Position numbers and translations under genes: made by a program. The notes below the pieces were generated by a model. That model was given only the letters and a program-made list of their open reading frames with translations. It did no database searches and was not told the origin of the DNA. DNA of 46,518 bases from a virus: the IMG/VR virus record IMGVR_UViG_3300010883_000061, positions 1-46,518 of that record; one strand, given 5' to 3'. Shown here piece by piece: positions 1 through 46,518 of this stretch (positions are counted from its first letter, which is position 1; every line of letters begins with the position of its first letter).

Positions 1-1
1 A

Positions 2-544
2 AACAATAAGGGAAATGCAACTGTTGTTGTTGGAGTAACAATTAGCCACGTTCATTTAGAGGGCCATCCAAGGAATGGTTCTTATATATATGTTGAAGAT
101 TTGGCAGACGCAAATAGGCTAAACACACCTGAAGAAATTTTTAAACACCCTTCTGCAACTGCTGGCACTAGAGCTGAATCTAGGGTTTATAGAAAAATGC
201 TTAGGTTGAGAAAAGTTCTGGCCGCAGAAGAGCTGGCTTCAAATGAAACTAATCTTGAAGAAGAATGGTCTCCATCAACACCTATAACTGACCAACAGAT
301 AACTGTAATTGAAATGTTATGCAAAAGAACAGACATGAATGTTCTGGAGTTTATAAACTGTGGCGATTCAAAGTATGTTTGTGCAGAACAGGTATCAGAG
401 CAATCAGCACAAAAAATGCTTCAATATTTAAATAGAATTCAAAGAAAAGACGCCGAACGACCTGAAGATGTAGGCGAATATGACGAAAACTGGAAGGTAA
501 AAAACAATGACACAAGAGAAGAGAATTTTAGCAAAAGAGTATAG
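2..544 (+). CDS. C-terminal part of possible ssDNA annealing/recombination protein
   Basis: The frame is open from the first bases of the window, so this is the 3' part of a gene that begins outside; a TTG at 101 is an internal codon, not a needed start. About 180 residues are visible. A segment reading AGTRAESRVYRKMLRLRKVL resembles the conserved helix of phage Rad52/ERF-type annealing proteins. It is followed by an acidic linker and a small C-terminal helical domain (ITDQQITVIEMLCKR, later SAQKMLQYLN) of the kind often attached to such proteins. Its stop overlaps the start of the next gene by 38 bases, and that gene looks like an ssDNA-binding protein, which fits a recombination pair. The family assignment is inference from short motifs; it could be another early phage protein. 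Confidence 0.4.
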   Translation, partial: NNKGNATVVVGVTISHVHLEGHPRNGSYIYVEDLADANRLNTPEEIFKHPSATAGTRAESRVYRKMLRLRKVLAAEELASNETNLEEEWSPSTPITDQQITVIEMLCKRTDMNVLEFINCGDSKYVCAEQVSEQSAQKMLQYLNRIQRKDAERPEDVGEYDENWKVKNNDTREENFSKRV

Positions 545-1055
545 AGTATATAAGCCAAACTCAAGCGGAAATGGTGCGGCTTCAAAGTTTCAGTGTAGAA
601 CGAAGTGGAAAACTGTAGACGGAGTTGACTATGCTGACCTTATATTGTTTTTAGAAACAGCCCAGCAGACTGGGTTTGATTCAAATAAAAACGCTTCCTT
701 CGGTTGGTCTACCAGCGGGGAAAAAAACAATAAAAAATCTGTGACAATGAAGCTAGGTCTTCCTGACATAGGTGAAATTCTTTTGGTACTAAAAGGCCGT
801 AAAAAATTCATAGGCCCTGAACCAAAGAAGGGAAGGTCAATAGAGCCAGGACTGTACCACCAAAAGCAGAAGGGTAACACAAGTCTTAGGTTAAAGTGGA
901 GCGAGGGAAGACTATACCTTAACATGTCTTCTCAAGACGAGAAGAAAAATGTCACTAAGGTTTCCCACAGTATTACTCCAGCGGAAGCTGTAATCATAGA
1001 GTCTCTTTTAGAGAACTTTATAATAGAATATCATAACTGGCAATACTCAAAATAG
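507..1055 (+). CDS. Whirly-like ssDNA-binding protein (candidate phage SSB)
   Basis: The protein has 182 residues. The layout recalls the Whirly fold of plant and kinetoplastid ssDNA/RNA-binding proteins: a beta-rich first half, a helix start at KLGLPDIGEILLVLKG (about 82-97), a second beta-rich half with alternating hydrophobic residues (SLRLKW, RLYLNMSS), and a closing helix with ITPAEAVIIESLL before a conserved-looking W near the end (about 155-179). Plant Whirly proteins show the same order, with a motif like ATEVGSLI, then beta strands, then TTAEFAVM and a terminal W. The start ATG lies inside the preceding gene in another frame, with AAAACAATG upstream and no strong Shine-Dalgarno. A role in replication or recombination is inferred from fold and neighbour. 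PC4-like proteins are an alternative. The stop faces the stop of the minus-strand structural block one base away. Confidence 0.45.
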   Translation: MTQEKRILAKEYRVYKPNSSGNGAASKFQCRTKWKTVDGVDYADLILFLETAQQTGFDSNKNASFGWSTSGEKNNKKSVTMKLGLPDIGEILLVLKGRKKFIGPEPKKGRSIEPGLYHQKQKGNTSLRLKWSEGRLYLNMSSQDEKKNVTKVSHSITPAEAVIIESLLENFIIEYHNWQYSK

Positions 1056-1056
1056 T

Positions 1057-1707
1057 TTATAGATACTCTAAAGCAAAGTAGAGTCCATAATCACTTTTTG
1101 GTCCTATTGAATCTGGACTTGCTGAAATAACTGCAAACCAGTCGTGTCTAGTCGCTGCTCTTGTAGAAGCGCCGTTTGCATAAAGTCCGCTCATTCCTGG
1201 AGAATTAGAAAAGCTCAATGTACTTCCAGAACCACCAGGAGTTGTCCATTGGTCGTCTCCTGAACCTATCAAAACAGCCGAATCGTCAAAAGTTTTTAGT
1301 AATTCGTTTGGATGTATAATCTCAGCGGCTTTTGTAGTGACTCCAGTCGCTGCATTATTTATAGAATACCTATCATATACTCGCATCTCACAGTTTTGGG
1401 CTTTTACTGCCGAGCTGTGAGAAAATCGAATATTTAAGGTTGACTGATAATTTGGTATAGCCTGCAAACCTATTCCGCTACTAGCCGCTCCAACTATGCC
1501 GCTTCCAGGATTAAGATATTTGATATTTTTACCTTGAGGCCCCTGAATAGAGCCTGCTCCATCAGTTACAAAGGTGCTTCCTTGGTATTTGCCGACTTCT
1601 ACGCTTGCGCCAAAGCCGCTATCTCCAAAAAACCCAAGGCCAGAACCGCTTAGGTCTAGGTCGTATTCGAAACCGGTAGTATTAATATAAAAGTCTATTG
1701 ACGCCAT
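1057..1707 (-). CDS. Hypothetical virion/tail structural protein
   Basis: The 216-residue protein is glycine- and serine-rich, has no signal peptide or membrane segment, and appears all beta. It is the last gene of the rightward-to-leftward structural block. The ATG at 1707 is supported by AAAGGAG nine bases upstream, and a GGTGTATATA motif lies about 20 bases further up, so it may have its own late promoter. Segments such as ASIDFYINTTGFEYDLDLSG at the N-terminus and a C-terminal SDYGLYFALEYL resemble virion surface or tail-tip proteins, but I recognise no named family. A structural role is inferred from position and composition. Confidence 0.6.
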   Translation of the reverse strand: MASIDFYINTTGFEYDLDLSGSGLGFFGDSGFGASVEVGKYQGSTFVTDGAGSIQGPQGKNIKYLNPGSGIVGAASSGIGLQAIPNYQSTLNIRFSHSSAVKAQNCEMRVYDRYSINNAATGVTTKAAEIIHPNELLKTFDDSAVLIGSGDDQWTTPGGSGSTLSFSNSPGMSGLYANGASTRAATRHDWFAVISASPDSIGPKSDYGLYFALEYL

Positions 1708-1727
1708 TTTGAGTATCTCCTTTAAGG

Positions 1728-1737
1728 TATATACACC
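1728..1737 (-). promoter_or_regulatory. Putative late promoter motif GGTGTATATA
   Basis: On the minus strand TGGTGTATATACC stands between the stop of the small zinc protein gene and the Shine-Dalgarno of the 216-residue protein. The same GGTGTATA core recurs upstream of the portal, protease, adaptor and tail tube genes. Promoter function is inferred from recurrence. Confidence 0.5.
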
Positions 1738-1743
1738 ATTTTA

Positions 1744-1974
1744 TTATTGTTTCTCCCACTTATTCTTTGGGCAGTCTTCTGATTTCCACCACGCCTTTAT
1801 GTGCAAAATACAGCCGCAATCTTCACATTCTCCGTTTTTCTGATATTCACAATTTTTGCACTCGGACAGCCTGTCCACATATTCCTCAAAAGTTACATTT
1901 TGAGCTCCAGACGATATTCTTTTAGTCACAGCTTTAGCGAAATTTTTAATTTTATTTGGTTTTTTATCGCTCAT
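1744..1974 (-). CDS. Small zinc-ribbon-like protein
   Basis: The protein has 76 residues: a basic N-terminal half (KIKNFAKAVTKR) and a cysteine-rich C-terminal half. The cysteines read CKNC, then CEDCGC after six residues, then a final EDCPKNKW. This spacing is typical of small phage zinc-ribbon proteins (DUF6171-like) often found near tail genes. GGAGAGGAAAATA directly precedes ATG 1974, which supports the start. It begins 12 bases after the stop of the large tail hub protein, so it is probably cotranscribed. Function is unknown; the metal site and general nucleic acid or protein binding are inference. Confidence 0.6.
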   Translation of the reverse strand: MSDKKPNKIKNFAKAVTKRISSGAQNVTFEEYVDRLSECKNCEYQKNGECEDCGCILHIKAWWKSEDCPKNKWEKQ

Positions 1975-1986
1975 TATTTTCCTCTC

Positions 1987-4900
1987 CTAACAGCTAGTTA
2001 AATCATACCACGTAGCTATTCCATTTTCATCGTGACCAAAAACCTGTTTCGTATCCTCCTCATACCCCTGTATATCTCCATTCCATATGTCGGCCATATA
2101 AATCGGTTTCTCGCTACGGCAATTCGATGACCCCGTCGTGCATATCCCATCCTGCGGTCCAGCATCCCACGTACATGAACCCGGCTTCCATTGTCTTATT
2201 GCAGAACTAACCGGCCCAGAGAGTGCACCCCTACCACGTATATAGTCCGTCATTTCTATTGTGTAGAAAACATTCAGGTCCAGTTCCTCCTGAGTTAGAC
2301 ATCTTGTGTCTCTGTATGCAATGCCGACTTTCTGCATACTTTGAGCGAATACACAACCTCCTCCCCCCTCGTATCCTTGCTCCTCATATCCAGCGGTTTC
2401 GTCAGCTTTATAATGGCACAAATTTACTGCAATTATTGTGTCCGAGGTGGGGTCGCCAGTCCAGCAATCGTCTTTAGGTTTTTCAGGGTCGTTGTTTAGG
2501 TAGCCGCTCCATGTATCTGTCAACTTTCCATTATAGCAATCGTTGTCTGCCGCTAGCACGCTCCCGTAGGTCCACGGATAGTACGACCGACCTGGAGTGT
2601 GCGTCCTGAGGTTTGTGACTCCTGGAGGCATGTCGTATCTCCAGGTCTTCAGGTTGCCGCCTGCTCCGGCAGAGTCCGAAACCCAAAAACTAATTATCTC
2701 CACCCCCTTACTAACTGACTCCCAAACCTGCCTGTCTTCATTCCATCTAACATCTAGTGGTCCAACCTTCCATTCATCCGGTTCAGCTAACCAATAATTT
2801 TTAAATTTGTTACTTCTATTTTTCACAGGGTCCTCAGAGTAACTCGTGTCGGCGTTTGGAACAGGATATCCCGCCTTATCATATCCCCATCCTGCTATCA
2901 TTACCGGACCCCTTAAAGCCAAAGGCCTAGCTTTTTTCCATTCTCCTGTAGGGTCTTCCTTGGGGCCTCTAACTAAATCAGTGTATGAATCACCGGTTAC
3001 CAGAACTCGCATATCATGACCAAGAGCGCTGCCGGCGTTCTCATCAGCAGCAGCTTTATCCATGTATGGGTCTAAAGATTTTCCGTCAACTACAGGAGGG
3101 TCAGAATAAGTAGAACCTCCTGAAGAAGTTCCGCTGTTATCATATTTAGGCATGCCATCAACTTCATGGTTAACAGTAAAAGGCCTGAATAAGATAGAGG
3201 CGTCTCCGCCCGCCCTTTTTTGCCAAGAGTCGTAACTTTCACCCATTGCGTTTGAGTAGTTTGCAACAACAGAATGGTTGCCGGGCATGTCTTCCTTGTC
3301 ACCGCTACTACCGCCAGTACCTCTACCGGACTCTGCTCCGCCAACATCTTCTAGAGGTACTGTGCTGCCAATCATTACTAATCCGCCACCACCATCAGGA
3401 GTTGCCCCTCTTTTTGGTTGACTCTGCCCTCTTTCTATTGAATTTAAAACCATCCCACCTATAAATCTATTTGTATTCATCGCCATACGCTGAGAAGCTC
3501 TTTGGTCAAAAGCTCTTTGCATTTTTTGTCTAGCCATTCCAGCTCTTTTCATCATGCTTAAACGGCTTTGATGAAGGTCTCCAAAATTAGGAACAAAGGT
3601 TCTCATTTGAATTGTTGTAATGGTTCCCTGCATTCCAATGGCAACATTTATACTTGTTATATTTGGGCCAGAAGATATAACTTGAGCAAGATTTACGCTA
3701 GGAAGTCCATGATATCGTATGCTTCCGGATTCAACAATAGAAACTCCAGTAATCATTCCAGAAACTTGGTAGGCAGCAACAGTATTCATAAACGAAGAGC
3801 CCGCAAAATTCCAAGGGTTATACGAACTGTCGCCCTGGTATTCGCTTCTACCCGCGTCAGCGTCACTGGAAGCAAACCAAGGTCCGTAGCAATAAAAATT
3901 ACTTTTTACAGGAACAGCAGCTTTTAATGGTCTGTTATGCATTCCCGCAGAAAGACTCAAGCCTCTAAGCTCGCTTGACCCAAGGTTTTTTATAAGCTCC
4001 TCTAGTTTTTCAGTTTTTAAACCAGGTATAGCATCTCTCATGAGAAAAACAAGAAGCGCTTCGTCAAGAGAGTCTTCTATGTTGTCGTTGCCTTCTGGAC
4101 GCATGTTAACTCCCCCGCCAACCGAAAGAATGGCAACCTGTCCTTTTATTTCCTCAACGGTAGCTTTTAAATACAGTTTTCCCCCTGTGTAATACCACGG
4201 AGATGATATAGCTGTAGCATCAACTCTATAAACACCATCATTGCTACCAGTGCTAAAAGAAGGCTTGTTCTGCGGAACAAAACCTACAAAAGCACCTATC
4301 CTGTTATCGTCACTTTTAAACTGGGCGGGAGGAGTAATCCCTAAAACAGAACTTTCAGACCAGCCGCCGTCAGTCTTTTCGTAGTTTGTTTTTTCTCCGC
4401 AACCCCCTATTGGAGCCGGAAGCATTGCACCAAATTTTTGACCATAGAACTGACTAAAACTTTTAACAAACTCGTGTAATGCGTGTAGTTTTTCTGTTGT
4501 TCCTTGACGTTGACCCTGAGCTATAAATTTTGCGTGGGAAGCAGATGTATTTAAAATATCACATGTTGCTGGCATTGCATCTCCGCCAGTCAAAAAAGCA
4601 ACAAGAGCTTCGTCGTCGGTAATAAATGGATTTTTGTCGGGTCCACCCGCTCTTTGAACAGAAGACGACTGTTTAACTATAGCGTAATTTAACCAGCTTT
4701 CGTAACCAGCCATAGCCGCTCGTAATTCTAATACTGTTATAGTGTATGGCGTTCCACCCGTGCATGCTGAAACCAAAGCCGAGTGCGAAGTGTTTACAGT
4801 GAACGATTCGTCGTCTCCATTGGCGGGGGTGTTGTTAGAAAATATTGGGTTGCCGTTAACTTCATCAAACCCCCAAAACTGTTTTACATTACTGCATGTA

Positions 4901-6966
4901 GCAACTGTTTTTTCAAAATCTCCGTTCAACGCCGCAAAACTTACGGATTCTGCATCTTCAACGCCTCTTGACCAATTGATTAAATTTGATGTACTGTTCG
5001 CTGCATTTGCGACCGCGCCACTAGCAAGATTTGATATTGATTGATTGATTGCCGTCGCTTGAGGAGATTGCGCGGTAGAGCTAGCCTGAATGGTTATAGT
5101 ATTTCCTACAAGATGAACATATATTTGTTTGCCTGCCGCAGCAGCCGCTCTTTCGCAAGCGGTCATAACGTCTACAGAGTCCCCATCAAATCTAAGTCCT
5201 GTAGCGCCGATTTGGCCAACATTAACAGAAAAATTTACGTCTTTGTATCTTATTGTGCCTATTGCTGATGCACACTCAGACCAAGTTGGACCATAATCCA
5301 CGCACCAAGAAGTAGATGGATTAACAACAAAAATATTTGAACCTCCAGTCCACGGTGCGTCAGAAAGACCTTTGAGTACAAGCTTGGCGTTTTTTAAAAC
5401 TTGTGACGGACTTTTTAATCGAACGACGTACCCAGTGCCATTCATACCGGATGATTTTTCCCAATTATGTAAAAGACCTCTAAAAGAAAAATCTCCGTAT
5501 GTAAAGGTTCTTGGGGTGCCTAATGGACCAGGAACAAATCCAGCATTATTAACGCATAGAACATCCTTGGATTGGTCGGCTAGCTGTATTGTTACATCTG
5601 TACTATCCCCACCCCATCCAACTGTAGAAGTAAAGCCAGTAATAGCCAATCCCATGAAAGTTGGAGAAGTTGTTGATGCGCTAGAATTGTTTACTGTTCT
5701 ATAATATGTTTGACCGTCAGTAGCAAGCTCCCAACCGTCTTGACCTCCTGGGTCTGTAGTTGTGATTGGCTGAACAACTTCTTCTCCAGACGAAGAATCG
5801 TACTGTAGTTCAACCGGTTTACTTTGAGTGATTAGGTTACCATCTCCATCATAGGTTGGGTTTCCATAGTCATCTAAAACAGGAAACTCGAATTCATCTA
5901 CAGATTCGCTGGGAACCAACGGTTCAGATGATGCTGGAGCCTCTCCTTCACTAAGGTACGGATATCCAAGATATTGAACAATTCTGCCAAAATGCGTATG
6001 TTCATTACCTCCTCCAGAGAAAGAAAACACGTTTGTTAAAGCTGTGTTTTTTATAAGAGACTCTGGAAAAAATATTGCATCTCCTTGATTTCCAGGGTTT
6101 ATTGGGCTTCCATAGTTTTCATCTTCCGGGTCAGTTATTACAATATCTCCAACAGATGGGTACTGTATCTTGCGAGTGATAACAAAATCTTCTTTCGTCG
6201 CATCAACGGCATTGGTAGAATGGCTAAACTCCACAACAGATGAGCCGTGACCATTGGCGTGATGTATCGCAGTTTGTATTTCGGCACAAACCAGTGCCGC
6301 TGTGTTTTTGCCCGAGACTTGTATTGCAACCATATATCTGCCGTCAATGTCAAAAGTATAGCCGGTTGATATGTGTCCAAAGGTAGTAAATATGTAATAT
6401 TGGATTGTGCCGTCATAAGAAATCACACTAAACTCTTTAAGATGTAAATATTCAGAAAGTTCCGCCTCAATCGGCGGGTCCACTGTATCATTAACTAAAT
6501 CAACTCCGTTTGGAAAATTGTTAGACAAAGTTCCACTCGAAATATCTACTCCAACCCAAGACCTTATGTCTAAGTCAAGTGGACAATCCGTGTCAGTTTC
6601 GTGATAAAAGCATGTGTGAAGGGAGTCTTCTATAATACTATCTTCTGTAGAAATATTACCTTGACCATCATTAATTGTGTCTATGGTCATAGCATAGGTA
6701 ACTAACTCCCACCGAGAACCGCTCCATCTTACTATAGATTGTGCAAGATTAGGCCATGTGGTATGTCTTTTTTTATAGCTGCTTCGTCCGTTATAATCTC
6801 CAGACTTGGAGTATGTTCCGTTTAGGTCAATTTCTTGCGTATAACCAAACCAATCGGGGACACCATCTCCAGGATTTAAAGCTGGTCCAAGACCAGACAA
6901 TACAACCCCCTGCATCAACAGGTGTTCTATTTCTTCGGGAGGAGTAGAATTATTTAAACATACCAT
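1987..6966 (-). CDS. Large tail/baseplate hub-like protein
   Basis: The protein has about 1659 residues from ATG 6966, which follows TTAGGAG downstream of the previous stop; a TTG at 6996 in the same frame would overlap the previous gene and is less likely. Residues about 440-790 resemble a phage tail hub (gp27/gpD-like) region: VTIQLADQ, then a segment ending FRGLLHNWEKSSG, then VRLKSPSQVLKNAKLVLKGL, then DVMTACERAAAAAGKQIYVH. The middle has a glycine-rich linker near residue 1200. The last 200 residues are rich in Cys (nine), Trp and Pro, and the DNA there looks more GC-rich than its surroundings. A tail-tip adhesin or disulfide-stabilised domain is possible. Position after tape measure and tail proteins supports a hub at the tail tip. 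Confidence 0.6.
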   Translation of the reverse strand: MVCLNNSTPPEEIEHLLMQGVVLSGLGPALNPGDGVPDWFGYTQEIDLNGTYSKSGDYNGRSSYKKRHTTWPNLAQSIVRWSGSRWELVTYAMTIDTINDGQGNISTEDSIIEDSLHTCFYHETDTDCPLDLDIRSWVGVDISSGTLSNNFPNGVDLVNDTVDPPIEAELSEYLHLKEFSVISYDGTIQYYIFTTFGHISTGYTFDIDGRYMVAIQVSGKNTAALVCAEIQTAIHHANGHGSSVVEFSHSTNAVDATKEDFVITRKIQYPSVGDIVITDPEDENYGSPINPGNQGDAIFFPESLIKNTALTNVFSFSGGGNEHTHFGRIVQYLGYPYLSEGEAPASSEPLVPSESVDEFEFPVLDDYGNPTYDGDGNLITQSKPVELQYDSSSGEEVVQPITTTDPGGQDGWELATDGQTYYRTVNNSSASTTSPTFMGLAITGFTSTVGWGGDSTDVTIQLADQSKDVLCVNNAGFVPGPLGTPRTFTYGDFSFRGLLHNWEKSSGMNGTGYVVRLKSPSQVLKNAKLVLKGLSDAPWTGGSNIFVVNPSTSWCVDYGPTWSECASAIGTIRYKDVNFSVNVGQIGATGLRFDGDSVDVMTACERAAAAAGKQIYVHLVGNTITIQASSTAQSPQATAINQSISNLASGAVANAANSTSNLINWSRGVEDAESVSFAALNGDFEKTVATCSNVKQFWGFDEVNGNPIFSNNTPANGDDESFTVNTSHSALVSACTGGTPYTITVLELRAAMAGYESWLNYAIVKQSSSVQRAGGPDKNPFITDDEALVAFLTGGDAMPATCDILNTSASHAKFIAQGQRQGTTEKLHALHEFVKSFSQFYGQKFGAMLPAPIGGCGEKTNYEKTDGGWSESSVLGITPPAQFKSDDNRIGAFVGFVPQNKPSFSTGSNDGVYRVDATAISSPWYYTGGKLYLKATVEEIKGQVAILSVGGGVNMRPEGNDNIEDSLDEALLVFLMRDAIPGLKTEKLEELIKNLGSSELRGLSLSAGMHNRPLKAAVPVKSNFYCYGPWFASSDADAGRSEYQGDSSYNPWNFAGSSFMNTVAAYQVSGMITGVSIVESGSIRYHGLPSVNLAQVISSGPNITSINVAIGMQGTITTIQMRTFVPNFGDLHQSRLSMMKRAGMARQKMQRAFDQRASQRMAMNTNRFIGGMVLNSIERGQSQPKRGATPDGGGGLVMIGSTVPLEDVGGAESGRGTGGSSGDKEDMPGNHSVVANYSNAMGESYDSWQKRAGGDASILFRPFTVNHEVDGMPKYDNSGTSSGGSTYSDPPVVDGKSLDPYMDKAAADENAGSALGHDMRVLVTGDSYTDLVRGPKEDPTGEWKKARPLALRGPVMIAGWGYDKAGYPVPNADTSYSEDPVKNRSNKFKNYWLAEPDEWKVGPLDVRWNEDRQVWESVSKGVEIISFWVSDSAGAGGNLKTWRYDMPPGVTNLRTHTPGRSYYPWTYGSVLAADNDCYNGKLTDTWSGYLNNDPEKPKDDCWTGDPTSDTIIAVNLCHYKADETAGYEEQGYEGGGGCVFAQSMQKVGIAYRDTRCLTQEELDLNVFYTIEMTDYIRGRGALSGPVSSAIRQWKPGSCTWDAGPQDGICTTGSSNCRSEKPIYMADIWNGDIQGYEEDTKQVFGHDENGIATWYDLTSC

Positions 6967-6980
6967 ATTTGACTTAGCTC

Positions 6981-8708
6981 CTAACTTGTTGTACAACTAT
7001 ACTGAAATGTCTTCGTTTTAGTATATCTTCCGGTTTTAGCATCCCAACTTTCCTGGTCAGCAGTGACTATAAGGGTTCCTGTGTTACCTCGAACATGATG
7101 CCCGTCGGGAACACCGCACATATTAAACAGTGTAGTGTTACCATCTGTCAGTGTAGGCTTACTGACACGGCTACCTGTTCCAATCGTAACAGATATACTG
7201 CAGGTGGCTGTGCTTAGTTCTTTTGTTCCTAAATCTTCTACAATTGGCCCAGCGCTTCTGTGCGGCACCTCTATAATTGCATATTTGTCAATTCCAACAA
7301 CTTCAGTAAACGTGGCTGATTCACTAACGCTCCCAGCAATGCTTTGCGACCTGTTGTTATAAACATAGCTAAATGTAATAAGTCCTGTAGATTGATTTTT
7401 TTGCACAGTCTTAGTCAAGTGAGGAACCGTCATGTATGAGTCTGCAGCTAAATCGGCAACATCTTTAGCTAAAAGGGGAAGTATTCCATTTATTGCTGTA
7501 GAGTTTTCAGATAAATGTTCAAATCTTTCCATCGCGTTTTCGTACTTAGTTCTAATTACTTGATTGTGTTTATTTTGCTCTCCTAGCCCCTGTATGCTTC
7601 CGTTCACCGCAACAGTAACCATACTGTTAGTTCCTTCTGCGCTATCATCATAGGTAGTATCCACTGATAGATTTTCCATTACGGCATAAATGTCATTTCG
7701 GGCAAGAAGCCATGTGTCTGTTGCAGAAAAAGTCCCTCCTTTTCTGTCTATTTGCTGTGAGCGAACATGGTTATAGGCCCCATATTCGTTTCCTTCAAAT
7801 TGAAATCCAACCCCTGAAGGACCAACATCAAACATGTCTTGAACATGGGTAGTGGCTATTGGTAAATCTGTAATGGTGTTTCCTGAAGGGAAAGCCAACC
7901 TCTGCTCTACCCACAACCTTGCATTTTCCCACGGCTGTCTGATTAATTCGTTTTCAAAATAGGCTCTTTTTCCTGTTGAAGATACAGTATGTGTTAATGT
8001 GAATGTTGGAGATTCATCTCTAGTGTATGTGAGTGCAGGAGCTGCGGGGACCGTGTTATCTATAGTAAAAGAAGAACAGCCTTTAGGCTGATTAGCATTA
8101 TCAGCGTTCCAGCTTTCATTGGCAGCGGATAAATAAATTTTGTTTCCGTTTGATGTTATGGGAACGTTAAATTCGTCGCTAAAAGCATTTCCGCTTTCAG
8201 GAATAATATTGTCGGAAATATTTCTAAAATCCTCTTGGCCCAATATAGCAGAGGATGTTTTCATTCCAAAAACTTCGTCCATCTCCATAGTTATATTGTA
8301 CTGAGGATTGGAGACATACTGATTTGCAGGAAAAGAAAGGTTTACTACTCTAGGATATCCTGAAATTGCTGGATAAGCGTTATCGTCTCCGTCATCATCT
8401 TCATCATACCAGGAACCTATTTTAAGCATCTGTCCTTCCGAAGAAAATAAATCTCTTAAAGCTTCTGTTTTCTTGAGGAGAGAATAGTATAGCTTGTTTT
8501 CTGGTATGTATTCGTCTGCAGGATATCCGTGGTCAGAATGAAAAGCTCCTTGGCTATTCGGAGAACCTTTGTGAGGAAGCATAACCCCGTCAAGAGTTAT
8601 TGTAAATGTTGTGCCTATCTTTTCTCCATCTGAAGCTTTAACATAATCTTTGGATATGTCAACGAGCGGCGCTGGTATTATTTTTTTACCGTTGTATGAT
8701 ACTGGCAT
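6981..8708 (-). CDS. Tail/baseplate structural protein
   Basis: The 575-residue protein has no membrane segment. Its start codon overlaps the stop of the upstream gene as TAATG, which implies translational coupling. The N-terminal 170 residues carry a globular beta-rich domain (IGTTFTITLDGVMLPHKG, then RDLFSSEGQMLKIGSWYDED, then YPRVVNLSFPANQYV) of the type seen in distal tail or baseplate proteins that bind the tube end. The rest is beta-rich, ending YTKTKTFQYSCTTS. It sits between a beta-helix protein and the hub-like protein, so a distal tail or baseplate position is likely. I cannot name a family with certainty. Confidence 0.55.
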   Translation of the reverse strand: MPVSYNGKKIIPAPLVDISKDYVKASDGEKIGTTFTITLDGVMLPHKGSPNSQGAFHSDHGYPADEYIPENKLYYSLLKKTEALRDLFSSEGQMLKIGSWYDEDDDGDDNAYPAISGYPRVVNLSFPANQYVSNPQYNITMEMDEVFGMKTSSAILGQEDFRNISDNIIPESGNAFSDEFNVPITSNGNKIYLSAANESWNADNANQPKGCSSFTIDNTVPAAPALTYTRDESPTFTLTHTVSSTGKRAYFENELIRQPWENARLWVEQRLAFPSGNTITDLPIATTHVQDMFDVGPSGVGFQFEGNEYGAYNHVRSQQIDRKGGTFSATDTWLLARNDIYAVMENLSVDTTYDDSAEGTNSMVTVAVNGSIQGLGEQNKHNQVIRTKYENAMERFEHLSENSTAINGILPLLAKDVADLAADSYMTVPHLTKTVQKNQSTGLITFSYVYNNRSQSIAGSVSESATFTEVVGIDKYAIIEVPHRSAGPIVEDLGTKELSTATCSISVTIGTGSRVSKPTLTDGNTTLFNMCGVPDGHHVRGNTGTLIVTADQESWDAKTGRYTKTKTFQYSCTTS

Positions 8709-11200
8709 TATAATCTAACTCCGTTAATAAAGAATGATAAAGCTTCTGGGCTCAAAGGCTGTTGTCTTGAAGCGTCAACTCCACCTCCACCTCCACCTAA
8801 GGCGCTAGAAGTAGAGAAATGAGAAATAATATATGAAGCATATATCTCGTCAAATTTTTGTTCCATCGCTACCTTTGAACATATGTTTAAATGTTTGGGT
8901 TTGTAAATTCTAATATCATCTAATGCAAACCCGTCTCCGTATTTACTACCTAAATTGGTGCCGAGAGCGCTGTTGTATCCAACGTTAAATTTATGTTGGT
9001 CTGTAATATTTGGATTCTCTCTACTCATCAAAGATGTGTCCCATCTCTGAAGATTATAGGTTTTCAATGTATTTCTTTCCACATAATCCCCTTGTTCCCT
9101 AATCCTAACGTAGGAAGACTTGTGTTTTTCGTCTATCCAGAACATTACAAGATACCATTTGAAATTGTCTATATAAACCCCCTCATTAATTACAGTTCTA
9201 TGGCGGTCATTGTCAAGAACATTCGTGTAAAAAAGAAGATTTTCTTTTATTTGCTCGCTAGTAACAGTATTCTTAAATATACCCCAATCTCCACCAACAT
9301 TTAATACAGAACTCGTAGCATTCCAACTTGTAAAGCCCTTAGTAATAATCCCTTCAACATCTGGATTATTAAGTGGAGGCGCTAAACTTGGAAGTCCTAC
9401 CTTATAAATCCAGAAAGAAATAGCAATGCCACCAGAGCTGCTGTATATATCGTCATGACTTCTTTCATAACTAGAAATACCACTAAACAAAGCGGAGGCA
9501 GGTTGTTCGACAGCTTCCCATGTTATTGGGTTTGCGGTTCCATAATTAACGGTAATTTTGCTTGCATATAATGATGTTGTTCCTGTAACGGCGTTTACAT
9601 CGAAGCTGTTTTCTGAATCTTGTGTATTATAATTAAATAGGTATCTAGCTTTAAGTTCAGAACATTCATCTTCTGGATGAATGAACATTGTTGCGGTGCC
9701 ATTTCCCGGAAAGAACCCTTTGCTCTCAACTGTAAGCCTTCTGTTATATTTAAAAGCCTTGGGGTATAAATCGCTTTGCCCAGTTATATTAAGAGTGTTT
9801 GTTGTAGAGATATTTCTGTCTGGATGCGTACCTATAAACATAGGTATAATATATTGAGTAGATTGCGAGGATAACGAGGGTCTTCCAAGGATTGACGGGC
9901 TTCCGTCCGACCATTGACCAGAAGCTCCTGGCGTAAATTGAGGATAAAATAACTGTTCTGAACCTTCCGCAAAAAGAGTTGCGGATTTAGTTGTCAGGAA
10001 GTTTGTTGTGTGTAAGCTCACTCCTATTCCAGAAGGAATAAGACCGTTTGTATACAGGTTCATGTATTCAGGAATTGGAGCAAAAGTCCAAAGAGAAAAA
10101 TTATTTGTGACTGTATCGAGGCCAGAGCCTTTTAGAAAAAGATTAAATAATCCAGATGGGGTTTGGGGGTCGTATTGATAAGCTCCGGAACTCCAATAGT
10201 CAGCCTCTCTTCGAACACCAGCTATGTCACGGCTAAGGAATCCAGATTCAAAAGCATTTCCCCCATAATCGAGTCCATGGCCTATTGCAGGGGAAGTTGA
10301 TTTTAATCTAAAATCACCCATTATTCCAGATTCTTCTGTTATTGTTGTTGTTGGATTTACAAAAACAGAGGCAGGAGTTTGACTATAAAGATTTTCCTTA
10401 TCTCCAGTGGCGCCGGGAAATAAAGAGGCCGTGCCAGAAGAAGAAACGTCGCTAGTTATTCCATTAGAATTGAAGAATGTTGCATAAGGACCAATGCTGT
10501 ATGCTATGTCAGCTCCAGTATTACCCATTGAAATAAAATTCCTTAGCGTGACATCTGAGCCGCCAAAATATCCTGTTCCCGCAATTTTAGTTCCAAAAGA
10601 TTTAAATCCAACTGTGCTGTGTCCGTATGCTGTACAGTTTATGCAGTCAACTCTTGGCTTGCCCTGCACCATGTCCTCTCCGCCAACTTCAAAGCCAATT
10701 CCGCTTGGTATTGTGGGGCTTCCTATAGACAAACAATTATAAAAAGCGTTACCGGAACTGCTTATATTGCTCAACTCAGTTTTAGCTTTAAAGCTAGGAG
10801 CTCCGCTACAAGAAGCTATACAGTTTTGAACGCGCATAAAATGAGATGTGCTCAAGTCCATATGAAAACCACGATTGCTTGTTAGTCCCTCTACAACTGA
10901 ATAATTTACTCCTATTGTATTAACTTCGCTGGTTGTTCCTACAGATATATGAGGACCTCTTCTAGGATTTCCTCCGTGCCCTTCGCCAGAAGCCGCGTAA
11001 ATTTTAGGGTATCCAGAAGAACTTGGGGTAGATGACCAACCAGAAAGCTCAAACAAGCCAAGGTTTCCGCCAGAATAACATTCAGCCCACTGCGCTGGGT
11101 CAGATTCTCCATCGGCATAGTCTTCCCACGCCTGTATTGACGTAAAATCTCCAACGCCTAAAGAGTGAGATGCTGTTCTTATTGTTTTAATATTTGGCAT
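8708..11200 (-). CDS. Beta-helix tail protein with LamG-like C-terminal domain
   Basis: The protein has 830 residues. Residues 1-90 match the opening of two other proteins in this window (501 and 453 residues): GDFTSIQAWEDYADG, then QWAECYSGGNLG, then YPKIYAASGEGHGG. Residues about 90-340 look like a right-handed parallel beta-helix with repeated N/S/G turns, ending SRDIAGVRREADYWSSGAYQ. Residues about 500-790 have the pattern of a LamG/concanavalin-like jelly roll (GIAISFWIYKVG, then FKWYLVMFWIDEKHKSSYVR, then DGFALDDIRIYK). The tail is a six-glycine run followed by PEALSFFINGVRL. AAAGGA lies 11 bases before ATG 11200. A receptor- or glycan-binding side fibre role is inferred; enzymatic activity is not shown. 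Confidence 0.65.
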   Translation of the reverse strand: MPNIKTIRTASHSLGVGDFTSIQAWEDYADGESDPAQWAECYSGGNLGLFELSGWSSTPSSSGYPKIYAASGEGHGGNPRRGPHISVGTTSEVNTIGVNYSVVEGLTSNRGFHMDLSTSHFMRVQNCIASCSGAPSFKAKTELSNISSSGNAFYNCLSIGSPTIPSGIGFEVGGEDMVQGKPRVDCINCTAYGHSTVGFKSFGTKIAGTGYFGGSDVTLRNFISMGNTGADIAYSIGPYATFFNSNGITSDVSSSGTASLFPGATGDKENLYSQTPASVFVNPTTTITEESGIMGDFRLKSTSPAIGHGLDYGGNAFESGFLSRDIAGVRREADYWSSGAYQYDPQTPSGLFNLFLKGSGLDTVTNNFSLWTFAPIPEYMNLYTNGLIPSGIGVSLHTTNFLTTKSATLFAEGSEQLFYPQFTPGASGQWSDGSPSILGRPSLSSQSTQYIIPMFIGTHPDRNISTTNTLNITGQSDLYPKAFKYNRRLTVESKGFFPGNGTATMFIHPEDECSELKARYLFNYNTQDSENSFDVNAVTGTTSLYASKITVNYGTANPITWEAVEQPASALFSGISSYERSHDDIYSSSGGIAISFWIYKVGLPSLAPPLNNPDVEGIITKGFTSWNATSSVLNVGGDWGIFKNTVTSEQIKENLLFYTNVLDNDRHRTVINEGVYIDNFKWYLVMFWIDEKHKSSYVRIREQGDYVERNTLKTYNLQRWDTSLMSRENPNITDQHKFNVGYNSALGTNLGSKYGDGFALDDIRIYKPKHLNICSKVAMEQKFDEIYASYIISHFSTSSALGGGGGGVDASRQQPLSPEALSFFINGVRL

Positions 11201-11220
11201 ACTAATTATTTTCCTTTATA

Positions 11221-14200
11221 TTAGTCGGCGCCCGAGCCGTCTGCTCCGCCCAAGTTTCCATAACCCTTGGATTCATTTTCTTTCCCTTTTTCCGAGTTTA
11301 ACTGTCCAATTACAGCAGAAGTGACTTTCTGAACTATTGAATCTTCAAGACCTTCAAGACCGTTTATTGTTACATTAATGTTGCTAAGACCTTCAACGCC
11401 AGTTACTTCATGGGTAACAGTTCCTTTGAAGGCTGACAGCGCCTCTGTCAATGCTGCTGAACTAGTTCCAAAAGAGCTGATACTTGAAGCAAAACCTTCC
11501 GGTATACTTAACTCAACTCCAACAGAAAGGGCTTCGGAGATACTTGACCTTAATGTGTCGGCTATTCCATTAAAATTCTGCATACCGTTGGTCGCACCAG
11601 GTTGCGCTACCCCCGCTTGGTTTGGCGCCCCTAGAAGACCCTGGTTTTGACCTGGAACAATAGGTTGATTAGATAGAGAACTTTGATTTATAGCGTTTGT
11701 AAAACACGAACATATATCGCTAACTAGAGGGCTAGACCCGGCAACGCCTCCATCGTTGAACCTTTGTATATACCCTCCTTCGCTAGCCTTTAAGACAGAA
11801 TCGCTGTTATTAAGCCTGTGGAGTAATGATATATTTCTTTTTGCAGCGTCTCGATTAACCACAAACTCTCCTGGTGTCAAAACAGCCGGTACGCTGTCGT
11901 GCGAGCCGTGGCCGCCAATTTTACCTCCTTGGGCAAACGCTGCGGTAGTCGGGTCCTCGATGTCGGGGTCAGGCGGTTCCTGGGGTCGTCTTCCAGGGAA
12001 TCTTTCATCAGGCTTATTATCCGCTCTAAGTTCATTTGTGTGGTCTTTAACCTTCTTTCCCTCACCGCCTCTGGCTACATCCTCAGCTACCTGAAAATCT
12101 AAAGTTGGTCCGTAAGGAGTTGGGAATGTCCCCTCGCTTGCATCTAGTCTCTCGACTCCAGCCTGAACCCAAGGAGGAGCTATTGGCAATGGACGAAGGG
12201 GTAGGCCTTCAGCGCTTCTTTCTCTGTTTTGTATTTGAATGGTTCTTCTTTTCTCAATATATCTGTTTAATTCTTTTTTCATAAATTTTTCTTGAGCGAC
12301 TTTTCTTTTTGCTGGGTCTTTAATTCTACTAAATTTGCCCGTCATAGCCCTATCTTTGTTGGCCCATTTTTTCTTTTGGCCCTCGTCTACTTTTCCATAA
12401 ATTCCACCACCCACAGAAGGACTGCTGCTTTCTTTTTTGAGTTCTTTCTGCTCGTCCTTCTTCTTTTCCCACTGTTTCCCTGCGGCAGTATTGTCATCCA
12501 ACATTTCGTCTGTGAACACTAAGCTTTGATTCCCTTGAATCTCGCTATCGGTTGAAGACGTAACTCTAACTTTCCCGTCTTTACTTCTAATCCATGTCCT
12601 TCCTCCTGCGTCGTCTTTTTTTACATCATCACTGGTTTCGTGATAATAACCATGTCTGTCGGTTTTATTTTTTCTGTCTGTTTCGTCCTGTTTTATTTGT
12701 TCTTTCTCATGGCCCTCTCTATTTTTATGTACTGTAGATACAACCGTAAAGTTTGACGCGTTTGTGTCAGAAGCCTTGTCAGCAGTATAGAAATGATAAT
12801 TTCCAGCTTCGGGATATTTCCTTCTCAGGTTTGCTATTTTTGCTTCTCTTTCTGGGTCATCAGCAGCTATTGCATCAAACTCTGCCTTGAAACTTCCGAA
12901 ATTATCTGGCTCATCTGGGCGTCTTTTGGCGGCTCCAGAAAAAGAGGGAGTGTCACCCGAAAGCTGGTCGTCAGTTACAGGCTGGCCTATAGGATTGCCC
13001 CGCTTGTTATATCTTGTATAAGTACCTGGAATTGGTTTTCCATCTGCATCTTTTCCACCAGGCGGTTTGTACACAATATACCCACCATCTTCATCTTCCC
13101 ATACTCTATCGCCAGTCTTTTTATCTGCGCCTTCATAGTCATCAAAAGCGTCATCACTACTTCTACTATCTAAAGTTGGCTTAAACTTAGAGCCAGTCTC
13201 TTTAGCCGTCTCTTTACCCTTACCTTTTCTTTTATCTCTTTCTTTTTGCTCTTTTAGTCTAGATTTTTTAGCGTTTTGTACTTTTAATGTATGCGAATCT
13301 CTCTCGTCCTTCTTTTTCTTTCTTTTTGAATCAAAATATTTTTTGGCGGCCTCTTTTTGCTCATCGGTTCCGCTTTTTAAGAGCCCTCTTTGTTCCTCGT
13401 CTCTTAGCTTCTGTTTTTGAAAAGCCTCTTCTTGGTCGTTTACTTCCTTTTGAGGACCACCAAGAGGTCCTCTTGTTGGAGGCGGACTACCACCATAGTC
13501 TTTCGGCTTCTTGCCAGGAATAATTATTCGGTTACCTCCACCAACCTCGTCTACAGTCTCCTGGCTAGCAGGGATGTATTTTCCCACGCCGTAATCTGCT
13601 GATGCGTCAAATTCTTGCAAGTCGTAGTTACCGCTGTCATTTCTAACCCATTTCGTATCTCCCCCAGAAGCAAAATAAAGAGGCGGAGTCATTTTGTTAT
13701 TTTGTATATCTGAGGAAACAATTGGACCTCCCTTTGCAGAATAAAGTGCACCAGAATTGATGGCGTGCAGAAGTCCTCTGTTCTTTTGAGCAGACTGTCT
13801 GTTAACAACAAATTCTCCAGGAGTCAGAACCGTAAGTCTTGTATCAGTTCCTTTGCTAAGATTTCCAGCGGCTTCTCCGTGACCGGCGCTAATATATCCT
13901 CCAGAAGCTTTTTCCTCAGGTGGTTCGGTGTAATTTTTGTTGAATTTGTTTTCCAGAAATTTCTTCTCGTCTTCAGTTAGCGGTTGTGTACCATGTTCTT
14001 CCGCGTCAGCATTATATTCTTCAACGGACGATTCAAAAGTTTCTCCAAGGTTTTCTGTATCAAGATAACCCAAATCCGCACTACCAACATTCGTTCTGCC
14101 TGGTTTGTGGTTTGGATGTTTTGTTTTAAAAATGTTGTCAAACACACGGTAGGACGGAGTGAGCGCCCCTTCACTCAAAAACCGACCGGCATCTTCCTCG

Positions 14201-17200
14201 GCGGCTTTTTCTTTTTCGCTCGGCTGAAGGTTTTTTTGTATTTGCTCTGGAGTGGCGTATGAAACTTCTCCGCTAGCAGACACCCAATAGTACAGCCCCG
14301 TACCCCCTCCGGAGACCAACATACCACCCAAGAGCAGTTGATTCCGCGTCCAGCCAGTGCCTGGAATTGGTTTTCCATCTTCATCTATTTCGGGACGAAA
14401 TCTTTTCTTTGGGCGTCTTCCTGTCTTTTTTCTATTGGCGGATTTTCGCGCTGCACGCGCTGCCTCATCTGGAACCTTGTTGTTATTAACGGCGGCGGTT
14501 GCAGCAGTTTCATCGACCGCATCATTCACTGCCTCAGTCCGGACATCTATTGGGTGATTCGGGTCGTTGGCCAGCTCCATTAAAGACCTATCTGTGTCTG
14601 GCATTGCCTCATCTGCTTCTGCATAACTGCTCTCTAAATCTGGCGTTTCTTTTCTCTTTCCTTTCTTCTCCATTACTACTACGTTCCCATCGGGTCTCCT
14701 TACAAGATAATAATCATCAGGATTATGAATAAAGTTACCCTTATCATCTTTTTGCTGCAAAAAGGCACTAAATCTCTTTCGCTGTTTTGTGTCAAGCTGT
14801 GATGGGCTAATTTTGCCAGGAGTCGTATCAGGAGTTGAAGTGGTAGGAGTCGTCTCGAGGTCTACGGATGCTGCAGGGGTGTCTGATGGCGTAGTTGGTA
14901 CCTCAGGCTCCTCACTTAAATCTAGTGTGTTGTCAAGAGCATCTTGTGTTTCAGTGCCTATAGTTGAACTTGACGCGTCGGGGGCCTCTGCTTTGGGTTT
15001 GGGGTCCGTGTGTTTTAAGTGACCCTTTTCAATCCAATCATCGAGGTTGTGGCTACTAAGAACTGCGTCAGTCGCTCCGTCTCCTCCCAAGCCCCCTTGG
15101 GCTTCAAATTTTGTTTCTGCCTCCAACGCTCTTCTTTTATCCCGTATCTTTTGCCATTCCCTCAAATACTTCTGTTCTCCTGGAGTAAGCTCATTCCAAA
15201 ATCCACTAAAATTATCAAATTGTTTTTTCCAGTCGGGAGCGGTATCGTCGAGATTGTCAAATTTACTGGCAAACCTATCACCAATTCCTCCAATCGTTTT
15301 AGGATTTACTAAAGGATTAGCCTCTCTATATGCCGAAGAGATGTCTAAGCCGTTCTCCGAAATAATTCTTCCTTGTCCATTAATGACGTAGCCGTTGTCG
15401 AGCGGTATATCTGGAGCATCGGCTCCGCGATGAACACCTACCATGTCTACATGACCGAAACGGTCCATTGCCCACATGGCCACACTTTTCTGTCCGGCTA
15501 GCGTTGAGTCGCTGTCTGGATTGTAGGTTTTTGACGCGTCGCCTTTGGTATTGAGTTCCTTGAACTCTTTCTCCTGGAGGTCAACTGCCTCAAACTCACC
15601 TTGTTTACTTTTCCTGGTTTTCCGCAGCATTTCCTTATGATAAATTCCCATCATATTTTCTTCGGCATCCATCCGGTTCAGCGCTTTCATGATTTCCATT
15701 TGTTCCTTCTTAGTCATATTCTCAGAACCAGAAAGCATTGCCTCTCTTTTGGATGAGGTCCATCCTTTTGTTCCCAACTCCCCTGCCTCACTCGCGTCAT
15801 TGAAAATACGAGCTAGAGCTTGGTCTGGAGTCAAGCCTGCTGCACTCAATTCATCCATGTATTTCGCAAGACCATCTTTACCACCGTAAACTCCTTCCAT
15901 ACGGAATAACATCTCCTCTGGGTCCAAATCTGAGTGTTTGAACGCTTTTGTCAATAGGCTTGTATCGCGCTTCATAAATTGCTTTCCAAATCTGGGCGAA
16001 ACAAAATTTTTGGCTTTTCCTAAGGTGCCACTACTCTTTCTGGCGGCTTTCATAAATTCCATGGCAAAACCGCCAATGCCAAGATACTGTGGTGGAACAA
16101 CACCGCCTTTTTGCATCGGAGATAAGAGGCTAGGAGCCATTAAAAGCATGTCCATATATCCCGCTGCTCCCTCAGGGTCTATTACGTTTCCAGACCTGTC
16201 GAGATACTGTTGTTTGTATTCATCAGAAAGTGTAGAGCTAGACCCCGTCTTTCGATACTCTCGTAAAACCTCCCCCGTGCTCATAGGCTCTTCATCGGAA
16301 ATTTTGCCTGTGCCTGAAACGTCAAATGGGGTTGGAAATCCCTGTGGGTTGCCCGGACCTCCCTCGAGAGTTTGATTAGTCGTTCTAACGTTCTGTTGTC
16401 CAAGACTCAGAAAGGTGCCTTTTTCTAGTTGCGGCGCACTGCCCGTCGGGGTATCCCATTTCACGCTTCCTTCAAGGGCGCCACCCTTGAAGCTATCTCC
16501 ACCGATTGCCTGGTCAAGATTAGCAAGCGCTTCACCAGGACGCATGCTCATGCTAAGTACAGCGGAGTCTGCTTGAATTTTAGCTGTATCAGCTAACATT
16601 CTATATTGCTCTGGCTTAAGATTCATGCCTTTGTCAACAAAATCCAAAAGAAAATCTGGAAGAACATCATCTCTTTTATTCCCAGAAACTTTATTGGATA
16701 GAGCTTCATATACCTTAGATTTAAACATGTAAGAAACAGCGTCTGTTGCATCAGCCCCAAACATCATCATGTCGCCAGCGGCGCCCGTATGCGGCATGTT
16801 TTCATAAATTTTCATTATGGCTTGTGCAGCGTCTGTTTTAGAAGCCTCTTTTTGAGAAAAAGCAAAATCTGCTCCGCCGTGCTTGCTTCTGTCCGCTCTC
16901 TTGCCCGGTTTACCAATGTCGTGAGCCCCTTCTATACCGGCTCCACGAGAAACATTATTGGCGTATAACATAGCCCTCTTAAAACCCCCAGAGCGAGCCT
17001 TATGATGAATTTCTTTGTCTGTTATTTCATCCGAATGTTCTTTCAGGCTTTCTGGGGTCCCAGCTAATGCCGGACCAAAATGCATAGCTTTCATATAGTC
17101 ACCAAAATCATCTCTCATGTTATAAAGCTCGTTTGGAGGAATAGGGGCTCCAGGAAGCCCCGTTCCCAGAGTCCCTTCAAGAATATCTATAGCATTCATC

Positions 17201-20200
17201 ATGTTCCGAATCTGGTCAACTCGATTCTTTTCAATCGACCTGGTCCGGGCTCCCTGCTCGTCCTCAAACGTTACATCCTCAGAATCAGGGGTAGTTGGCC
17301 CAAGCAACGAACTTGTGACCTTCTGCAGCGTCGTCCAAGCCGAAGGCGACGTAACTGATTGTGAGCCCACTTCAGGAGCTGCGTTACGAAACCTTTTTTC
17401 GTCGGGTATTTGGGCTGGGTAACGTTCTTTCGTGTATCCGGGTTTTCCGATGGCCCTCTTATACGAACTCCCAGGCCCGCCATCAGCCAAATATTCAATT
17501 AGACCGCCAGTTCCAGCGTATCTAATTCCGCTATTGATTTGTTGAAGAACGTCTGCGTTCTCTTTTGCAGATTTTGCGTTGACAACAAATTCGCCAGGAG
17601 TTAAAACTGTTAGTCTGGTATCTGTTCCCTTGGTTAATGGGCCAGCGGCAGAACCTGTGTGGTGTCCAACATTACCGCCTCGAGCCAACCCCCCCACCGG
17701 GTCGGTTGTGTTTTTATTTGCTGCATCATTCTTAGATGCGTCAACCCTATCTTTATAGTCAGCCTTCATTCTGTCGAATCTTGCTTTCATTTCTCTGAAA
17801 TGGGTCGACATGGTTTCAACGTTAGCCCTTGCTTCTGCAGCGGCTTCCGAGGCTTCTCGTGCTTGTATAACAAGTTCATCAAACGCAACTCCACCAGTTA
17901 AGTCTATGTCGCTCAAAGTGGATTCAAGTAAAGACTGGTTATCTATAAATTTCTCAAGTTGTTCTACGCTTATCCCAAGTGTATCAGCCAATGAAGTTAG
18001 CTGTTCGTTGTATTCTCTAGTGGAGTCATTAAGCTTTTCTACTAAACGTTCAGTCGCTGCAATTTGCGGTTTTACAAATTCATCATTTAAGATTCTATCC
18101 GCATCACCCGGACCAGCATCCGGACCTAGCTGATTAATTCCGGTAAAGCTATCTACTAACCTATCTACTGCCGCGAGCCACTGCGTTCGCTGGTCATCTG
18201 TCATGTCGTCGCCGCCATAAAGGTCCTTTGTTTCACCTTGGAAAAACCCCCTAAGGTCCTGCATCCTGCCTTCGTCTTTAAGGGTTTCCCTACTAAACCC
18301 TGCACCCGTCGCCCCTCGCATCATGCCCTTACCGAAAGCCAATGTGCTATCACTATCACTAAACTGGGCGGCAAGCTCATCAGTATTGGCCCGACTTTCT
18401 TTTAAGTCTCTAAGACTCTGTATGTTTGACACATTTGCTTTAAGTGTTCTGGCTTCATCTTGGTCATCAATTCCCAGGAGACCCAATCTTTTGGAAGCGT
18501 CAACTTTTTGCTGCGCCTTAATCGCGTCATCATCAAGCATAGACAAATTACCTTTGGCTCTAGCAACATTAGCTTCCTCTAAAGCCATGACAATTGCACT
18601 AGTCCCAATTTCTACAGCTTGAGCAACCATTTCTGTAGCAGTAACAAGCTGGTCTCTTACTATGTTTCTAAGCTGAACTGTAGCATCAAACGCTTTTTTA
18701 GCCAGTTCTTTTCTAGCTTTTTCAGCTTCTGCTTCAGCCTTACTCTTTTCAAGAATAGAGTCAATCAGCTTATTTCTTTCGGCGGGGTCAGCTACTCCAG
18801 CTCTGGCAAACATTTGTGTTAGCTGGCCCCTCATTGCTCCTTCATAAATTTCTTTTGGGGTCTTTCCTCCAAGCATAGACATGGACTCATCGCCAGCTCC
18901 AGAGTTAATGAGGCCCTTTAATTGTTGTAGAGTCTGGCCTCTTACATCTTCACTCATTTGCTGTGGAAGCATTCCTTGAGATAAAGCCATCATTCCAACA
19001 ATGCCTTGAACAAATCTCTTCTGGTCGTCTTTGCCTCCAAACACAACACTTTCTGCCTGAGATAGTTTGTATTGTCTCGCTGAACGAGCTCTGGCCAACT
19101 CCTGCTCAACCATGGCCAAGGCTTCTGAAGCGTTTGCTGCAGATTCCAAACCAGCTCTGAGGCGAGCAGCCTTGTCATTTAAGTTCGCTAGCTGGTCTTG
19201 ATTCTTTAAAAGCTCTTCAGAATTAGCAGCGGAGGCATCTATTTCTTTTCTTTTAGCGTCTATTAAAGCGTTTGTTTCCCTAAGCTCTTTAGCCATTTGA
19301 GCAGGGTCTCCGGCAAAACGAGACATATCGACATCGGTCCCTGCCCCTAAAGCAACTCTTTGACCTCTGTTGTAAGAACCTCTAGCGCTTCCTAAAGAAG
19401 GAGGAGTGGCTCCCCAGAATCCTCTCGTCTCCCTGTCCTCTTTGCGGAATTTAAATGTCCTTGTCCTGGCCTGCTCCATGTTCGCGTTTCTTCTAACAAG
19501 CTCTTCTCTTATCTGGGTTCTAGCTTGAAGCATTCTTCCAAGCTTATCTTGCGTTTGTATAATGGTTTCTCCAACCTTTTCAAGAGCCTCAACCAAAGCT
19601 TTTTGACCTTTTGACAGTAAGTCTTGAACAAAAGCTACGGGGTCGTCTTTTATTTTTCCTATAACTTTTCCTTCGCCTCCCTCTTTTTCTTGGCTAACAA
19701 AAGCCTGAACGCCAGCAACAATACCAGACGCAAGAGAGCTTGAACCAAAACGGTCGTTCATAAGTCTTTTAAGTTCAATAACAAGCTGATTTCCAGAAGC
19801 GGCGGATGCTTTAACCGCTTGCGATAGAACCTCTGGAAGTTCTTTGGTTATGTTCAGTAAAGCTGAAGCCTCTTCTCTGATGCCATCATTTGGAGATAGC
19901 TTTTTGAGTGTTGACGCTAAAAGGTCTGGGTCAACATTTTCTCCTTGCATAGCTCTAGTTAATACCCCTGACTTCATCGAAGGTCCGCCAAATCTTGTTT
20001 CAACTCTTCCTCCTAAAGCGATGGCTAAAGTCGCAGCCATTTCGTGCTCAAACTCACCAATAGCATCTGTTGCCCTAGAAATTGCATCAATGAAAGTTTG
20101 AATTTCTGAAGTCCATTGTCGAGAAGCTCTTTCAGATTCCAAACTCTCTTCTTGGGCCTTTCTTAGCTTCGCAGCCATGATAGCGGATTTTTCAAATTCT

Positions 20201-23200
20201 TGCCTAACCTCATCAATAGGAATCTGAGATATTCTAGATATAACCTCTATTAACTGTTCTCCCACGCCTCCTCTAGAACTAGATAGCTGGTCTATCGCTT
20301 CCCCCTCGGTTGTTGCTGTCATCTCTCCAATAAATTGGGTTAGAATTCCTCGTAATGCTGGAAGCTGTCTTTGCGCTTCTGCTTGAAATTGAGACCTGTT
20401 TTCGGGGGCTCCAAAGCGAGCATTTTTAAACAGTTTACTTCCAATTTCTACAGTTCTAAATAGTGAGGCTGAGGTTATCCCTCCTTTTTCTATATTTCTT
20501 AATGTTTCATTCATGTCGGACAGGATAGACACTTGTTTACCCTGCTCTAAAGCCGCTATGATGGGGGCAAAATCAATTGGGCCTCCACCTCCCATGTAAC
20601 CCGCTCCTCCGCCAATAGCGGAACCAAGACCTGCACCAATCATAGTTCCAATACCAGGAGCTATTACTGTTCCTATTGCTCCGCCAACAACAGCTCCTAT
20701 AGCGCCTCCCTTGGCTACAGACACCCCCTGTTGTTTTTGTCTTTGCCCAGCAACATAATCATCCATAGACTTTTGTCTATCGGTATCTGTTTTTGCTGAA
20801 GCAGCTAATTGAAGCGCTGTTTTCGAAGCTTGCTCTCCAAGACCTCTTAAAGATAATCCAACAGCAGCACTAGCAGAGGCCATCATTGCTATTGGTCCAA
20901 CAGCTTGTCCTAAGCCCTTAGTGAATCTTCCAAGAGCATACTGACCCTTTCCTCCAATTGTAGTCATTCTGGAGCCAGCCATCAATCGACCACCCCCACC
21001 CTTCAACATTCCCCCTAAATTCAAACTGTCTAGTGTCATTTTTAGCATGACGAAGCTACTAACGAGAGTTGTGGCAACAGAGGTAAACTTGCTTAAAGAT
21101 TTGTTGGATTCGCCCAATTGAGAATTGAATGTTTCAAGCGCAAACATAGCGGCAAACATGCCTCCGCCAGCCATTGCCATTCCACCAGCGGCAAACTTTT
21201 GAACGCCGCCAGATTTTTTAACTGCACCACCCTTAGCAAAGCCTTGAATTTTTCCTTTGTTCAAAGACTGAAGTTTGTTATATCCAACTGTTTGGGCTGT
21301 TTTTTTGTTGACTACAAATTCGCCTGGAGTAAGAAGTGCGGGGACAGTATCGCTTCCAGATATGCCTCCTCCTGAAGCTCGTCTCACCCAATTAAGCCTA
21401 CCCCTGTGTGTGGCTGGAGAGTGTTTTAAACCCAATCTGTTGGCAGCTGGCTTTAAGGTGCCATCCTTGTTCATCAACGCGGCGTCTATCTCTGCGGAAG
21501 AAGCTTTGTTAGGAAGACCGAGAGCCGCTCTAATCAGATTGTCGTCTCCCGCCACCCTGCTTCCGGGCTTCCTTCCTCTCATTTTCTGACCAGTAAGGTT
21601 TTTTCTTAGTTTTTCTGCGTAATACGCTGTTGCCTTTTTAGTAAGACTTGTTATTGAATCCTCTGAGAAAGTTCTTTTTGCGTCTGTAGGCGCTCTTCTC
21701 ATTTTAGATGGAAAGCCAAACGTTCCGCCAAGATTCGAGCCTAGCCCAGCAGGGAAATCGAATGTAGCGTTACCTTTTATCCTTTGGTCGTTGAACCTAT
21801 TGTCAGAAACAGCTCCTAAAGCCGCCTCAAATATATTGCCTTCAGTCTGTGTGGGATTTGCTAGTTTATATGATTTTTTAAATCTACTGTCGTTGAATCT
21901 AAGGCCAGGTAACTCAGTTTTAGACCAAGATTTAGCTGCTTCTTGTATCTTAGATTGCATAGAACTAGAAAACTTTTCGGAACTCTCATCGCTCAAGCTT
22001 CCAGAATATAAATCAACCGCAAAGTTTTTACCTCGACTAGCCCCTCCTCGCAATCTGGCTCCTTTTATAGCCGTGTCACTAAACGAGGTTTTTCTTCTAG
22101 TTCCCCCCTCAGTATAATTTGCCTTTTTCATTACATCCTTGAAAGGTATATTGATTCTCAGATGCCGAGCAAGTCCTTGGGGTCTTAAGAAAGCTCCAGC
22201 GATAGATTTTTCAGTGCCACTTCCAAAATACTCGCCTTCCTTTCCAAACTGTCCCTTAACAGCGGTAGCTGAGCCAAGCTTGAAGTTGGCCTCAGGGCCA
22301 TCTATAAAATCGGCAAAACCGCCCTCAGTAAATTTCTGTCTCTCGCTTCTTTTTATTTGTCCGCCCGAAGCTTTCCTTGCCCGAATTGCTTTGACGTTTG
22401 GAATCTTCGAAGCAGCCATTACGTTTACGTTGTCGTCGTCTAAGAAAAATACTTTTTCATATCTAGGAGAAATTTTTTGTCTAATAGCTGCTTGCTTAGC
22501 AAGGGAGGTTCCACCCATAGATTTGCTATAGTTACCAACGCCAATAACCTCTTTGGCTGGAGCCCCTACCCCTCGCATGAAGTGACCTATACTACTTTTT
22601 GTAGACTTATCTCCTGGCCTGGCAGTTAGAACGTAAATATCATGCCCTCTTTGGGCTCTTCTTCTTGCCATTGAAGCATACTTCGTTGCTCTGGCGCCTC
22701 TTATAAATTTGCCCCCTCGACTTCCACGGAAATCTTCAAAAGGGTCTTCAGCTCCTTCACGAACAACTGCATCGCTTTCAGCCAAGGTGTCATCAAAGTC
22801 AAACACAAAAGCCTTCTTAGCTCCTCCGCTCATTCTTTTTCCAAATCTTTTGGAACGACTTTGAGCGTACATAGCCCCCTTTGCTCCGCCACCAAGCCTT
22901 CTTCTTCGTGAAACGTCTCCAGCTTTTACGGTACCACCTACATTTAATCTTTGAAGATTGCTTGCACCATATTTTTCAACCGAGCTTTTTCTAATAACAA
23001 ACTCTCCAGGCGAAAGCATTGCCGGAACAGTATCTCCGCTACCTACTCCAGGAACAACTCCTCCAGACGCGAATCTTCGTCGTTTTTTTCCAGACGAGAC
23101 TCCAGGGTTAACACCACCAATAAACCCTTTAGAGCTGGCAGATAATCTGACCATAGAAACGCTTAAAGATTGAATTGCAGAGGTCAACCTTGAAACAGCA

Positions 23201-24861
23201 TTGGTGTTGTTGTTTAATACTCCGGCGTGTCGGTTTGCAACTGAAGCGGCGGTACTACCATTTTTTTGAATAATCCCTGAAAGATTTTTTAGAACGCTTG
23301 TGTTTGCGACCTGAGCTTGAGATTGTTTTTGAGTAGATTGAGTTAACTGTGAAGTGCTAGCTGTTTGTTTTTGCTGAGACGCAATCTGATGGGAAGTAGC
23401 TTGCACGTTTCCTGCCCCGCCAGTCATTCCTCCAACAAAGCCTTTTGTAAACTTTAAGCCCATTCGAATTCCCTGGAAAGCGGCTAGGCCTGCCATAAGG
23501 GGAAGAACGGGTTTAAGAGCTTCAGCAACTTTTACAAAACTGCTGGCCATAGTCAAACCGACGGCGGCAAAATTCTTAAATGCGCTGCTACCTGTTACAT
23601 CCCTCATAAAAGCCAAGAATTGTTCTCGAACTTTGGATATCTGCACGGCGAGAGTTTGCTGTGCTGTTGCTGCGTCTTTTGCTAAGGAGTCTTGACCTCT
23701 CATAGCTACCCTAAGGGCTTTTTGTGCTGTTCCAAACTGTTGAATCAATGGAATAACTTTAGACACTTGACGAAAACCACCAAGCTCTTCAATTATCTGT
23801 TGGAATCTTGGGTCAGTAGATTCCAGAGTTTTAAGTGCTTTACTTAATCTTTTTATTGCCTCAAAAGGACCAACAAAATTTCCAGCAAGATTTTGTAATT
23901 CAACTCCTGACTGCCTAAGAAACTCGATTGTTTTAGGTCTTTGAATTCTTGTAAAGATAGTCCTAAAACCAGTAGCAATAGTTTCAGCGCTTTCACGAGT
24001 TGTACTTCGAACGCTAGTGAACAAGGCCAGCAATTCTTCTAGCTGTCCACCAGCAGCCTTGAAAGCTCCACCGGCTCTTCGAATTGCAAAAATCATGTCC
24101 TGAGATTCTACCGCAAACTGACCGGCTAAAGCATTAATAGAACCAATCTTTTTTCCAACTTGGTCCGCAGTAACGTTAAACTGACGCATAACAGCAATAG
24201 CGCCTTCTGCGGTGTTTGTCATGTCTTTAAATGTCGGAGCCAAAGAACTTTGGGCAATGGACTTTAAAGCAGACGTAACTTCTCTAGCGCTCAAACCTGT
24301 TTGAGATAAAGTTCTTGCAACTGTAACCAATTCTGAAGACGCAACACCCAGGCTTGTAGATAGGCCGGTTATTTCTCTTTGCAAAGCCCCTAAGTTGCCA
24401 AGACCTCTTCCTGTAACCTGAGCGACTTTAACAAGCTCTCTTTCAAAATCAATAGCTGCAGCAGTACCCCTTTTCAGGGAGGTTACAAACCCACCTAAGA
24501 TTCCAGCGCCTATGGTAAATGCGGCAAATCTTTTTACAGCCAAGGCAGACTTTTGACCAAAATCCTCTACAGCGTTTGTGGCCTGCTGTATGGTCTTATT
24601 GGTTTGTGCCATAGCAGTGGAGGACTTTTGTGACTGCTGGCTTAGAGCTCCTAGATTTTTATTTGCTGTTGACGCTTTGGAAGATAAGTTTTGAAGGCTC
24701 TGTGCAGTTTGCTGTGCAGTTCTGAGAGCCTTCTGACTTACATTGACATTAACGTTAGCGTTTACGCCAGAAAGCTGTCTTTGCAGATTTCTAACTATGT
24801 GACTTACATTTCTCGGGCCCTGCAAATTAAGCTGGGCAACTATGTTGAATCTTTGCGCCAT
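11221..24861 (-). CDS. Giant composite tail tape measure protein
   Basis: The 4546-residue protein is encoded by one uninterrupted frame covering 29 % of the window. Residues 1-480 form a classical tape measure core: an N-terminal coiled segment, a hydrophobic stretch near 110-130, a conserved block (RELVKVAQVTGRGLGNLG, then EITGLSTSLGVASSELVTVA, then GAFKAAGGQLEELLALF), and a second hydrophobic stretch near 450-480. After that come a HAD-like domain (678-827), a PDDEXK-like region (1000-1090), hydrophobic helices (1227-1343), a glycine zipper (1381-1424), long charged helices (1450-2390), an HD-like domain (2600-2720), one more hydrophobic segment (3506-3528), and a highly charged disordered region (3700-4310). 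Five TPGEFVVN-type modules divide these parts. Tape measure identity is secure from the core and from its place after tube and chaperone-like genes. Enzyme roles of the inserts are inference. Confidence 0.9.
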   Translation of the reverse strand: MAQRFNIVAQLNLQGPRNVSHIVRNLQRQLSGVNANVNVNVSQKALRTAQQTAQSLQNLSSKASTANKNLGALSQQSQKSSTAMAQTNKTIQQATNAVEDFGQKSALAVKRFAAFTIGAGILGGFVTSLKRGTAAAIDFERELVKVAQVTGRGLGNLGALQREITGLSTSLGVASSELVTVARTLSQTGLSAREVTSALKSIAQSSLAPTFKDMTNTAEGAIAVMRQFNVTADQVGKKIGSINALAGQFAVESQDMIFAIRRAGGAFKAAGGQLEELLALFTSVRSTTRESAETIATGFRTIFTRIQRPKTIEFLRQSGVELQNLAGNFVGPFEAIKRLSKALKTLESTDPRFQQIIEELGGFRQVSKVIPLIQQFGTAQKALRVAMRGQDSLAKDAATAQQTLAVQISKVREQFLAFMRDVTGSSAFKNFAAVGLTMASSFVKVAEALKPVLPLMAGLAAFQGIRMGLKFTKGFVGGMTGGAGNVQATSHQIASQQKQTASTSQLTQSTQKQSQAQVANTSVLKNLSGIIQKNGSTAASVANRHAGVLNNNTNAVSRLTSAIQSLSVSMVRLSASSKGFIGGVNPGVSSGKKRRRFASGGVVPGVGSGDTVPAMLSPGEFVIRKSSVEKYGASNLQRLNVGGTVKAGDVSRRRRLGGGAKGAMYAQSRSKRFGKRMSGGAKKAFVFDFDDTLAESDAVVREGAEDPFEDFRGSRGGKFIRGARATKYASMARRRAQRGHDIYVLTARPGDKSTKSSIGHFMRGVGAPAKEVIGVGNYSKSMGGTSLAKQAAIRQKISPRYEKVFFLDDDNVNVMAASKIPNVKAIRARKASGGQIKRSERQKFTEGGFADFIDGPEANFKLGSATAVKGQFGKEGEYFGSGTEKSIAGAFLRPQGLARHLRINIPFKDVMKKANYTEGGTRRKTSFSDTAIKGARLRGGASRGKNFAVDLYSGSLSDESSEKFSSSMQSKIQEAAKSWSKTELPGLRFNDSRFKKSYKLANPTQTEGNIFEAALGAVSDNRFNDQRIKGNATFDFPAGLGSNLGGTFGFPSKMRRAPTDAKRTFSEDSITSLTKKATAYYAEKLRKNLTGQKMRGRKPGSRVAGDDNLIRAALGLPNKASSAEIDAALMNKDGTLKPAANRLGLKHSPATHRGRLNWVRRASGGGISGSDTVPALLTPGEFVVNKKTAQTVGYNKLQSLNKGKIQGFAKGGAVKKSGGVQKFAAGGMAMAGGGMFAAMFALETFNSQLGESNKSLSKFTSVATTLVSSFVMLKMTLDSLNLGGMLKGGGGRLMAGSRMTTIGGKGQYALGRFTKGLGQAVGPIAMMASASAAVGLSLRGLGEQASKTALQLAASAKTDTDRQKSMDDYVAGQRQKQQGVSVAKGGAIGAVVGGAIGTVIAPGIGTMIGAGLGSAIGGGAGYMGGGGPIDFAPIIAALEQGKQVSILSDMNETLRNIEKGGITSASLFRTVEIGSKLFKNARFGAPENRSQFQAEAQRQLPALRGILTQFIGEMTATTEGEAIDQLSSSRGGVGEQLIEVISRISQIPIDEVRQEFEKSAIMAAKLRKAQEESLESERASRQWTSEIQTFIDAISRATDAIGEFEHEMAATLAIALGGRVETRFGGPSMKSGVLTRAMQGENVDPDLLASTLKKLSPNDGIREEASALLNITKELPEVLSQAVKASAASGNQLVIELKRLMNDRFGSSSLASGIVAGVQAFVSQEKEGGEGKVIGKIKDDPVAFVQDLLSKGQKALVEALEKVGETIIQTQDKLGRMLQARTQIREELVRRNANMEQARTRTFKFRKEDRETRGFWGATPPSLGSARGSYNRGQRVALGAGTDVDMSRFAGDPAQMAKELRETNALIDAKRKEIDASAANSEELLKNQDQLANLNDKAARLRAGLESAANASEALAMVEQELARARSARQYKLSQAESVVFGGKDDQKRFVQGIVGMMALSQGMLPQQMSEDVRGQTLQQLKGLINSGAGDESMSMLGGKTPKEIYEGAMRGQLTQMFARAGVADPAERNKLIDSILEKSKAEAEAEKARKELAKKAFDATVQLRNIVRDQLVTATEMVAQAVEIGTSAIVMALEEANVARAKGNLSMLDDDAIKAQQKVDASKRLGLLGIDDQDEARTLKANVSNIQSLRDLKESRANTDELAAQFSDSDSTLAFGKGMMRGATGAGFSRETLKDEGRMQDLRGFFQGETKDLYGGDDMTDDQRTQWLAAVDRLVDSFTGINQLGPDAGPGDADRILNDEFVKPQIAATERLVEKLNDSTREYNEQLTSLADTLGISVEQLEKFIDNQSLLESTLSDIDLTGGVAFDELVIQAREASEAAAEARANVETMSTHFREMKARFDRMKADYKDRVDASKNDAANKNTTDPVGGLARGGNVGHHTGSAAGPLTKGTDTRLTVLTPGEFVVNAKSAKENADVLQQINSGIRYAGTGGLIEYLADGGPGSSYKRAIGKPGYTKERYPAQIPDEKRFRNAAPEVGSQSVTSPSAWTTLQKVTSSLLGPTTPDSEDVTFEDEQGARTRSIEKNRVDQIRNMMNAIDILEGTLGTGLPGAPIPPNELYNMRDDFGDYMKAMHFGPALAGTPESLKEHSDEITDKEIHHKARSGGFKRAMLYANNVSRGAGIEGAHDIGKPGKRADRSKHGGADFAFSQKEASKTDAAQAIMKIYENMPHTGAAGDMMMFGADATDAVSYMFKSKVYEALSNKVSGNKRDDVLPDFLLDFVDKGMNLKPEQYRMLADTAKIQADSAVLSMSMRPGEALANLDQAIGGDSFKGGALEGSVKWDTPTGSAPQLEKGTFLSLGQQNVRTTNQTLEGGPGNPQGFPTPFDVSGTGKISDEEPMSTGEVLREYRKTGSSSTLSDEYKQQYLDRSGNVIDPEGAAGYMDMLLMAPSLLSPMQKGGVVPPQYLGIGGFAMEFMKAARKSSGTLGKAKNFVSPRFGKQFMKRDTSLLTKAFKHSDLDPEEMLFRMEGVYGGKDGLAKYMDELSAAGLTPDQALARIFNDASEAGELGTKGWTSSKREAMLSGSENMTKKEQMEIMKALNRMDAEENMMGIYHKEMLRKTRKSKQGEFEAVDLQEKEFKELNTKGDASKTYNPDSDSTLAGQKSVAMWAMDRFGHVDMVGVHRGADAPDIPLDNGYVINGQGRIISENGLDISSAYREANPLVNPKTIGGIGDRFASKFDNLDDTAPDWKKQFDNFSGFWNELTPGEQKYLREWQKIRDKRRALEAETKFEAQGGLGGDGATDAVLSSHNLDDWIEKGHLKHTDPKPKAEAPDASSSTIGTETQDALDNTLDLSEEPEVPTTPSDTPAASVDLETTPTTSTPDTTPGKISPSQLDTKQRKRFSAFLQQKDDKGNFIHNPDDYYLVRRPDGNVVVMEKKGKRKETPDLESSYAEADEAMPDTDRSLMELANDPNHPIDVRTEAVNDAVDETAATAAVNNNKVPDEAARAARKSANRKKTGRRPKKRFRPEIDEDGKPIPGTGWTRNQLLLGGMLVSGGGTGLYYWVSASGEVSYATPEQIQKNLQPSEKEKAAEEDAGRFLSEGALTPSYRVFDNIFKTKHPNHKPGRTNVGSADLGYLDTENLGETFESSVEEYNADAEEHGTQPLTEDEKKFLENKFNKNYTEPPEEKASGGYISAGHGEAAGNLSKGTDTRLTVLTPGEFVVNRQSAQKNRGLLHAINSGALYSAKGGPIVSSDIQNNKMTPPLYFASGGDTKWVRNDSGNYDLQEFDASADYGVGKYIPASQETVDEVGGGNRIIIPGKKPKDYGGSPPPTRGPLGGPQKEVNDQEEAFQKQKLRDEEQRGLLKSGTDEQKEAAKKYFDSKRKKKKDERDSHTLKVQNAKKSRLKEQKERDKRKGKGKETAKETGSKFKPTLDSRSSDDAFDDYEGADKKTGDRVWEDEDGGYIVYKPPGGKDADGKPIPGTYTRYNKRGNPIGQPVTDDQLSGDTPSFSGAAKRRPDEPDNFGSFKAEFDAIAADDPEREAKIANLRRKYPEAGNYHFYTADKASDTNASNFTVVSTVHKNREGHEKEQIKQDETDRKNKTDRHGYYHETSDDVKKDDAGGRTWIRSKDGKVRVTSSTDSEIQGNQSLVFTDEMLDDNTAAGKQWEKKKDEQKELKKESSSPSVGGGIYGKVDEGQKKKWANKDRAMTGKFSRIKDPAKRKVAQEKFMKKELNRYIEKRRTIQIQNRERSAEGLPLRPLPIAPPWVQAGVERLDASEGTFPTPYGPTLDFQVAEDVARGGEGKKVKDHTNELRADNKPDERFPGRRPQEPPDPDIEDPTTAAFAQGGKIGGHGSHDSVPAVLTPGEFVVNRDAAKRNISLLHRLNNSDSVLKASEGGYIQRFNDGGVAGSSPLVSDICSCFTNAINQSSLSNQPIVPGQNQGLLGAPNQAGVAQPGATNGMQNFNGIADTLRSSISEALSVGVELSIPEGFASSISSFGTSSAALTEALSAFKGTVTHEVTGVEGLSNINVTINGLEGLEDSIVQKVTSAVIGQLNSEKGKENESKGYGNLGGADGSGAD
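11851..11905 (-). repeat. TPGEFVVN module 5 in tape measure
   Basis: Residues about 4319-4338 read HDSVPAVLTPGEFVVNRDAA, preceded by a GG-rich stretch and followed by a Leu/Asn-ending helix (LLHRLNNSD). It is the last of five copies in this protein. Confidence 0.85.
13793..13856 (-). repeat. TPGEFVVN module 4 in tape measure
   Basis: Residues about 3669-3690 contain KGTDTRLTVLTPGEFVVNRQ followed by LLHAINSG. It is closest to module 3, with which it shares the unusual TDTRLTV instead of DTVPA, so these two probably arose by duplication. Confidence 0.85.
16700..17065 (-). other. HD-phosphohydrolase-like domain inside tape measure
   Basis: Residues about 2600-2720. The segment EIHHKARSGGFKRAMLYANN gives an early His and the helix typical of HD domains. 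It is followed by GAGIEGAHDIGKPGKR, a textbook HD motif, and then by KHGGADFAFS, matching the second conserved His-Gly-rich stretch. A later Asp (ADATDAVSY) could be the last metal ligand. HD proteins hydrolyse phosphoester bonds in nucleotides or nucleic acids. The assignment is by motif only, but the motif order is complete. Confidence 0.6.
17571..17632 (-). repeat. TPGEFVVN module 3 in tape measure
   Basis: Residues about 2410-2430 contain KGTDTRLTVLTPGEFVVNAK, then VLQQINSG, directly before the segment holding the HD-like domain. Confidence 0.85.
20589..20721 (-). other. Glycine-zipper hydrophobic segment in tape measure
   Basis: Residues about 1381-1424 are a run of GxxxG/GGxxG with Ala, Val and Ile (GAIGAVVGGAIGTVIAPGIG and onward). 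Such glycine zippers insert in membranes. In tape measure proteins, hydrophobic segments of this kind are linked to passage through the host inner membrane during DNA ejection. Confidence 0.7.
21301..21360 (-). repeat. TPGEFVVN module 2 in tape measure
   Basis: Residues about 1168-1188 read SGSDTVPALLTPGEFVVNKK and continue to LQSLNKG. It closes the segment with the HAD-like and PDDEXK-like regions. Confidence 0.85.
21590..21865 (-). other. Possible PDDEXK-type nuclease region inside tape measure
   Basis: Residues about 1000-1090. A helix with GNIFEAALGAV (candidate first Glu) is followed by the strand ATFDFPAGL (motif II Asp) and, about 25 residues on, APTDAKRTF (a D-x-K form of the E-x-K motif), then a helix SITSLTKKATAYYAEKL. 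Order and spacing fit the alpha-beta-beta-beta-alpha core of PDDEXK nucleases. This is a motif reading only; the fold needs structure prediction. Confidence 0.4.
22380..22830 (-). other. HAD-superfamily phosphatase-like domain inside tape measure
   Basis: Residues about 678-827. All HAD motifs can be seen: motif I KAFVFDFDDTLAES (DxDxT form), motif II IYVLTARPG, a candidate motif III Lys in SLAKQAAIRQKI, and motif IV KVFFLDDDNVNV. HAD enzymes hydrolyse phosphate esters through an aspartyl-phosphate intermediate; small phage members dephosphorylate nucleotides or DNA 3' ends. The catalytic residues appear intact, so the domain may be active. The substrate is unknown. Confidence 0.75.
22987..23041 (-). 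repeat. TPGEFVVN module 1 in tape measure
   Basis: Residues about 608-625 read SGDTVPAMLSPGEFVIRK, followed by NLQRLNVGG. It is the first copy and marks the end of the classical tape measure core. Confidence 0.85.
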
Positions 24862-24937
24862 ATTACTTTCAATGCGTACTTGTATACTGTTGTAAAAACA
24901 AACCTAATAACCCAACAATATTAGTCGCTATCCAAAG

Positions 24938-25843
24938 CTATTTCGCATCAGATTGGGAGGCCTCAACTTTTTTTCTAGGACGCCCTCTCGGCTTACTCTT
25001 TGCTGTCTTACTCTTCTCTGGCTTATCAGATTTCTCTACCACTTCTCCGTCTTCTCCTAAAGGCAATCCCTTTTCATTTAAAAACGGTTGGGTTTCAAAA
25101 TTATAATTTCCCTCTAAACTAACTGGGTCACCCTCAAAATTAATTGGTTTTCCACCTTCATCAACAAAAAAGCCCTCTTGATTAACAAGCTTTCCGTCAT
25201 AATCAACCAGTTTACCTTCTTCATTGACCAAATGAAGGCTGTCGTCAACAAACTTCCACTGCTTAAGAAATTTGTTTTCTGGCAAATTAATCTCGTAATT
25301 TTGGTCAAGTCCAAAATACATATTGGCGAAATTTTGAGCACCCAATGTACCAAGCTCGTCTCCATCAGCCTGTTTTTCTAGATATTCTTCTACATCTGAA
25401 TAAACACGCTGTCCACTATCATTATACACCAAAGAAGAGACTAAAAGACTATTAAATCTAGCGTTTTCAGCTTGTCCTTGAGCAGTATTTACGTCCAAAG
25501 AATTTCTTTGGGCTATAAGACCTTGCAGAGCGGCTCTAATTCCCCTCATTTCAAGAGCAACATCTTTGGCTTCAGACAACTTAATCCCGCCTTTACTTAA
25601 AGACTTTTCCTTTTGATTTATCTGAGTTAAAAGTTCACTATACAAATTCTCTTTCTCGTCGTCCCAAAGCTCCTGTTCACGCATAAATTTTTCTAGACTT
25701 TCTCGCAATAGAGCGCCACTTTTTAAAGACTTGCTAAAAATTCTATTATACTCCATAGACGCATCCTCAGTCTGAGCTGTGGTTGGTCTTAAAATAGCAT
25801 ACTCTTTTCCGTCGCACTCAAAAATTCTTTTATTACTAGCCAT
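24938..25843 (-). CDS. Tail assembly chaperone-like protein with heptapeptide repeats
   Basis: The protein has 301 residues and lies immediately upstream of the tape measure gene, the usual place of tail chaperones. AGGAGG nine bases before ATG 25843 supports the start, and the first 8 bases overlap the preceding gene. Residues about 10-130 are helical (ESLEKFMREQELWDDEKENL, then QRNSLDVNTAQGQAENARFN) and share a pattern with the 356-residue protein nearby. Residues about 205-246 are six perfect-length heptapeptide repeats of the type LVNEEGK, LVDYDGK, LVNQEGF. The C-terminus has an AT-hook-like KPRGRPRKK. The chaperone role is inferred from position; no named family is claimed. Confidence 0.55.
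   Translation of the reverse strand: MASNKRIFECDGKEYAILRPTTAQTEDASMEYNRIFSKSLKSGALLRESLEKFMREQELWDDEKENLYSELLTQINQKEKSLSKGGIKLSEAKDVALEMRGIRAALQGLIAQRNSLDVNTAQGQAENARFNSLLVSSLVYNDSGQRVYSDVEEYLEKQADGDELGTLGAQNFANMYFGLDQNYEINLPENKFLKQWKFVDDSLHLVNEEGKLVDYDGKLVNQEGFFVDEGGKPINFEGDPVSLEGNYNFETQPFLNEKGLPLGEDGEVVEKSDKPEKSKTAKSKPRGRPRKKVEASQSDAK
24968..24994 (-). other. AT-hook-like motif
   Basis: Residues 284-292 of the chaperone-like protein read KPRGRPRKK, containing the RGRP core of AT-hooks that bind the minor groove of AT-rich DNA. It is unusual in a tail assembly protein and may simply be a basic tail. Confidence 0.5.
25106..25231 (-). repeat. Six tandem heptapeptide-encoding repeats
   Basis: The 126 bases encode exactly six heptads: LVNEEGK, LVDYDGK, LVNQEGF, FVDEGGK, PINFEGD and PVSLEGN. 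The consensus is hydrophobic-V-N/D-x-E/D-G-K. Two weaker copies follow (FLNEKGL, PLGEDGE). DNA copies have diverged, so selection acts on the protein. Confidence 0.85.
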
Positions 25844-26213
25844 TTTGTCCGTCCTCCTTTTTTATATTCAAATCTACATGATATCTGGTCCAGTCAATAG
25901 TGTACTGACTGAATTCATTCATTGTCGCTCTCAATTGTGAGTTTCCGTTATCTAAAATTTGAGCCCTTACATTTTCCCATATTTCTCTCATAGAAATTTC
26001 CTCCTCGCTTAGTTCGTCTTCAAGTTTTCCGTGACCCCATAAAAAACCAAAATGACTTTCACAGGAAGATATAGCCCCTATAAAAGAGGTCTTCATTTTT
26101 GTGGTAACTATAGTGGAAAGCCTTTTTTTGGACTTGTCTTTATATTTAGAATCTTTTAATTCCCTCTGTTTTTGTTGAGCAGCTATAAGCTGGTAATGAT
26201 TTAATTCTCCCAT
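25836..26213 (-). CDS. Conserved phage tail-region protein
   Basis: The protein has 125 residues from ATG 26213, which has AAGGA eight bases upstream; an in-frame ATG at 26222 overlaps that Shine-Dalgarno and is unlikely. The core reads KTSFIGAISSCESHFGFLWG, then REIWENVRAQILDNGNSQLR, then EFSQYTIDWTRY. I recall similar small proteins in tail clusters of other large phages but have no function for them. It lies between two chaperone-like genes. Near its end an AAAAAAG run sits in the zero frame (A AAA AAG) at the overlap with the next gene, which could allow frameshifting. Confidence 0.6.
   Translation of the reverse strand: MGELNHYQLIAAQQKQRELKDSKYKDKSKKRLSTIVTTKMKTSFIGAISSCESHFGFLWGHGKLEDELSEEEISMREIWENVRAQILDNGNSQLRATMNEFSQYTIDWTRYHVDLNIKKEDGQNG
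25857..25863 (-). promoter_or_regulatory. Possible slippery heptamer A AAA AAG
   Basis: On the minus strand A AAA AAG is read in the zero frame of the 125-residue gene, 20 bases before its stop, and its last base merges with the AGGAGG of the next gene. A -1 shift gives about 22 extra codons and then TAA. A -2 shift would enter the 301-residue frame. Programmed shifts are common in tail chaperone pairs before tape measure genes; here it is only a possibility. Confidence 0.25.
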
Positions 26214-26234
26214 AATGCACATCCTTTTCTGTTT

Positions 26235-27305
26235 TTATTGAGTTCTTACTTTATTAACAAATTGTTCATTAGACATGTTTCTTAGTTCCATTTGTGCGTC
26301 TAAAGTTTTATCTGCGGAGATAACTCCGCCTTTTTGTCCTGTTTCCAAATTCTCCATTTGTTTTTGTCTAGCTCTAATTACGGCGGCTCCCTGAGCGTTA
26401 TTCAGTCCGTATATTCTTTGAGCGTCTTTCTGAGTGTCGGCAAATAAATAAACTTCGTCACCGTTGGTATTTATAGCGTTTTCAGAGGACTTAGAGCTCT
26501 TCTGCTGCTTTCTTTTCCTTGTCTGCAATATTAGCCACCCGTCTAACATATCGTTGTCATTTATTACCTCATCCGGAGGACACTCAGGGCTTTCGTATAT
26601 ATTGTCATAAACTCTAGACCAAGAAGCTATTGATTTTTGGGAAGGTGTAAATTCCGACGACGGCTTATTGAAAGTACCTGCCTCTGATTTGCCTATGCCC
26701 CACAAAGTTCTCCAGGGTTCGGTTCTTGAAAGCTCTCTTATGGACTCTTCTGGTATTTGCATAATAACATACTCATTCAAAATTGTGTCACACAAAACAG
26801 AATCTTTGTCTAAAAAGTCCTTGCCTTTCCAGATAGGTTTTCCATCAAAGTCTGTTATATTTGAACATATAAAATATTTATATTTACAGGTTTCAGCAAA
26901 ACCATCAGCGCTAATTTTTCTGAATATGTTTCTTTTTGCGGATAGTTCGGATTGTTTTTTTCTTGCGTTTTCCAGCAGCTTTTTAATCTGGTCCCTTGAT
27001 TTAAAAGTGGCATACGCTTGATAAAGTTTGACTTTCATTTCTTCAATATCTTCTGGTATTTTGTCAAATTCTGCTTCTTCATCTGAAGACCACAGTTCTT
27101 TTTTCTTTAACTCTTCTGAAAACTCTTCTTCTGTTAAAACCCCTGATTCTACCGCTTCTGTGTATTTTTCATGATATAATTCTTCACACATATATTTTGT
27201 TATTAAATCAGGTTCATTTATAATATATTCCTTATCGCCTAAGTCTACCATTACAATACCACTCACTATTTGAGAAACAAATCTGTTTTTTTCTTGTTTA
27301 TTCAT
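26235..27305 (-). CDS. Tail assembly chaperone-like protein, paralogue of the 301-residue protein
   Basis: The 356-residue protein starts 8 bases before the end of the preceding gene (ATGAATAA overlap). Residues about 45-135 follow the same pattern as residues 30-115 of the 301-residue protein: Y-rich helix, SGVLTEEEFSEELKKKELW, acidic helix, then LSAKRNIF and ADGFAE. The C-terminal half is different and polar, with AQRIYGLNNAQGAAVIRARQ near the end. No membrane segment is seen. A tail assembly role is inferred from place and similarity within the window. Confidence 0.5.
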   Translation of the reverse strand: MNKQEKNRFVSQIVSGIVMVDLGDKEYIINEPDLITKYMCEELYHEKYTEAVESGVLTEEEFSEELKKKELWSSDEEAEFDKIPEDIEEMKVKLYQAYATFKSRDQIKKLLENARKKQSELSAKRNIFRKISADGFAETCKYKYFICSNITDFDGKPIWKGKDFLDKDSVLCDTILNEYVIMQIPEESIRELSRTEPWRTLWGIGKSEAGTFNKPSSEFTPSQKSIASWSRVYDNIYESPECPPDEVINDNDMLDGWLILQTRKRKQQKSSKSSENAINTNGDEVYLFADTQKDAQRIYGLNNAQGAAVIRARQKQMENLETGQKGGVISADKTLDAQMELRNMSNEQFVNKVRTQ

Positions 27306-27543
27306 TTGATTTTAACATATCTGGAATGAATCCTGGTAAGCCGGTTTCAATGGTGGTATTCTGCTCTTTTTCTGATAAGCCAATTTTATTTTTCAGGCTT
27401 TTGTTTTCAGAGCGTAAAGAAGATAGTTCAGAAGTATGTTCTTCTATTTTGTAATATAACTCTGATTTTTCTGATTGAAAAGTTATATACAAATCACCTA
27501 AAATTTGACAAAGTTGGTGATACGGAACTTCATTATTGGACAT
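27298..27543 (-). CDS. Small coiled-coil protein
   Basis: The protein has about 81 residues from ATG 27543 (MSNNEVPYHQ), which follows AGGAAAATTAGGATA. A longer in-frame start would run through the terminator stem and is rejected. Residues about 25-60 form a short coiled coil (ELYYKIEEHTSELSSLRSEN). It is the first gene after the tail tube terminator and overlaps the next gene by 8 bases. Function unknown. Confidence 0.6.
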   Translation of the reverse strand: MSNNEVPYHQLCQILGDLYITFQSEKSELYYKIEEHTSELSSLRSENKSLKNKIGLSEKEQNTTIETGLPGFIPDMLKSNE

Positions 27544-27565
27544 TATCCTAATTTTCCTTTTTCCT

Positions 27566-27609
27566 AAAAAACAGCCTGGGGGTCGAAAAACGACCCCCAT
27601 ATTTGGCTG
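27566..27609 (-). terminator. Intrinsic terminator after tail tube gene
   Basis: A perfect 9-bp stem TGGGGGTCG/CGACCCCCA (27577-27585 with 27591-27599) has a TTTTT loop. The stem extends by GGCTG/CAGCC past a 5-base bulge, and six Ts follow at once on the minus strand. It starts just after the tail tube stop codon. Confidence 0.9.
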
Positions 27610-27615
27610 CATATA

Positions 27616-28935
27616 CTAAAAGTTCGCGCCGCCAAGTCCAACGCCAGAAGGATTGAACCATCCTTTAGCGGTGAACGTGTTAACGCCCCAACCGTACATT
27701 CCTCTATCAACCGTGTTCGGGTCTTGAGGATGATAAACAGTGAAATCATTAAAGTTAGTGTAACTATATGTGATTTCTTCGTTACCACCACCAGCGTCGC
27801 CGCCAGTAACCGAAACATTAGAAAGCTTGTTCTTCTTGCCTAAGTCGACAATCAAACCCTCTCTAAGTTGAAGGCGAATAGTTTGGTTAAGAAGATTTGC
27901 TCCATTGGCAACATCAACAGTACCTTCTTCGGTAGCTGAGATAAGGTCACCAGATGCAGAAACTGCGGTGATTTCGCAAGTAACTTCAGTTGGGAACGGA
28001 ACGAACCTGTGATAACGACCTCTGCGACCTAATTCAAAAATGTCTTCCCGAGCCAAGTCGGTAGAACATGTAAAGCTCGAAACATGAGCTTTGAACTGGT
28101 CATTAGAGTCTCTGTCGTTTGTACCGCTAGGACTGATTCCAGGAATTTCTCTTGGAAGAATACTTCCAAACCCAGAAACTGCACCATTAACATCTACATG
28201 CATCGCTCCAGTAGCATTGTAGGGGTCATCTTGAGTAAAGATAACATCCTCTCTTCTGTTTACACCACCAGAACCTTGCGTAAGAGCTAAGGGGGAATCC
28301 TCAGCATCGCCCGCAACAAGGTCAAGCGCACTCCACCTTGCTTTATGTGCGTGGGTGCTAGACGAAGCTGCTCCGAAATGACTATGCCAGACTTTATCTT
28401 GTCCAACAAGAGTACAGCTTTCAGTAGCATAGCCATCTGTTCCAACATTGTAAGATACCGAGTTTACAAAAACACCAGACATCATAACGTGAGCTTCAGG
28501 ATTATCTTTTCCATCGACCCCTTCGTTATTTGCCGTCTCATCAGTATCTTTATAAACAGCCATGCAAAAATCGCATTGAGCTTTAGAACGACCAATCAAA
28601 GTCGCAGCAGTAGACTTATTGTCAGCAGAACCGGAAGAACCGTCTCCATTGGCCGATGTAGCTAAAACATAAGTGGGTACATAACCATCAAGAACTTTTT
28701 CCAAGTCAATGGAAACATCAGGAATACCCTCAATATTTTCGTAAATAGCTAGCTGGCCAAGCTCAAAAGTTTGCTCAAGGTTGAAAGTCGTTGTAATACC
28801 AACAGACTGCAAACCATGGAGCTGCCGAAAAGAGCCCGAGGTCGTTCCATCTTGGCCGCTACTTTTAATAAAAGCGCTACCTACTGGACCAATACCGGCC
28901 TTCTTTGCAGCATAAAAAACTCTTTTGTTTGCCAT
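27616..28935 (-). CDS. Tail tube protein
   Basis: The protein has 439 residues. The segment FNLEQTFELGQLAIYENIEG followed by DVSIDLEKVLDGY (about 52-85) is characteristic, as I recall it, of tail tube proteins of large phages: beta strands and a loop that line the tube. Insertions with GSSGSADNKS and DETANNEGVDGKDN may be surface loops. GGAGAG upstream of ATG 28935, a GGTGTATA motif 80 bases upstream and a strong terminator right after the stop make it a single-gene high-output unit, as expected of a protein present in many copies. It precedes chaperone-like genes and the tape measure. No sheath gene is adjacent. Confidence 0.8.
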   Translation of the reverse strand: MANKRVFYAAKKAGIGPVGSAFIKSSGQDGTTSGSFRQLHGLQSVGITTTFNLEQTFELGQLAIYENIEGIPDVSIDLEKVLDGYVPTYVLATSANGDGSSGSADNKSTAATLIGRSKAQCDFCMAVYKDTDETANNEGVDGKDNPEAHVMMSGVFVNSVSYNVGTDGYATESCTLVGQDKVWHSHFGAASSSTHAHKARWSALDLVAGDAEDSPLALTQGSGGVNRREDVIFTQDDPYNATGAMHVDVNGAVSGFGSILPREIPGISPSGTNDRDSNDQFKAHVSSFTCSTDLAREDIFELGRRGRYHRFVPFPTEVTCEITAVSASGDLISATEEGTVDVANGANLLNQTIRLQLREGLIVDLGKKNKLSNVSVTGGDAGGGNEEITYSYTNFNDFTVYHPQDPNTVDRGMYGWGVNTFTAKGWFNPSGVGLGGANF

Positions 28936-29014
28936 TATTTTTCTCTCCTATTTTTTGATATAGAATTCTATATTTATCTTGCTACCCAAAAAAAATAGAG
29001 CTAGTTATAGTAAC

Positions 29015-29022
29015 TATACACC
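29015..29022 (-). promoter_or_regulatory. Putative late promoter motif GGTGTATA (tail tube)
   Basis: TTGGTGTATAGTTACTAT on the minus strand begins at the stop of the 336-residue gene and lies about 80 bases before the tail tube start, in a 91-base gap. Same core as the other copies. Confidence 0.55.
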
Positions 29023-29026
29023 AAAA

Positions 29027-30037
29027 TCAAATATTCCCTAGATTGGCGTTTACCCCCATAATTACAGAAAAAGTTGCCCTAACGGTAGACCTGTGAAGCC
29101 AGCTATTAACAGGCTCCATATCAGAGCAGGTGACGCTGTCAAATCTCGCCTGTTTCCACCGATAACCCCCATCTCCGGTTGGCATGACCAAATCTGCGTA
29201 ATTTTTAGCGTTATCTACTGGATGTCCAAGCCTGTTTAATTGTAGGGGGTAGTTTGGGTCTTCTTTCATTAGACCCCTATTTATTAGATAAAAAATCTTC
29301 TCATTTTGATTCAATAAAACATCTCTTATGTTGTTTTTCTCAAACTCGTTATCAGCAAAAATATGGAAAAGTACGTCATTATAAGCAATTTGTCCCCCTC
29401 CTAGCTGCCACCCTTCTCTTTTCCCAGACTGAACTAATTCTATCGCCACAATAGGAAGATTTAGCCTGGTGTATCCAAGCTGGTTTCTTGTTCCAGAACT
29501 AGCAATAAGATAGGAGTCTAAGTCTTCCATGTCATAAGAGTCGTACATCAATTCTTGTATAAACTGTTCCGAACCAAGACACACCCCAACTGTTCTGTGT
29601 GAAAAACTAGTCTGAACGTTAGATGTATCGGCAATAGGATAATCAAATACGACTCGGCCATTTCTATAGTCAACATAATGAGAATATGTTCCGTCTCCAG
29701 AGCCATAAAATGAATTGTCAATCCAAACTCCGGTTACAGGAATTGGTGTTGAGTCTTCATGAAAAACACCAGACTCCCAAACCCAATCGTTTCTAAAACC
29801 CTCCCAGACTTGCCCATAATCATAATTAGGGTCATCGCTAGGCCTTAGCCTGGCTCTTGCATGACTGTCGGTGTAAGAGCCTGTGATTACAGGGTCTTTT
29901 GTAATATTCTGAAAAGCGCCAATTTGAAGAAAACCCCAAGAAAGGAAGTCTTGGACACCTAGCAGGAGATTGTTGCTGAGGTTTTCTTTATGTATTGATG
30001 TAACACCCTTGAATTGCGTGTGATTATTAAAGGCCAT
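29027..30037 (-). CDS. Neck/tail completion-type virion protein
   Basis: The 336-residue protein overlaps the upstream gene as TAATG, with GGAGGG nine bases before the ATG. Typical stretches are QDFLSWGFLQIGAFQNITKD, then DPNYDYGQVWEGFRNDWVWE and the strand pair YVDYRNGRVVFDYPI. Similar proteins lie between neck and tail tube genes in large phages; the exact role (tail terminator or neck) is not settled. The place just before the tube gene supports a head-tail joining function. Confidence 0.55.
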   Translation of the reverse strand: MAFNNHTQFKGVTSIHKENLSNNLLLGVQDFLSWGFLQIGAFQNITKDPVITGSYTDSHARARLRPSDDPNYDYGQVWEGFRNDWVWESGVFHEDSTPIPVTGVWIDNSFYGSGDGTYSHYVDYRNGRVVFDYPIADTSNVQTSFSHRTVGVCLGSEQFIQELMYDSYDMEDLDSYLIASSGTRNQLGYTRLNLPIVAIELVQSGKREGWQLGGGQIAYNDVLFHIFADNEFEKNNIRDVLLNQNEKIFYLINRGLMKEDPNYPLQLNRLGHPVDNAKNYADLVMPTGDGGYRWKQARFDSVTCSDMEPVNSWLHRSTVRATFSVIMGVNANLGNI

Positions 30038-30684
30038 TATAAAGAGCCCTCCACAGTTTCGCGTATAAAATCCCCTAGCTTTGGAAGAATTTTATCGGTT
30101 GCCCTAGTAACAAAGTTGTCCTCTTCTGTCCCAGAAAATTCTGGAGGAACTCTCCACCCACTTTTCCCTTTCACCATAATCATGTCTCCTGTTCTAGAAA
30201 CTCTAGGCTTTCCAGTTTCTGTAATGTAATCTCTTACTATTACTCTATCACCAAGAGTTGTTAGCCATTTAAACCATGGTATTTGTGTTCCCTTTTTAGT
30301 TGTGTATGTCCCAAGGCTGCCAGCTATTGAGTCAATATCTAAAGGAACCGCAGAGATTTTAACGTGCATGCTAACGCCACGGCTACTTGACGTTGTTTTC
30401 TTTACAGAAACTTTAACTTTTTGTGCGATAGCATCAAAAATAGATTCAAGTTCAGAAGAAGCATCTGCAACTCCAAGCTCTGCCCTAAGCTTGCCTGATA
30501 AAATAGAGTTTGTTTCAGAAGAAGCCATAAGCTCTTCTCTTATCAGCTCTGAGGTTCTTGTGGCTATTCTTATGTGTATTCCAGACATCTTTGATGTTAA
30601 ATGTCTGTCTATAGCTTTAATAATGTCCTTCTCTACCTGATTAGGGTTTTGTATAGTCAGGGAGGCTTTAATTTTGTTAACCAT
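30037..30684 (-). CDS. Neck / tail completion protein (gp10-like)
   Basis: The protein has 215 residues. The N-terminal helix (QVEKDIIKAIDRHLTSKM) and a middle segment PWFKWLTTLGDRVIVRDYI, then SRTGDMIMVKGKSGWRVPPE, and a closing helical FVTRATDKILPKLGDFIRET fit neck or tail completion proteins related to HK97 gp10. GGAGGAGG before ATG 30684 is a strong ribosome binding site. It lies downstream of the beta-helix/connector fusion and upstream of the 336-residue neck protein. Confidence 0.6.
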   Translation of the reverse strand: MVNKIKASLTIQNPNQVEKDIIKAIDRHLTSKMSGIHIRIATRTSELIREELMASSETNSILSGKLRAELGVADASSELESIFDAIAQKVKVSVKKTTSSSRGVSMHVKISAVPLDIDSIAGSLGTYTTKKGTQIPWFKWLTTLGDRVIVRDYITETGKPRVSRTGDMIMVKGKSGWRVPPEFSGTEEDNFVTRATDKILPKLGDFIRETVEGSL

Positions 30685-30686
30685 GT

Positions 30687-32192
30687 TTAGCCTCCTCCAG
30701 TTCTTGTAAGCATTTGAGCAAAATACCTAGACTGTCCTAAACCCCAAGGAACTGACTCTCCCTCCCTCTCGCAAATCCATTTTCTGTAAACGCCAACATT
30801 CTTGTTGAGTTGAATCCTTTCCGATTTTTCTAGTTTTGGAAGGTCTGTCATGTACCCTATAATCATAACAGAAGAATCAGGGTTTTCTACAGGTCTAGAT
30901 ATAGACCAATCTTTTTGACTCCAATAAACTCTAAGCCTTATGTCTTCCGTAACAGGCCTGGAGCTTCTTCCAGAGCCTCCGCACCATGGACAAGTTGTGT
31001 GATTCTCAAATGGAACTGGTCCACCAGATTTATAAATATTTGAAGAGCGATTTTGTCTGGGGTTGTAAATACAATTTGGACAAGACGAATTGTTTGTTAT
31101 CGGATACATAAGTTGGCAGTCTTGTCCTGTTGGACCGTCAATTAATTCGTCAGCGACATATTCATGGGTTTGTATCAATGAATCCGTTATAATGGAAGCC
31201 CTCTTTTTTGAAACAGAAACATACTGGGACTCAATCGCACCAATATCATAAGCTGTTTTTTGCGGTCTTATGGTTCCAAGAATATCTACGTTTGTAAAAG
31301 ATATAGATTTGCCCTTATCGTAGGCCGCAGAATTTGGAAATAATGTCCAATTGTCTACTATGTCCCATATGTGAGAATCATTTTTATTTATCTGGTTCGC
31401 TTCGCCACCAAAGTCATCTGATGTACCGTCACTGCTAATATTGTTGTTAAATGTTTTCGTTCCTGAAGAAAAAGCGCCTTGGTTGTAACATGTTGTATAG
31501 TCATTGCCGACAGCTATATTATTTTCAACAGTTATATTCAAAGAAGACGCCAAAAGATTATAAAATCTTAAACAATAATTTGCCAAAGAACCCCTAGAAT
31601 AAACCCTGATTGTATTGTTGTAAATGTATATATTAGTTGCGGCTGAAGAAGAAGAGTTAGAGTAAGCGTAAATACCTACGGGCGTATTTGAAAGAGAGCC
31701 GTTTATTGTGATAATATTATTTGAAACGTAGCAATTACTTGTAGAGTCGCCGCTAGATTGTCCAATCCTGATTCCGTTGTTATAAGAGCCGTGCATGAAG
31801 CAGTTTTCAATCCTCACGCCATTAGAGGTTCCAGAATTTTCAAAACTAACACAATGATTGGATGTACTTGTTCCTTCAATTCTTATTGTATCAATTCTAA
31901 CGTATTCAAGAGAAGACTGAATTGGCTGCGAAGCAGATATATAGGCTCCTTGTGAATTTTTAGTCAGGTGATGGTTGTCTTTGGCGGAGTATATTTTAGG
32001 ATAATTAGTGCTATCTGGAGTAGTATTCCATCCGGAAATATTCAATGCTCCAAGATTTCCTCCCGTATAACATTCTGCCCATTGGCCAGCATTTCCGACC
32101 CCATTAGCATCCGTAGAAGCATCGTTCTCCCAAGACGCAAGGGATGTGTAGTCTCCTCCTCCAGCGGGCTTTACGGTTTTTACGACTGCCAT
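30687..32192 (-). CDS. Beta-helix protein fused to zinc-binding neck domain
   Basis: The protein has 501 residues. Residues 1-320 are a beta-helix paralogous to the next protein upstream (453 residues) and the 830-residue tail protein: GGGDYTSLASWENDAS, then QWAECYTGGNLG, then NYPKIYSA, ending IRPQKTAYDIGAIESQ. Residues about 345-501 are a different domain: two CxxC pairs (SCPNCIYNP and TCPWCGGSGRS), IYKSGGPVPFENH between them, then IRLRVYWSQKDWSI and SVMIIGYMTDLPKLEKSERI. I recall this zinc-finger domain as a separate neck-region protein in other phages, so this appears to be a fusion. The start overlaps the upstream gene by 13 bases; GAGGTGG precedes it. Confidence 0.65.
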   Translation of the reverse strand: MAVVKTVKPAGGGDYTSLASWENDASTDANGVGNAGQWAECYTGGNLGALNISGWNTTPDSTNYPKIYSAKDNHHLTKNSQGAYISASQPIQSSLEYVRIDTIRIEGTSTSNHCVSFENSGTSNGVRIENCFMHGSYNNGIRIGQSSGDSTSNCYVSNNIITINGSLSNTPVGIYAYSNSSSSAATNIYIYNNTIRVYSRGSLANYCLRFYNLLASSLNITVENNIAVGNDYTTCYNQGAFSSGTKTFNNNISSDGTSDDFGGEANQINKNDSHIWDIVDNWTLFPNSAAYDKGKSISFTNVDILGTIRPQKTAYDIGAIESQYVSVSKKRASIITDSLIQTHEYVADELIDGPTGQDCQLMYPITNNSSCPNCIYNPRQNRSSNIYKSGGPVPFENHTTCPWCGGSGRSSRPVTEDIRLRVYWSQKDWSISRPVENPDSSVMIIGYMTDLPKLEKSERIQLNKNVGVYRKWICEREGESVPWGLGQSRYFAQMLTRTGGG

Positions 32193-33541
32193 TTTTGGAA
32201 ATCCACCTCATTGCTATAGTCTGTTTTTCTTTCTCCTTCAGATTTCACCAACCTATCGTCCATTCTGTCTATGGACTTTTGAGCGGCCGTAATCAAATTG
32301 TTGCCATGGGAAGAAAAATTTATTCCTCCCGAGTTAACATTTAACCCCCCTTGTAAAATCTTATTTGAGGATATTATTTGCATTACAACGTCATTTCCAG
32401 TCAGGCCTGTAGAACCTGTAGAAGATGACGGCGATGGAGTAGAAAATGCTTTTTCGAATGCGCCCATGTCAAAAACAGAATTTTGTGGTCTTGTGGTTCC
32501 TATGGCGTCTGCCGCAGCAGCAGGGACTGAGGAAGAGATGTGAGCTGTGGGTGTTTTACCAACATCCAACAACGGGGACCCCGTTTTTAATGACCAATCG
32601 GAACCTGGAGTGGTAAAGCATGCGGCGTCATTGGTTATAACTAAAGACGAATCAATTCCAACCAATCCTCCGCTAGCATCATTTTGAGCGTTGTTAGAAG
32701 CGGTGATGTTCTCTGTTCCGCTGTTCATGCCCGAATAGTATGTATCTCCATATTCATAATTTTTTGATTGTATTATACTTGCAATGTTTTCATTTGAGGA
32801 ATAATTGTTTTCCATGTTAAGGTTTAATGTTCCATTAGTCCCCGCGCCGCTGTTGGAAAAAGAAGCCCAACCTATTCCAACTACATTGTATGGGGTTATC
32901 CCGCCGGTATCCGCAGTAGTCAGAGTGTTATTGTAAACATATGCGTTTAATACTGGGTTTTTAGCGGGTGACATAGGTATACAGAAAATAACAATCCCAC
33001 CCATACTGGAAGCAACCTCTGCGTTTTCAATAATGTTATTTCTTATAACCATCTCATAGGTTCCATTGGTAGCTCCTGTACCAAGACCCAACCCAACCAT
33101 CGACATCGAGGCTCCATGTACTAGGCAGCCATCCATTAGTATACCGTTTCTTGAAAACCCGCCTCCAGAACTCAGTCCGGTTTGAAAGTTGGTGCAAGTA
33201 ATCCTTAAGCCGACAACTTGGGAATAATCCACATCCAACTTTATTCCGTCTGTGGTAGACGCAGCAATATATGCCCCGTCTGTTTTATCCCCCCCGTGCC
33301 CTTGTCCATCAGCAGCATAAATTTTAGGATGCGCAGCAGCAGCCCCACTATATGTCCAGGACGCCAAATTAACTTGACCAAGGTCCCCTCCTTTGTAACA
33401 CTCTGCATGCCATCCAGCGCTTCCAGTTTGACCGCCAGAATCACCGGCGGCGTCGCTTGCCCATGAACTAAGCGATGTGTAGTCGCCTCCTCCAGCAGGC
33501 TTGATTGTAGAAACCCAGTTACCGTCTACTAAGGTGCCCAT
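32180..33541 (-). CDS. Beta-helix virion protein (neck or collar fibre candidate)
   Basis: The 453-residue protein is paralogous to the following 501-residue protein over residues 1-365: IKPAGGGDYTSLSSWASDAA, then HAECYKGGDLG, then HPKIYAADGQGHGG, ending TTRPQNSVFDMGAFEKAF. The Asn/Ser-rich turns between short strands fit a right-handed beta-helix. The last 80 residues differ: a Ser/Pro/Gly linker, then VVMQIISSNKILQGGLNVNS and a charged helix. GGGAG precedes ATG 33541. Location among connector genes suggests attachment to the neck. Confidence 0.6.
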   Translation of the reverse strand: MGTLVDGNWVSTIKPAGGGDYTSLSSWASDAAGDSGGQTGSAGWHAECYKGGDLGQVNLASWTYSGAAAAHPKIYAADGQGHGGDKTDGAYIAASTTDGIKLDVDYSQVVGLRITCTNFQTGLSSGGGFSRNGILMDGCLVHGASMSMVGLGLGTGATNGTYEMVIRNNIIENAEVASSMGGIVIFCIPMSPAKNPVLNAYVYNNTLTTADTGGITPYNVVGIGWASFSNSGAGTNGTLNLNMENNYSSNENIASIIQSKNYEYGDTYYSGMNSGTENITASNNAQNDASGGLVGIDSSLVITNDAACFTTPGSDWSLKTGSPLLDVGKTPTAHISSSVPAAAADAIGTTRPQNSVFDMGAFEKAFSTPSPSSSTGSTGLTGNDVVMQIISSNKILQGGLNVNSGGINFSSHGNNLITAAQKSIDRMDDRLVKSEGERKTDYSNEVDFQKWQS

Positions 33542-33559
33542 TATATTTCAACTCCCTGT

Positions 33560-34201
33560 TTATTGTGTGTCCCAGCTTTTTATAGGGGTCACAACCCTAG
33601 ACATAAATTCTGCTATATCGGTTGTCTGGTCTCTTCTTAAGGCTGTGTCTGCATGTAAGACTGGGTTTGACTCTGTGTTTTCTCTGTGTAGTTTTAACCC
33701 TCTATCTTCAGCCTTTCTTTTATCTATGCCTCTTTCATCTATCTCAAAAGATATTGCATCACAAGGCATAATAGGGCTTAACACGTCTGGGTTGAGTATG
33801 TTCTCTAGGCTCTGTTCGTCAAGATTTTCAAAATTGAAATGAACAACGCTTCTGTTTGTCATAGAAGTTCTTGTAATGTCATTTCCATCTGAATCTTTTA
33901 GTCTTTCGCCTAAATCTCCCTCTACATATTCGTTAACAACCTCACAAAAAGGAAAATCAACCCGAGAATTCGGTTCTCCCCAAGAGTTTTTTTTGTTAAT
34001 GATAGCTAATATAATATCTCTAGCTCCAGATTCCAGCTCTGTTGGGTTTTCTCCTGGCCAAGAAACTATTTGATGAGTTCTTGCCTCTATGTTTCCCCAC
34101 AAGCCTTCCGGATTTCTAGCGATAATTACGTCGCCCTTTCTGTTGATATACCCGTCTTCGTTCTGTCTAATCGCTACTAATAAGTGTACTTCATTAGCCA
34201 T
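33560..34201 (-). CDS. Head-tail connector region protein, paralogue of the next gene
   Basis: The protein has 213 residues. The N-terminus (VHLLVAIRQNEDGYINRKGD, then WGNIEARTHQIVSWPG) matches the N-terminus of the adjacent 157-residue protein in pattern: hydrophobic-I-R-Q, R-x-GDVI, WG, then H-Q-x-V-x-W. The remainder is polar and has no recognised motif. AGGAG lies nine bases before ATG 34201. Function unknown; a connector or virion role is inferred from its neighbours. Confidence 0.5.
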   Translation of the reverse strand: MANEVHLLVAIRQNEDGYINRKGDVIIARNPEGLWGNIEARTHQIVSWPGENPTELESGARDIILAIINKKNSWGEPNSRVDFPFCEVVNEYVEGDLGERLKDSDGNDITRTSMTNRSVVHFNFENLDEQSLENILNPDVLSPIMPCDAISFEIDERGIDKRKAEDRGLKLHRENTESNPVLHADTALRRDQTTDIAEFMSRVVTPIKSWDTQ

Positions 34202-34202
34202 T

Positions 34203-34676
34203 TTAAATTTCTCCTAAAGCCATTTTTTTGTTTTTTTCAAACTCCAGGCTTATTTCCTCTTCTGTTTTAGTTTTTATACAAGTTTTGATTTTATCTAAAT
34301 CAATATGATTTAAATCTTCAACAACATTATCGCTAATAATATTTTGCCTTATCTCTTCTGTTAATTCATTTATGTCAAAATACTTATATGACCTGGTTTT
34401 TAGTATAGACTTTTCGTATGTTTTTTTTCTATATTTTAGATAAAACTTTTCATCAATTTTGTATGGTGTTACAGCAACGGGAAAAATACCTGTTTCAAGC
34501 CATTCTCTACGCATTTTTGATTCTAGCTTTTCATCAAACCACGGAACAGCCTGATGAAATTTAACCTCCTCTTTTCCCCAGTCAGCATGCTCTTTAAGTT
34601 TTATGCAAATAACATCTCCGCTTCTCTTATGAAAAGAGGCTTCCTGTCTTACTCTTATTAAAGCTTCTAGTGCCAT
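34203..34676 (-). CDS. Head-tail connector region protein with shared N-terminal domain
   Basis: The protein has 157 residues. Residues 1-47 (ALIRVRQEASFHKRSGDVIC, then WGKEEVKFHQAVPW) share the domain of the downstream 213-residue protein. The C-terminal half is Lys/Glu-rich and helical. It starts one base after the preceding stop, with only a weak Shine-Dalgarno. Function unknown. Confidence 0.5.
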   Translation of the reverse strand: MALEALIRVRQEASFHKRSGDVICIKLKEHADWGKEEVKFHQAVPWFDEKLESKMRREWLETGIFPVAVTPYKIDEKFYLKYRKKTYEKSILKTRSYKYFDINELTEEIRQNIISDNVVEDLNHIDLDKIKTCIKTKTEEEISLEFEKNKKMALGEI

Positions 34677-34677
34677 A

Positions 34678-35148
34678 TTATTCGTACCAAACTGTTACCC
34701 AGCCGCGATTATACGAAGTATCTTCAAAATATGCGCTGTCGAACGTGCTCGGGGTTCCGGCCCTATTTAATGTAATGTTGGTCGCGTCTATCGAAGTAAC
34801 TTCTACGCCCGCGTCTGCGTTTGCAGAAGTGTCAGTAGAGTCGTTGTAGTAAGTGTCGTCGTCATCATTTCTAATCACAACCTCCATGCTTCGAACATTC
34901 TTCCATGCTGTGGCAGAAAGGCCGTGTGCAACCGTGGCTGAGGCAGTGGTGTTCATGTCCCAGTCGCCAATTTCAATTGTTTTTCTTCTCAATCCATAAT
35001 CATCAAATTTGGTAGACTGGTCAGAAGGTGAAAATTGAACAGGAATAGAACTTGTAGTTTTTGTAACGGTCCCGTCAGGCCTGTTGACGCCTACTACAGC
35101 AGAGCCTTGGTTGATTCCGCTTCCACTTTTGATTGTTGAGTGTGCCAT
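34678..35148 (-). CDS. Virion structural protein (decoration or fibre type)
   Basis: The 156-residue protein is beta-rich, with KTIEIGDWDMNTTASATVAH followed by WKNVRSMEVVIRNDDDD and VTSIDATNITLNRAG. This pattern is common in small phage surface proteins of jelly-roll type, which I recall near head genes of other phages. GGAG lies about 12 bases before ATG 35148. A surface role is inferred. Confidence 0.5.
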   Translation of the reverse strand: MAHSTIKSGSGINQGSAVVGVNRPDGTVTKTTSSIPVQFSPSDQSTKFDDYGLRRKTIEIGDWDMNTTASATVAHGLSATAWKNVRSMEVVIRNDDDDTYYNDSTDTSANADAGVEVTSIDATNITLNRAGTPSTFDSAYFEDTSYNRGWVTVWYE

Positions 35149-35171
35149 ATTTTTTATTCTCCGTTTTTATT

Positions 35172-35660
35172 TTATCTTGTTCTTGGGCCGCCTGACGAGC
35201 CGTGCGCAGCATTTCTGTGTGGGCCAATAATAGCCTCTCCAGCATTGCTGTTTCCAAGCCTGAACTCAAGTTCGGACTGGTTATATTTTTCACAGGAGCT
35301 GTCCATTATGTCTTTTTTTGCGGCTATAAGGCCTCTGGCGTCTATGGCGGATGGACCATCTCTTATGACGACACCTTTATTCGAGGATGCCCTGTAGTCT
35401 CCTGCTGCCAACAGACACGCGGCTTTCAATATTACTAAATTAACAAAACCGTTGTCGTTGTTAGATGTTGGGTCGGGAGATATTTCTGTTGAAGAAATGT
35501 CTATTGTATAGTTTCTAGGAAAATCAACAACGCCTTGAGTAAGCTGGGCGGCGGTGACAATGAGGCTATGCAGCCTTGAATCGTTATATTCTTGGGATGA
35601 AGCATCCGAATCGTTTATCACGTAACGCAACAAAGTTGTCATTTCTGTTTTCCAGCCCAT
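35172..35660 (-). CDS. Head-tail adaptor (connector) protein
   Basis: The protein has about 162 residues from ATG 35660 (MGWKTEMTTL), which has GAGGAGA five bases upstream; the longer in-frame start is rejected because it passes through that site. The helical pattern (TTLLRYVINDSDASSQEYND, then RLHSLIVTAAQLTQG, then VNLVILKAACLLAAG and VVIRDGPSAIDARG) fits gp6-type head-tail adaptors that sit under the portal. It is the first gene after the capsid terminator and has a GGTGTATAA motif upstream. Confidence 0.6.
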   Translation of the reverse strand: MGWKTEMTTLLRYVINDSDASSQEYNDSRLHSLIVTAAQLTQGVVDFPRNYTIDISSTEISPDPTSNNDNGFVNLVILKAACLLAAGDYRASSNKGVVIRDGPSAIDARGLIAAKKDIMDSSCEKYNQSELEFRLGNSNAGEAIIGPHRNAAHGSSGGPRTR

Positions 35661-35701
35661 TTTTCTCTCCTCTTGAAGCATTAGGGTGACATTACTTTAT
35701 A

Positions 35702-35710
35702 TTATACACC
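35702..35710 (-). promoter_or_regulatory. Putative late promoter motif GGTGTATAA (connector operon)
   Basis: TTTGGTGTATAATATAAAG on the minus strand begins about 10 bases after the T-run of the capsid terminator and lies 42 bases before the adaptor start. It would restart transcription for the connector operon. Confidence 0.6.
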
Positions 35711-35720
35711 AAATTGATAT

Positions 35721-35751
35721 AAAAAAAGCTGACCTCCCGAAGGAGGCCAGC
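35721..35751 (-). terminator. Intrinsic terminator after major capsid gene
   Basis: A 10-bp stem GCTGGCCTCC/GGAGGTCAGC with one G-T wobble closes a C(TTCG)G tetraloop and is followed directly by seven Ts on the minus strand. It lies 34 bases after the capsid stop codon. Confidence 0.93.
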
Positions 35752-35784
35752 GATTCGTTTTTATCGTAAAAACTAAGCTCTAGA

Positions 35785-36798
35785 TTAGAGCGAGCCAACG
35801 ATTACTCGGCGGTTATCAAGAACCGCGAATCCGTGCTCGGCCCAACCGTAGAAACCAGCTCTACGTTGACGATGAAGGTTGTCATCCTCGTAAACCTGAA
35901 CGTCTTCTCGAACCGGACGAACAAAAGCATCTCTGCTGCTGAGGTCAAGTCCAACAACCAGTTCGGTATCGCTCGTTTGAAGCTGACCCGAAAGCTCATT
36001 GCTGAAGAAGTTTTGGTATTCCTGGCCTTGGCCAAGCTCGTCAATATCATTGATATTAACCGAGAAAATACGAGTGATGGCTGCGCTTGAATCGTCAGCC
36101 TGATAAATTTCACGACGAGTAACTTCATCAACCTGGTCAACACCCCAGTTGCGAATATCTTCAATCGCTTCTGGAGAAACATACAGGTCTGTAAGTCTTC
36201 CTCGATTTACGCTGCTGGAGTTACCTCCACCATTTCTGCGAACAACAGTTTTGAGAAGCGAAACAAGTCGCTTAGTGAACTGTCCTGCAGCGGCGTCGGC
36301 ATCGTAAATTAAAATATTACGGTCTACCGCAGCGGCTAAAATCGTGTGCCACGCATCGTCGTTCGTTTTCTTTACGAAACTGGATTGAAGAACCTGTAAC
36401 GCTCGGCTAACGATATCCCATCGGGCATCTCTAGCATAACGAAGGGTCCAGTCAATACTTGCAGCAATCTCGTAAGTCGGAACCATGACATAATCGCCTT
36501 CCACATTACGCTCGGGAATGCGGCCATGATTCGGAACACTATACGCAACAAAATCTTTCTCAGTTCCAGGAGCCAGAAAATCCAGAGGAAATTCAGGAAC
36601 AGAACCTGGAGCCAATTGAATAGTTTCGAAGATACCGCCTGCGATATCTCCGCTCATGATGCCCTGACGCAGAGGTTCTTGAAGCGCAACAGCAAGCTGA
36701 TGCGAAGCCTCAAGCGACTCGGCTCTGTTTGCCGAACCACTTTTTCTTAAGAGGTCTGTCATCTCCGCTGTAGGAGCGCTAATAATAGAATTATTCAT
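35785..36798 (-). CDS. Major capsid protein (HK97 fold)
   Basis: The protein has 337 residues. Position after protease-scaffold and decoration genes, and a strong terminator following, support the major capsid role. Recognisable parts: an N-terminal helix with LLRKSGSANRAESLEASHQL, an E-loop-like VPNHGRIPERNVEGDYVMVP, a spine-helix-like RYARDARWDIVSRALQVL, SPEAIEDIRNW in the A-domain region, and a C-terminal AGFYGWAEHGFAVLDNRRV typical of phage major capsid proteins. The length is short to average for the HK97 fold. GGAGAAC precedes ATG 36798. Confidence 0.85.
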   Translation of the reverse strand: MNNSIISAPTAEMTDLLRKSGSANRAESLEASHQLAVALQEPLRQGIMSGDIAGGIFETIQLAPGSVPEFPLDFLAPGTEKDFVAYSVPNHGRIPERNVEGDYVMVPTYEIAASIDWTLRYARDARWDIVSRALQVLQSSFVKKTNDDAWHTILAAAVDRNILIYDADAAAGQFTKRLVSLLKTVVRRNGGGNSSSVNRGRLTDLYVSPEAIEDIRNWGVDQVDEVTRREIYQADDSSAAITRIFSVNINDIDELGQGQEYQNFFSNELSGQLQTSDTELVVGLDLSSRDAFVRPVREDVQVYEDDNLHRQRRAGFYGWAEHGFAVLDNRRVIVGSL

Positions 36799-36810
36799 AT
36801 TTAGTTCTCC

Positions 36811-37326
36811 TTATACGCTAAAAGTGGGGTTACCAGGTGAAGACGGAAGGTTAACGCTAACCTTATAATAGCCATCTTCATCTACCGTGCTTGCGAACTC
36901 ACCAATCAATTGACCTCTAGCGGTGCTAGACGGGTTGCTGTGGGTATTTTGCTTGTTGCTAATAAGCCCACTTGGACCAACGTATGCTGGACTTCCTGCC
37001 GAAACAGTATCTCCAGGGTCAACCATGTTAGTAACAATCCAGCCCTTCCTGAGAAGGGTGACTTTTCCGCCTCTCTGGACTTCGTTTTTATGGAAGTTAA
37101 TGTGCTGGCGGGTTTGGTCAATATTGACCACATCGTTAAGCAAGATACCAATTGGTAGTTGTCCAGACTGTGTTGGGTTATAAGTAACCAACGCAGCCGA
37201 TTGGTCAAGCGCCGCACCGGAACCAGACGTGCTTAGAGTCGCAACACCACCTCGTTCTGCAGTATCATCGTTGCAGAAATAGTCGATAGTGGTTTCGAAC
37301 TCATATCGGTCGCCTTTAAGTGCCAT
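36811..37326 (-). CDS. Capsid decoration-like protein
   Basis: The 171-residue protein lies between scaffold and major capsid genes. It is beta-rich, with LPIGILLNDVVNIDQTRQHI followed by VQRGGKVTLLRKGWIVTN and DTVSAGSPAYVGPSGL, a pattern of the DUF2190-like or decoration proteins next to many capsid genes. GGAG precedes ATG 37326. Capsid surface binding is inferred from position and family resemblance. Confidence 0.65.
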   Translation of the reverse strand: MALKGDRYEFETTIDYFCNDDTAERGGVATLSTSGSGAALDQSAALVTYNPTQSGQLPIGILLNDVVNIDQTRQHINFHKNEVQRGGKVTLLRKGWIVTNMVDPGDTVSAGSPAYVGPSGLISNKQNTHSNPSSTARGQLIGEFASTVDEDGYYKVSVNLPSSPGNPTFSV

Positions 37327-37338
37327 ATTTTTTCTCCT

Positions 37339-38073
37339 TTACGACTCTTCTTTGTTATTATTGCCACCTAAAATTTCACTGAAATACGTGTTGAGGCTTG
37401 CCAAAACTGAATCAGATTCGTTTTCGCTATGAGCGGCAAGTGCGGGGGACTCTTCAGCCTCCGCCTCTTCAAGAGTATCTGCATCAACAGCTTCTTCAGC
37501 AGCTTCTGCGGCCTCTTCTGCCTTGGCCTCATCTTCCTCTTCGTCTTTCTTCTTCTTCTTCTTCTTCTTATCCTTATCATCGAAATAATGATTAGGGGCT
37601 TTAGCCGATTCATCAGCTTTAGCGTCCGAAGAAGGCTTGTTAGCCTCTACAAGCTTAGATTGAGTCTCAACAAGAGCCTCAAACTGCTCAACACTAATAC
37701 CAGTGAAAGTTTCGACCAAAGTCTCAGCATCAGCTTTATCAACACCCTTGTCAACAAGAGCACTAATTCTGCTGGTTTTCAAACTTTCGGCCTCAATGGT
37801 ATCAAGTTTTTCAACAAGTTCAGCGATTTTGCTTTCGCTATCAGCTTTAGCCGTATCGAGCTCTTCAACGCTTTTATCCAAAGCGGTGTGAGTCTCTTTA
37901 GCAGCTTCAAGCTTAGATTGTAGTTCAGCAATTTCCGCGTCTTTGCCAGCACAGGCTGACTCAAACTCGGAGATTTGAGCCTGAACTTTTTCTTCATCCA
38001 ACCCTTTGAGTCTGTATTCAAGCGATTCCACTTGAGACTGCAAAGAACGGACCTGCTCATTGTGTTCTGACAT
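37339..38073 (-). CDS. Scaffold protein from internal in-frame start
   Basis: In the frame of the protease-scaffold gene an ATG at 38073 (MSEHNEQVRS) has a perfect AAGGAG (38082-38087) eight bases upstream, at the junction between the protease domain and the coiled coil. The product would be 244 residues: coiled coil, lysine run, acidic region and C-terminal capsid-contact helix. The same arrangement is known for lambda C/Nu3. It would supply excess scaffold over protease. Initiation itself is inferred from the ribosome binding site and domain boundary. Confidence 0.7.
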   Translation of the reverse strand: MSEHNEQVRSLQSQVESLEYRLKGLDEEKVQAQISEFESACAGKDAEIAELQSKLEAAKETHTALDKSVEELDTAKADSESKIAELVEKLDTIEAESLKTSRISALVDKGVDKADAETLVETFTGISVEQFEALVETQSKLVEANKPSSDAKADESAKAPNHYFDDKDKKKKKKKKDEEEDEAKAEEAAEAAEEAVDADTLEEAEAEESPALAAHSENESDSVLASLNTYFSEILGGNNNKEES

Positions 38074-38943
38074 TGAGCTTTCTCCTTTACTACTACTAGT
38101 TACTAGTAAATTAACAGAAGGAGGTGCTAAATTTGCAGCCCCTCTAAATGTTAAACTGTCTTCTTGTCTAAAAATAATAGACTCTGGATTACCAGGATTT
38201 TCTACCAATCCCTTACCGCTAAAAGTAAGATTCCTCATCATCCTCCCAACGCGGTAGCCGTTGTATTCTCCTGTGCCGCCATAAGAACGAAGATGTTTGC
38301 TTAAAAAAGCACTTTCTTCATTTCTTAAAACAACACTTTCGTTTCCATCAGAACCTGTAATAGCGTAGTCAAAATTTGAAAATAACGCCTCCATTGAAAC
38401 AAACCACTTTCCGTCAGAAATTTCTTGAATAAGATTTTGAGTAGATTCAGATAACTCCTGGTCTCTGCTGGATATGTGTTTATATATCACAGCACTTGTT
38501 AGAATGTGAAATTTGTCGGGTAACAAATCAACTTCGGTTTTTGAATTAACTAGCTCATAATTTTCATTAACTACATAATTACCTGTAATGTGTCCTATAA
38601 TATTGTTTGGGTCGTGGGATTTATTGAAGGGCTTATCTTCAGCAGTAGACCTCGCAGACCACATTTCATATCTATCAAAAACATCATCGTTTCTGTTCCA
38701 TCCTGTGGTTGCAAGAATGGTATATATGTAATGAAGGTCAAACTGCTCCTGGTTATTGGCAGAGACTCGATTAAGAAAGTCTATGTTGTTAGCTTTAGCC
38801 TCTAGTAAAACTCCAGAGCATATCTTGTCTTTATTGACTAATATAGGGCAATACGCACCTATAGCGCAGTTCTCTTTGGCTCTTATAGCCTCAGATAAAC
38901 CGGCTTCCGCCTCTGATTTATATATTGGAATATCCCTGTACAT
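37339..38943 (-). CDS. Prohead protease fused to scaffold
   Basis: The protein has 534 residues. Residues about 60-260 resemble prohead proteases of the assemblin/S78 kind: candidate catalytic His in NKSHDPNNIIGHITG (H110 or H118) and Ser in KWFVSMEALFS (S183). Residues 291-440 are a long coiled coil (QVRSLQSQVESLEYRLKG and onward), typical of internal scaffold. Residues 470-500 carry an eight-lysine run and then an acidic Ala/Glu-rich region, followed by a C-terminal helix (SVLASLNTYFSEILGG) likely to touch the capsid. GGAGGAGAGG precedes ATG 38943. An internal start at 38073 probably yields scaffold alone. Confidence 0.8.
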   Translation of the reverse strand: MYRDIPIYKSEAEAGLSEAIRAKENCAIGAYCPILVNKDKICSGVLLEAKANNIDFLNRVSANNQEQFDLHYIYTILATTGWNRNDDVFDRYEMWSARSTAEDKPFNKSHDPNNIIGHITGNYVVNENYELVNSKTEVDLLPDKFHILTSAVIYKHISSRDQELSESTQNLIQEISDGKWFVSMEALFSNFDYAITGSDGNESVVLRNEESAFLSKHLRSYGGTGEYNGYRVGRMMRNLTFSGKGLVENPGNPESIIFRQEDSLTFRGAANLAPPSVNLLVTSSSKGESSMSEHNEQVRSLQSQVESLEYRLKGLDEEKVQAQISEFESACAGKDAEIAELQSKLEAAKETHTALDKSVEELDTAKADSESKIAELVEKLDTIEAESLKTSRISALVDKGVDKADAETLVETFTGISVEQFEALVETQSKLVEANKPSSDAKADESAKAPNHYFDDKDKKKKKKKKDEEEDEAKAEEAAEAAEEAVDADTLEEAEAEESPALAAHSENESDSVLASLNTYFSEILGGNNNKEES

Positions 38944-38982
38944 AATTAAATTGCGCCTCTCCTCCGGGTTGTGTTAATTTAA

Positions 38983-38990
38983 TATACACC
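38983..38990 (-). promoter_or_regulatory. Putative late promoter motif GGTGTATA (protease-capsid operon)
   Basis: CTGGTGTATATTAAAT on the minus strand lies in the 68-base gap after the portal gene, 40 bases before the protease start. The transcript would run through scaffold, decoration and capsid to the terminator at 35721. Confidence 0.6.
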
Positions 38991-39011
38991 AGATTTAAAA
39001 TATTTACAATT

Positions 39012-41207
39012 CTAGCTGATATCTTGGCATATGCAGCAGGTAGCGGCTTGTAATTTTCGACATTCCTCTACAGTCAAATTGCGATTTATCTTCTTTATGT
39101 GAGATTCTACAAGTGATGCGTAGCATTTTTTATAGACCTCTGGAATCTGCGGGTTGCTTTTTAATATCTGGAATACGGATTCTTCATTTACGCTAGAGTT
39201 AACAGTAATATTCGACAAAATCCTGAACTTAGTATGCTCAACGTCTATCGCCTGTTGAGAAGAAAGGCTTCTCATATTTTTCTTTCCGTAGTGCTTTAAT
39301 ATTCCTGAAGATACAATATTGGATATAGTTTCTTGCGTTTTCTTTGCCCAAGACATTTCGTTTAAAAACTTTCCAATATTTTTGGTTTCATCTAAAGAAC
39401 CGTGTGGATTAAACTTTCTGTCTCTTTTGTCTCCAGGCTGGTCTTTCGAGTTTTTCGGCCTACCTTCTCCGGGCTTACCTTTGTTTCCTTCCCCACCATT
39501 TTTAATCGCATCCTTATTTTCCATCTGCTTATCAAAAGGAGTGTCTTCCTCGGACTCTTCTAAAATCAAACCTGCTTGCTCTGGGCTAATAAATCCTCTA
39601 CCAAGAGCTATTTTGATTAATTCGTGGTTGCCATCTTTTGAGTACGGTCCAACTTTTGCTCCTCTTTTGCCTGATACTCTTTCCTTTTCTTCTTTGCGTT
39701 TTCTTGACTTTTCTATTTCAGGAATAGCTCCAAACATCTCGATAATAAGCTCTTCGCTAACTAAGTTTCTATCAAATAGCTGAATAAGGAGAGCCTTTTC
39801 TGCGGCTTGGTCTTTAAGAATCATATTGTCAAACTGTATAGAAGGGGCTTTTGACCACCCCATAGCCTGCCTTAAAAGCTCAACCTCTTGCGTCCAAAAC
39901 TGTGCGACTTGCTGTCTTCCATACTCAAGCCTCTGAACCAAAGTTTGCAAAGATATAAAATTGTTGCTAGCGCCACCAGCCCTTGAAGAGCCGGTAAGCG
40001 TCGGCGGAACCCCAAGGCCGCTAAAGATACTGTCTAATATAGGCTCATATTTAGTTCCACCAAGAAAATTATGTACAGATGTGGTTACTTCCTCAAAATT
40101 AAGTTCGGGGCCCCATATCAAATCAAAAGCACCTCCACCAGGATTACTAAGCAATATATCGGCTAATTTTTGTATGGCCGCATCAGTAGGCAATATGCCC
40201 TTATCTAAATCTCCAAGTCTCCATATTCTAATTTGAGATATAGCGCCATCTAAAGCGGCTAAATCCGCAAGCTTCATTTTTTCAAGAAGCGTTAGGTCAT
40301 CCAGAATGCACTCAAGCATTGGAGACGCCCAGGTATCCCAGTCATCTTTTTTATAACTATAAGAAACAATCTTGCTATTATCAAGAGGTAAAAGACTAAC
40401 CCCTTTTCTTACGGCGTCTACAAGCTCTTTAGGAAGTTTATCTACTAGCTGTTTTTCCATCTCGTTTTTTGGAGCCGATATTTTTGTTTTTAATGACCCT
40501 GTTATTTTAAGACCATAAGCATACTCTCCGGCGAACTGAGCTAATTCACCTCCGGCAACCTCAAGGGTTAGAGGGTTGAGAAAAGTATATCCACAGGGAA
40601 TAACTCTTTTTTTTGTTTTAAGCTTTGGTTTCGTTTTGTGGGTTTCATCCAAAAGAATGTCATTTCCTGCTATAGCCAGCATTCTTTCCTCAGACATAGA
40701 TATTTTACACATCTGTCTTTGGGAAACCACCGTACCTATTCTGTATAAATAGTTCAAAAACCTTTCTGTAACTTGAGGTCCATTAACTTTTGTGTTAAAC
40801 CATTTTTCACAAAACCTTTGGGTTCTTTTATTCTCATGTACAAGCTTTATACCCTGCGAGCCAAAATCAGACATTAAATCTATAACATTTCTGACTATGC
40901 CCACCTTCTTGTATGAACGGTCGCAAGCTGACATAATTGCCTTTGACTTAATCGGCCTTGCTTCGGAACTTCTATAAGAATCATAGTCTTCTCTTGTAAA
41001 CTCATTGCGTACAGAAATATTGTTGCCTATGTCTTCGAATCTGTCTCTAGAGCTACCATACGCAACCGCCTGATAATAATTTAACGCTTTAGACTCTTTT
41101 ATTGCGTTGGCCGCTTCTTCTGGATGCTCAGGGTTAAATGTTACAAAAGCCGCCCCTTGACCTTGAGACATTACATTAGTTTTTAAGGGGTTTTTTCTTT
41201 GAGCCAT
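39012..41207 (-). CDS. Portal protein
   Basis: The 731-residue protein is the right length for portal proteins of large phages and lies between terminase and prohead protease. The core has DFGSQGIKLVHENKRTQRFC, then FLNYLYRIGTVVSQRQM, a stem-helix-like WASPMLECILDDLTLLEKMK, and SGLGVPPTLTGSSRAGGASN followed by RLEYGRQQVAQFWTQEVELL, typical of the SPP1/T4-like portal wing and crown region. The C-terminal 200 residues are charged, with a Gly/Lys-rich linker and a cysteine-bearing end (TCCICQDIS). CCGGAAA lies upstream of ATG 41207. The dodecameric ring role is established family knowledge. Confidence 0.85.
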   Translation of the reverse strand: MAQRKNPLKTNVMSQGQGAAFVTFNPEHPEEAANAIKESKALNYYQAVAYGSSRDRFEDIGNNISVRNEFTREDYDSYRSSEARPIKSKAIMSACDRSYKKVGIVRNVIDLMSDFGSQGIKLVHENKRTQRFCEKWFNTKVNGPQVTERFLNYLYRIGTVVSQRQMCKISMSEERMLAIAGNDILLDETHKTKPKLKTKKRVIPCGYTFLNPLTLEVAGGELAQFAGEYAYGLKITGSLKTKISAPKNEMEKQLVDKLPKELVDAVRKGVSLLPLDNSKIVSYSYKKDDWDTWASPMLECILDDLTLLEKMKLADLAALDGAISQIRIWRLGDLDKGILPTDAAIQKLADILLSNPGGGAFDLIWGPELNFEEVTTSVHNFLGGTKYEPILDSIFSGLGVPPTLTGSSRAGGASNNFISLQTLVQRLEYGRQQVAQFWTQEVELLRQAMGWSKAPSIQFDNMILKDQAAEKALLIQLFDRNLVSEELIIEMFGAIPEIEKSRKRKEEKERVSGKRGAKVGPYSKDGNHELIKIALGRGFISPEQAGLILEESEEDTPFDKQMENKDAIKNGGEGNKGKPGEGRPKNSKDQPGDKRDRKFNPHGSLDETKNIGKFLNEMSWAKKTQETISNIVSSGILKHYGKKNMRSLSSQQAIDVEHTKFRILSNITVNSSVNEESVFQILKSNPQIPEVYKKCYASLVESHIKKINRNLTVEECRKLQAATCCICQDIS

Positions 41208-41261
41208 TATTAATTTCCGGTTTTATGAGTTTAATTGTTTTGTAATGACATTACAATAGTA

Positions 41262-41268
41262 ATACACC
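41262..41268 (-). promoter_or_regulatory. Putative late promoter motif GGTGTAT (portal)
   Basis: AATGGTGTATTACTATTG on the minus strand starts right after the terminase stop codon and is 55 bases before the portal start. It matches the shared core in seven positions but has TT in place of TATA. Confidence 0.5.
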
Positions 41269-41269
41269 A

Positions 41270-43321
41270 TTAAGTCCTTCTTACGCCCATACCATATATT
41301 CCGTTCATCTTTTCTATTAAATGTTCTGGTCCTGTATATAATGACGACCCTTTATTTTTTCTTTCTTGGCTAGCATATCCGCCGACAAACGTATGTTCTT
41401 GGCCTTGTAGCTGGTTTTGTATAGAGTGAGAAACTTCGTTTGCCATCAATAAAGCTGAATACCTGTCTTTTCTAAGTCTGCCCTTTTTTCCTCCGGGCTC
41501 TACTGTTTGTGGGGTGTCCCACTTATCCCTGCCAGATGTTGTTTGCGTATGGTCTATTGTCGCAAGCTCATCTTTTAGAGACTCTATCTCCATAACGCAG
41601 TCTTCCATAGTGTCATAATGCCTGTTGGCTAACTTATCGTCTGTTATTGCTTCAGATAGCAGGATAGTATCAAATTTAGGGAATAGTAATGAACTAGTTT
41701 CCATGTCTTTTCTTAGGTTGTGGTTTGCTTTAAAAGTAAACTCAGATTTTGCAAATTGTATCATGTGTAGTATGTGCAAACCAGCTTCGCCATCTGTTGG
41801 CTTATTCTTTGATTCCCAATAGAACGGGTCTTTGTCATCATATTTTATATATGGCCATATTGCAATTTCTTTTTCTTTGATGGTATTTGCATCATGGAGG
41901 GCTTCCATTATGGCTATACCTCCTCCTTGTGCATCTATAGCTATATGCTCTGTGGGAAAAATTTTCATTAAGTCTAGTATTTTTCTTGCGCAATAGTTAT
42001 AGAAGCTTTCTAGCTGAGATTCTTTTCTTGTCTTTATTCGCTCTCTCATCGCTTGTCGACTACAGGTCCAGCAATATACAACCCTTCTGTGCATTTCATT
42101 TTGCTCCAGAACAACGATTGAAAAATTATCTGTTTCTGATGCTGGGTCTATGCCATAGATATACCTTTTATTTGGGTCTCCGAAAATGCAAGCGTCAAAA
42201 GCTACTTCGTCTCCGGAAGGAGTTCTTACGGGGTCGTTGGTTACGCATCTCTCCACTAAGCTTCTTCTGTAAAACCCTTCGGAGTCTTTCGCAAAGCATG
42301 CTTCATATTCCATTTCGTATCTAGATTTATTAAGCATAGCTTTAGCTTGTGCCATTTGAGATTTATCCATAAATCCTTCTGGAAGAAGCGACTCGGGTAT
42401 TCTCATTAAAGAATAATGATTCCAGTCAAAACCGTCCGGTATTGTTCCTTTAAAAACATTTTGCTCTAAAAATTTTTTGTCTCCTTTACTACGCACAATC
42501 TCCCTCTGTCTGACAAAATATTCGTAAAAGTGATTAAATGCGTAGTAAGCTGTTCCAGCTATAATTGTCTGGTTTCCAAAGCCAAGCTCCGCCTCTATTT
42601 CTTGGGCTTCTGCGTACATTCCAAGCTCTTTTAACTTTTGTATCTGCGCGTATTCTTTTACTTTGTCTGCTGGATTTGCCGAAACAGCGCCAAAACCCTT
42701 AATAACAACTTCGAATATTTCTTGTGGAATTGATGCAAATTCGTCTGCTATGATATAATTCGCTCTTAATCCACGAATCTTAGAGCCGTCGCCAAGAGGT
42801 ATAGCTATGATTTCGCTTTGACCAACATAAAACGTACATCTGTCAATATCTCTTTTTGGACCCTGTCCTCTAGATGAACCAACTATGTTTCGAAATATTG
42901 GAGAGTTCTTATAGAAAGTTTCCATATATTCAAAAAGGAGTTTAGATTGACGAAAGGCTGCGCCGATAACTATAATCTTGCTTCCTTGCATAAAGAAAGC
43001 TCTAAGTAAAGAATATAGCGCTAGAATCCATGTCTTGCCACCACCACGAGTTGCTATAAGCATTGGAAATTTTCTGTTCCAAAGTTCTCGTAATATGCAC
43101 AACTGAAAAGGCAAAAGGTCTACATTCAAAAGGTATTTACAGGTAAACCAAAAATTTTCCGGTTTACGCATGTAATCTAAAAACTCAATCATTGGATTGT
43201 CGTAATCTTGTTGTGGATTAATTAGATAATTTTTAACCGATATATTATCTACGTCACCTATGTTAAGGTGCGCGTGCTTTAATAGGCTTTCCACATGCTC
43301 TTTATTATTTTTTGTTGTCAT
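41270..43321 (-). CDS. terL: Terminase large subunit
   Basis: The protein has about 683 residues from ATG 43321 (MTTKNNKEHV), which overlaps the nuclease gene by 17 bases; an ATG 66 bases upstream is less likely. Walker A is ATRGGGKTW (about 88-96), Walker B is YIIADEFA (about 186-193). The nuclease domain has GIDPASETDNFSIVV (about 389), AIDAQGGG (about 460) and KKGRLRKDRYSALLMAN (about 611-627) with the acidic metal ligands. It is the ATPase-nuclease motor that packages DNA through the portal encoded next. All motifs appear intact. Confidence 0.93.
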   Translation of the reverse strand: MTTKNNKEHVESLLKHAHLNIGDVDNISVKNYLINPQQDYDNPMIEFLDYMRKPENFWFTCKYLLNVDLLPFQLCILRELWNRKFPMLIATRGGGKTWILALYSLLRAFFMQGSKIIVIGAAFRQSKLLFEYMETFYKNSPIFRNIVGSSRGQGPKRDIDRCTFYVGQSEIIAIPLGDGSKIRGLRANYIIADEFASIPQEIFEVVIKGFGAVSANPADKVKEYAQIQKLKELGMYAEAQEIEAELGFGNQTIIAGTAYYAFNHFYEYFVRQREIVRSKGDKKFLEQNVFKGTIPDGFDWNHYSLMRIPESLLPEGFMDKSQMAQAKAMLNKSRYEMEYEACFAKDSEGFYRRSLVERCVTNDPVRTPSGDEVAFDACIFGDPNKRYIYGIDPASETDNFSIVVLEQNEMHRRVVYCWTCSRQAMRERIKTRKESQLESFYNYCARKILDLMKIFPTEHIAIDAQGGGIAIMEALHDANTIKEKEIAIWPYIKYDDKDPFYWESKNKPTDGEAGLHILHMIQFAKSEFTFKANHNLRKDMETSSLLFPKFDTILLSEAITDDKLANRHYDTMEDCVMEIESLKDELATIDHTQTTSGRDKWDTPQTVEPGGKKGRLRKDRYSALLMANEVSHSIQNQLQGQEHTFVGGYASQERKNKGSSLYTGPEHLIEKMNGIYGMGVRRT

Positions 43322-43793
43322 ATTTATTTTGAACTTCCATAAATCTTTTAAATATACTAGAACAAACCTCTTTTGCATATTCACCACAAAAAAGAAATGG
43401 AACGTCGTATTTCTTTTGCAGCTCCAGTATTCTTTTCAAAAAAAACGGACCTCTTACTTTCATGTATTTTCTTTTATGGGCTGGTATTTTACTTCCTTTT
43501 GGGAACTCAACAACATCTTTCATGTTAAATTCTAATAAAACATATCTCCAAGGAAATTCTATCATTCTTTCAAGTTCTCTTTCAAATCTAGGCTGCGTTA
43601 TATTCGTAGCTAACTCTGAGACGTTTCCTTTTCTTTCTATGCATATATGGCTTTCGTATCCATATAACGTATAGTCTCCAGTCTTTATTGTCTGCTCTTC
43701 TGTTCCCGCACAGTATCCAGATTGACTGAACTCCCATCCGTCTTTTTCTCTGGTGTCTCTATAGACTAAATAAGGGTCGTATCCTTTTTGCAT
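43305..43793 (-). CDS. ERCC4-domain nuclease
   Basis: The protein has 162 residues. The N-terminal DTREKDGWEF, then IKTGDYTLYG, then ICIERKGNVSELATNI and RFERELERM reproduce the ERCC4/XPF nuclease signature (D-x-R-E, GDY, ERK). These enzymes cut branched DNA such as flaps, forks or Holliday junctions. Overlap with the dehydratase gene upstream (28 bases) and with the large terminase downstream (17 bases) puts it in the packaging operon, so trimming of branched concatemers before packaging, like T4 gp49, is a reasonable inference. Confidence 0.85.
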   Translation of the reverse strand: MQKGYDPYLVYRDTREKDGWEFSQSGYCAGTEEQTIKTGDYTLYGYESHICIERKGNVSELATNITQPRFERELERMIEFPWRYVLLEFNMKDVVEFPKGSKIPAHKRKYMKVRGPFFLKRILELQKKYDVPFLFCGEYAKEVCSSIFKRFMEVQNKYDNKK

Positions 43794-44833
43794 TCTATTT
43801 TCTTTTCGTCTTGGGTCACCATTCTTTTTACCATCTCGTTAAATGATGTTTCTGGTGACCATGATATTTCAGACTTAGCCTTATTATAGTCTCCGTGTAA
43901 AAACTCTACTTCCGCTGGTCGATAAAATTCTGGGTCAACAACAACAAGGTTTTCCCACTGTTTTATGCCAATAAAATCAAACGCAATCCTTATGAAGTCT
44001 CTGACAGTTCTGCTTGTTCCAGTAGCTATTACATAGTCTTCAGCTTGGTCCTGCTGCAACATCATCCACATGGCTTTAACGTAGTCTGGAGCATACCCCC
44101 AATCTCTAGCCGCATCTAGGTTTCCAAGTCGCAGCTTAGGGAATGTCTCTTCTGGATTCATTACAGATATTATGTTGTCTGGGTCAGAAACGGCGTCGAA
44201 AGGCTTGTTTTCACCGTTAATCCATCCTTTGAACTCGGCAACCCATTTTGTAATCTTCCTGCTGACAAACTTCTCTCCTCTTCTTTCGCTTTCGTGATTA
44301 AACAGGATTCCGCTGCAAGCGTACATGCCATATGCCTCTCTGTATATTCTAGTTTTATGGTGAGCTGCAAGTTTTGCGATAGCGTATGGAGATTGAGGTA
44401 CAAAAGGTGTGGACTCCCTTTGATATCCGTCTATGTCAACAGAGCTTCCAAACATTTCGGATGTGCTTGCTTGATAAAATTTGGCGTGAAAACAATATCT
44501 TCTTACAGACTCAAGTATGTTGAGAGGCCCTTCCGCGTCCACCTTCCAGGTATGTTGGGGCTCATTAAAAGAAGTCGCAACATGTGATTGGGCTGCTAAA
44601 TTATACACTTCGTCTGATTGATTGTCATTAATAACCGAAGAAACACTGATAAAATCAGTTACGTCGCCTTCGACTAGACTAAAGTCTGGATTAGACAATA
44701 AGTGGCTGAGCCTTTCTGTGTTGTTGGTGCTCGACCGTCGATTAACTCCTACAACCTTGTATCCTTTTTCTAGAAGAAGCTCTGTCAAATAAGAGCCATC
44801 CTGTCCTGTAACTCCAAAAATTATAGCTTTCAT
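43766..44833 (-). CDS. gmd: GDP-mannose 4,6-dehydratase
   Basis: The 355-residue protein converts GDP-mannose to GDP-4-keto-6-deoxymannose, the first step to GDP-fucose, GDP-rhamnose and related sugars. It has the Rossmann motif GVTGQDGSYL (7-16), NRRSS for NADP binding, NLAAQSHVATSF, QASTSEMFG, the catalytic pair in SPYAIAKLAA, the family signature GMYACSGILFNHESERRGEKFV, and LGNLDAARDWGYAPDYVKAM. Compared with usual members there is an insertion of about 25 residues between RKITKWVAEF and LRLGNLDA. The start overlaps the upstream gene as ATGA. It lies inside the packaging operon rather than with sugar genes. Confidence 0.93.
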   Translation of the reverse strand: MKAIIFGVTGQDGSYLTELLLEKGYKVVGVNRRSSTNNTERLSHLLSNPDFSLVEGDVTDFISVSSVINDNQSDEVYNLAAQSHVATSFNEPQHTWKVDAEGPLNILESVRRYCFHAKFYQASTSEMFGSSVDIDGYQRESTPFVPQSPYAIAKLAAHHKTRIYREAYGMYACSGILFNHESERRGEKFVSRKITKWVAEFKGWINGENKPFDAVSDPDNIISVMNPEETFPKLRLGNLDAARDWGYAPDYVKAMWMMLQQDQAEDYVIATGTSRTVRDFIRIAFDFIGIKQWENLVVVDPEFYRPAEVEFLHGDYNKAKSEISWSPETSFNEMVKRMVTQDEKKIECKKDTTLI

Positions 44834-45633
44834 TCCTCTTGCTCCATTTCAAGTTCTGATTCTGGCGTAAGCCAGGGCCTATCAACCTCATTGTCAGCAA
44901 AAACCATATCCTGTTTCATCTGGCCCTCCTTCGTCTTAGAAGCCTCATAAACTAGGCCACTCATTCTGCCCTCAGTTTCACGCATCTTCTGTTCATCAAG
45001 TAACTTAATGAGGGCAAATATATTTTTACCAGATTCTTCAACAGTTTTAAGTCGCTCGTTTCTTGTTGCTTTAAGGTCTTTAAATTTTCCATCTTTAGTT
45101 TTTTTAATTTCATTTATTTCTTTTGTGTACGATTCTGAAGTTCCCCTTAGTTGAACAACGGTGCGCAGAGCATTAGTCATAAAATCTGTGTCCCTATCAT
45201 CCATGTCCTTTTCCCTTTCCTCGGCTATCAGCTTCTCGTTCTCTTTTATTTCCTGTATTATATTCTTCTTCTGCTCCAAAGCTCGGTGCAATAATATGTC
45301 CTCAATTATAACATCCTTCATCATTATCTCATCGGTAGCCGTAACGCCCTGCTGAAAGAATTGGGAATATAGAGCCGCCCAACTATTTTCAAAATCCTCA
45401 ATTTCTTCAGGGAGCAAGCTTTTTTTAATCGTGGCCCAAAAATGTTTAGAATGAAGCTGGGAAATATATGCCTGAAGTTCTATGTTAGCGTTTTCTTGTG
45501 GGACAACGCTTCTTCTTTGCGTAATCGCTTCAACGCTTCTGTCAAGTTTTTGCGCAATTTCTTTATCAGACATAATAGATAAATTAGCGTCTATATATGA
45601 TATTTCTTCTTTACTAAGACGGCCGGTCTTCAT
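44830..45633 (-). CDS. HTH/coiled-coil protein, candidate small terminase subunit
   Basis: The protein has about 267 residues from ATG 45633 (MKTGRLSKEE), overlapping the sigma gene by 20 bases; an in-frame start 54 bases upstream is less likely. Residues 1-45 form an HTH-like domain (EISYIDANLSIMSDKEIAQK, then RSVEAITQRRS). The middle is helical and coiled (LEQKKNIIQEIKENEKLIAE), with a conserved-looking LRTVVQLRGTSESYTKEINE. The C-terminus is acidic. DNA-binding N-terminus, oligomeric helices and position in the terminase operon fit a small terminase subunit, but sequence alone does not prove it. A regulator is the alternative. Confidence 0.55.
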   Translation of the reverse strand: MKTGRLSKEEISYIDANLSIMSDKEIAQKLDRSVEAITQRRSVVPQENANIELQAYISQLHSKHFWATIKKSLLPEEIEDFENSWAALYSQFFQQGVTATDEIMMKDVIIEDILLHRALEQKKNIIQEIKENEKLIAEEREKDMDDRDTDFMTNALRTVVQLRGTSESYTKEINEIKKTKDGKFKDLKATRNERLKTVEESGKNIFALIKLLDEQKMRETEGRMSGLVYEASKTKEGQMKQDMVFADNEVDRPWLTPESELEMEQEE

Positions 45634-46255
45634 TTTCACACCATAAATCCTTATAGTTTGCAGATAGAATCTCTTTAATTTTTTCAAAGAGTTTTTCCTT
45701 TTTTGTTTTTGTAAGGCTTACACCATCCAAAAATCTTTTATAGTCACCTCTAATAGAAGCAGGTATTTCAGTATTTAATATTTTAATAACGTCTGCTGAA
45801 AAAATTTCCTTGTCCATGTCAGAGCTTGTGGACGCCTCTGTGTTATGTACAGAGTTAACATCAAATGGCTCCATAAGGCTTTTCTTCGAAGTGTTTCTTT
45901 TTATCCAATTGGAATATTTTTTACAATCCAGTCTGTCTGGAGCGTCTGTTTTACATAGCTTGCATTCGCATATAGGAGCTTCAACTCGCGTTAAATGTTT
46001 TCTTCTCATGTTTAAAAATCGCCACCTAACGTGCGTTTTTAAGAAAGTCAAAAGTCCATCTCTGGCGTTTTCTCTGGTAGATTTTTTAAAATTAAAAGAT
46101 TTTAACGCATCCAAGCAAAAAATAGTTCCTTCCTGGCGCATATCGTCAATATCATAATAACCAAACTTAAAGCTTGGCGCAAGATAATCAACAGTTTGTG
46201 ATATTACGTCAAGGACTTCGTCCTCCGTAAGGTCTTCGGGCACATCCAAGTTCAA
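45614..46255 (-). CDS. gp55-like late sigma factor
   Basis: The protein has 213 residues. Residues about 20-85 look like sigma region 2: FKFGYYDIDDMRQEGTIFCL followed by a helix ending LLTFLKTHVRWRFLNMRRKH. A cysteine cluster (ICECKLC, then DRLDCKKYSNW) follows, with RNTSKKSLMEPFDV, as I recall for gp55-like sigmas of large phages. The start TTG overlaps the stop of the upstream small gene (TTGA), so the start is coupled. The protein would direct host RNA polymerase to late promoters; the GGTGTATA motifs in this window are candidates. Region 4 is absent, as in gp55. Confidence 0.8.
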   Translation of the reverse strand: MNLDVPEDLTEDEVLDVISQTVDYLAPSFKFGYYDIDDMRQEGTIFCLDALKSFNFKKSTRENARDGLLTFLKTHVRWRFLNMRRKHLTRVEAPICECKLCKTDAPDRLDCKKYSNWIKRNTSKKSLMEPFDVNSVHNTEASTSSDMDKEIFSADVIKILNTEIPASIRGDYKRFLDGVSLTKTKKEKLFEKIKEILSANYKDLWCENEDRPS

Positions 46256-46398
46256 ACGTCTTTCTTGTTGGATTCAATAATATCTATACCGGTTTCATCA
46301 TCTGGGTCAGGAATCTCAAGGTCCTCATCAGATTTTTTCTTGCTTTCTTCTGCTTCTGTAGTGTATAATATTGAAGGGGTAAGTTTTTCATCAGTCAT
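46252..46398 (-). CDS. Small acidic protein upstream of sigma factor
   Basis: The 48-residue protein begins MTDEKLTPSILYTTEAEESK and ends IESNKKDV. About a third of its residues are acidic. AGGAG lies seven bases before ATG 46398, a clear ribosome binding site, and the stop overlaps the sigma start as TTGA. Function unknown. It could regulate or only couple translation of the sigma gene. Confidence 0.6.
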   Translation of the reverse strand: MTDEKLTPSILYTTEAEESKKKSDEDLEIPDPDDETGIDIIESNKKDV

Positions 46399-46430
46399 AT
46401 TGCGTCTCCTGTATAAAAGTGGACATTATA

Positions 46431-46438
46431 TTATACCC
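46431..46438 (-). promoter_or_regulatory. Variant promoter motif GGGTATAA (sigma-terminase operon)
   Basis: TAGGGTATAATATAATGTCC on the minus strand lies in the divergent gap, 33 bases before the 48-residue gene. It has GGGTATAA instead of GGTGTATAA and also fits a host-type -10 (TATAAT), so it may be a middle or host sigma promoter. Confidence 0.45.
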
Positions 46439-46476
46439 TAAAAAATGGAAAAAAGTCAATAAAAGTGAGGAAATTA

Positions 46477-46518
46477 TGAATCAAGTATGGAGTGAAGCGG
46501 AAAAACAGTTTATCAGGG
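46477..46518 (+). CDS. 5' end of divergent gene, HTH/Myb-like start
   Basis: Only 14 codons are in the window: ATG 46477 preceded by GTGAGGAAATT, reading MNQVWSEAEKQFIR before the right edge. A W-S-x-x-E-x-x-F-I start is typical of small SANT/HTH DNA-binding proteins and recalls the N-terminus of the candidate small terminase (RLSKEEISYID). The gene is divergent from the sigma-terminase operon. Confidence 0.5.

Follow-up and report, generated by a model that had tools for sequence, protein, structure and literature searches.

What are enzyme-like domains doing inside the tape measure protein (TMP) of a phage, and could they act in the cell that the phage infects? TMPs occupy the tail tube and participate in DNA entry, and those bearing peptidoglycan hydrolases, such as YomI of SP-beta and the TMPs of mycobacterial and Gordonia phages, are well known. 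The question arose from the longest ORF of the window, by which we mean the whole 46,518-nucleotide stretch of DNA analysed here, a linear virus record of 46.5 kb. An earlier note had described this ORF as one TMP chain containing a HAD-like phosphatase, a PDDEXK-like nuclease, and an HD-like phosphohydrolase. The coordinates and length that it gave (11221–24861, 4546 aa) were both exact. The frame is uninterrupted, starts with ATG, and lies on the minus strand, as do all features located below; the first base of residue r is at 24861-3(r-1). The tape measure identity was borne out by a PhageMin_Tail domain at residues 163–362 (23776..24375; Pfam PF10145, E 4.5e-25, 89.1 bits against a Pfam cut-off of 33.2), the sole Pfam family found in the full-length protein, and by matches to several PHROG TMP families. 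The ORFs adjoining the TMP resemble, by eye, tail and head genes, and a terminase-like ORF follows. Elsewhere in the window, a GDP-mannose 4,6-dehydratase gene (43766–44833, minus strand; Pfam E 1.4e-113) adjoins the phage packaging genes, and an ORF with an ERCC4 (XPF-type) nuclease domain (43305–43793, minus strand; 26.9 bits against a Pfam cut-off of 24) overlaps the listed start of the terminase-like ORF. The enzyme domains lie physically within the TMP-related protein, in one continuous ORF, and the close relatives L016/L018 and L019 share the HAD domain at the same position. An assembly artefact was rejected as the source of the TMP-enzyme fusion, the ORF being unbroken and the same HAD occurring on three other contigs.

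Five copies of a hinge motif of the LTPGEFV type ("DTVPAxLTPGEFVVN"), all recognized by a hinge HMM, partition the window TMP: hinge 1 at residues 597–648 (22918..23073, 72 bits; GDTVPAMLSPGEFVIRKSSVEKYG), hinge 2 at residues 1161–1212 (21226..21381, 74 bits; SGSDTVPALLTPGEFVVNKKTAQ), hinge 3 at residues 2404–2453 (17503..17652), hinge 4 at residues 3663–3712 (13726..13875), and hinge 5 at residues 4309–4363 (11773..11937). The region between hinges 1 and 2 (residues 649–1160), which we call slot 1, contains the HAD domain followed by the nuclease-like module. A scan with the hinge alignment returned at least 600 stretches, at least 572 of which were confirmed; the best 80, in large TMP-like ORFs, were retained, so that the TMP sample used below is skewed to hinges like those of the window and includes some near-duplicates. 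Frames exceeding that of the window (5886–6544 aa) were seen among the hinge-bearing TMPs, in the records G010, G013, and G035 behind L028, L033, and L077. The hinge motif is widespread in isolate phages, where it was found in hundreds, for instance in Gordonia TMPs and in a tail-region gene of a cyanophage. In the TMP of Gordonia phage BoyNamedSue (L104), hinge-like motifs flank, by eye, peptidoglycan-hydrolase-like segments, and the inter-hinge slot may thus be an older feature that is used for cell-wall enzymes elsewhere.

The HAD domain spans residues 680–833 (22363..22824) and is of the polynucleotide 3'-phosphatase type. The full-length TMP gave a weak PHROG match to polynucleotide kinase over residues 678–823, and the isolated segment matched phrog_415, polynucleotide kinase, with an E of 5.9e-6; the Pfam family HAD_PNKP reached an E of 0.072 on this region, under the family cut-off. 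The HAD motifs are intact (DFDDT688–692 with D688, D690, and T692; T746; and DD808–809) and are kept in homologs: motif I (DxDxT), motif II (TAR or SAR), and motif IV (DD) are invariant across the TMP-borne and free-standing relatives, and a K is present in the motif III region. An AlphaFold2 model built from a 72-row alignment had a pLDDT >90 over most of the domain, with strands and helices as expected for the fold. A Foldseek search of the PDB with this model placed T4 polynucleotide kinase at ranks 1–3 (1ltq, E 2.7e-6; 5uj0, E 3.4e-6 and TM 0.67 by target; and 2ia5) and Pnkp1/Rnl/Hen1 at rank 4, the HAD matches having a probability of 1.00, and named viral polynucleotide kinases and phosphatases were among the best matches in the BFVD. 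Fold and sequence together confirmed the claimed HAD-like phosphatase and assigned it to the polynucleotide 3'-phosphatase type, which is also its predicted activity. T4 Pnkp (1ltq/5uj0), the best structural and PHROG match, shares the HAD fold and motifs but is a separate protein in which the phosphatase is fused to a P-loop kinase, whereas the window HAD forms part of a structural protein, the window TMP, which showed no kinase. In some relatives of this TMP, P-loop segments occupy slot 1.

A scan of viral contigs with the HAD sequence found 15 loci with free-standing ORFs of ~165–210 aa, showing 27–34% identity and possessing the HAD motifs. In a tree of these domains, the TMP-borne copies fell into at least two groups, one uniting the window with L016, L019, and L089 (96/95) and the other uniting L071, L099, L030, and L032 (100/98), although some branches were long. 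Among the close TMP relatives, L017 and L020 lack the domain. Comparison of the L016 and L019 copies (dN 0.16, dS 0.81; dN/dS ~0.2) indicates that the HAD domain is under purifying selection.

The second occupant of slot 1 is a nuclease-like module at residues ~885–1085 (21607..22209; 71.6 bits with the family HMM), the core of which (residues 995–1082, 21616–21879) contains the conserved residues G1008xxFE1012, FD1035FP, and D1060AK1062. Counterparts of the segment G1008NIFEA...FD1035FP...D1060AK1062 were recognized by eye in the five close TMPs L016–L020. The HMM, seeded with 26 sequences picked by a regular expression for E/D/(D/E)xK and then iterated, matched 63 of the 83 hinge-bearing TMPs sampled, mostly at 40–74 bits, compared with 7.8 bits for the best single domain in the reversed-sequence control. 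Over 65 module copies, which share roughly 20% identity, the active-site-like E, D, and D/E are each present in 65/65 and the K in 57/65, with T at the K position in the remaining eight; the reasoning from this invariance is in part circular for the 26 seeds, which the expression itself had chosen, whereas the other copies were recruited without it. The module resembles PDDEXK nucleases in its E...D...(D/E)xK residues, the GxxFE helix, and the spacings of 23 and 25 residues, but differs from them in having no sequence match to the Pfam or PDB PDDEXK families. Sequence-profile searches of the PDB gave no significant match, the Pfam search of the module alignment gave no family matching more than one member, and a profile-profile comparison with a second PDDEXK-like group was not significant. 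AlphaFold2 modelled the D and DxK positions with a pLDDT of ~90, although the strands at D1035 and D1060 were only of bridge length, and the PDDEXK fold is therefore not demonstrated. A tblastn search of isolate phages with one member as the query found no copy of the module, nor did the module occur as a stand-alone ORF among the loci examined, and no YqaJ nuclease was found in 37 sister records. Residue pattern and spacing fit a PDDEXK nuclease, the fold being unproven, and the earlier proposal of a nuclease held as far as the conserved residues, their recurrence, and the scores far above the reversed controls.

The third claimed domain fared differently. Its basis is an isolated HDIGK motif at residues 2647–2651 (16909..16923), which occurs once in the window TMP, with histidines upstream. 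It is the sole such motif in 83 TMPs (199,507 residues), absent from the other 82, and shuffling yielded such an HD motif in 0.8% of the cases for residues 2431–3660 and in 2% for the whole TMP, placing it within the reach of chance. The region had no match in Pfam or the PDB and no relatives in viral contigs, GTDB contigs, isolate phages, or 50 sister records, and its single-sequence structure model had a pLDDT of 36. An HD phosphohydrolase is accordingly unsupported by these comparisons rather than excluded. Two of the kinds of check that the earlier note proposed, structure prediction and a search of related phages, separated the three domains: the HAD was supported by both, the nuclease-like module recurred in other phages with its fold undemonstrated, and the HD region gained support from neither.

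The position of the modules within the TMPs follows a strict rule. When the hinge HMM was applied to 5'-complete ORFs, 63/63 nuclease-like modules and 18/18 HAD modules had exactly one hinge upstream, that is, all of them lay between hinges 1 and 2, where random placement would be expected to put 23%. The slot content varies between close relatives. By motif, slot 1 of other TMPs contains six P-loop, five HIGH-type nucleotidyltransferase-like, and three ADP-ribosyltransferase-like segments, together with five GYGPxLYD segments (GNAT-like, by eye) and two further PDDEXK-like segments. Of the ADP-ribosyltransferase-like segments, those of L071 and L060 exceed the Pfam curated cut-off; Pfam support for the nucleotidyltransferase-like assignment lies below its cut-off (E 0.00072), and motifs are the basis of the P-loop and GNAT-like assignments. 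Six of the 13 TMPs without the GxxFE module possess a differently built E..D..(D/E)xK segment in slot 1, compared with 1.1–1.6 expected from windows of equal length elsewhere in the same TMPs, for a pattern picked after viewing the sequences. These assignments predict that slot 1 holds enzymes in the TMPs of dozens of related phages. In slot 1 of L071 (ORF residues ~690–2316), a second-type PDDEXK-like segment comes first, followed in turn by a nuclease-like module, the ADP-ribosyltransferase that exceeds the Pfam cut-off, one P-loop and one HIGH-type nucleotidyltransferase-like segment, a HAD, and, last, another copy of the nuclease-like module. Slot 1 of L043 and L064 contains segments (AHDGDSWNVIY..GYDAYE and VLDGDTFDAEV..GYDAYE, respectively) resembling staphylococcal nuclease by eye; neither had Pfam support, and that of L064 also had no support from the PDB.

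Enzyme domains inside a TMP are shared with the peptidoglycan-hydrolase TMPs, and the Gordonia TMPs among these share the hinge motif as well; the cargo of those proteins attacks the cell wall, whereas that of the window slot appears to be directed at nucleic acids. The closest precedent found for a nuclease-bearing TMP is Tme, a tape-measure-related effector of the contractile injection system of Streptomyces davawensis, whose C-terminal EndA-like domain has endonuclease activity (PMC11126660). Tme resembles the slot-bearing TMPs in being a TMP-related protein with a nuclease or nuclease-like domain, which in Tme is an active cargo of a tail-like particle. It differs in belonging to a bacterial injection system, in bearing a single C-terminal nuclease of the EndA-like type (DRGH / H-N-N), and in its phenotypes in the producer (PMC11126660), whereas the proteins described here are phage proteins with an internal, hinge-bounded slot and enzymes of other folds. 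The idea of a TMP-borne nucleic-acid enzyme therefore has a precedent (PMC11126660). In the open-access literature we found no description of a PNKP-type phosphatase or of the nuclease-like module in TMPs, which is weak evidence of absence given that only this literature was covered.

The occurrence of a HAD domain and a nuclease-like module together in slot 1, and their recurrence in other phages, makes a role of TMP-borne enzymes on nucleic acids plausible. We propose that the hinge-bounded slot delivers putative nucleic-acid enzymes to the host as the DNA enters, and consider this somewhat better than an even bet (a probability of about 55%). The enzymes would be synthesized within the TMP, carried in the tail, and extruded with the TMP at DNA ejection, presumably in an active form, and would then work on nucleic acid at the host membrane or immediately inside it, ahead of any phage gene expression. 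The module, predicted to be a metal-dependent nuclease, may trim ends or cleave nucleic acid of the host, of a competitor, or related to defence, while the HAD phosphatase would convert 3'-phosphate ends into 3'-OH, so that the two could act jointly on nucleic-acid ends. The target may be nucleic acid of the host, the product of a defence (cleaved tRNA, for instance), or the DNA ends of the phage itself. TMPs are thought to precede the phage DNA into the host, and the slot enzymes may therefore be the first tools of the phage in the cell. A folded domain in the tail tube is a known difficulty, and against our proposal it must be said that a folded enzyme does not obviously fit there; the domain may instead be extruded unfolded or may sit at the tail tip. 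In phage lambda infection, the TMP was found beside the inner-membrane proteins ManYZ during genome injection (PMC13190303); together with the participation of TMPs in entry, this suggests that TMP-borne enzymes could reach the host at that step.

The awkwardness of a folded enzyme in the tube favors a different account, in which tail assembly removes the slot and its enzymes work inside the cell that makes the phage, on host nucleic acid or on DNA in packaging, rather than in the next host. The repeated hinge motifs flanking the slot could be cleavage sites, and processing is known for some TMPs, as with gpH of lambda, which provides a precedent. Neither a processing site nor a phage protease was identified, however, and ordinary TMPs commonly have the hinge too, as does the cyanophage tail-region gene; we consider excision quite unlikely. 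Another account, which we regard simply as unlikely, holds that the inserts have degenerated or play a structural part, as enzyme folds of old that serve without catalysis as spacers or as membrane or DNA contacts. The replacement of K by T in eight module copies would agree with it, as would one HAD-like group (GAVDxDRTL type) without motif IV. It accords poorly with the catalytic motifs of the window HAD, with the dN/dS of this domain, and with the retention of E, D, and D/E in every module copy despite such low identity.

That the nuclease modules are selfish, homing-type endonucleases, which carry a stretch of the TMP gene from phage to phage and play no part in infection, would explain why the nuclease-like module lies within a conserved gene and why the slot content differs among close relatives. 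This seems very unlikely to us: no empty allele was found among the slots read, the phosphatase, nucleotidyltransferase, and ADP-ribosyltransferase in the same slot would be left unexplained, and no intein splicing motifs were apparent at the hinges by eye. On the same observation, an intein origin of the slot itself was rejected. The full model of the earlier note, in which HAD, PDDEXK, and HD enzymes act against nucleotide defence signals, is supported by the presence of the first two modules, and we find it highly improbable, since the HD component has neither a profile, a homolog, nor structural support and the nearest match of the HAD is a polynucleotide phosphatase. The resemblance to polynucleotide 3'-phosphatases makes nucleic-acid ends a likelier target than nucleotide signals, so that of the proposed action on nucleotides or nucleic acids, the latter part is the one favored.

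The earlier observation is thus partly confirmed, and it broadens: the giant TMPs of one family have a payload slot whose position is fixed and which is bounded by hinges. Taking entry of the slot enzymes into the host as the preferred reading, we tentatively extend it, at slightly less than even odds, to the view that in a large phage family this slot is an interchangeable payload bay, injected with the genome as a virion-borne first-strike or end-repair kit akin to the effectors of contractile injection systems. Its cargo would comprise domains of the nuclease, polynucleotide phosphatase, kinase, nucleotidyltransferase, ADP-ribosyltransferase, and acetyltransferase kinds. Because the payload has a fixed position, such enzymes are easily spotted in new genomes and can be tested singly. 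If the slot is a site of delivery, TMPs would be a widespread source, little noticed to date, of proteins that arrive in the host ahead of any phage gene expression. The slot enzymes would then arrive at the stage at which SNIPE and other entry-targeting defences operate (PMC13190303), and phage tails would be linked to the contractile injection systems, for which a TMP-related nuclease effector is known (PMC11126660).
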